In this document: piece after piece, positions 1 to 29,431 of the stretch | Layout of the letters: each line of letters opens with the position of its first letter | Numbering within the stretch: the stretch's first letter is position 1 | Source of the DNA: a virus | DNA length: 29,431 bases | Direction: 5' to 3' (one strand) | Virus record (IMG/VR): IMGVR_UViG_3300032006_000059 | Coordinates: 1-29,431 of that record | Notes under the pieces: model-generated | Seen by the model: the letters and a program-made list of their open reading frames with translations, nothing else | Databases searched by the model: none | Told to the model about the DNA's origin: nothing | Position numbers and translations under genes: made by a program

Positions 1-43
1 TAACGAAAGCCGAAATAGAAAGTACATTGATTATTTTTTGCAT
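1..43 (-). CDS. Start of a small protein, cut by the left edge
   Basis: An ATG at 43 opens a frame that stays open to the window edge and encodes MQKIINVLSISAFV, which looks like the start of a hydrophobic N-terminal segment. It lies 44 bases after the stop of the large adhesin, on the same strand. From memory, cyanophages often carry a small protein beginning MQK(I/L)IN followed by a membrane segment and a Gly/Ala-rich tail. That resemblance and the position are the only support. No strong ribosome binding site is visible. Only 14 residues can be seen, so this is tentative. Confidence 0.45.
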   Translation of the reverse strand, partial: MQKIINVLSISAFV

Positions 44-87
44 AATCAGAAAACGTAGAACTGTCTAATTGTATGAACCCCTAATAC

Positions 88-2919
88 TTAAGTAGGATCG
101 TTTGCAACAGCTAAATAGATATAGTTATAGCCATTTCCATTAACTTCATTATCACTACCATTTAATTGAAATCCGCTATTATGTTGTCTTAGGAAATCAT
201 CATCAGTTTGAGCAGTATAATCATTTGCATTGCAATTCATAGAAACACTAGAACTTAAACCCCGTGTCGTATCATATTGTTTCCAATTACCTGCTGCGCT
301 AGTATTTTTAATCATTACATATCTAGAACCAGTAGTAAAGCCACAATCTATTGTGTGTCCAGCACTACCATTTCCTTGGTAAAAACCTACCTTTTGGAAC
401 CCAGCAAGACTAGCAAATAATACTGCTACATACTCGTCACCTGATTTATTGGTATTCGAACTAGTACCAAGAGAAAATACAGAAGATGTTGGTGCTGTGT
501 TATTCCACCCAACGTTGCCATAACTGTAATCTGCAAGGCCAAATTGTGCATATTGCCAATATTGCCAAGGGTTCGTTCCAGCATTCAAACCTTTATGACC
601 ATATATTGTATATTCAGGAGTACCTTGTGGTCCTAACCTCCAAATCATTATCATTTCTGGAGTAACCCCTAAATCATGAGTTACATTGCGATTTGAACCA
701 TTTCCTACGTAATATTCACAACGCATTAAACCTGGAGCTTGTTTCCACATCCAAGCAAAATATGTAGTAGCCCAGTCAGTACCAAAACCTGGCTCAACCG
801 CAAATTGCGACCAAACTCCACTGGAATCTAGAGCACTAGAATGATTTGTTGCTCGATAATAATAACCACTTTTTCTAGCTTGTACATATTGATAAGAACT
901 AGTAGCAGGTTGACGGTGCATCGCAAAGTCAGCTTGGAAATTAGGTGCGTTTTCTGCACCAGGGAATGTTCCTTTTACATCACTAGTATCAGCTTTACTA
1001 TACGAAGCATTAAAGAAATGAGAAGGTTTATCACCATTAGCAGCGCTAGGTGTTCTCATTGGTCCTCGGATAGCTACATATAAATAGACACCGTTATTTT
1101 CATTGAAATTTGTTGTATCACTTCTTAATTGGAAACCAGTACGACTCTGTTGAACACCTACGCTTTCAACTTTATCCCACCATTCGTTATATTCAATCCA
1201 AACTCTACCTTCTTGTCTAGCTTCAAATTTTCTAGTTTCATCAAATAGCATCCAATACGAAGTACCACTATTTCCAGTTATTGAGTACCCTTTAATAAGA
1301 AGAGTAGTTGGTTCAAAACCAACGTCTACAATAGGTCCAGTTGTAGAACCATTTCCATTGTAATAACCACATTTAATCATCTTCTCATTTGAAGATGGAC
1401 CCCAAACTGAAGACGCTGCATCATCCCCAGCAGCTAAAAGTATCGCTACATAGGTGTGTCCAGAAGTATTTGTAAGCGCACTTGTACCAACAGTAAATTG
1501 AGTAGACGTATTAGCAGTACTGTTAAATAAAGTTGAATCTGAAATTTGATTTGCATGCTCATCAAAACGCTGATAGTAATCTGCTCCTGAATGATTAACA
1601 TGTTTAGCTACCCAACCAACATCAGCATCGACGTCTTTTATAAGCATGAATCCGATATTACAACCTAAATTATGATTTATTGTTTGAGAAGAACCTGTTC
1701 CCTCGTAAGTAAGGATGTCACAAAAACCTTTTGCTGGTTTGAGAGTACGGGCTATGTATGAAAACTTATCTTCTCCTGTCTTGGTCTCATAGCTACCTAC
1801 AATATGACCTTTACCAACAATATAATCTCTTTTTGTTGTAGTAGTTGAAGTATCCGTGTAAGTATTATAAGTTCTAAAACTGTAAGTATCAGTAGCTTTA
1901 TCTACAGCATTGGCGGGATAAAGTATATCGTATCCATATATATTTAATATGTTAGCTGACATTACTGGCCACTGATCTGCATTACCCGTACTTTCTGTAT
2001 TCTGTCTTTTAACCCAAGTCAACATATTTGGATAAGCTTTTATCCGAGGTCCTAATACCTTTCTATTTGACCATGCTTTTACTTTTTGATTACCTGAAGA
2101 ACTACACGCCATGTAATAGCCTAAATAATACATATTTTGTGGCCAAGAAGTACTTACTGTGTAATTAGAAGTTTTAATATCTGCACTGTTCTCGGTACCT
2201 TTCTGAGAAAAACTCCACATAACTTGGTGTAAAGAACCTGAATAACGTCCCGTTTGATTACGAGCAGAACCTATAGCAGGCTTGGGTCCGTAGGCATTGA
2301 CATTAACTGTTCCAAACGAAGTAGACTCTGTAGCAGTACCATCTGCGTTCCCATCAATAAATAAACGTACAGTTGTCTCATCTTTTGCTCTACATACATG
2401 AACAAAATGCCAAGCATCGTCACATACACTAGTCGTGGATGTAATAATAGGCGTACCACCTAGATCTATTGTTTTAAATACTGCTATCTTTTGAGCTGAT
2501 GTTATACCTATTTTTATCTTGTTTGCATAATTTGCTCCAATGCCAGTATCCTGAACGAAAATTGTACGATCTTCACTGCTTTCTTGAGAATAAACATCAG
2601 TCTTCATCCAAAAACTAACAAAGAAAGAACCTCCAGTAACATCGTTCATATGCTCAGTACTCTGTACTAACTGTAATTGTCCTGTTCCATTAAATATTGA
2701 TGAATAAAAACCATCCCTGTCATAATTGGTATCATATGGATTTGTATTTGAAGTCGTTATAGTTCCATATGCCACTACACCTACACCTACACCTTCTGGT
2801 TCATACCATTGACCTCCAGCATATAATTCAGCGTTATAAACCTCTTCTGGGTATTGATAAGTTTCCTCTCCTCCACTTCCTCCTGCAGCTAATAGCTTAA
2901 GTGGCGCTAAATCTGTCAT
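88..2919 (-). CDS. Large tail-fibre/adhesin protein with LamG-like lectin domain and repeats
   Basis: This 943-aa protein is probably a host-binding tail fibre or tip adhesin. Residues 1-20 are a short Gly-rich leader. Residues of about 70-237 look like a concanavalin/LamG fold: 'SFFVSFWMKTD' strands, 'DDAWHFVHV' and 'RLFIDGNADGTA' are typical of Laminin_G_3-like domains. From about 397 to the end there are at least four degenerate repeats of the type 'xCxYYxGNGSxxxxxxxGFxPxxxxIK...SGxxYxYxAI', a repeat seen in marine phage adhesins (I believe catalogued as DUF7483). It is the last full gene of the fibre array and follows two small proteins. The ATG at 2919 has a weak GAGTAG upstream. The adhesin role is well supported; the receptor is unknown. 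Confidence 0.8.
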   Translation of the reverse strand: MTDLAPLKLLAAGGSGGEETYQYPEEVYNAELYAGGQWYEPEGVGVGVVAYGTITTSNTNPYDTNYDRDGFYSSIFNGTGQLQLVQSTEHMNDVTGGSFFVSFWMKTDVYSQESSEDRTIFVQDTGIGANYANKIKIGITSAQKIAVFKTIDLGGTPIITSTTSVCDDAWHFVHVCRAKDETTVRLFIDGNADGTATESTSFGTVNVNAYGPKPAIGSARNQTGRYSGSLHQVMWSFSQKGTENSADIKTSNYTVSTSWPQNMYYLGYYMACSSSGNQKVKAWSNRKVLGPRIKAYPNMLTWVKRQNTESTGNADQWPVMSANILNIYGYDILYPANAVDKATDTYSFRTYNTYTDTSTTTTKRDYIVGKGHIVGSYETKTGEDKFSYIARTLKPAKGFCDILTYEGTGSSQTINHNLGCNIGFMLIKDVDADVGWVAKHVNHSGADYYQRFDEHANQISDSTLFNSTANTSTQFTVGTSALTNTSGHTYVAILLAAGDDAASSVWGPSSNEKMIKCGYYNGNGSTTGPIVDVGFEPTTLLIKGYSITGNSGTSYWMLFDETRKFEARQEGRVWIEYNEWWDKVESVGVQQSRTGFQLRSDTTNFNENNGVYLYVAIRGPMRTPSAANGDKPSHFFNASYSKADTSDVKGTFPGAENAPNFQADFAMHRQPATSSYQYVQARKSGYYYRATNHSSALDSSGVWSQFAVEPGFGTDWATTYFAWMWKQAPGLMRCEYYVGNGSNRNVTHDLGVTPEMIMIWRLGPQGTPEYTIYGHKGLNAGTNPWQYWQYAQFGLADYSYGNVGWNNTAPTSSVFSLGTSSNTNKSGDEYVAVLFASLAGFQKVGFYQGNGSAGHTIDCGFTTGSRYVMIKNTSAAGNWKQYDTTRGLSSSVSMNCNANDYTAQTDDDFLRQHNSGFQLNGSDNEVNGNGYNYIYLAVANDPT

Positions 2920-2970
2920 ATCTACTCAATTAAATCAATATCACTTCTTATTTTACGGCTTACTCACCTA

Positions 2971-3126
2971 TTAAAAATCAAAAGACTCTAATTGACGTTT
3001 TGGAACGTGTCGCTCAAGATATTTTTCAAAGAAATTGGTTATAGCTCTAGGTTCTATATCTTCTGTAAATTCCATCTTACGAGTTACACCATCGTCCCCA
3101 ATGTATTCAACAGTTGCGTTTGGCAT
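2971..3126 (-). CDS. Small fibre-linked protein, type A copy 2 (51 aa)
   Basis: This 51-aa protein starts MPNATVEYIGDDGVTRKMEF. I do not recognise a named family, but it aligns with the 53-aa protein at 7445-7606: VEY(I/T)xDxGVxxKxEFTE near the start and FxxxYxxxH further on. More loosely it matches the two type B proteins at 3173-3304 and 7288-7443. It lies between two giant adhesin genes on the same strand. The conserved positions across four copies, in the same kind of location, argue that it is real despite its size and the lack of a good Shine-Dalgarno. A role as fibre chaperone, connector or accessory is inference from context. Confidence 0.68.
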   Translation of the reverse strand: MPNATVEYIGDDGVTRKMEFTEDIEPRAITNFFEKYLERHVPKRQLESFDF

Positions 3127-3172
3127 GGCATCACACAATCACTAAATAATATTCTCCCATATATCAAACTAA

Positions 3173-3304
3173 CTATGAGGATAACTGTTTATAGTACTTT
3201 TCAATATACTTTTCATAAAATTCGTCAAGCTCCTTTTCTGTAGGATTTGTCAAATCAAGAGTATATTTATTATTACTTGAATCAGTGTATACAACTTGTG
3301 GCAT
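3173..3304 (-). CDS. Small fibre-linked protein, type B copy 2 (43 aa)
   Basis: This 43-aa protein starts MPQVVYTDSSNNKYTLDLTN and continues with a charged helix containing DEFYEKYIEKY. It is closely similar to the protein at 7288-7443 (YTDSNKNKYSLDLTN, then ADFYEKYIKQH), which supports both as real genes. The copy here lacks an insertion of about six residues after LTN and is shorter at the C-terminus. It follows the 950-aa adhesin after a 45-base AT-rich gap in which I see no clear promoter. The function is unknown. Pairing with an adhesin suggests a fibre assembly or regulatory accessory. Confidence 0.7.
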   Translation of the reverse strand: MPQVVYTDSSNNKYTLDLTNPTEKELDEFYEKYIEKYYKQLSS

Positions 3305-3349
3305 GGGTTTAAAAACTAATATACTGAATTATATAATTTTACTTTACTG

Positions 3350-6202
3350 TTATTTAAAAGCAATATAGTTATAACGATAACTGGAACTGGCATTTATACT
3401 ACTTGCATATGTAAAACCATCTGTATTAATTGTAAGAACATTCATATCAGTTTCTGAGCTTTGATACATTAAGTCTAAGAGCTTATCTTTTACTCTGTCT
3501 CCTAGATTTGTACTTGGCCACGTAGGTGTATTTACATTATCCCAGATAATTCTTATTCCTCCTCTTCCTCCTTCACTACCATTGTAGTTATTATTTGAAA
3601 TCTTTACACCGCTGGCTCCTCCTCCTCCTTGGGTTCCACCGTTATAGACTCCATTATTTGTTCCACCACTTCCTGGCTCTCCTTCTTGTGGATACGTAGT
3701 ACTTCCAGATGTAACAAAGCCTCCTCCTGCACCACTAGATCCTTCTCCATACATACCTACACCACCTCCTGCACGTCCATTTGTATAACCTGAAGCACCC
3801 CCGTTTCCAAAAGCACCTCCACCACCGCCGCCGCCTGAACCAGCAGAACCATTTCCACTTGTGCCTCCAGCACCACCAGCACCGCTATAACCTCCAGCAC
3901 CTCCTGCTCCTCCACCTCTTTTGGATGAACCCCAACCAGTTTCTCCTGCTCCACCAGCTCCTCCACTTCCACCACCATCTCCTGTATAAGTTCCTCCAGC
4001 AGTAGAGCCAGCTCCTCCACCGCCACCGCCTTTTACAATGATGGTTCCACCTGCATCTTTAAAATAAGTATCTCCTCCAGACGTTCCACTTGCACCCGCA
4101 GGTCCTCCAGCCCCTACTCGATATGCATAGCTAGTGCCTGGAACCACTGTGATGTTATTCTTCCAACCTAATCCACCACCTCCTGGACCGTTTCTAGACG
4201 ATCCTGATGATCCTCCTCCACCAATACAAAGTACTGAAATAGAGGTAACACCTGCAGGAGCTGTCCATGTTTCTTCTGCAGGTGAATAAGTATCCGTTTC
4301 TTCTCCTATTGCGCTTCCTGGTGGAGGAAGTACTCCCCTTACTGTGTCTATAACAGGAGCAGAAAACGGATAAGTTCCACCGCCAAGACCCATTACACAA
4401 CGAGGCTGAAATCCACAATCCTGTGCAACAGCGGCGTTTCCATTGCCATCATAATTAGCTGATCCTACCTTTACCAGTCCTTCAATGTCTTGGAATAAAA
4501 TAGCGGTATAAAGTTTTCCAGATGTATTAGTTTTTGCAGATGTACCTACAGTAAATACTGTTGAAGTTGGTAATGTATCATTAAACGTAGTCGTACTATC
4601 TTCATACCAACCCCAAGTAATTGAGTAATATCTATGAGCTGCATTTTTACTAGCGGCAGTATTAATATTTCCAAAATGATAGCCAATATCTCGACAATTA
4701 TTTTCACCAGCATCTCTTGGCCTAATGATGATTGCTTTTGGAACTGAACCTAGAGAATGAGCGATATTTTGATTTGATCCCGTTCCAACGTATTGAACAA
4801 TATCGCAATGCCTACCTAGTTTTGTTGCCCAACCAAAGAAATCAGAATTTGAATTATTTTTATATGCACCAGTGGAATGATCCCATGTGAAATTAGCTTG
4901 CGTAGTCTCGTCGTCATCATTAGTAAAAGTAACGATTTTTGTTCCATTCATTCTTGTTCCTATCTCCCAATGGCCATAAGTATCTTTTCTTCTAGCAAAA
5001 ACTAAATCAGGTCTAAAGCCTGTTGATATACTTGGTCCAAGAGTTGCACTTGTACTTGCCGCACCTAAACTGAAAATTTGAGTACCAGCAGTTGGTAACT
5101 TGGAGACGTATCCGTCAGGTTTTCTAATTGCCATGTAGATATAGTCATTTCCACTTGTATTCCAAAAGCTATTTGCAGTCACTACTTGAAACCCTGTTGC
5201 ACTTAAATCAAAAGCGTCGTAACCAGCATCTTCTACAGAATTAGCATCAGGCATAATGTAAGGATCATTTTGACCGCCATTGAAAATTCCTCGTGTAGTA
5301 TCATGCATCCCCCAGTTATTACCACCATCTTTATTCTTAAATAAAATAAATTGCGGTTCCCAACCTAAATTAACTACAGGTCCAGTAGCATTCCCATTTC
5401 CTGTCCATGATCCACATTTTATTATGCTTTGGTCTACGTCATCTCCAAATCCCGTAGCACCGTTAGCAAAAATATAAGCAACATAATTAGTTCCATTAGC
5501 GTTTGTATTTGCATTAGCACCGACTCTAAAAGTTGTGGCAGTAGGAGTCGTACTATCCCAAATAGTTGCGTTACTTGTATAAAAAGCAGCATTACTATTA
5601 AGAGCACCTGCAGCTTGATTACCTGCCGAAACGTGGTAAACAACCCAATCTGCAGCACTGGTTGCTTTTAGTAGGATCAACCCTGGAACACTACCCAAAG
5701 AATGAGTTATGTTTCTCGCAGTATTGTTTCCGGTGTAAGTAACAATATCAAAGAATCCTTTCTGCTTACGAAATGTCCATGAGCAAAAAGTATGATCAGA
5801 ATCACCATTAAGAGCATCAGTACCCCAAGTACCTGCAGTTAAATTAAAGCCAGTAGAGTTAAAGGCACTGAAAACATTATTACCCCCTTCACCATTGTTT
5901 AAATTGGAATATAGTGGTTTTGTTGCACCTCTTTCAGTGTCATATAACTGATGAGAATTGGCATAATTTCTATTCTTAGTCCAAACTAAACCTCCCTCTC
6001 CAGAGATATCGATTCCATTATTTATTGTTATTGCTGCGGGACTTACATCATAATTACCAAACCATGTATCTGTTGCAAAAACTTCATCTACGTAAACAGG
6101 AACAATTGGTATTGGAGGTGTAAGTAATAAAGATGCAGGACCACCACTTAAACCTGTCATGCCTTGTACAGGTGCTTGTTTTATGGGGTTAATATCAGAC
6201 AT
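3350..6202 (-). CDS. Large tail-fibre/adhesin with nested glycine-rich module
   Basis: This 950-aa protein is probably a receptor-binding tail fibre. Residues 1-26 form a leader of pattern NPxKxAPxxxMxGLxGGxxSLL, shared with the fibre at 7613-8545. A module beginning near residue 55 contains GIDISGEGGLVWTKNR and LYDTERGA, typical of marine phage adhesins. Repeats of the kind FDIVTYTGN...ITHSLGSVPG follow at about 150, 260, 375, 466 and 577. Residues of about 638-898 are a glycine-rich module bounded by ETWTAPAGVTSISV and GGIRIIW. After it, LLDLMYQSSETD...YRYNYIAFK reads like the missing end of the repeat that began at 577. The gene sits between the halogenase-like gene and a small type B gene. 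Confidence 0.82.
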   Translation of the reverse strand: MSDINPIKQAPVQGMTGLSGGPASLLLTPPIPIVPVYVDEVFATDTWFGNYDVSPAAITINNGIDISGEGGLVWTKNRNYANSHQLYDTERGATKPLYSNLNNGEGGNNVFSAFNSTGFNLTAGTWGTDALNGDSDHTFCSWTFRKQKGFFDIVTYTGNNTARNITHSLGSVPGLILLKATSAADWVVYHVSAGNQAAGALNSNAAFYTSNATIWDSTTPTATTFRVGANANTNANGTNYVAYIFANGATGFGDDVDQSIIKCGSWTGNGNATGPVVNLGWEPQFILFKNKDGGNNWGMHDTTRGIFNGGQNDPYIMPDANSVEDAGYDAFDLSATGFQVVTANSFWNTSGNDYIYMAIRKPDGYVSKLPTAGTQIFSLGAASTSATLGPSISTGFRPDLVFARRKDTYGHWEIGTRMNGTKIVTFTNDDDETTQANFTWDHSTGAYKNNSNSDFFGWATKLGRHCDIVQYVGTGSNQNIAHSLGSVPKAIIIRPRDAGENNCRDIGYHFGNINTAASKNAAHRYYSITWGWYEDSTTTFNDTLPTSTVFTVGTSAKTNTSGKLYTAILFQDIEGLVKVGSANYDGNGNAAVAQDCGFQPRCVMGLGGGTYPFSAPVIDTVRGVLPPPGSAIGEETDTYSPAEETWTAPAGVTSISVLCIGGGGSSGSSRNGPGGGGLGWKNNITVVPGTSYAYRVGAGGPAGASGTSGGDTYFKDAGGTIIVKGGGGGGAGSTAGGTYTGDGGGSGGAGGAGETGWGSSKRGGGAGGAGGYSGAGGAGGTSGNGSAGSGGGGGGGAFGNGGASGYTNGRAGGGVGMYGEGSSGAGGGFVTSGSTTYPQEGEPGSGGTNNGVYNGGTQGGGGASGVKISNNNYNGSEGGRGGIRIIWDNVNTPTWPSTNLGDRVKDKLLDLMYQSSETDMNVLTINTDGFTYASSINASSSYRYNYIAFK
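3509..4291 (-). repeat. Glycine-rich low-complexity module inside the 950-aa adhesin
   Basis: The coding strand is a long purine-rich run of GGN codons (seen as CCT/CCA/ACC runs on the + strand) covering residues of about 638-898. A related module occupies 7646-8407 in the neighbouring fibre. Such Gly-rich sequence probably packs as polyglycine-type helices in phage adhesins; that fold is inferred from known Gly-rich adhesins and is not shown by the sequence itself. Confidence 0.7.
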
Positions 6203-6239
6203 ATAAACGTCTTGTTTTTCTCTAGTTTAATCTTACTGT

Positions 6240-7310
6240 TTATTTAATATCGTAAGTATTATCCTTCCATATTCTAAAAGATTTTTCCTGCCATTGACCA
6301 TACACCTCATCACCTGTAGGTGCTTTGATTTCAGTAAACGGTATAGTTTCGACGTAAGACCAAAAAGGACTATTAAATTTAGAACCTGTTTTGTAATGCC
6401 ATAAAATAAAATTTTTAATGGTATCAACTTCCTTATGTATTAAATTCAAACATGTAGGAATATTTTTTTTATTAATAAAACGATCATAACCAACCCTCGC
6501 AATATATAAATATAAACCTGTAGCAGTTGCTTCAAGAGGCTCAATAAACGCACATGCATTCCCGTTAACTAAAGTTCTTTCGCCAACAAATGGATTAATT
6601 AAACAATAATTGTCAAATTTCATATTATGTTCAATGTCTCCTACACCAAAACGTTCTTGAAAATCTGTTATTGCATTTTCTTTTGAAGTTAATTCTGAAT
6701 TATATAAATAGCCAAGACTCGATTTATCCTCAGTCGGTACTACAAACGTCCAACCATTAGGAGTAGCTACTGCTTCAGTCCACTTTAATTCTTTTTTTGG
6801 TAAGCTTGCAAGTAGAACTGAATTAATAGGATTAACAAGAGGATCGATACTATTTTTATCTATAACTTTTTTACCTCTACAATCAATAATGAAATCAGCA
6901 TCAATTTCTTTTTCTGGATCTTTTATCTCTTGTTCTATAATATTAAACTTCCGACTAGATAAAACAGCATCACTTAATTTTTTAGGGGTGTAGTGAATAG
7001 ATACATTACCCATTGAACAAAAATCATGGAAAATTTGATCTTTCTTTTTCCCCCAATTCTTATATAAAATACCTGTTTTTAATGTAGCTCCAATTTTATT
7101 ATCAAACCAATTAGAATCTAAAGCAAGTGATAACAATTCTGCAACAGGAATCGTAGTACCTTGTCCTACTAACTCAATTGGATGGTTCTCAGAATCATGA
7201 TATAAATCGATTTCTAAATCTGGTTGATAATAATTAAAATGTAAAGCTGTTATACAACCAGCATTACCAGCTCCTATTACTGCAAGTTTATTCCGACGCT
7301 GCTGGGTCAT
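6240..7310 (-). CDS. Compact flavin-dependent tryptophan-halogenase-like protein
   Basis: This 356-aa protein has the layout of a flavin-dependent halogenase. A Rossmann motif, IGAGNAGCITAL, lies at 12-23. The segment VGQGTTIP...TLKTGILYKNW contains K78, which aligns with the catalytic lysine of tryptophan halogenases. GNACAFIEPLEATATG at 250-265 aligns with the region of the conserved glutamate and halide site. The signature WxWxIP appears as GWTFVVP at 186-192, so the second Trp is Phe. At 356 aa it is much shorter than the roughly 500-540 aa of bacterial tryptophan halogenases. It overlaps the upstream small gene by 23 bases and precedes a giant adhesin. The substrate is unknown, and activity as a true halogenase is not certain. 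Confidence 0.75.
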   Translation of the reverse strand: MTQQRRNKLAVIGAGNAGCITALHFNYYQPDLEIDLYHDSENHPIELVGQGTTIPVAELLSLALDSNWFDNKIGATLKTGILYKNWGKKKDQIFHDFCSMGNVSIHYTPKKLSDAVLSSRKFNIIEQEIKDPEKEIDADFIIDCRGKKVIDKNSIDPLVNPINSVLLASLPKKELKWTEAVATPNGWTFVVPTEDKSSLGYLYNSELTSKENAITDFQERFGVGDIEHNMKFDNYCLINPFVGERTLVNGNACAFIEPLEATATGLYLYIARVGYDRFINKKNIPTCLNLIHKEVDTIKNFILWHYKTGSKFNSPFWSYVETIPFTEIKAPTGDEVYGQWQEKSFRIWKDNTYDIK

Positions 7311-7443
7311 GCTGTTTTATATACTTTTCATAAAAATCAGCAATCTCTTGTTCCGTTGGTCTTAGGAACTTACCAATACCTCGATTCGTTAAATCAAGAG
7401 AATACTTATTCTTATTGCTATCAGTATATATAATTTTTGGCAT
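7288..7443 (-). CDS. Small fibre-linked protein, type B copy 1 (51 aa)
   Basis: This 51-aa protein starts MPKIIYTDSNKNKYSLDLTN and has a C-terminal acidic/aromatic helix containing EIADFYEKYIKQH. I chose the ATG at 7443 rather than the in-frame ATG at 7506 for three reasons: the N-terminus then aligns with the paralogue at 3173-3304, a GAGG lies 5 bases upstream, and the longer form would run through the whole 3' end of the neighbouring small gene. It starts one base after that gene's TAG and its own 3' end overlaps the halogenase-like gene by 23 bases, suggesting translational coupling. The function is unknown. Confidence 0.75.
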   Translation of the reverse strand: MPKIIYTDSNKNKYSLDLTNRGIGKFLRPTEQEIADFYEKYIKQHDPAASE

Positions 7444-7444
7444 T

Positions 7445-7606
7445 CTATCCTCTCTTCCAACCTTTAACTTTAGGTACCCAAGGATCATGCTTCCTAATGT
7501 AGTCATAATAAAAATCTATAAACTCTCCACGTGTCATAGATTCGGTAAATTCTAATTTAGTTTTAACACCTTTTTCATCAGTGTATTCAACAAAAGGAGT
7601 GCTCAT
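7445..7606 (-). CDS. Small fibre-linked protein, type A copy 1 (53 aa)
   Basis: This 53-aa protein starts MSTPFVEYTDEKGVKTKLEF and ends in a basic, Trp-containing tail (W43 and W50 in DPWVPKVKGWKRG). It aligns with the 51-aa protein at 2971-3126 and more loosely with both type B proteins, sharing an N-terminal V(E)YTDxxGxK strand pair and a C-terminal helix of pattern F(Y)xxYIxxH. It begins six bases after the stop of the Gly-rich fibre and ends one base before the next small gene, so it is probably co-transcribed with them. No clear Shine-Dalgarno is visible. The function is unknown. Confidence 0.72.
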   Translation of the reverse strand: MSTPFVEYTDEKGVKTKLEFTESMTRGEFIDFYYDYIRKHDPWVPKVKGWKRG

Positions 7607-7612
7607 AATCGT

Positions 7613-8545
7613 TTACTCGTCTGCTGTACGTGTGCTTGGGTACTGTCTTTCGTGACCTGGGTAAATTATTCTAATACCACCACCTCCTCCCTTAGTATGA
7701 TTATATCCTCCTCCATATCCTCCACCACCTCCACCATAATTACCTCCGTCTCCTGGTGTATCAGGAGAGCTTGTTCCTGTTGCGCCGTCAGAACCTCCTG
7801 AACCTCCACCTCCACCTCCTGCTGGATTTGAACCACCGGCTCCATTAGAACCTTGACCTAAGAGACCTACACCTCCACCTCCACCTGCATAGTCACCGGT
7901 TGCACCCCATATACTTTCACCTCCACCAGCTCCTCCACCTCCTCCTGCACCTGCATTACCTGCTGAAATAACAACACCTGTACCACCATCACCAGAATAA
8001 CCGGCGGCACCGCCTCCTCCAGCCATGCTATAAGCTCCTCCCCATCCAGTTTGATAACTTACACCACTTCCACCTTTTTGCCCATTTCTTGATGAGCCTG
8101 GATTACCTGTAAAATGTCCAGCCGTAGCAGTACCGTGATGTGCGCTTGGACCGTTCACTGTCCAAGCAGCTTGGCCACCTGAAGCAGGTCCTGATAATGT
8201 TGATTGTCCACTTGTAGACGATCCACCACCGGCAAACGCAGCTGCATATGTGGTATACGTTAACGTCGCACCAGGAGTTACTGGAATATCATTGGCATAC
8301 GCTAAACCAGCAGCAGCACAAGCACCCATAGCTTGTGCTCCATCACCTCTTCCTACAGCAACAACACTTATTGAGTAGACATTAGCAGGAACCGTCCAAG
8401 TAGCGTTGGTATTATTACCATCAAAAACAACTTGGCCAACTGCATAAACTCTAGGAGTATGATTAAATAAAAGACTATTAGCTCCCCCTCCTAACCCTTC
8501 CATCGCTGCCATAGGAGCTTCTTTCTTAGGATTAAGTTCAAACAT
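7613..8545 (-). CDS. Glycine-rich tail-fibre/adhesin protein (310 aa)
   Basis: Residues 1-26 carry the leader NPxKxAPxxxMxGLxGGxxSLL, gap-free with the 950-aa adhesin. Residues of about 47-62 read NATWTVPANVYSISVV and open a glycine-rich domain that continues to about 290. It closes with GGGGIRIIYPGHERQYPSTR. The same opening and closing motifs bracket the Gly-rich module in the 950-aa adhesin. Phage glycine-rich tip proteins commonly bind host surface receptors, so this is probably a distal fibre or tip adhesin. It starts six bases after the stop of the preceding fibre gene and is followed by two small genes and the halogenase-like gene. Confidence 0.78.
   Translation of the reverse strand: MFELNPKKEAPMAAMEGLGGGANSLLFNHTPRVYAVGQVVFDGNNTNATWTVPANVYSISVVAVGRGDGAQAMGACAAAGLAYANDIPVTPGATLTYTTYAAAFAGGGSSTSGQSTLSGPASGGQAAWTVNGPSAHHGTATAGHFTGNPGSSRNGQKGGSGVSYQTGWGGAYSMAGGGGAAGYSGDGGTGVVISAGNAGAGGGGGAGGGESIWGATGDYAGGGGGVGLLGQGSNGAGGSNPAGGGGGGSGGSDGATGTSSPDTPGDGGNYGGGGGGYGGGYNHTKGGGGGIRIIYPGHERQYPSTRTADE
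7646..8407 (-). repeat. Glycine-rich module, second copy
   Basis: This is the Gly-rich coding stretch of the 310-aa fibre, a homologue of the module at 3509-4291. It has the same boundary motifs, TWT(V/A)PAxVxSISV at the start and GGIRII with a following PST at the end. It is strongly strand-biased, with a purine-rich coding strand. Confidence 0.65.
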
Positions 8546-8551
8546 CTATCT

Positions 8552-9964
8552 TTATGAAGATGTTTTGACTAAATTACCTATAATTGTAAATGTTGCGTCA
8601 GCAGTTTTAACAATAGTGTAACTATAAATGTCTTTACCACTACTTCCTCCAGCACTTGGAGCACTTCCTCCTACCCAATTCTCTGTTACTGCGGCACCAT
8701 CTATTGTTAATTGAGCACTGTAACCACCTGCTGCTGCAGTAGTGATAACAGTTATAGCAATCATGTCACCTACATTAACTTTACTATTTAATGTCGTACT
8801 TCCATTCCAACGTAAATTTGGAGTACATGTTGTAGTTTCTTGTGTGGTGAACAAGAAGACGTTACCATTCTCTACATTCAAGTTGGTATTATCCGATAAC
8901 TTACCAGCAGTAACAGTACACGCTTCAGAGAGAAGACCAGTGAAATCTGCATAACCTGAGCATGATAATCCAGTCGCTGTTACTAATCCAGTCGCTGTTA
9001 CTGCACCAACAGACAAACCGCCCGTTATCGTAGCGCCAGTCGCAGTAGTCGCTAGTTTAACGGCATTTGCGTGTGAAATGCTAACCGCACCAGCAGAAAC
9101 AATACTAATAGCTTCATTACTAGGATCACTAAATATTCTTATATTCCCAGTATTATTAAGAATATAAGAGTTAGTCCCGTCGTGATAAAGCTTAAAATCC
9201 TGCCCAGTTCCTAATTCAATTTTTTCACTATCGGTTAGTCCTATAGAACCAGTAATATCAATATTTCCTGCAACTGAAAAGCCCGTATTTGTAGTTTCGG
9301 CCCGCTTAGTTCCGTTGTAATGAAGTTCAACTTGACCAGTTGGAATGGCATGGATCATGTCATTGCCGCCATCTTTAGCTTCTATTTTTAAATTACCATC
9401 TGTTTGAATATAAAGATCACCAGTATTATTGTTTATGATGCTGTTGGTCCCATCATGATAGATTTTTAGGTCACTCGATGCACCAAGTTGTATCTTTTTA
9501 CTATCGACAAAATTTAAACCATTACCATCATAGTTTAAAATCTGACTACCGTTAGCGCTAAAACCAACAGAACCAGAACCTTCACGGAACCAACCTGTAT
9601 CATTATCATTAGCAAATGTAAAACTAGGAGCTGCAATAGTTCCATCAGGGAACTCTCCTCCAGCGTTAGCGTAATCGGCTCCTGCTAAAATAATACCAAA
9701 AAAGGCATGACCATTAGTTGGTGCAGAACTAAATACAATATTGTCTCCTGTAATTGTAAAACCTGCGCTACCAGTTGGATCTGGTTCTTGGACGACACCG
9801 TTAACAGAAATCAAAACCTGCTGTGGAGATGCAGGCATGGGAGTTGGTTTAACACCTCCTACTAACAATGCAAAAGAAGTAGCACTTCCATTAAACCCAG
9901 AACTTATATCATCAATAATCAGATAACCAGGAACAGCTGTCTGCAGATCGTACCCAATATACAT
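8552..9964 (-). CDS. Tail fibre protein with DLKIYHDGTNS repeats (470 aa)
   Basis: The N-terminal domain (about 10-95) contains PQQVLISVNGVVQEP and GFTITGDNIVFSSAPTNGH, a fibre-head module common in cyanophage tail fibres. A shaft follows with two copies of KIxLGxxxDxKxYHDGTNSxIxNNTG, at about 157-182 and 249-273. The C-terminal domain (about 385-470) has VGDMIAITV...AQLTIDGAAVTENWVGG, resembling the terminal domains of other cyanophage fibres. It lies within the fibre cluster, between the tail-assembly-chaperone-like gene and the Gly-rich fibre. Tail-fibre identity is confident; its attachment point on the particle is not known. Confidence 0.82.
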   Translation of the reverse strand: MYIGYDLQTAVPGYLIIDDISSGFNGSATSFALLVGGVKPTPMPASPQQVLISVNGVVQEPDPTGSAGFTITGDNIVFSSAPTNGHAFFGIILAGADYANAGGEFPDGTIAAPSFTFANDNDTGWFREGSGSVGFSANGSQILNYDGNGLNFVDSKKIQLGASSDLKIYHDGTNSIINNNTGDLYIQTDGNLKIEAKDGGNDMIHAIPTGQVELHYNGTKRAETTNTGFSVAGNIDITGSIGLTDSEKIELGTGQDFKLYHDGTNSYILNNTGNIRIFSDPSNEAISIVSAGAVSISHANAVKLATTATGATITGGLSVGAVTATGLVTATGLSCSGYADFTGLLSEACTVTAGKLSDNTNLNVENGNVFLFTTQETTTCTPNLRWNGSTTLNSKVNVGDMIAITVITTAAAGGYSAQLTIDGAAVTENWVGGSAPSAGGSSGKDIYSYTIVKTADATFTIIGNLVKTSS

Positions 9965-10016
9965 TTGTATTTAGAAACTTATTTATCTTCTATTGTATTC
10001 GCCCCTTATTTAGGAA

Positions 10017-10331
10017 TTACGTCGTATGTGGGCCTTTTGTAGATGGAGCTGTAGGCCAAACAACCTTATCAAATCCATCTACTCTAAATGTTTGAGGAAT
10101 ATCTCTTAACGATTGTCTATATGCAGCCCAAGCTGACTGGTCAACAGTGCAACCTGGAGTCATCGTCCAATCTGATGTACGTAATAAGAAATCACGCTTA
10201 CGTCTGATAATAGACCAACTTGAATCCTCTAACGCAAGAATAGTCTTATCAAACTGTTTATCAATCTCATCTTTAATTCCAGTAAATTGAGATTGAATTT
10301 CACTAAGTTGTCCAACAACAGTTAATGGCAT
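10017..10331 (-). CDS. Tail assembly chaperone-like protein (Phage_tail_APC type)
   Basis: This 104-aa protein has an N-terminal coiled-coil-like helix (about 6-40). It is followed by FLLRTSDWT, a DQSAWAAYRQSLRDIP block and a short C-terminal tail with VVWPTAP. The pattern 'LLxxSDWTxxP...WxxYRQxLRDIP' is that of the phage tail assembly chaperone family PF16778, found near tail and fibre genes where it is thought to help fibre or tail assembly. It lies directly upstream of the 470-aa fibre and four bases after the stop of the preceding gene, which fits a fibre-assembly role. Confidence 0.72.
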   Translation of the reverse strand: MPLTVVGQLSEIQSQFTGIKDEIDKQFDKTILALEDSSWSIIRRKRDFLLRTSDWTMTPGCTVDQSAWAAYRQSLRDIPQTFRVDGFDKVVWPTAPSTKGPHTT

Positions 10332-10335
10332 AATT

Positions 10336-10677
10336 TTAAGTCTGATCGAGGTAACTTACAGTTGCATCCAAGGTAGTAGCTGTATCAGCTCTTATTCTTA
10401 AAACATCACTTGCTTCCATTATTATTTTACTTCCACTAATTAACTCAAGAGAAGAACCAGCAGGTATAGGTACTCCTTTTAGCAAATAAACATCATCTCC
10501 GCTATTCGTTACAACATAAGCATCTACATTTGCAGTATTACTTCCTTTATTAGAAACTAATACACTTAAAAGAATTAACGTGGAAGAGCCTCCAGCCGTT
10601 AAGACATTGGAGTTAGCGCTACTAACTGCGTCTGTAACTACGCTAGATTTCGTAGCCATTTTGAAGGTATTAGCCAT
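10336..10677 (-). CDS. Small virion-like beta protein (113 aa)
   Basis: The protein is Ser/Thr/Ala-rich with alternating hydrophobic strands: LILLSVLVSNKG, ANVDAYVVTNSG, VYLLKGVPIPAGSSLEL and SGSKIIMEASDVLRIRADT. This looks like a small beta-sandwich similar to small structural proteins found in cyanophage fibre or baseplate clusters. It starts one base after the stop of the Mtd-like gene and ends four bases before the chaperone-like gene, so it is part of the same operon. A second in-frame ATG lies at residue 7. I do not recognise a named family. Confidence 0.6.
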   Translation of the reverse strand: MANTFKMATKSSVVTDAVSSANSNVLTAGGSSTLILLSVLVSNKGSNTANVDAYVVTNSGDDVYLLKGVPIPAGSSLELISGSKIIMEASDVLRIRADTATTLDATVSYLDQT

Positions 10678-10678
10678 A

Positions 10679-11080
10679 TCAGCTTAAAGCAACAATTAAT
10701 GCGAGGTTGTCATCTGAATCAAGAGACCCAGCTACAGTTAAGTTTCCAGAAACAACAACGTTCCCAGCAGCCGTAACTGCATTTCCATCTATTGTAAGAC
10801 GAGTGGACCCATCTGTAACAAAAGACATTGCATGATTATAAGGTCTAATTAAACCTGTATTTTCATCTCCAGAGAATTTTAATGCACATCGAGACGTACT
10901 ACCTGGTTGTAAATATGAATTCCAGGCATCACTTCTCATTGCTTCAAAGCCACCTGTTAAGGAAGCATCATGAACTATAAGAGATCGACTATCTGTATTA
11001 ACAGTGACTTCTCCTAACGCTCCTTTAAAAGCATTGGTTTCTGTTTGGTCTCCTCTTCGGAATTGTACTTGTGTTGACAT
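10679..11080 (-). CDS. Fibre protein with Mtd-type N-terminal domain (133 aa)
   Basis: The N-terminus, MSTQVQFRRGDQTETNAFKG followed by GEVTVNTDSRSLIVHD and TGGFEAM, matches the N-terminal domain of the Bordetella phage major tropism determinant and related fibre heads (short beta-prism of pattern QFRRG...F.GA.GE.T.DT....VHDG..GG). The middle (about 65-100) contains FSGDENTGLIRPYNHAMSF and DGSTRLTIDGNAV, a fibre shaft motif. The C-terminus, VVVSGNLTVAGSLDSDDN, is typical of fibre linkers. At 133 aa it is too short to hold a C-type lectin tropism domain. It lies four bases after the repetitive 419-aa fibre. Confidence 0.72.
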   Translation of the reverse strand: MSTQVQFRRGDQTETNAFKGALGEVTVNTDSRSLIVHDASLTGGFEAMRSDAWNSYLQPGSTSRCALKFSGDENTGLIRPYNHAMSFVTDGSTRLTIDGNAVTAAGNVVVSGNLTVAGSLDSDDNLALIVALS

Positions 11081-11084
11081 AAGC

Positions 11085-12344
11085 CTATCCTAATGCAACT
11101 GCAATCGCAGTAGCAAAACTTTCTGACGCAATAGTTCCATCAGAATCAGGAACTGTTAACGTTCGAGTCGTGCTACCCGTTATACCTGAACATTCAAATG
11201 CTAATTGTTTTGTATTATCTGAATTATCCCTTACTCTAAATCCAGAGTCATCAGTAACAATAGCACTACAAGTAAAAGATGATAAACCAGTTAATGTCGA
11301 TGCTGTACTTCCTAAAGCAACTGACGTACTACCAATTGTCACTGAACTATTAGCTAATTGAGCATTAGGTATAGAACTTGTTCCAAATGCACCCGTAGCT
11401 GAGTTATAAGACAAACCTGAACCAGCAGCTACACTTAATGAACCAAGAAGAGCAACTGTACCTGTGGCATCTGGGAAAGTTATTGTACGATCCGCAGTCG
11501 CATCCGTTACAGCTAAACTTGTTTCATAAGCATCAGCAGTTGCACCTTCAAAAACTATACTTCCACTAGCAATAGATATTGAATTTGCTGCATCTACAGC
11601 ACCTGAGCGTAGAGTGGTTCCTATTAATGTAGTTGCAGTTAGCGAAGTAACACCAGTAAATGTAGTTACAGTAGCTCCTAATGATACTGAAGTACTTCCT
11701 ATAGTTACTGCACTATTAGCAAGAGAACTGTTTGGTATTGATGACCCAGTAGTTAAAATAGTACCTGTGGAATCAGGTAGTGTTAACGTCCGATCAGCAG
11801 TTGCATCAGCTGCTGTAAGAGTTATCTCGTAATTATTAGCTGTTGACCCTTCAAAAATAATATTTCCACTGCCAATAGATATTGCATTAGCTGCTTCAGC
11901 AGTACCAGAATAAAGTGTGGTAGCTGTTAATGAAGTTAAACCTGCAATTGTTGAGGCAGTTGCACCTAGTGCTACAGAAGTACTACCTATTGTTAATGAA
12001 CTGTTAGCTAATTGAGCGTTAGGTATTGCATCTGTATCTAACTCACCCGTACCTGAGTCATAAGTTAAACCTGATCCAGAAGCAACACTTATTTCACCTC
12101 TTATATCACTAGAAGATGGACCAGTGTAAGTTAAAACACCAGATGTGTTGTTATAAGCTAAACTTCCTCCTCCTCCACTATCAGTTACAGAGATAGCTGC
12201 TCTAGCTCTGGCATCTGTGAAGTAAAGATTCGTATTTTCAGCTAAATCTGCAGATGTATTGCCACCGAAATCTAGCTTATCCGCAGAAGTATTTAACTCT
12301 TGGAATAAGCCACCAACAATGACAAGGGACTTTCTTGTTGCCAT
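11085..12344 (-). CDS. Repetitive tail-fibre shaft protein (419 aa)
   Basis: The protein is composed of Ser/Thr/Ala-rich repeats. IPN(A/S)xLANSxxTIGSTSV occurs at about 107, 203 and 325. FEGxTAxxYExxLxxxDATADRTxTxPD occurs at about 164 and 265, with a degraded copy near 383. The N-terminal ENTNLYFTDARARAAIS (37-52) is a common element of cyanophage tail fibres. Such repeats form elongated trimeric beta-rich shafts. The ATG at 12344 has AAGG six bases upstream. There is no separate C-terminal knob, so it may pair with the following fibre proteins. Fibre assignment is confident; its position on the particle is unknown. Confidence 0.8.
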   Translation of the reverse strand: MATRKSLVIVGGLFQELNTSADKLDFGGNTSADLAENTNLYFTDARARAAISVTDSGGGGSLAYNNTSGVLTYTGPSSSDIRGEISVASGSGLTYDSGTGELDTDAIPNAQLANSSLTIGSTSVALGATASTIAGLTSLTATTLYSGTAEAANAISIGSGNIIFEGSTANNYEITLTAADATADRTLTLPDSTGTILTTGSSIPNSSLANSAVTIGSTSVSLGATVTTFTGVTSLTATTLIGTTLRSGAVDAANSISIASGSIVFEGATADAYETSLAVTDATADRTITFPDATGTVALLGSLSVAAGSGLSYNSATGAFGTSSIPNAQLANSSVTIGSTSVALGSTASTLTGLSSFTCSAIVTDDSGFRVRDNSDNTKQLAFECSGITGSTTRTLTVPDSDGTIASESFATAIAVALG

Positions 12345-12422
12345 CCTTTACCTTAAATCAATTCATCAAGCAGGCTTAAATGAACCGTTGATTTTATCTA
12401 TCTATCCTACTATCACTACCGT

Positions 12423-12878
12423 TTAACCAACCTCCATAGGTGGTTCAATTTTTATAGCTAAAGAAGCAGGAGTGATAGCCTCTCCTACACGAGTTATGAA
12501 ATGTCCATCTGTACTAGGAGCTGTCGTCGTAATAGAACCAACACCTAAATAATATAGTTCCCCAGCATCTAAACCAGACGTTGTTAATACTCCTAAAGTA
12601 ATACATCTAGTATTTTCTCCTGTGTTCTTCGAGGTTTGAGCAAAACCAACTACACGAGCTTGATCAACTGTTCCTTGAGATGTTGCAATACCAACTTTTC
12701 CATCACTACTTCGAGAATATAAAGGTTGTCCTTGAGTGACGTTTTCAAATGCCAGTGCTTCAAAACCAGCAACAGAATAGACTGTTTTACCAGCCAAAGT
12801 ATCCTTTAAATCTACAAGTGCCTCTGTGAAACCCTGAGAATTAGGAGCATATGGAGAATAATTACTTGTACCAGACAT
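12423..12878 (-). CDS. Virion-like protein, second of a tandem paralogous pair (151 aa)
   Basis: This protein aligns over most of its length with its upstream neighbour (178 aa). Both have an N-terminal YxPNxxGxxxAxxDLKD element, a central F(Q/E)(D/N)V(A/T)xGxxLYxRSSDGKVGxA, then VVGFA and TTTAPSxxGxxxTRVGE(A/G), and end in IxxEPP. The ATG overlaps the upstream stop as TAATG, so translation is probably coupled. The beta-rich, Cys-poor sequence and location fit a capsid-decoration or fibre-base role. I do not recognise a named family, though similar 'RSSDGKVG' proteins are, from memory, seen in cyanophage fibre regions. Confidence 0.65.
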   Translation of the reverse strand: MSGTSNYSPYAPNSQGFTEALVDLKDTLAGKTVYSVAGFEALAFENVTQGQPLYSRSSDGKVGIATSQGTVDQARVVGFAQTSKNTGENTRCITLGVLTTSGLDAGELYYLGVGSITTTAPSTDGHFITRVGEAITPASLAIKIEPPMEVG

Positions 12879-13414
12879 TATGATTGAATAAGTACAGGTG
12901 GTTCAACATAAATACTAAATACACTTGTAGTAGCTCCCTCTCCTACTCTCGTAACGGCTTTCCCTGCTCCTGAAGGTGCTGTTGTTGTTATTTCACCTGC
13001 GGTTGTAGCACTTAAGAAATAAGTGTCTCCTGGGTCGATTGTAGATGGCATTGTTTTAATACCAGCAACTAAAACCTTTACTTGACCACCTGAAGATACC
13101 GTTGAATCAGCAAAACCGACAACTTGAGCGTTTTCAAGTGTTCCATCTGCTGCACTTGCTTTCCCTACCTTCCCATCAGAAGATCTCATGTATAAAGCGT
13201 CTCCATTTGCGACATCTTGAAAAGTTGTGACATCAAAACCAACACGAGCTGGAGAAAAAACAGGAAAACCGTCTTTTAAATCAATTATTGCGTCTACTAG
13301 ACCTCGATAATTAGGTTCATACGGTTGTCTTGTCATTGTAAATTCATTAGCAGTCATTAAATCAACTAAAACTGCTACTGCACCCTCTAAATTGGGTTCA
13401 TATCCTGTTGCCAT
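12878..13414 (-). CDS. Virion-like protein, first of a tandem paralogous pair (178 aa)
   Basis: This 178-aa protein is paralogous to the downstream 151-aa protein. Its N-terminus contains two copies of a roughly 20-residue element, GYEPNLEGAVAVLVDL and PYEPNYRGLVDAIIDL, where the neighbour has one. The central and C-terminal parts share VANGDALYMRSSDGKVGKA, VVGFADS, TTTAPSGAG and a terminal EPP. It is the first gene after the divergent plus-strand gene, with 69 AT-rich bases between the two starts. Its function is unknown; a structural role is inferred from position and composition. Confidence 0.65.
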   Translation of the reverse strand: MATGYEPNLEGAVAVLVDLMTANEFTMTRQPYEPNYRGLVDAIIDLKDGFPVFSPARVGFDVTTFQDVANGDALYMRSSDGKVGKASAADGTLENAQVVGFADSTVSSGGQVKVLVAGIKTMPSTIDPGDTYFLSATTAGEITTTAPSGAGKAVTRVGEGATTSVFSIYVEPPVLIQS

Positions 13415-13483
13415 GTATTTAACCGTTACTATTTAATATTTTAAATTGTAAACTCTCGTAGAATAAAGAAAAAAGGTAAGAAA
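13415..13483. promoter_or_regulatory. Divergent intergenic region, possible promoter for the plus-strand gene
   Basis: This 69-base AT-rich spacer separates the start of the minus-strand 178-aa gene from that of the only plus-strand gene. On the + strand TAGAAT at 13459-13464 could be a -10 box, but I see no convincing -35 at the right distance. AAAAAAGG at 13469-13476 is a good ribosome binding site for the TTG start. Promoter activity is inferred from the gene arrangement. Confidence 0.3.
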
Positions 13484-13729
13484 TTGGAACCAGAAGTCAT
13501 TGCTGCTGTTATTTCAGGAAGCGTAGGGGCTTTTTTAGGCTTAACACGAGCATTAAGTAACTTTAATAGAAAATTAGATAAAAGATTTGACTCTTTAGAA
13601 CGTGATATTGACAATTTAAACAATAAAGTTGTCTGTGATTACGTTTTGAAAGAAGATTTCTTACGAGAAATGCAAGCAGTACACACTAAATTAGATAGAA
13701 TCTTAGATCATCTACTAAGTCACCATTAA
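13484..13729 (+). CDS. Membrane-anchored coiled-coil protein on the opposite strand (81 aa)
   Basis: The start is TTG, supported by AAAAGG seven bases upstream and by the protein it gives. Residues of about 4-24 (VIAAVISGSVGAFLGLTRAL) form one membrane segment. Residues 25-80 form a charged helix with heptad character (FDSLERDIDNLNNKV, then LDRILDHLLSHH). Single-membrane-segment coiled-coil proteins beginning ME-P-x-VIAA are, from memory, recurrent in marine cyanophages. This might be a holin, spanin-like or membrane-associated factor; the function is not established. It is the only gene on this strand and converges on the 141-aa gene, their stop codons overlapping in TTAA. Confidence 0.75.
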   Translation: MEPEVIAAVISGSVGAFLGLTRALSNFNRKLDKRFDSLERDIDNLNNKVVCDYVLKEDFLREMQAVHTKLDRILDHLLSHH

Positions 13730-14151
13730 ACAGCTACCCATGTAGTCGTAGCAAGGTTATATATGTAGAGTGCGCTTGTAGATTCATTATAATGAAGCAT
13801 TCCATCTACAGGACTTGATGGATAACCTGCACCTTTAGAAACAACGGCTTTAGGAATTTGCCAAGCTGAACCATCATATATCTTATATAAAGGAACATTT
13901 GTTGTATCTAACCAAGATTCCCCTTTAGATAAAGATGCATAACCAGCAGCAGAGCTATTTGGTGCAGAAGATCCAATTGAAATTGGTCCTGCTTTTATTA
14001 ATTTTGTTGAAGGAGAAGCTGTATTATCAATGAAAAAGAGTCCAGGCTCATCTGCATGATAATTAATAGCCAACTCAGCAGCACCCAAACGGGTAGGGTA
14101 AGGGCGGTCTTGTAATACACTAGAACGACGAGAAAGAATTTGTACAGCCAT
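13726..14151 (-). CDS. Virion-like protein with fibre-type N-terminus (141 aa)
   Basis: The N-terminus MAVQILSRRSSVLQDRPYPT is followed by LGAAELAINYHADEPGLFFID, an element like the '(G/A)ELA.N..D..LF..D' heads of phage fibre and tail proteins. The C-terminal half has two similar beta-hairpin units, GESWLDTTNVPLYKIYDGSAW and DGMLHYNESTSALYIYNLATTTW. These resemble the 'GxxxxNTxTxxLYxYxGxxW' units of phage adhesins. It lies ten bases after the 761-aa protein, and its stop codon overlaps that of the convergent plus-strand gene. Most likely it is a small tail or fibre component. Confidence 0.65.
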   Translation of the reverse strand: MAVQILSRRSSVLQDRPYPTRLGAAELAINYHADEPGLFFIDNTASPSTKLIKAGPISIGSSAPNSSAAGYASLSKGESWLDTTNVPLYKIYDGSAWQIPKAVVSKGAGYPSSPVDGMLHYNESTSALYIYNLATTTWVAV

Positions 14152-14160
14152 ATTTTAAGT

Positions 14161-16446
14161 TTAATTCAAATATTGATTAGTATCAATAAGAGTATCTTGA
14201 GAAGTTAAAGGTGAATAAGTACTGCAATCAATTGTACTAACAGAATTGGAAGCTTCTGTAGGAGTTCCATTAAGATATTCTCCTGCATCTATCACTCCAG
14301 ATTCAAAATCTTCTGTATATTCATCTAAAGGCTTATTAATAATACCTATTTTTATATCTTGTAACAAAGTAGGTACTTGATTAAATAATTTATTAACTAA
14401 AGTAACCATCCTATTAGTCTTATTAGCCTGCTTACCACTTCTACTTAATCTTCCTTCTTCATTCCTACGTATTTGATCCGTAAGAGTCATACTTAATATA
14501 GATGGATCGAAATCAGCTACAGATTGTGCATTACCAAAACTACCTTTTATTTCTTTTTGACCAGACCATTGAGTAGATTGCCTTCCAAGTAAAGCTAATT
14601 CAACAGATGATTGTAGTTTTTCCTTCTCTTTCTCAAAACGCTTTTCAAAACTAATTAAACCATTTCCTACTGGTTTATCATTTGGTTCTAATAACCATTG
14701 TTTAACAAAACTATGCTTTTTCAAATTTGTGATAGTGCAATATCCCTCTGTTGGGTTTGAAAAAGGATATACACAATTGAAATATCGATCATCAATTATA
14801 TTTGTAACTATGTAATCTCCAGATTCAGCACTACCCGAAGTAAATGTAATTTGAACTCTTGTATTAACTTGTAAATTGTGACCTTCGCTTACAAAAAATT
14901 CAATATTTGGTCCTACTTGCTGATATTGAGCATATAAATCAATAGGATCATTACCTTCATCATGGTTTAATGCGAACATTGCCGCATAAATATGTTTACA
15001 CCAACGAAGCTGGTAATACATTAAATTTTGAACAGATGTATCCTTTGTATCTTCGTAATCTGGTAATTTATAAAAATTATTTATAGTAACAAAACCTAAA
15101 TCTCTAAAAGTACCTGGTATATCTCTTTGATCTTTTATAGTATTATCTTTTTCAAGAACCTGTCCTGGTTTTGTAGATCTTACTGATGTTGTAGGAAAAC
15201 GCCTTTTAGATAATTCACTGTATAAATCATAACTATCTCGTCTAGAAAAATCTTGACAAGAACACTGCCAACGTAAGTCAGTTGTTAAAAAACGATATCT
15301 ATTATTACTATCAAAAGATTCAAAACCCCTATGTGCTGGAACTGTAGTAACAGTCTTATTATCAGTAGTGCTTGCACCATAACTATCCTTCCTTTGAAAA
15401 ATTAATTCTTTAGTAGTTGTATCTATACCAGTAAGTGTATAACCAACGTAATCGTCATATCTTCTACCTCTAATTCTTCTTGTAACAACGTAAGATCCAG
15501 CAGATGCACCACTAGCAATTGTCGTTATCTGTAATTGAGTAGCGCTTGTAACTGTAACTACATAAACTCCATCTAATACCTGAAGACCAGATGATGGAGC
15601 ACCAAAATTAACATAAACACTATTACCAGTAGTTAAACCATGTGCCGAAGAACCATTAAGAGTAACAACACTTCCACTACGAGAATAAGTACCACTAATT
15701 CCTATGTCTTTTTCAACGATCCTATCTGTTAAACGTTCTCCTTCTAAAAAAGTTACCTCTGTTGGAAGCCAAGATAAACCTACCCTTGTAGTTGTCCAAC
15801 GAGAATCTCCAAACGTAGTAGATAGATAATAAATAACATTTCCTGAAGTAGTTAACGATGTAGCAGACACAAAACCAATAACATTATCTGTAACTGCAAC
15901 AATGGTCGCTGTTTCATCTACACCAGACCCTGTTTGATAATCTACCCAAATACTTTCACCTACTCTTAATCCATGATTAGCTTTAGTGATATAAACAGTA
16001 GTACCGTTTTGACTGTAGGTACCGCTTACAGAATTACCTAAATATCTTACTGATCTTATAGGTAATCCTTTATCATAAAAGCTAAATGAGTCAGCATCTC
16101 TCATTCCAACTAACTGCTCTCCTAATTCTTGATTAGAAGAAGGAAAAGTAAATATACGTGCAGGAATAAATACTCCAGGAAACTGTTGAAATGAAAAATA
16201 AACTCTATAATCTCCTCTCTTTTCTCTTTCCGATGCAGTAGAACCGAAATAAGTTTGAATGGCACTATATAACTCGTACCCACGTCTCCAACGAGACCAT
16301 AATGAATCAGTATTATAAAAAGAAACCTCCCCTCTTCCTTCTCCTGTAGACCAAGTTTTTTGTGCTCTATTAAATTGAGACTTTTTCCCTAATCCTCTTG
16401 AAACATTATCATTAACATTCTTAAAGGAATTAATCCCAAAAGCCAT
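14161..16446 (-). CDS. Large virion protein with three beta-modules and a SWIM-like Cys/His signature
   Basis: This 761-aa protein is the largest in the middle block and is probably a tail or neck structural protein. Three copies of a small beta-module occur at about 141-193, 251-308 and 511-560: (SGTYxxxGxxVxxTxxxHGL)xxGxxVxVxFxxG...G.Y.V....... The N-terminal domain (about 40-130) has an aromatic-rich segment, YRVYFSFQQFPGVFIPARIF. C395, C397, C483 and H485 form CxC-x85-CxH within WQCSCQDF and RWCKHIYAAMF, resembling a SWIM zinc finger with a long insertion. The C-terminal third is charged and helical. I do not recognise a named family. By size and place, a tail-nozzle-type protein is possible. 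Confidence 0.6.
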   Translation of the reverse strand: MAFGINSFKNVNDNVSRGLGKKSQFNRAQKTWSTGEGRGEVSFYNTDSLWSRWRRGYELYSAIQTYFGSTASEREKRGDYRVYFSFQQFPGVFIPARIFTFPSSNQELGEQLVGMRDADSFSFYDKGLPIRSVRYLGNSVSGTYSQNGTTVYITKANHGLRVGESIWVDYQTGSGVDETATIVAVTDNVIGFVSATSLTTSGNVIYYLSTTFGDSRWTTTRVGLSWLPTEVTFLEGERLTDRIVEKDIGISGTYSRSGSVVTLNGSSAHGLTTGNSVYVNFGAPSSGLQVLDGVYVVTVTSATQLQITTIASGASAGSYVVTRRIRGRRYDDYVGYTLTGIDTTTKELIFQRKDSYGASTTDNKTVTTVPAHRGFESFDSNNRYRFLTTDLRWQCSCQDFSRRDSYDLYSELSKRRFPTTSVRSTKPGQVLEKDNTIKDQRDIPGTFRDLGFVTINNFYKLPDYEDTKDTSVQNLMYYQLRWCKHIYAAMFALNHDEGNDPIDLYAQYQQVGPNIEFFVSEGHNLQVNTRVQITFTSGSAESGDYIVTNIIDDRYFNCVYPFSNPTEGYCTITNLKKHSFVKQWLLEPNDKPVGNGLISFEKRFEKEKEKLQSSVELALLGRQSTQWSGQKEIKGSFGNAQSVADFDPSILSMTLTDQIRRNEEGRLSRSGKQANKTNRMVTLVNKLFNQVPTLLQDIKIGIINKPLDEYTEDFESGVIDAGEYLNGTPTEASNSVSTIDCSTYSPLTSQDTLIDTNQYLN

Positions 16447-16455
16447 AATAAATAT

Positions 16456-17259
16456 TTAATAAAAACCACCTTGAACATTTATATAAAAACCGTTAGTTAG
16501 TGCAGTAGTACCTTCAACAGCTGCATATAGTGCTTGACCTCTTTTTAACATCAAACCACGTTGTTTTGGAGCATGTGCTGTATTAGCACCACCGAAATTA
16601 GCACCGGCTTGTACCGTTGGGTGATTTATAAAGGGAAGTACTTGTTGTTGTGTCAAGCTTAATGTGCTGCAATTCTGTCCTGCTGCTTTGGCATAAGCTA
16701 CAAATAAAGGGAAAAATTGATTAGTATTTGTTACTGTTCCTGTTTCAACAAGATAAAAAGCTATAACAGTATTATCGTAAAAGGATACATTTCCAGTAAC
16801 TGATCCTTGTGAAGGAATAGTAACTGTAAATGTAGTGTCTGTTACTGCTGATACTGTATGCTCACCATCAATTGGTACTGAACCACTACTCCAAGTAGTG
16901 AAGTTTAAATAAACTTTATCTCCTACATGGAAACGATGTACACCTGTTGCAGAAGTAACAACACAACTTGTAGAATTAGCTGCATATGTTCCAGAGAGAT
17001 AATTCTGACCATTTGCAACTGCTGTATCAGATTCCATAGTATGTCTTAGCCAAATCTCATCAATATATGCACCACTAATAGAAGTATCTGTTAATCCAGA
17101 ATCACAATCAAAAATCTTTGTAGCATTACCAACAGCTGTTGGTATTAACCCAACACCACTGGTTTGAAAGTTACCGCCACTTGCAGTAGTTAAAAGGGTA
17201 GATGAAGTCGCTGGACGATCTACCATTAAAGGTTGTTTATTTGAACTACTACTGGACAC
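16456..17259 (-). CDS. Virion-like protein sharing a beta-module with the 761-aa protein (267 aa)
   Basis: This Ser/Thr-rich beta protein contains LSGTYAANSTSCVVTSATGV then HVGDKVYLNFTTWSSG, IDGEHTVSAVTDTTFTVTIP at about 88-152. This is the same module that occurs three times in the next protein. The C-terminus (LMLKRGQALYAAVEGT, INVQGGFY) is typical of small structural proteins. The start is uncertain: GTG at 17259, used here, or ATG at 17226 (residue 12). Neither has a Shine-Dalgarno. The gene follows a 41-base gap and precedes the 761-aa gene by nine bases. The function is unknown but probably structural. Confidence 0.6.
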   Translation of the reverse strand: MSSSSSNKQPLMVDRPATSSTLLTTASGGNFQTSGVGLIPTAVGNATKIFDCDSGLTDTSISGAYIDEIWLRHTMESDTAVANGQNYLSGTYAANSTSCVVTSATGVHRFHVGDKVYLNFTTWSSGSVPIDGEHTVSAVTDTTFTVTIPSQGSVTGNVSFYDNTVIAFYLVETGTVTNTNQFFPLFVAYAKAAGQNCSTLSLTQQQVLPFINHPTVQAGANFGGANTAHAPKQRGLMLKRGQALYAAVEGTTALTNGFYINVQGGFY

Positions 17260-17300
17260 GGTTATTTACAGATAGATTTAAAATTATTATAGCAGTGGCT

Positions 17301-17645
17301 TTATATCAAACCCCATTCTTCCATCTCTCTTTCAGATACAGCTCCTCCTACGTCCCAATCAGCAGGAAATGTCTCCCAATCATTTGGAAAACTTTCCCAA
17401 TCGTTAGGAAATGTTTCCCATTCTTGACCTGAAGGCATAGTTCTACCTGGACCAATTCCTTGAGGTGCATCTAAAAACCCAGCTTCTGTTATTCTTCCTC
17501 TAGAACCTGCCATACGAAAGGGTCTTTGAGTATTAAAACTTCTACTAGTTGCTGCTTGTAATCTTTCGCCAGGTACTCTACTTCTCCATCTATGTGGACG
17601 TGCTGAATTCCTATACCCAAGTCGAGTAGTTGGTTTAACAGACAT
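17301..17645 (-). CDS. Arg-rich protein with C-terminal WE(T/S)FPxD heptads (114 aa)
   Basis: The N-terminal half is basic and Arg-rich (TTRLGYRNSARPHRWRSRVP). The C-terminal half carries Trp at residues 76, 83, 90 and 97, spaced exactly seven apart in WE(T/S)FP(N/A)D units, and then an acidic tail ending EREMEEWGLI. I chose ATG 17645, one base after the previous stop, over an in-frame TTG at 17660 that would lie inside the preceding gene. I recognise no family. The basic-then-acidic layout suggests a protein that binds a partner or DNA, but this is inference. Confidence 0.6.
   Translation of the reverse strand: MSVKPTTRLGYRNSARPHRWRSRVPGERLQAATSRSFNTQRPFRMAGSRGRITEAGFLDAPQGIGPGRTMPSGQEWETFPNDWESFPNDWETFPADWDVGGAVSEREMEEWGLI
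17355..17420 (-). repeat. 21-bp tandem repeats encoding WE(T/S)FPxD
   Basis: Three consecutive 21-base units encode WETFPND, WESFPND and WETFPAD, then a partial WD. On the + strand the units share CCCAATC and the GGAAA context. The size is compatible with slippage or recombination expansion. Confidence 0.8.
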
Positions 17646-17646
17646 T

Positions 17647-17991
17647 TTATGCAGCCGCAATACTGAAGGTTACTTCCGCTGCAGTTCCACCAGATTCACT
17701 AACAAAGTTTGCACGTAACCACTTAAATGGTTTACCAGTCACATTGTAAAGAGTAGTACCGTTTGATGAAATAGTTTGATTAGCAACAACAGCTATATAA
17801 TTCGTTCCGTCTATACTTCCTTCTAAATTAACAACTACGTTGGTATTTACACTGGCAACAGTAACCATAAAAGTATAATCCTTTGTAGAGAAAAGATTAT
17901 TAACAGCTACTTCTAATGCTGTATTAGGATTTGTTGGAGCCGTTAAGGTCTCTGTAAAGCAAATCGTATCTTGAAAATAAGTTATAGCCAT
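17647..17991 (-). CDS. Small beta-rich virion-like protein (114 aa)
   Basis: The protein alternates hydrophobic strands with Asn/Thr/Ser turns: DYTFMVTVASVNTNVVVNLE, GSIDGTNYIAVVANQTIS, FKWLRANFVSE and AAEVTFSIAAA. The 'LEGSxDGTNY' element is found in many small phage tail and decoration proteins. The sequence has few charges and one Cys. It ends one base before the Trp-repeat gene. A structural role is likely from composition and position, but no specific family can be named. Confidence 0.6.
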   Translation of the reverse strand: MAITYFQDTICFTETLTAPTNPNTALEVAVNNLFSTKDYTFMVTVASVNTNVVVNLEGSIDGTNYIAVVANQTISSNGTTLYNVTGKPFKWLRANFVSESGGTAAEVTFSIAAA

Positions 17992-18036
17992 GAATTTTTA
18001 GTTGACCTATTACTAAGAATAACAGGAAAAGATTTA

Positions 18037-18606
18037 TTAATAATTATCCCACTGATTTCCCATATTGTCTGGGATAGGAGGAAGAGGAGGAATAACTGTA
18101 GGCTTCTTCTCTTCTTTTTTAAATGGATTGATATTTTTTAGACCTTCTAATAAGGGACTGACTTTAGTTAACCAATTCTCACTAAGATTAACAGCTTCAG
18201 CAGCTTTCTCTTCTAAAGGTGGTTCAGGGTTGTAATCATAATCTTTATACGCACCACTAGTCCATGCACCCCAATCTTTGAGACCTCCTTTACGATCATA
18301 AATACCTTTAGCAACTTTTAAATTTGTTAAAGGGTCAAACAATGCTTCATTATTAGGTAAATTATATCTTTTACGTCTTTCTTCTCCTAATAAATAACCA
18401 GGTTCATCCAGCATGTTTACTTGCATTAAACCAAAAGAATAATCTGGATATTTAAAATTAGTTGCTCTAGGATTTCCACTTGACTCCGCTTTAATTAAAC
18501 GAACAATATCACCTATTGTTTCATAGGCATCTGACTTTTCTTCCCATCCTGCTTGTAAAAGAAGATTTCTTAACTCATAATCAGTAAGGTTTTTAATTTC
18601 TGACAT
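18037..18606 (-). CDS. Lytic transglycosylase (SLT-like), virion-associated peptidoglycan cutter
   Basis: Residues of about 32-125 match the soluble lytic transglycosylase fold. IVRLIKAESSGNPRATN contains the catalytic-type glutamate (E41 in ESSGNP). SFGLMQVN at 57-64 is motif II, and the WGAWTSGAYKDY region at 112-123 serves as the end of the fold. Such enzymes cleave the MurNAc-GlcNAc bond of peptidoglycan without water. The C-terminal third has helical segments and a Pro-rich tail (VIPPLPPIPD). The location among neck and virion genes, two bases after the preceding stop, suggests a virion-borne enzyme used at DNA entry rather than a late endolysin. Confidence 0.75.
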   Translation of the reverse strand: MSEIKNLTDYELRNLLLQAGWEEKSDAYETIGDIVRLIKAESSGNPRATNFKYPDYSFGLMQVNMLDEPGYLLGEERRKRYNLPNNEALFDPLTNLKVAKGIYDRKGGLKDWGAWTSGAYKDYDYNPEPPLEEKAAEAVNLSENWLTKVSPLLEGLKNINPFKKEEKKPTVIPPLPPIPDNMGNQWDNY

Positions 18607-18608
18607 AA

Positions 18609-19088
18609 TTAACGAAAATTAGTTTCTAAATGAAGTCTGGTACCTACAGCTACATCAGCAGGTCCAGGTAATGCTTGAATAAATTCTGCACCTTCTCTAT
18701 TAAATCTATACCTAGCTTGTTCAGGATTCCTATAGTTAGGTACATATAAATGTAAAGCTAGACGATCTGTCTCATACAAATAAATACCATTCCAAGTTTT
18801 TAAAGTATCTTTGAAATCTGAAGTTGATATATTTCTCTCAACGTCACCAGTAATTGACTCAATTCTACTTCTTGGAGTTGTGTCATTATTAACAGTACCT
18901 GTCATATCGGTACGTTTTTCTGCCTCATCACAACGAGTTACCTGTTCAACAATTTTGTCATACCAAAAAGAGTCTTGGACATTATCCATAGCCTCCTCTA
19001 ATCGTCCTTGATCACCTGCAGGAACTGAAGTTAAGTTATAACCTAAGTGCCAGCGTATCTTAGACTTTATAAACGTATCAAGCTTCAT
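18609..19088 (-). CDS. Possible head-tail connector/adaptor (159 aa)
   Basis: The N-terminal half is helical and charged (IKSKIRWHLGYN, AGDQGRLEEAMDNVQDSFW, DKIVEQVTRCDEAEKRTDM). It resembles short head-tail connector proteins that follow the capsid gene in several phage groups, with the pattern 'R.HLGYN....AGD..RLEEA......W...I..QV.RCD'. This is resemblance by eye. The C-terminal half includes NISTSDFKDTLKTWNGIYLY and LHLETNFR. It lies downstream of the capsid genes and next to the transglycosylase. The call rests mostly on position. Confidence 0.4.
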   Translation of the reverse strand: MKLDTFIKSKIRWHLGYNLTSVPAGDQGRLEEAMDNVQDSFWYDKIVEQVTRCDEAEKRTDMTGTVNNDTTPRSRIESITGDVERNISTSDFKDTLKTWNGIYLYETDRLALHLYVPNYRNPEQARYRFNREGAEFIQALPGPADVAVGTRLHLETNFR

Positions 19089-19163
19089 TAACTAGTCCAT
19101 AAATAAGCCTATATCTAGTTTACGTGTAGTAAGTTCTCCCCACCATCCCCTCTCAACAGGGGC

Positions 19164-19604
19164 TTAATTTACACGAACGAGGTTTTCTTCAAAAATAGTA
19201 TCCCAATCAACACGTTTTATTGCTTTCAACTGTTCTAGATTTTGAAATCTTTCCCCTGAACATGACGTTTGTAGATCTTTTATATCTCTAGCAGTTTTTA
19301 AACCTACTCCAGGTAAGTGATCTGCTATTTGACGAGCACTGGCAGTATTAATATTTATTCGAGTATCAACAGGAAAAGACTCTCTTGCAGTGGGCTTATC
19401 TGGATCAGCTCCTTCTGCCTTTAATTCTGCAGTAAGACGTTCTTCTGTTCTAATCTTCTCGTTAGTAGCATCGATTTGGGGAACTAAATCTTCCTCATCA
19501 GCATAGATAACTTCTTCTTCGGCATTTTGACACATTTTTATGCCTTCCCCATGCTGTGAAACAACTTCTAGGAGTTCCCCAGTCTTTTTATACAAATACA
19601 ACAT
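19164..19604 (-). CDS. ComEA-like helix-hairpin-helix protein (146 aa)
   Basis: Residues 83-112 carry ININTASARQIADHLPGVGL followed by KTARDIKDLQ, a helix-hairpin-helix DNA-binding motif of the ComEA type, with the hairpin PGVG at 98-101. A second hairpin-like segment, FQNLEQLKAIKRVDWDTI, follows at 120-137. Residues of about 25-75 are acidic and likely a linker (EEEVIYADEEDL). ComEA-type domains bind double-stranded DNA nonspecifically. In a phage structural cluster this could be a DNA-contacting head or neck protein or an ejected protein; that is inference. No clear Shine-Dalgarno is seen before the ATG. Confidence 0.68.
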   Translation of the reverse strand: MLYLYKKTGELLEVVSQHGEGIKMCQNAEEEVIYADEEDLVPQIDATNEKIRTEERLTAELKAEGADPDKPTARESFPVDTRININTASARQIADHLPGVGLKTARDIKDLQTSCSGERFQNLEQLKAIKRVDWDTIFEENLVRVN

Positions 19605-19649
19605 GTAACGAGGTTTAATTTCTCGTCTATGAGAATAACCCTACTAAAC

Positions 19650-19751
19650 CTAACGAGGATGATTAGGATGAGAATTATTCGTTACATATATAGAAAGTGA
19701 CAAAATCATAGTGAGGATCAAAAGAACTACAAGCAATGTCATAAGCCACAT
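19650..19751 (-). CDS. Short membrane peptide (33 aa)
   Basis: ATG at 19751 opens a 33-residue frame ending at TAG. The peptide is one membrane helix, MWLMTLLVVLLILTMILSLS, followed by a polar tail, IYVTNNSHPNHPR. A GAGG sequence sits eight bases upstream. It lies directly after the capsid-operon terminator. It could be a small holin-like or regulatory peptide; nothing more can be said from sequence. The size makes it vulnerable to being chance, but the hydrophobic run and the ribosome binding site together favour a real gene. Confidence 0.5.
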   Translation of the reverse strand: MWLMTLLVVLLILTMILSLSIYVTNNSHPNHPR

Positions 19752-19764
19752 GGTAAATACCTCA

Positions 19765-19792
19765 ATAATAGACCAATAAAAAAGCGGGTCAA
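19765..19792 (-). promoter_or_regulatory. Sigma70-type promoter overlapping the terminator
   Basis: On the minus strand TTGACC (19787-19792) is followed after 16 bases by TATTAT (19765-19770). Each box matches the sigma70 consensus at 5 of 6 positions. The -35 box lies in the descending arm of the terminator hairpin. The start would fall just before the membrane peptide ATG, leaving little leader. The matches are seen; promoter function is inferred. Confidence 0.45.
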
Positions 19793-19803
19793 GAAGACCC
19801 GCC
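19777..19803 (-). terminator. Rho-independent terminator after the capsid block
   Basis: On the minus strand GCGGGTC, a five-base loop and GACCCGC form a perfect 7-bp G+C-rich stem (arms 19796-19802 and 19784-19790) followed by a run of six T (19778-19783). It lies 25 bases after the stop of the 272-aa capsid-cluster gene. This is the strongest terminator in the window. Confidence 0.9.
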
Positions 19804-19827
19804 ATTTCAGTAACTATTCCTAAAGAA

Positions 19828-20646
19828 TTATGTATCGTTACCGCCTACTTGAGAAGCGAAATCGATCTTACCTTGAACATCATTCCAAGATACAGCAGCA
19901 GCAGGACGTAGATAGTTAATGCGTGCAAGTAAATATGCAGCCTTACTAGCATCAGAGTCATCCTGACTGATGTAAATACCATCACCAGTAATTGTAGTAT
20001 TGGTAATAGCGTTAACGTTGTAGATCTTGAATGTAGTATCCGCAACAACCTTGTAGAACATGGAGTTAGCGAAATCGGTATTAGCGATTGTGCCACTAAC
20101 TGTAGTTGTGAAAGGTAGTTTTGCAGCAGTTACAGCAGATGTACCAGCGGCGATAAGACCACTACCGTCAACTGTTAATGAAGCAGAAGCAGCAGCTAAC
20201 CCGTTTGCCTGAGTAGCAGGTACACCCAAAGGTACACCAGAGTTGTCAGGACCTAGTAGTAGAAGCTCAGTCGCTGTTCCACCAATGCCACAAGTGACAG
20301 GAGAAGCAGGGAATGATGGTTCACCACCAGATGGGATATCATCTGCAATTGCAAGTGATGCTCCATAGACGTATGCAGGACGAGTTGCGTCTGCTTGTAC
20401 AACTAAGGAAGTACGATCATCTCTTACACGATCACCAACACGGCGATCAGGAGAAGGTACGGTAATGCTGAAGCTCTTGTATGAAGCTTTGTCAGCTGCA
20501 AGGTTAGATAACTTGACGTAGCCAACTACTTCAAATGCCTCAACACCTGGTAGTCCGTAAACACCTTCATCGTTATAGCCAGAAAGGCTATTTATTTGGT
20601 TGCCAGGCTGAAGGATAGCACCGGCTGAAGACTTGTATGTTGCCAT
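19828..20646 (-). CDS. Probable head/capsid accessory protein (272 aa)
   Basis: This 272-aa beta-rich protein follows the major capsid gene and precedes the terminator, the usual place for a decoration, head-stabilising or minor capsid protein. It has few Cys and many Ala/Ser/Thr strands: AFEVVGYVKLSNLAAD, FSITVPSPDRRVGDRVRDD, LPFTTTVSGTIANTD and AAYLLARINYLRPAAA. It has a near-perfect Shine-Dalgarno (AAGGAGG) ten bases before its ATG, rare in this window and suggesting high expression. I do not recognise a specific family; function is inferred from position and the ribosome binding site. Confidence 0.6.
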   Translation of the reverse strand: MATYKSSAGAILQPGNQINSLSGYNDEGVYGLPGVEAFEVVGYVKLSNLAADKASYKSFSITVPSPDRRVGDRVRDDRTSLVVQADATRPAYVYGASLAIADDIPSGGEPSFPASPVTCGIGGTATELLLLGPDNSGVPLGVPATQANGLAAASASLTVDGSGLIAAGTSAVTAAKLPFTTTVSGTIANTDFANSMFYKVVADTTFKIYNVNAITNTTITGDGIYISQDDSDASKAAYLLARINYLRPAAAVSWNDVQGKIDFASQVGGNDT

Positions 20647-20656
20647 TAGTTAGATG

Positions 20657-20663
20657 CCTCCTT
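20657..20663 (-). promoter_or_regulatory. Strong Shine-Dalgarno overlapping the capsid stop codon
   Basis: AAGGAGG lies ten bases before the ATG of the 272-aa gene and overlaps the TAA of the major capsid gene. Most other starts in the window lack such a site, so this marks the gene as highly translated and tied to capsid-gene translation. Confidence 0.85.
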
Positions 20664-21810
20664 ACTCAGATACAGTGAAGGCTGTTGTGATGAAGTCCTT
20701 GTTCAAGTTCGCAAAGCCGGCATAAAGTTGCCATATAAGAATGATAAACCTACTAAAGTCATCATTATTATTTATTAGAACTTGAGCGTTTGGACCACCA
20801 ATACCTACACCTATAGCCTGAGGGCCGAAGAATAGACCAGCAGGGGTTGTATGTGAAACAGCTCCAGCACCGTCATTAATATTGACAGTAATGGACTTGC
20901 TTGGGAAGTTGGTAGACTCGAAGAATCTTACTCCTTCAAAGACGAAACCGCTTGGCATGACTGGCTCTCCAGCGACAAACTGAGCTTGTCCGAACTGTCC
21001 ACCACCATATATAGCTTGGTTAGGTTGGCCTGCACCCATTAACGGCGAACCTTGTCCAGGCATACCAGGGTAGCGAGCAACTTCACGGAAGCCTTGATCT
21101 GCACGTAGATCCTTCATGAATGAAGGGTCAGCGATACAACGGTAATATCCGTCCTCGAAAACAGGAACGTGACGCTTACGTAAACTCTTAACTACTTCAA
21201 GTAAGTCAGTTTTTACATTGAACTTGAAACGCTCAGAAGCATATTCTGTAGCTGTATAAGTAGTTAGAGTAGTTGAGTTTGTTTTAGCCTTACCATTTGG
21301 ATAGTAGTATCCACCTTGTGAATCGCTACTTTGTCCTCGTGATTCACTCTTAAATAACTCATCAATGAAGACTCTATCTCTCCATCTTCTGTAATCATCT
21401 AAAAGAGTGAGCGATCCAATGCTCTGGTGGAACATGTTTAAGTTCCCAGTATCGAGCAATAGTCGCTGTGCTGTCATCAACGTCTCACGAGCAATTTTGA
21501 AAGTGCTAGGGAGGTTGGTGTTGTTTGGATCGGCTGGACCTGTATACTCACGAAGAGATACAAGAACTTTATCCTTAACAATAGACCTGCTGTTTGCTGT
21601 ACCTATGGTTTGATCCTGAGTACGCTCACGGCTTGTCTTTGTTCCTGGATTGCCGAAGAACCTGTAACGGTCAAGTTGAACCGTTTGTCCAGGTTGTTTC
21701 GTGAAGTCATGAACCACTACAGGCTCAGATGCCATCTCCACGATATAAGCTGGGTGGGGCCTATAAAGCTCCGCACCTAACAGCTTCGGAAAATCATTAT
21801 CAATAAACAT
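20662..21810 (-). CDS. Major capsid protein, N4-gp56-like (382 aa)
   Basis: The protein resembles the N4-gp56 type of major capsid protein (HK97-type fold). An N-terminal region has FTKQPGQTVQLDRYRFFGNP, comparable to the 'GDTVxFxRY' strand of the family. A central helix runs through STFKIARETLMTAQRLLLD. RKRHVPVFEDGYYRCIADPS then aligns with the 'PPFEDGYYVAVIHP' strand, and a Gly-rich stretch and LYAGFANLNKDFITTAF close the protein. It follows a scaffold-like gene, as expected. More G/C-rich third positions than in the flanking fibre genes suggest high expression. Its stop codon overlaps the ribosome binding site of the next gene. Confidence 0.78.
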   Translation of the reverse strand: MFIDNDFPKLLGAELYRPHPAYIVEMASEPVVVHDFTKQPGQTVQLDRYRFFGNPGTKTSRERTQDQTIGTANSRSIVKDKVLVSLREYTGPADPNNTNLPSTFKIARETLMTAQRLLLDTGNLNMFHQSIGSLTLLDDYRRWRDRVFIDELFKSESRGQSSDSQGGYYYPNGKAKTNSTTLTTYTATEYASERFKFNVKTDLLEVVKSLRKRHVPVFEDGYYRCIADPSFMKDLRADQGFREVARYPGMPGQGSPLMGAGQPNQAIYGGGQFGQAQFVAGEPVMPSGFVFEGVRFFESTNFPSKSITVNINDGAGAVSHTTPAGLFFGPQAIGVGIGGPNAQVLINNNDDFSRFIILIWQLYAGFANLNKDFITTAFTVSE

Positions 21811-21855
21811 TTGGTTATTTCAGCGCAGGTTTGCTGATACCAGAGGAACAAAATC

Positions 21856-21874
21856 CTCTATTTCTGGAATAGAG
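21856..21874 (-). promoter_or_regulatory. Leader hairpin upstream of the capsid gene
   Basis: The inverted repeat CTCTATT (21856-21862), five bases, AATAGAG (21868-21874) lies in the 124-base leader before the capsid ATG. A second, shorter pair, TCAGC/GCTGA, sits at 21820-21837. There is no T-run, so these are not terminators. They may protect the 5' end of the capsid mRNA or be processing sites; this is speculative. Confidence 0.3.
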
Positions 21875-21934
21875 ATTCCATTATCAATAATTATATCAAA
21901 GGTTTATCAATGCCGTTATATAAGTTATGTCTAC

Positions 21935-22111
21935 TTAAGATCTGTTATATGCAGAATAAGGACCTGGAGGTAATGCTCCATTAGGGTGTCCAATGGCTCC
22001 CATATTCTGTCCATGAGGCTGTAATGCATTTTGTGAAGGAGGTTGCATTGCCATCAATCTTTCGGCTTCTTGAGCCATTAAAAATGCTTCTAATGCTTTT
22101 TGTTCGTCCAT
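21935..22111 (-). CDS. Small protein between scaffold and capsid (58 aa)
   Basis: This 58-aa protein begins with a short acidic/Met-rich helix (MDEQKALEAFLMAQEAERLM) followed by a Pro/Gly/Asn-rich tail (GAIGHPNGALPPGPYSAYNR). The position between the scaffold-like gene and the major capsid gene fits a small morphogenesis factor. The helical start and disordered tail loosely resemble the style of the scaffold itself. There is no good Shine-Dalgarno. Support is the coherent protein character and conserved-looking position; I recognise no family. Confidence 0.5.
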   Translation of the reverse strand: MDEQKALEAFLMAQEAERLMAMQPPSQNALQPHGQNMGAIGHPNGALPPGPYSAYNRS

Positions 22112-22133
22112 TTGGATATTGATAATAAAAAGA

Positions 22134-22154
22134 GGGGCAGAACTAACTACCCCC
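22134..22154 (-). terminator. Possible weak terminator after the scaffold-like gene
   Basis: On the minus strand GGGGG, 12 bases and CCCC form a short stem, extended by AATAAA upstream and a TCTTTTTATT tail. It lies 14 bases past the scaffold-like stop. The stem is short and the loop long, so it may only dampen read-through or be chance. Confidence 0.35.
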
Positions 22155-22167
22155 TTTATTTAATGGA

Positions 22168-23259
22168 TCACTCCATTACGAGGAGCTTTTGACGGAAGAT
22201 CTCAGGATTTTGCTGGGCAGCATTTAAATACTTCCACGCATTCTGAGGATCTCTATCTGACGCGCTTCCAAAGCTATTCCAGAAGTCAGTAGGTGTTCCC
22301 TTTGCTTGTGGGCTTGGAGGTGCAGGCATTTGAGGTCTCTGTGGGGCAGGTCTCTGGCCAGCAGCAGCTTGAGCAGCAGCTTGTTGTTGTCTAGCTGCAG
22401 CAACTTGTTGTGCAGTTGGTGCTGGTCTTCCAGGTGCTTGTGTCGCTGGACGTTGGCCTACTGTGCCACCTGGAGCAGTTCTCGCAGCTTGTGCAGCTTG
22501 AGCCTTTGCTACAGGATATGGACCCTGTGGACCGAAAAACTTAGTTGTATAATTTGCAAGGATATTTGGGTTAGTAAGAATTTGCTTATATGCTTTATGC
22601 TCAGTATTCAACTGCTTAAGTAAATTAACTCCTTTCTGTAATTGACCAGTAGTCTTAGATAAAGAATCTTCTAGCTTACATGAATAGTCATTAAGAATAG
22701 CAGGTGCGTCAGGACCAAAATGATCAACGACTTGAAGACTTGCCTCGCTTATTTTTGGAGCCTGTTGTTGACTCTGAAGAGAAGTTTGGGAAGAGCCGTT
22801 GGAGAAGCCCTGGTTGCTGTTGATCCCAGGAGTAGAGGTCGGCGCTACCGCGTTGTTGAATGGGGTTGTTTGTTGGGAAGCGTAACTGCCCTGGCCTACT
22901 GCTGGAGTCTGAGTCGATTGTTGACCCTGGAACGGGAACTGGACTGGAGAACTCAGGAGTCCGACGACCTTGTTGAACGCCTCCTTGTATGGATTGTCCT
23001 GTTGTGGGGTTGCCTGGGGTGTCTGGTAGCTTGACGGTGTAGGGCTGTATTGGGGTGTCTGTACGCCCATCTGCGCTTGCACTGCTGGTGCTGGTGCCGC
23101 CATCGGCTGGGAGGTTGCCACCCATTGGGGAGACGTTCCCACTATTGGTGCCTGTGCCGCTGATTGAGCCACGGGCGCTACCGGAGCCCCGAAGCTGGTC
23201 GGCTGGGTCTGGGATACTTGGGGTGCCGATTGGGTCGGAACTGCGATATCGTCCGCCAT
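22168..23259 (-). CDS. Scaffold-like protein overlapping the portal gene (363 aa)
   Basis: This 363-aa protein is rich in Gln, Ala and Pro, lies between portal and capsid genes, and has the character of a capsid scaffolding protein. Residues 1-165 look mostly disordered apart from NPYKEAFNKVVGLLSS at 89-104. A helical core follows at about 168-245 (KLEDSLSKTTGQLQKGVNLL, KQLNTEHKAYKQILTN). Then comes a Gln/Ala/Pro-rich stretch and a helical C-terminus, FWNSFGSASDRDPQNAWKYL. The first 178 codons overlap the portal C-terminus in the +1 frame. An AAGGA lies eight bases before its ATG, inside the portal gene. Function is inferred from place and composition. Confidence 0.65.
   Translation of the reverse strand: MADDIAVPTQSAPQVSQTQPTSFGAPVAPVAQSAAQAPIVGTSPQWVATSQPMAAPAPAVQAQMGVQTPQYSPTPSSYQTPQATPQQDNPYKEAFNKVVGLLSSPVQFPFQGQQSTQTPAVGQGSYASQQTTPFNNAVAPTSTPGINSNQGFSNGSSQTSLQSQQQAPKISEASLQVVDHFGPDAPAILNDYSCKLEDSLSKTTGQLQKGVNLLKQLNTEHKAYKQILTNPNILANYTTKFFGPQGPYPVAKAQAAQAARTAPGGTVGQRPATQAPGRPAPTAQQVAAARQQQAAAQAAAGQRPAPQRPQMPAPPSPQAKGTPTDFWNSFGSASDRDPQNAWKYLNAAQQNPEIFRQKLLVME
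22724..23259 (-). other. 536-base dual-coding overlap of portal and scaffold-like genes
   Basis: Both frames are open for about 178 codons. The scaffold ATG begins at the second base of portal codon 581. Both overlapping segments are low-complexity and probably disordered. By eye the stretch is more G+C-rich than the flanks. The portal frame ends just where the scaffold's helical core begins. The open frames and the internal Shine-Dalgarno are seen directly; translation of both is inferred. Confidence 0.75.
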
Positions 23260-25000
23260 AGGTTAATTCCTTTTGTAAATTTTCGAGTGTTCTGTATAAG
23301 AATGGAGTGAGATCCAATCTTGGGTCCGCAGCCATCGGTAAATTCGGTTGCTGCGGGTGTGGCGTTCTCATCTCTTGATTAGTTAAATCAATGAAAGCAG
23401 AGAGCGCTCTTTGTACTTCTCCAACCATTCGGAACGGATAACCAGAGAGCATCCCTGCAATCTCGTCGTCCGTTTTGGAAGGAAATAAGTACTTCAGTGC
23501 TTCTATGCTATCAACGCCTAATTCTTGTAAGTTTCTAGTAAAGATAGATTGATTCAATTTATCCTGTGCAGTATCTTCATATACAGGCCCCATCCATCTC
23601 CATAACACACTTCTGTCACCATCTGGTGCAAGGCCCACTACTCCATCAGGAATATCACCTGTTTCTAAAACCCCGTCAAGTGCTTGTTTTAACTTCTTCT
23701 CATAATTAAATTTACTTTTATCATATTTATCTACTTGTTTCTTATCATTTATATCTTCAGGTAGTACTGGATACTTAATTCCTGAAACAAATGCAAGTGA
23801 CTTCTTAAATAACTGCTCTTCTTGGAAAATTATTAATTCAAAACACTTACAAATACCATAGGTATAAAGCTGTAAACACTTCTTCTTAGCAGTAGCACTA
23901 ACACGTCCATAAGCCGATTTAATCTCAGTTGCGGTTACGTTAGAGATACTTAAGTCATCTATACCACCTAGAGCAAGACGTAATTCACTACGTAGCTGTT
24001 CAGCATACCTAGCTTGGTCAGTACTAACAGCATCTGGAGTAATGAATCCAACTCTGTCTGAAGGCTCTAAGTTCGCAATAACACGAGGTACTCTCATGCC
24101 ACTACCAGGTCTTCCTATGTAACCAGGCTGAGTCCTACTTGTAGGATCTTGTTTATACGTAGAACTAGAAAGGTTGAAATCAGATTGAAATCCAGATTGA
24201 CTTGAAATACTAGGACGTTGTACTTCACCATCTGCAGCACTTTCAACAATATCTTGCTTAGGTCGAGAAGATAATAAAGTCGGATTACCAAAGAATGATA
24301 GGTTTGCTCTGATGTTTTTAACCATCTCATCATGAGCGATTATCTGATTAGCTAACCACTCAAATTCTCCTGTACCTTCTGTACCAAATGCATCAGGATT
24401 ATTAAAAACTTCTACACAAGGAATAAATTCCATTGTGTTCTCTACTATCTTCTTATCTAACATTCCTACTTCGCTATATTCTTGCTCAAACGTTATTTCT
24501 TGTTCACTATGAAACTCTTCTATTTCAGTAGGAGTAATACGTAAACGCATATAACGCTTATCAGTATTAGTCGATAAGTTTGCATTTATCCCTTTCTTCT
24601 TTTTAACTTTATAAGGGTAGATGATAATTACTTCTTCTAAATCCCCCTCTGGTGTGTAATACGTCCTATATGCATCTTTATCAAACCAATAGATACGATA
24701 CGTTTTTCTTGAAGGTCTTATATAAAATAAACCTTTACCATAAGCTAAAAATCTATCCCAAATAGAATCTAATCTTGCATCTAACTTATTAAACTTAATT
24801 ACCTGTTGAATAAAATCAAAACGTTGCGTACCTAAATTATCTTGTTCAGGAAAGAATTCAACTCCTTGCCTTATCCCAAACATCTTCATTTGAGATAAAT
24901 GGGCATTAATCAGCATCGTATCTGCTGTGCTATTGCCATCACGGTCTATGACCGCTTTGACCATAGAATCAATTGCAGACTTAGTATTACTATCACTCAT
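22724..25000 (-). CDS. Portal protein with long disordered C-terminal tail (758 aa)
   Basis: The portal forms the dodecameric ring at the capsid vertex through which DNA passes. Position directly after the large terminase and before the scaffold/capsid genes supports this. Features are a mixed N-terminal domain with WDRFLAYGKGLFYIRP at 81-96, a central region with FEWLANQIIAHDEMVKNIRA, and a helical segment TATEIKSAYGRVSATAKKKC at 356-375 like the portal stem helices. Residues of about 590-758 are Gly/Ser/Thr/Pro-rich and end in SKNKRGKSSSR. The tail overlaps the scaffold-like gene in another frame. It starts 18 bases after the AbrB-like gene's stop. Confidence 0.75.
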   Translation of the reverse strand: MSDSNTKSAIDSMVKAVIDRDGNSTADTMLINAHLSQMKMFGIRQGVEFFPEQDNLGTQRFDFIQQVIKFNKLDARLDSIWDRFLAYGKGLFYIRPSRKTYRIYWFDKDAYRTYYTPEGDLEEVIIIYPYKVKKKKGINANLSTNTDKRYMRLRITPTEIEEFHSEQEITFEQEYSEVGMLDKKIVENTMEFIPCVEVFNNPDAFGTEGTGEFEWLANQIIAHDEMVKNIRANLSFFGNPTLLSSRPKQDIVESAADGEVQRPSISSQSGFQSDFNLSSSTYKQDPTSRTQPGYIGRPGSGMRVPRVIANLEPSDRVGFITPDAVSTDQARYAEQLRSELRLALGGIDDLSISNVTATEIKSAYGRVSATAKKKCLQLYTYGICKCFELIIFQEEQLFKKSLAFVSGIKYPVLPEDINDKKQVDKYDKSKFNYEKKLKQALDGVLETGDIPDGVVGLAPDGDRSVLWRWMGPVYEDTAQDKLNQSIFTRNLQELGVDSIEALKYLFPSKTDDEIAGMLSGYPFRMVGEVQRALSAFIDLTNQEMRTPHPQQPNLPMAADPRLDLTPFLYRTLENLQKELTYGGRYRSSDPIGTPSIPDPADQLRGSGSARGSISGTGTNSGNVSPMGGNLPADGGTSTSSASADGRTDTPIQPYTVKLPDTPGNPTTGQSIQGGVQQGRRTPEFSSPVPVPGSTIDSDSSSRPGQLRFPTNNPIQQRGSADLYSWDQQQPGLLQRLFPNFSSESTTGSKNKRGKSSSR

Positions 25001-25018
25001 GAGTAATTAAGATTTAAT

Positions 25019-25201
25019 CTATTCTTCAATGGTGTAACCAGCGTGAAGACGAACGAGAGTAAGAGTATCTCCTTCCACTTCGACAGTAAATCTCTCACTA
25101 GGTTGAAGAGACATGTCATGGCAGAGTTCATCAGAAAGCGGAATGACGACAGAACCGTAAGCATCCTGCTCAATTTCTATAACTGGATAACTAGTAGACA
25201 T
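25019..25201 (-). CDS. AbrB/MazE-type swapped-hairpin protein (60 aa)
   Basis: The central part, YGSVVIPLSDELCHDMSLQP then SERFTVEVEGDTLTLVRL, matches the swapped-hairpin fold of SpoVT/AbrB and MazE-type proteins. Its layout is 'GxxxIPxxxxxxLxLxPGxxxxxxxxGxxLxL', with Ser for the usual Gly of PG. These small dimers usually bind DNA as regulators or antitoxins. No toxin partner is next to it; it lies alone between the large terminase and portal genes, with 28- and 18-base gaps. It may regulate late genes or contact DNA during packaging. From memory, similar orphan AbrB-like proteins occur in cyanophages. Confidence 0.65.
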   Translation of the reverse strand: MSTSYPVIEIEQDAYGSVVIPLSDELCHDMSLQPSERFTVEVEGDTLTLVRLHAGYTIEE

Positions 25202-25229
25202 TGAAAGTTTGTAATTCTAGTTTAAATCG

Positions 25230-26753
25230 TCAATACTCTAACTCTAGTTTTCCTCTGGTCATTAATCCATTGCATAACCAAACGAGAGCATCAACACAGT
25301 CATCATGGGAACTAACACCGAAATTTATAATCTCATCTTTTAAAGGACCAAACCTACGATATTTATTAAATATGATTTTTCTTTGCTCAAAAAGCCCCAT
25401 AATGCCTCTGAAACGTGCAACTTTATCTCCTCTGAATCCTTTTACTGCATGCCATAAAACATTGTAAAGACCATGCTCACCTTGACATATCCTTTTGAAA
25501 TCAGCTTCTAATGATGCCTGATATGCAACAGCTTCAGACCAAACATGTATAGAACTTCCTGTTGGAAAATAATTTGTTCCATCTTTATGAACAACTCCCC
25601 ATTCTTCCATCATTTCCATTAAAGCTTCTAATTTTTCTAGATTCCCCATTATCCTTAGCCTTTTACAATCAATAATATGAATTTTGTCTCCTACTCTTCC
25701 TCCCATAACAAAAACAGTGAAATCATTCTGTTCTCTTACTCCTGCTGATAAATCAACTCCTATTCCCATTGAATCAAATTCAGTTGCTATCGAACCTTTT
25801 ACTATTAAATCTGGTGATAGAGATAACTCACTTGTTTGAACGATCTGATTCTGATACTGAAAACTAAATGCAACTGGAGCTTGTCTTCTCCTATCTCGTA
25901 AATACTCTAAAGACCACATTTCTGGCCAATATGAAATCTCTTCCCCGTTCTTATCAACAGTAATAGCAGATTGTACTATCTGAACCCAATCATTTGATCT
26001 AGTAAAAGTACTTTGATGTATATCATCATGACGAAATCGAGTTCCTAAACAAATAGCTCTTCCACCTTCAAACATAGTTGGAACAATAACTGAATTCCAG
26101 TTATCTTCCATTGCCTGACGTATATCTCTATTTTTAATATCATCAGCACTTTTGATAGCGTCATCAATAATACAAAGATGTGAACGTTTAGATGTCACAG
26201 CACCTTTCAATCCTGCACAACAAACAGTAAATTCTTCTTCACCAGTAGATTTAATTCCTGCAAATTTCCAATCAATACTCCAATACTCATTTGAATTAAT
26301 TCCTTTAGCTATTTTCACCATAGGGAATATTTCTCTATACGTTTTACTCTCCTCTATGATTCTTTTAATTGCTGCACTCTTAGGTCTTGCAACATCAACC
26401 GTATATGAAATATATAAAACTTTTAATGGTTGTTTATTTACAGCATGAATTCCTACAGACCAAGCTGTATACAGACCTAAAATTGTTGACTTAGCACTTC
26501 CTCGTGGAGCTAAAATATCGATATTTGGTCCACCTATTCCAACTAAACACTCACTGTCATCTCCGGTGCATAAATAACGATGCCATTCTTTATGATGAGT
26601 TGCTGGAGGTTTATCACCAACAACATCACAGAAATATGCAAAATCTGTTCTAGCTTTCTCAACATCTACGGAAGATGTTTTTTTAACAACTTGTTGTTTA
26701 GCAGCGGCTCTCGCAGTTCTGCGATAAACGCTATAAATACTTGTACCTGCCAT
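25230..26753 (-). CDS. terL: Terminase large subunit (ATPase and nuclease, 507 aa)
   Basis: The packaging motor drives DNA into the prohead and cuts it. The ATPase half has a Walker A variant at 81-90 (LAPRGSAKST), Walker B LCIIDDA at 193-199, and GTRF at 237-240 as the coupling motif. The nuclease half (RNase H-like, Terminase_6 type) has VDLSAG with D334, a mid acidic position near E408, and SSHDDCVDALVWL with D484/D485. The length is normal for the family. The gene starts 24 bases after the small-terminase-like gene and ends 28 bases before the AbrB-like gene. Confidence 0.93.
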   Translation of the reverse strand: MAGTSIYSVYRRTARAAAKQQVVKKTSSVDVEKARTDFAYFCDVVGDKPPATHHKEWHRYLCTGDDSECLVGIGGPNIDILAPRGSAKSTILGLYTAWSVGIHAVNKQPLKVLYISYTVDVARPKSAAIKRIIEESKTYREIFPMVKIAKGINSNEYWSIDWKFAGIKSTGEEEFTVCCAGLKGAVTSKRSHLCIIDDAIKSADDIKNRDIRQAMEDNWNSVIVPTMFEGGRAICLGTRFRHDDIHQSTFTRSNDWVQIVQSAITVDKNGEEISYWPEMWSLEYLRDRRRQAPVAFSFQYQNQIVQTSELSLSPDLIVKGSIATEFDSMGIGVDLSAGVREQNDFTVFVMGGRVGDKIHIIDCKRLRIMGNLEKLEALMEMMEEWGVVHKDGTNYFPTGSSIHVWSEAVAYQASLEADFKRICQGEHGLYNVLWHAVKGFRGDKVARFRGIMGLFEQRKIIFNKYRRFGPLKDEIINFGVSSHDDCVDALVWLCNGLMTRGKLELEY

Positions 26754-26777
26754 GCACGTAGCATAGCCTAAGAATTT

Positions 26778-27275
26778 CTAACTTTCTTCCTGTAATATCT
26801 TTGTCCAAACTGCCATAGATGCTTCTTGTAATGGTCCTTCAATTGGATCATCTCTAAAAATAGATAACATCTCACGTAATCCTCTATCTGCACCAGCAAG
26901 TATTAAACCTTGTTTATCCATAAGTAACTTTGCATCATCTAATTGTTTAATTGCTCCTCTCAATTCCTTTTGTAACATTGCAATCCTTGCAGCTCCCATA
27001 TCTTGCTTAACTAAACCCATCTTTATACCTTCTCTTAAATTCGCAATATCTTCTTGCATTGCATCTATTTCTGTCTCTAAGACAATACGGAAATTTCTTT
27101 TTTTAAATTTCTTTTGAGACCATTTATCACAATCAACAATACTTCCTGTATAGCCAAGAAATCTTGCGTAAATATAAATCAGTGTAGGTGTAGAAGTATT
27201 TTTACAAAAAGCTAAAAAACATTCTCTATCTTTAGAAGTTAAAGATTCTAACCAATCAGTAAGCCCTTGCTGCAC
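26778..27275 (-). CDS. Probable terminase small subunit (165 aa)
   Basis: The gene sits directly upstream of the large terminase, the usual place for the DNA-recognition subunit. The N-terminal half has a helical segment, TPTLIYIYARFLGYTG, then DCDKWSQKKFKKRNFR, compatible with a helix-turn-helix. Residues of about 65-135 are long helices with coiled-coil character (LETEIDAMQEDIANLREGIK, LRGAIKQLDDAKLLMDKQ) suited to oligomerisation. The start is GTG, overlapping the previous gene by 20 bases, with AGGG five bases upstream. Identity is by position and fold type; no family signature is evident. Confidence 0.55.
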   Translation of the reverse strand: MQQGLTDWLESLTSKDRECFLAFCKNTSTPTLIYIYARFLGYTGSIVDCDKWSQKKFKKRNFRIVLETEIDAMQEDIANLREGIKMGLVKQDMGAARIAMLQKELRGAIKQLDDAKLLMDKQGLILAGADRGLREMLSIFRDDPIEGPLQEASMAVWTKILQEES

Positions 27276-27960
27276 GTTGACCCTGTTCGTAGTCTGTATT
27301 CTCTTTATAGCGACGGAACTGCTCTCTTTGCAACTCAGTTGTTCTTAACTCCTCTCCTGCAACTCTTTGACCTGCTCTGCTCTGTGCTCCCTCTTCTGCT
27401 GTCCGGCCTCTATCTTCTTGTCCTAAAACTCTCATCCCTGCACGTTCTTGCGCTCCTCTTTCAGCGGCAATTCCTCTTTCTTCTTGTCCTTCAACTCTTG
27501 CAGTAGCACGATTCTGTGATCCTTGCTCTGCAAAGCCTGCACGTTCCTCCTGTCCACCAACTCTTGCAAGCGCTCTGTCTTGAGCACCTCCTTCCGCTTT
27601 AGTTGCTCTATCTTGTTCTCCAGAAACTGTTCTAGCAGCTCTATCTTGCTCTCCTAAAGTCTCATATCCCATACGAGTCTCTTGTCCTAATGCCTGACCT
27701 TTTCTAATGTCTTGCGTAGTGTAAAACTCTTTTTGTATTGCGTCGATTTCTGAACCTAATTTCATCATATATTCATTCTGTTGCTGAAGTGACTGATTAT
27801 ATGCTGCCCATGTGGCAGGAGTCATATCAGGTGTCGCTTGTACATTTAAGTCTTGTGGTTCCCAATCAAATGAACTTTTTGCAAACTCATTGTTTTCAGT
27901 ATTGTTTTTCCAAGTATCTAATGGTGAGCTTGCTAGTGACATGTAATCTAATCCTGCCAT
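27256..27960 (-). CDS. Virion-like protein with eleven 11-residue repeats (234 aa)
   Basis: Residues 1-90 are a globular or helical head (FDWEPQDLNVQATPDMTPAT, AAYNQSLQQQNEYMMKLGSE). Residues 92-212 are eleven gap-free units of pattern G(A/Q/E)(Q/E)(D/E)RAxxxxx, exactly 11 residues each, and alternating units form a 22-residue super-repeat. An 11-residue period is that of right-handed hendecad coiled coils or amphipathic helices. The protein is highly charged and has no Cys. It may form a rod or a core element, or bind membrane or DNA at entry. The function is unknown. It overlaps the small-terminase-like gene by 20 bases. Confidence 0.65.
   Translation of the reverse strand: MAGLDYMSLASSPLDTWKNNTENNEFAKSSFDWEPQDLNVQATPDMTPATWAAYNQSLQQQNEYMMKLGSEIDAIQKEFYTTQDIRKGQALGQETRMGYETLGEQDRAARTVSGEQDRATKAEGGAQDRALARVGGQEERAGFAEQGSQNRATARVEGQEERGIAAERGAQERAGMRVLGQEDRGRTAEEGAQSRAGQRVAGEELRTTELQREQFRRYKENTDYEQGQRAARAY
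27325..27687 (-). repeat. 33-bp coding repeats (eleven 11-residue units)
   Basis: Eleven successive 33-base units encode the 11-residue repeats. The Gly-initiated phase holds from residue 92 to 202, and units alternate between GAQxRAxxRV and GQEERxxxAE types from residue 125, giving a 66-base higher-order period. The pattern suggests growth by duplication of pairs. Confidence 0.85.
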
Positions 27961-28008
27961 TTTAAATTATTTTCTGATCTCTTTATTTTACTAGTAATTA
28001 ACTAAAAG

Positions 28009-28878
28009 CTAAACCATACGGAAATTTATAAGATTTGCTTGTGGAGAGGCTGATGCAGCTAAAGCAGCTGTTGCCTCTGCTTGTGTCTTAGCAATATTAG
28101 CTGCTGATGCTAATCTCTTCTGTCTCCCTATTTGATTATCTGCAAGTTCCTTTGCATAAGCTAAGTCAAAATCTCCAACCTGTTGAAGCTGGTTCTTAAG
28201 AATCTCCTGATTTACTGCAGCATCTCTTACTAACTGCTCTCTATTTACATTTGCTTGCGTAACCCCTGCTGATTGTAAAACATTCAAAGTATCTACTAAA
28301 TCACCTAATGGGTTTCCAGTCAATATTTCATTATTGTATGCATTCACAGCAGTTTGATAAGCTTCCGAATCAAACTTTTCTGTTTCTTTAGGAGCTTTCC
28401 TTCCATATCCAGATCTACCATGTTCTCCACCAAATAAATTACCTTCTTGATCAAAATCCCAAATACCAAAAGTACCTAAATCAGCAATACCTGCAAGTAC
28501 TCCACCTAATCCCGTTGGCCTATCTTGTCCAACTAAAACATTTCCTTTATTTAAACCACTACCTCTTTCTTGTGTCGCTGCTCCTTCAGGAATCTTGAGT
28601 TCTTCAGTTGTGTAATCTTCTACACGTGGCTTACTTATGTTTGCATTCCTCTTCACATACCCATAATCAGTTATCGTTCCACGCCTCGAAGGAAAAATGT
28701 TATCTAATAATTTATCTACTGCATTTTTTTTAACAGTCTCAAGGACCGTTTCGACTGAACCTTTAGGTTCAAAATATACCGAAGCTGGTGTCTCTACTTT
28801 ATATGCTGTCCTTTCTGGAACAATATCTTCAGTTTTAATACCTTCTAAAAGAGGTAGTAGACGTAATAATTCTTCCAT
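28009..28878 (-). CDS. Unknown protein, possible internal virion component (289 aa)
   Basis: I do not recognise this protein. Its first half is hydrophilic and mixed (LRLLPLLEGIKTEDIVPERT, VKKNAVDKLLDNIFPSRRG). A central part has a Gly-rich element, LGGVLAGIADLGTFGIWDFD. The C-terminal third is an Ala/Gln-rich helical region (LQSAGVTQANVNREQLVRDA, KTQAEATAALAASASPQANL) similar in character to internal or ejection proteins. It lies one base after the stop of the edge-cut Gly-rich gene and 48 bases before the 11-residue-repeat gene, on the same strand. Confidence 0.55.
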   Translation of the reverse strand: MEELLRLLPLLEGIKTEDIVPERTAYKVETPASVYFEPKGSVETVLETVKKNAVDKLLDNIFPSRRGTITDYGYVKRNANISKPRVEDYTTEELKIPEGAATQERGSGLNKGNVLVGQDRPTGLGGVLAGIADLGTFGIWDFDQEGNLFGGEHGRSGYGRKAPKETEKFDSEAYQTAVNAYNNEILTGNPLGDLVDTLNVLQSAGVTQANVNREQLVRDAAVNQEILKNQLQQVGDFDLAYAKELADNQIGRQKRLASAANIAKTQAEATAALAASASPQANLINFRMV

Positions 28879-28879
28879 A

Positions 28880-29431
28880 TTAAGTGTATTGGAATTGAGA
28901 AACTAATGCGTTACTAGCTCCTTGAGCAGCTGACTGACCCATATTAAATGCAGCCTCTTGAGCCCTTCTTCTCATTGATGCGTTAGTAGCTATATTCTCT
29001 CGAATACCTGCAGCAGCAATTGCTCTTGCAAACTCATCTCTCTTAGCTTGTTCTGAGTATTTACGTTCTGTAGGTAAAATCACATTCATCATGTCTCGTG
29101 TTAACTCTGCAGATTTCATACCCTCAAGACGACGTGCGCCAGAAACTCCTCCTGGAGAAACAACGCCTAAAGGATTACCACCAGCAGGAGCTATGTTTCC
29201 ATAAGGACCTGTTCCTGGAGGAAGTGGAGTTCCATACATTGGCTCCCCTGTTACATGATTATAACCAAGAAGACCTACTGCACCTTGTCCTGCTCCACCT
29301 ATACCTCTACCTATACCTCTACCTATTCCTCCTACTATTCCAGCTCCAGGTATACCCATACCTCCTCCTCCGTAACCTCCGTATCCAGCATATCCACCTT
29401 GATTACCTCCGCCTAATACTCCACCTGGTTG
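28880..29431 (-). CDS. Gly-rich protein cut by the right edge
   Basis: The frame is open to the window edge, with 24 Gly-rich codons upstream of the ATG at 29359, so the true start is outside the window and that ATG is probably internal. The visible part begins with Gly/Tyr-rich sequence (GGYAGYGGYGGGGMGIPGAG) and Gly-Arg-Gly-Ile repeats (GRGIGRGIGGAG). After a middle section (about 60-100 from the ATG) it becomes an Arg/Ala-rich helix, DEFARAIAAAGIRENIATNA, ending AASNALVSQFQYT. The low-complexity half and helical half are compatible with an internal virion protein. The function is unknown. Confidence 0.6.
   Translation of the reverse strand, partial: QPGGVLGGGNQGGYAGYGGYGGGGMGIPGAGIVGGIGRGIGRGIGGAGQGAVGLLGYNHVTGEPMYGTPLPPGTGPYGNIAPAGGNPLGVVSPGGVSGARRLEGMKSAELTRDMMNVILPTERKYSEQAKRDEFARAIAAAGIRENIATNASMRRRAQEAAFNMGQSAAQGASNALVSQFQYT

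Follow-up and report, generated by a model that had tools for sequence, protein, structure and literature searches.

Accessory genes beside phage fibres are already known. The glycine-rich fibre of a cyanophage can depend on a chaperone of its own, as described for Pam3 in the part of that report considered here (PMC9608196). In three annotated phages, the gene following a DUF7483 fibre encodes a protein of the family PF16778 (Phage_tail_APC). Among viral flavin-dependent halogenases (FDHs), the characterisation of VirX1 from cyanophage Syn10 used non-natural substrates, and no natural product is given for it in the table of the review (PMC8407142). Phage halogenases are counted among auxiliary metabolic genes in the part of the source used (PMC10452541). 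The literature on phage and cyanophage halogenases and tail fibres, covered at the level of titles and abstract openings, yielded no tail-linked halogenase.

The DNA analysed here, referred to as the window, is an IMG/VR virus record of 29,431 bases. Its terminase shares 66% identity with the counterpart in Synechococcus phage S-EIV1, so the virus is most likely a cyanophage. Its tail module lies on the minus strand in the order fibre, adhesin 1, A1, B1, halogenase, fibre 2, B2, A2, fibre 3. The first-pass annotation had proposed the four short open reading frames (ORFs) A1, B1, B2 and A2 as one family interleaved with the fibres; all four are present on the minus strand, and the stated succession of fibre, A, B, halogenase, fibre, B, A and fibre holds. 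The upstream fibre of 470 aa (8552-9964), which has relatives in four other loci (L112-L115), is followed by adhesin 1 (7613-8545), a glycine-rich tail-tip protein of 310 aa matching phrog_4474 (E 3.5e-36). A1 (53 aa, 7445-7606) starts 6 nt past adhesin 1 and has A-type counterparts in L181, L187, L192, L194 and G032. B1 (51 aa, 7288-7443), which stands between A1 and the halogenase, runs 23 nt into the start of the halogenase gene, and a comparable overlap is found in L111, L183, L196 and L197. The FDH itself (356 aa, 6240-7310) matches PF04820 (E 6.8e-31) and phrog_2928 and is related to VirX1 and PrnA. Fibre 2 (950 aa, 3350-6202) combines DUF7483 with a phrog_4474 glycine-rich domain at residues 642-902; it is followed by B2 (43 aa, 3173-3304) and by A2 (51 aa, 2971-3126), the latter placed before fibre 3 (943 aa, 88-2919), a DUF7483 protein (PF24299, E 2.3e-51). 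The module closes with a small gene truncated at the end of the window, whose start (1-43, minus strand) reads MQKIINVL, identical to that of L172 8372-8593.

Upstream of the fibres, the same strand carries a PF16778 tail assembly chaperone of 104 aa (10017-10331, E 5.9e-15), separate from the small family; ORFs resembling it occupy the same place in L172, L175 and L176. These three also have counterparts of an 81 aa ORF (window 13484-13729) on the strand opposite to the structural operon. Adhesins and DUF7483 fibres have in common an N-terminal leader like MPIQQMLLGAGG, which may be the attachment peptide; it was seen at 7613-8545 and 3350-6202 of the window and in the adhesins of L111, L120, L181, L187 and L192. 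A syntenic record (G011) has a fibre and a DUF7483 fibre, then the MQKIINVL gene, with neither a small-family gene nor a halogenase, from which we take the tail module of the window to be an expanded form.

As judged from sequence comparison, the small family is real and conserved as protein. Leave-one-out profiles over five members, including the L111 copy, recovered each member at 24.5-67.9 bits against a best score of 11.0 from 2,000 shuffles per member; the lowest score belongs to A2, the most divergent member (E 9e-7). With a profile built from B-type proteins only, the four took the top ranks of all ORFs in the window (E 1.6e-30, 3.4e-30, 4.9e-8 and 9.6e-4), the next one standing at 0.3. 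The motif layout proposed for all four members was stricter than the sequences allow: the family holds, but A2 reads Y-I-G instead of Y-T-D near the N-terminus, and at the C-terminal motif A1 has FYYDYI, A2 has FFEKYL and B2 is without the histidine. Between A1 and A2, identity is only 29%. The suggested hairpin followed by a helix agrees with AlphaFold2 models of moderate confidence, which are beta-beta-alpha (pLDDT 72.3 and 78.0, pTM 0.36 and 0.45). Members measure 42-53 aa, and an 80 aa ORF in G032 (L265 8501-8743), located just before the halogenase, consists of two fused units. The annotated phage records examined include a gene of 30 aa, which gives no support to the remark that three of the four ORFs are shorter than most gene callers report. 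Across the family, Y6 is invariant and Y30 nearly so, and tryptophan is missing in eight of the ten members counted. The frames are conserved as proteins in related phages: dN/dS was 0.02-0.05 with predominantly third-position changes in three close B-type pairs (34 codons), to which this reading is limited by the saturation of distant pairs.

The small family is undescribed in the libraries and papers that we searched. There was no explanatory match in Pfam, PHROGs, NCBIfam, PADLOC or among PDB sequences, and no explanatory fold for the models in BFVD or PDB fold searches; the best VIA-align row was a designed hairpin-helix mini protein (Z 3.4, rmsd 4.3, 37 aligned). Several candidate families were rejected. 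PF16778 gave no Pfam match in the four window members or in 12 aligned members, and a shrunken version of this chaperone was discarded on the same lack of match and on the tail fibre assembly gene standing alongside in G032. XkdW (PF09636) of PBSX-like phages is likewise a small tail-region protein of unknown role, and its gene lies beside tail fibres; one of the 12 members, B2, matched it over the helix below the cut-off (E 0.023, 14.9 against 24.6 bits). The Lsr2 dimerisation domain (PF11774, phrog_1223) reached 11.7 bits against a cut-off of 29.6 in one of 12 members. The weak matches to the two Lsr2 profiles covered the second strand and the helix in one member each (E 0.0094 and 0.21), the fold was absent among the Foldseek and VIA matches listed for the moderate-confidence models, and the gene context of Lsr2 is unlike that of the small family.

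Scans for close relatives, using B1 or a five-row alignment, led to one further record only. A hairpin-based pattern applied to viral contigs found 18 stretches, nine with a family member (L156, which is the L111 record G001, and L181, L183, L187, L192, L193, L194, L196 and L197) and nine without. L192 and L194 encode the same small protein, leaving eight distinct new records plus the window. Of the ten records with the family, nine are distinct, G031 and G033 being near-identical; G032 is the whole record of L193. The hairpin pattern gave 67 loci in 84,980 bacterial and archaeal genomes with no member among them (best E 0.11), an A-type pattern scan gave three loci and no member, and tblastn against 50,697 phage records with four queries (B1, A1, the A type of L181 and the B type of L196) retrieved nothing convincing. 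A 12-row alignment matched nine of 21 records, every one a cassette record as described below, and one of 14 in a second set, a weak match in G027 that was rejected because it sits in a 4,143 aa frame. Weak profile matches in L161 and L162 were also dismissed, as the helix motif alone fits and the adhesin context is absent.

In all ten records, window included, a glycine-rich adhesin is followed by the small protein and then by the FDH. This is a new adhesin-halogenase cassette with the small protein in its middle. The adhesin and the small gene are 2-29 nt apart, and the small gene overlaps the halogenase by 4-26 nt in seven of the nine cassettes measured; in G032, 67 nt separate them. The adhesin matched phrog_4474 in each of the nine cassettes tested, a count leaving out the G029 adhesin. 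It ends in YPST or YPTT before 5/5 A-type and 1/4 B-type copies, numbers too few to weigh. In L196 (3399-4269), the cassette adhesin is made of two overlapping frames, which may be a sequencing error or a real break. The cassette is spread over unrelated phages: the S-EIV1-like window, G032 with structural proteins 27-48% identical to those of the window where they match, T7-like records with an internal virion protein or T7-type fibres (L111, L192), and a record with a tape measure protein (G028), whose downstream genes are shared by L196. Among isolated phages, no case was detected. Homologues directly following a fibre or adhesin thus occur in other phages, and the suggested accessory that accompanies fibre cassettes is supported, although the link to the halogenase had been missed.

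The cassette halogenase of the nine further records is 72-78% identical to that of the window. In a control, this halogenase was present in eight of the 18 hairpin-pattern loci, all of them members (the ninth member, L193, counts as lacking one since the piece examined stops before its halogenase), and in none of the nine non-members. Among 42 loci of another pattern, the only one with a halogenase was the member L156. GxGxxG and FX[DE]PX[EFL] are FDH motifs, and WxWxIP or its variants are missing in a number of FDHs, according to the sections of the review used (PMC8407142). The window enzyme and eight further aligned cassette enzymes carry GAGNAG, the tunnel motif is present as FIEPLE, WxWxIP is replaced by the variant GWTFVVP, and the active-site lysine is conserved, with ATLKTGILYKNW aligning to GGYKLGIRFENW of PDB 2wes. 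From these motifs, the cassette halogenase is probably active.

Without the cassette halogenase, the small family was absent, in a contrast set that is small and includes many fragmentary records. It was found neither in the two records with a phrog_4474 adhesin and no cassette halogenase (G003, W03) nor beside DUF7483-type fibres in G008, G011 and six annotated phage records (W04-W09), which speaks against a general accessory of DUF7483 fibres and adhesins. A tie to any halogenase locus was rejected as well, since eight records with halogenases of about 40% identity, and W02, are without the family; at the seven loci with halogenases of about 36-40% identity for which neighbours were listed, no adhesin stands beside the enzyme. 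The place after the adhesin is thus variable, with the small family as one occupant: G003 has a 106 aa gene there, the Marine virus AG-345-E15 (L120 6708-7583) has a sulfotransferase, another possible modifying enzyme, after its glycine-rich adhesin, and G008 has a 154 aa gene next after its DUF7483 fibre.

A second site for the small protein lies at fibre 2. Behind this fibre, the window and G032 each have an additional copy; the fibre is 62% identical between the two over 727 aa and has phrog_4474 as its C-terminal part. The G032 copy (L193/L265 2288-2416) is similar to B2, and both end in IEKYY plus a short tail, whereas most copies beside the halogenase end in HDP or HEP. B2 and A2 are positioned away from the halogenase. 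The gene for a tail fibre assembly protein (phrog_4912, E 9.5e-18) separates fibre 2 from the small gene in G032.

Within an exchangeable tail-tip cassette, the small proteins occupy the middle, and the pattern is best fitted by a protein touching both adhesin and halogenase. We favour, with a probability of roughly 40%, an adhesin-bound accessory that would act with the halogenase during tail-tip maturation. Its binding partner would be the glycine-rich adhesin just after synthesis, or the adhesin domain within fibre 2; most likely it would hold or present that partner, allowing the enzyme to halogenate aromatic residues that are exposed. A1/B1 would belong to adhesin 1 and B2/A2 to fibre 2, giving every glycine-rich fibre copies of its own, with one halogenase serving both. 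The more specific proposal, in which the small protein recruits the enzyme to the glycine-rich adhesin and the phage thereby halogenates its receptor-binding tip at aromatic residues, is rather doubtful. Distances between small proteins correlated with those of the halogenases in Mantel tests restricted to eight or nine cassettes (for n=9, r 0.56 and p 0.01; for n=8, r 0.44-0.48 and p 0.03-0.05); the relation to the adhesins, whose distances are poor owing to low complexity, was less clear (r 0.08-0.41). The A/B type of the small protein switches while cassette halogenases stay 71-91% identical: G032 is of A type, yet its halogenase shares 82-85% identity with the enzymes of four B-type cassettes. 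An adhesin-specific partner would fit this switch as well. Also counting against the favoured reading are the distance of B2 and A2 from the halogenase, the more distant cyanomyovirus-type halogenases that have no such partner, and the discovery of the nine further records via the small protein itself.

An adhesin chaperone indeed fits the pattern almost as well and is a close rival, possible if still somewhat doubtful: the small protein could be a chaperone devoted to folding glycine-rich adhesins, matching Pam3 gp25 or Tfa in function at a much smaller size and merely accompanying a separately functioning halogenase. At both sites its gene comes immediately after a glycine-rich fibre, as the PF16778 chaperone gene follows the DUF7483 fibre in annotated phages. 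However, the phrog_4912 assembly protein and the small protein stand side by side in G032, phrog_4474 adhesins manage without the small protein in both records that have no halogenase, and sequence and fold links to chaperones are absent. That the small protein is instead a subunit for activity or stability of the halogenase, or its peptide substrate, would suit the co-occurrence in 10/10 records, the overlapping frames and the conserved Y6 and Y30. We consider this unlikely, with the extra copies adjoining fibre 2 rather than the enzyme and tryptophan missing in most members counted; moreover, cyanomyovirus-type halogenases (about 40% identical) occur without such a partner, implying that the enzyme fold does not need it. 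The position in a late structural operon, adjoining tail-tip genes, would also agree with a cap or clamp remaining on the virion tail tip, but adhesins of other phages go without the small protein, and we regard this role as improbable. The short gap to the adhesin and the overlap with the halogenase could even reflect an ORF for translational coupling whose peptide is irrelevant, which is very improbable given the low dN/dS in the three close pairs, with its third-position changes, and the conservation of the small protein at the second site, where no halogenase overlap exists.

With the adhesin-bound accessory as the preferred reading, the cassette suggests that these phages modify or mature their tail tips chemically in a way not seen before. 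If the enzyme acts on the adhesin, the adhesin would be chemically altered and would be a native substrate of a viral halogenase, directly testable by mass spectrometry, and halogen chemistry would join the determinants of phage host range. Host-recognition genes of marine phages under-recruit in metaviromes, as stated in the part of the source used (PMC3909814), which is in keeping with an exchangeable tail tip.

Compared with the libraries and papers searched, the novelty lies in a tiny conserved protein fixed between adhesin and halogenase in unrelated phages. The PF16778 proteins resemble the small family in gene position, but they share no sequence match with it, and the window has its own separate PF16778 gene. 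VirX1 is, like the related cassette enzyme (E 4e-13), a viral FDH, although it is longer, with 531 aa against 356 aa, as far as the review sections used describe it (PMC8407142). The gp24-gp25 pair of Pam3 is similar in joining a cyanophage glycine-rich adhesin to a dedicated accessory, as reported in the part of the study considered (PMC9608196). The architecture of Tfa and Pam3 gp25, a beta-sandwich with a helical trimerisation domain of about 160 aa (162 aa in gp25), was rejected for the small proteins, which have 42-53 aa and a predicted beta-beta-alpha fold; similarity to gp25 is undetectable, and it is only in the small-family cassette that a halogenase forms part of the unit.

Follow-up and report, generated by a model that had tools for sequence, protein, structure and literature searches.

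The portal gene and the following scaffold-like gene of the virus analyzed here share 536 nucleotides, and this stretch is very probably a true overlapping-gene region, in which, judging from sequence comparison, one message would be translated from two starts. The window, meaning the whole analyzed stretch of 29,431 nucleotides (positions 1 to 29,431 of IMG/VR record IMGVR_UViG_3300032006_000059), carries on its minus strand a portal ORF of 758 aa (22724–25000) and a scaffold-like ORF of 363 aa (22168–23259). Both were found as the first-pass annotation had described them, with an overlap at 22724–23259 (minus strand) that is shifted by one base. The second frame begins at position 2 of the portal Tyr581 codon (phase +1), its ATG (23257–23259, minus strand) consisting of the last two bases of that codon and the following base. 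The portal is divided into a folded core (approximately residues 1–570) and a disordered C-terminal tail, of which residues 581–758 lie within the overlap, while the scaffold-like protein starts with 178 disordered residues encoded in the overlap, followed by a helical core and C-terminal helices. The neighboring genes on the same strand are those of the large terminase subunit upstream (25230–26753; phrog_38, E 2.5e-76; PF17289) and of the major capsid protein downstream (20662–21810; phrog_1357 major head protein, E 1.6e-14). A small 58-codon ORF (21935–22111, minus strand), read by eye, is located between the scaffold-like and capsid genes and resembles in character the ORFs of 81–86 aa found at the same place in two related loci (L233 and L239).

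The product of the first gene matches the virion structural protein family phrog_20475 (E 9.7e-220) and, weakly, the portal family phrog_104. Its structure model, for which rows from annotated records were left out of the alignment, is of low confidence (mean pLDDT 47). All Foldseek matches of the model in the PDB at E<=0.001 were phage portals, as were all 50 matches listed in the comparison with VIA (Z up to 13.9; 4.6 A over 268 residues). Residues 571–758 were predicted to be disordered. Taken together, the structure predictions support a portal fold followed by a disordered tail. No convincing homologue of the second protein was found in PHROG, Pfam or PDB, and its role is therefore one that we infer: it is probably a scaffold, considering the position of the gene, which sits between the portal and major capsid genes as scaffold genes do, and the predicted helical fold. 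Helices were predicted by AlphaFold at residues 90–103, 172–242 and 323–362, the protein being disordered to approximately residue 165, save for the conserved helix, and helical beyond. The portal stop had been noted to coincide with the beginning of the helical core, and its position, residue 178/179 of the scaffold-like protein, is indeed close to the predicted start of the core at residue 172.

Relatives were collected by protein searches and comprise three clades: clade A around the window (L001–L080), clade B around Synechococcus phage S-EIV1 (L081–L161) and clade C (L235–L238 and L241–L320), in which portal identity to the window is roughly 42–48%. The overlap is kept, with phase and portal position unchanged, in 237 of the 237 loci where both genes are readable, with a length of 458–641 nt. 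In the 159 loci of clades A and B with a complete portal it spans 509–641 nt, with phase +1 and ATG throughout, and the scaffold start occupies a single alignment column in 157 aligned portals; in the 78 loci of clade C it spans 458–524 nt. Both in the window and in its relatives the shared length exceeds the 300-nt threshold used previously for gene pairs that overlap in different frames (PMC4875738). The lengths of both products, proposed earlier as something to compare in related phages, are conserved, and a relative in which one frame is broken by a stop was not encountered among 195 distinct overlap sequences (458–641 nt), where neither coding frame contains a single stop. The third frame of the same strand has a median of six stops in these sequences and never zero. 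Another 114 distinct portal segments, most of them on contigs that had been counted before, yielded no exception, and no family member lacking the overlap was present among the best 80 matches per scan of viral contigs and genome contigs, a depth at which rarer exceptions could be missed. The G+C enrichment of the overlap relative to its flanks, suggested earlier by eye, was measured as 0.576 for the overlap of the window vs 0.367 for its portal core, and the clade A means are 0.59 for the overlap, 0.48 for the part specific to the second gene and 0.39 for the core. In one further locus (L239, 6001–8393) the portal frame is broken after codon 332 and resumes in another frame, with the overlap intact, which is either a sequencing error or a real break.

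Among other annotated phage records, S-EIV1 (KJ410740.1, 79,178 bp) alone matches the portal, scaffold-like and capsid proteins. The same overlap is present in its genome (554 nt) and is absent from its annotation because the annotated start of the second gene was placed at 59863, past the portal stop, giving a product of 133 aa from an open frame of 325 aa. The major capsid gene of S-EIV1 (L081, 60784–62010) also appears to be mis-annotated: the capsid protein of the window matches positions 60859–61983 on the plus strand (69.7% over 99% of its length), a region where the record has a CDS on the opposite strand (AHV82227.1) and, of the protein itself, only a C-terminal portion (AHV82228.1). 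Two clade C contigs, L237 (9883–10965) and L238, were binned as Euryarchaeota MAGs. Since they carry head genes of the S-EIV1-type phage family, and L237 also has, approximately 1.7 kb past the portal, a photosynthetic reaction centre gene (PF00124, E 2.6e-86) that looks like psbA, they are probably misbinned cyanophage contigs.

Selection was estimated pairwise, by a method modelled on OLGenie (PMC7531306), in which each change is classed as synonymous or not in each frame; no sequence was reused between pairs, which are nevertheless not fully independent by descent. Controls were the corresponding phantom frame of the portal core and a phantom frame of scaffold-only DNA. For the scaffold frame of clades A, B and C, dNN/dNS in the overlap was 0.30, 0.19 and 0.27 vs 0.67, 0.65 and 0.73 in the phantom frame of the portal core. 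For the portal frame, taken from the scaffold alignment, the values were 0.37, 0.47 and 0.30 vs 1.24, 1.37 and 1.94 in the phantom frame of scaffold-only DNA, and portal dNN/dSN in the overlap was 0.34, 0.32 and 0.34. The phantom-frame ratios are not exactly 1, and absolute values are therefore approximate. Since the ratios of the overlap are below those of the matched controls, purifying selection acts on both frames in all three clades (portal dN/dS approximately 0.3, second gene 0.2–0.3); the first-pass annotation had proposed to measure synonymous-site constraint in both frames. The diversity at the three portal codon positions changes between the core, with its usual codon pattern, and the overlap: from.14/.07/.45 to.27/.14/.25 in clade A, and from.13/.07/.45 to.24/.10/.14 in clade B. 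Variability falls at the portal third position and rises at the first, where the scaffold frame has its wobble position.

When dN/dS was followed along the overlap with clades A and B pooled, the constraint on the two frames was found to be interleaved. Portal residues 582–606 are conserved in the portal frame (0.13, with 0.34 in the scaffold frame), while residues 607–649 are loose in the portal (0.73) and tighter in the scaffold (0.25). Opposite portal residues 669–694 (portal 0.35, scaffold 0.05) is the near-invariant scaffold-frame motif NPYKEAFNKVVGLLSSPVQFPFQGQQ (22917–22995, minus strand; scaffold residues 89–114), with the NPYKEAFNKVVGLLSSPVQFPFQGQ motif and the predicted helix 90–103. 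The portal motifs RPGQLR and GSADLY..QQQPGxLxxLFPN follow at portal residues 702–739 (22784–22897, minus strand; portal 0.10, scaffold 0.33). In the last 18 portal codons (residues 740–757) the portal frame is without constraint (1.05, scaffold 0.40). In these alignments the scaffold thus has its helix motif where the portal is looser, and the portal its motifs where the scaffold is looser. Both overlapping stretches had earlier been described as low-complexity and disordered; disorder is indeed predicted for both, but neither is featureless, each having near-invariant short motifs.

The scaffold start is ATG in all 162 loci of clades A and B and in 75 of the 78 loci of clade C. In the three exceptions (L237, L303 and L315) the ATG position reads ACA and the first start is a GTG one codon later, a natural shift of the start codon. 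The ribosome binding site reported inside the portal gene was recovered as AAAAGGA 5' of the scaffold-like ATG (TACAAAAGGAATTAACCTATG), the Shine-Dalgarno-like sequence AAAAGGAAT (23266–23274, minus strand) lying within the portal codons Gln-Lys-Glu. In clade A this sequence appears to be maintained through paired synonymous choices: the Lys-Glu codons under it are only AAA-GAG (before GTA) or AAG-GAA and never AAA-GAA, unlike in the portal core, where AAA and GAA are the commoner codons. In clade B the codons are AAG-GAG throughout, and in clade C the Shine-Dalgarno matches are weaker. A scaffold-frame stop is found two codons 5' of the ATG in 151 of the 162 loci of clades A and B. RNA folding of eight 100-nt segments at the scaffold start revealed no consistent hairpin over the Shine-Dalgarno sequence, one z value being below -2 (L058), and the stability of the start region in the window is not unusual (z 0.9). 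Coupling through RNA structure at the start was rejected on the same folds. The proposed tie between scaffold and portal synthesis is not borne out: two clades have a Shine-Dalgarno sequence dedicated to the scaffold start, which in the window is not masked by any stable RNA structure. Ordinary internal initiation is the simplest reading of these sequences, and coupling of the scaffold start to portal translation is conceivable but finds no support in them.

In the window by itself the open +1 frame is only mildly unusual. It was fully open in 5% of the trials when synonymous codons were resampled with the portal's own usage (P approximately 0.05) and in 38% of codon permutations within the overlap (P 0.38), stops being few because the sequence is rich in S, G, P, T and R. 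Comparison with relatives was therefore needed. These figures are what speaks for a single functional frame, with the other kept open merely by composition, S/G/P/T/R- or A/P/Q-rich DNA having few stops. Such a reading is hardly credible against the purifying selection seen in both frames relative to phantom controls in three clades, the separate near-invariant motif in each frame and the 195 distinct sequences free of stops; the comparison across relatives excludes chance as the cause of the open frame, and the reading was rejected on the selection and the missing stops.

Programmed +1 frameshifting, which would yield the scaffold-like sequence as part of a portal-scaffold fusion and not from its own start, is also very unlikely. 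In its favor, the two genes are on the same strand in phase +1, and phage morphogenesis genes such as G/GT of lambda are known to use frameshifting, but the second gene has its own ATG in nearly all loci and a Shine-Dalgarno sequence in clades A and B, and the scaffold-frame stop preceding the ATG in most of them means that a fusion could form only downstream of that stop. Slightly less probable still is that a nucleotide-level signal, such as a packaging site or RNA structure, constrains the region instead of two proteins. The lowered synonymous diversity of the portal frame would agree with it; portal codon position 1 is, however, more and not less variable, the constraint tracks amino-acid change in each frame, and the start region of the window shows ordinary RNA stability.

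Under translation from two starts, ribosomes from the portal start would read through to give a portal with a disordered C-terminal tail of approximately 178 residues, and others would begin at the internal ATG in the frame shifted by one base, presumably by ordinary Shine-Dalgarno initiation, to give the scaffold-like protein with its first 178 residues mostly disordered. Selection, as the comparison shows, keeps both readings, and the proteins share the DNA by turns, a near-invariant short motif of binding type in one facing more tolerant disordered sequence in the other. Of the overprinting put forward earlier, functional coding in both frames over approximately 178 codons is supported by selection and by the kept lengths, while the tie of scaffold to portal synthesis is not. 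The C-termini of known portals face into the shell. The second protein is presumably the procapsid scaffold, and the two tails may meet within the procapsid. It is a tentative and rather unlikely suggestion that the portal tail motif QPGxLxxLFPN binds there to the N-terminal scaffold helix NPYKEAFNKVV.., or that both bind a common partner, thereby placing the single portal vertex, and that dual coding keeps the pair together because it makes recombination between the two genes costly.

As to which frame came first, both overlap frames of the window differ markedly in codon usage from the other genes. The portal frame is slightly nearer to the norm in most comparisons, and would therefore be the older one, a reading that codon usage slightly favours. 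Gene anatomy and a remote portal candidate favour the tail as a later extension of the portal: the second gene begins just where the folded portal ends, as a normal downstream gene would, and the candidate of Acaryochloris phage A-HIS1 ends before the tail, having a 4-nt overlap with the next gene, which is not a recognised scaffold homologue. This candidate (ORF063; L388, FN436268.1 34385–35767), whose annotation is that of a putative virion structural protein, seems to be a distant homologue of the portal family (hhalign probability 95%; E 0.09; in a small set, hmmsearch E 1.3e-4).

Overlapping genes are a known phenomenon, treated in review chiefly with regard to small viruses (PMC8227390), and the amount of overlap declines with larger virus genomes (PMC2992710, PMC4875738). 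Like Microviridae-type overprinted genes, the pair described here uses different phases of one DNA stretch for two proteins that are unrelated, and the products are disordered or of odd composition (PMC8227390). Unlike in small viruses, it is found in tailed dsDNA phages with genomes of approximately 80 kb (79,178 bp in S-EIV1), and it is a terminal overlap that joins two neighboring head genes and is kept throughout a deep family. In lambda the scaffold Nu3 is nested in C, with an in-frame overlap and shared amino acids; the scaffold-like gene likewise starts within the preceding head gene, but in phase +1 in all loci. The Rz/Rz1 lysis genes of tailed phages also have a conserved out-of-phase overlap, which is much shorter and involves membrane lysis proteins, one gene being largely nested. 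Long overlaps are thus already known, and the literature searched, a search that did not cover the S-EIV1 genome paper, appears to hold no description of a long out-of-phase portal/scaffold overlap.

Whereas discussion of long out-of-phase overlaps has mostly centered on small viruses, here approximately 460–640 bases link head-assembly genes of tailed phages. As the overlap is kept across a deep and widespread family of cyanobacterial viruses, it is old and stable and not a passing accident. It also points to a blind spot of annotation, the second gene having lost more than half of its length in the sole isolate record found. Hundreds of natural sequences are available for studying how two proteins share DNA by turns, and the two short conserved motifs can be tested as contacts in an open step of phage assembly, the incorporation of the portal.
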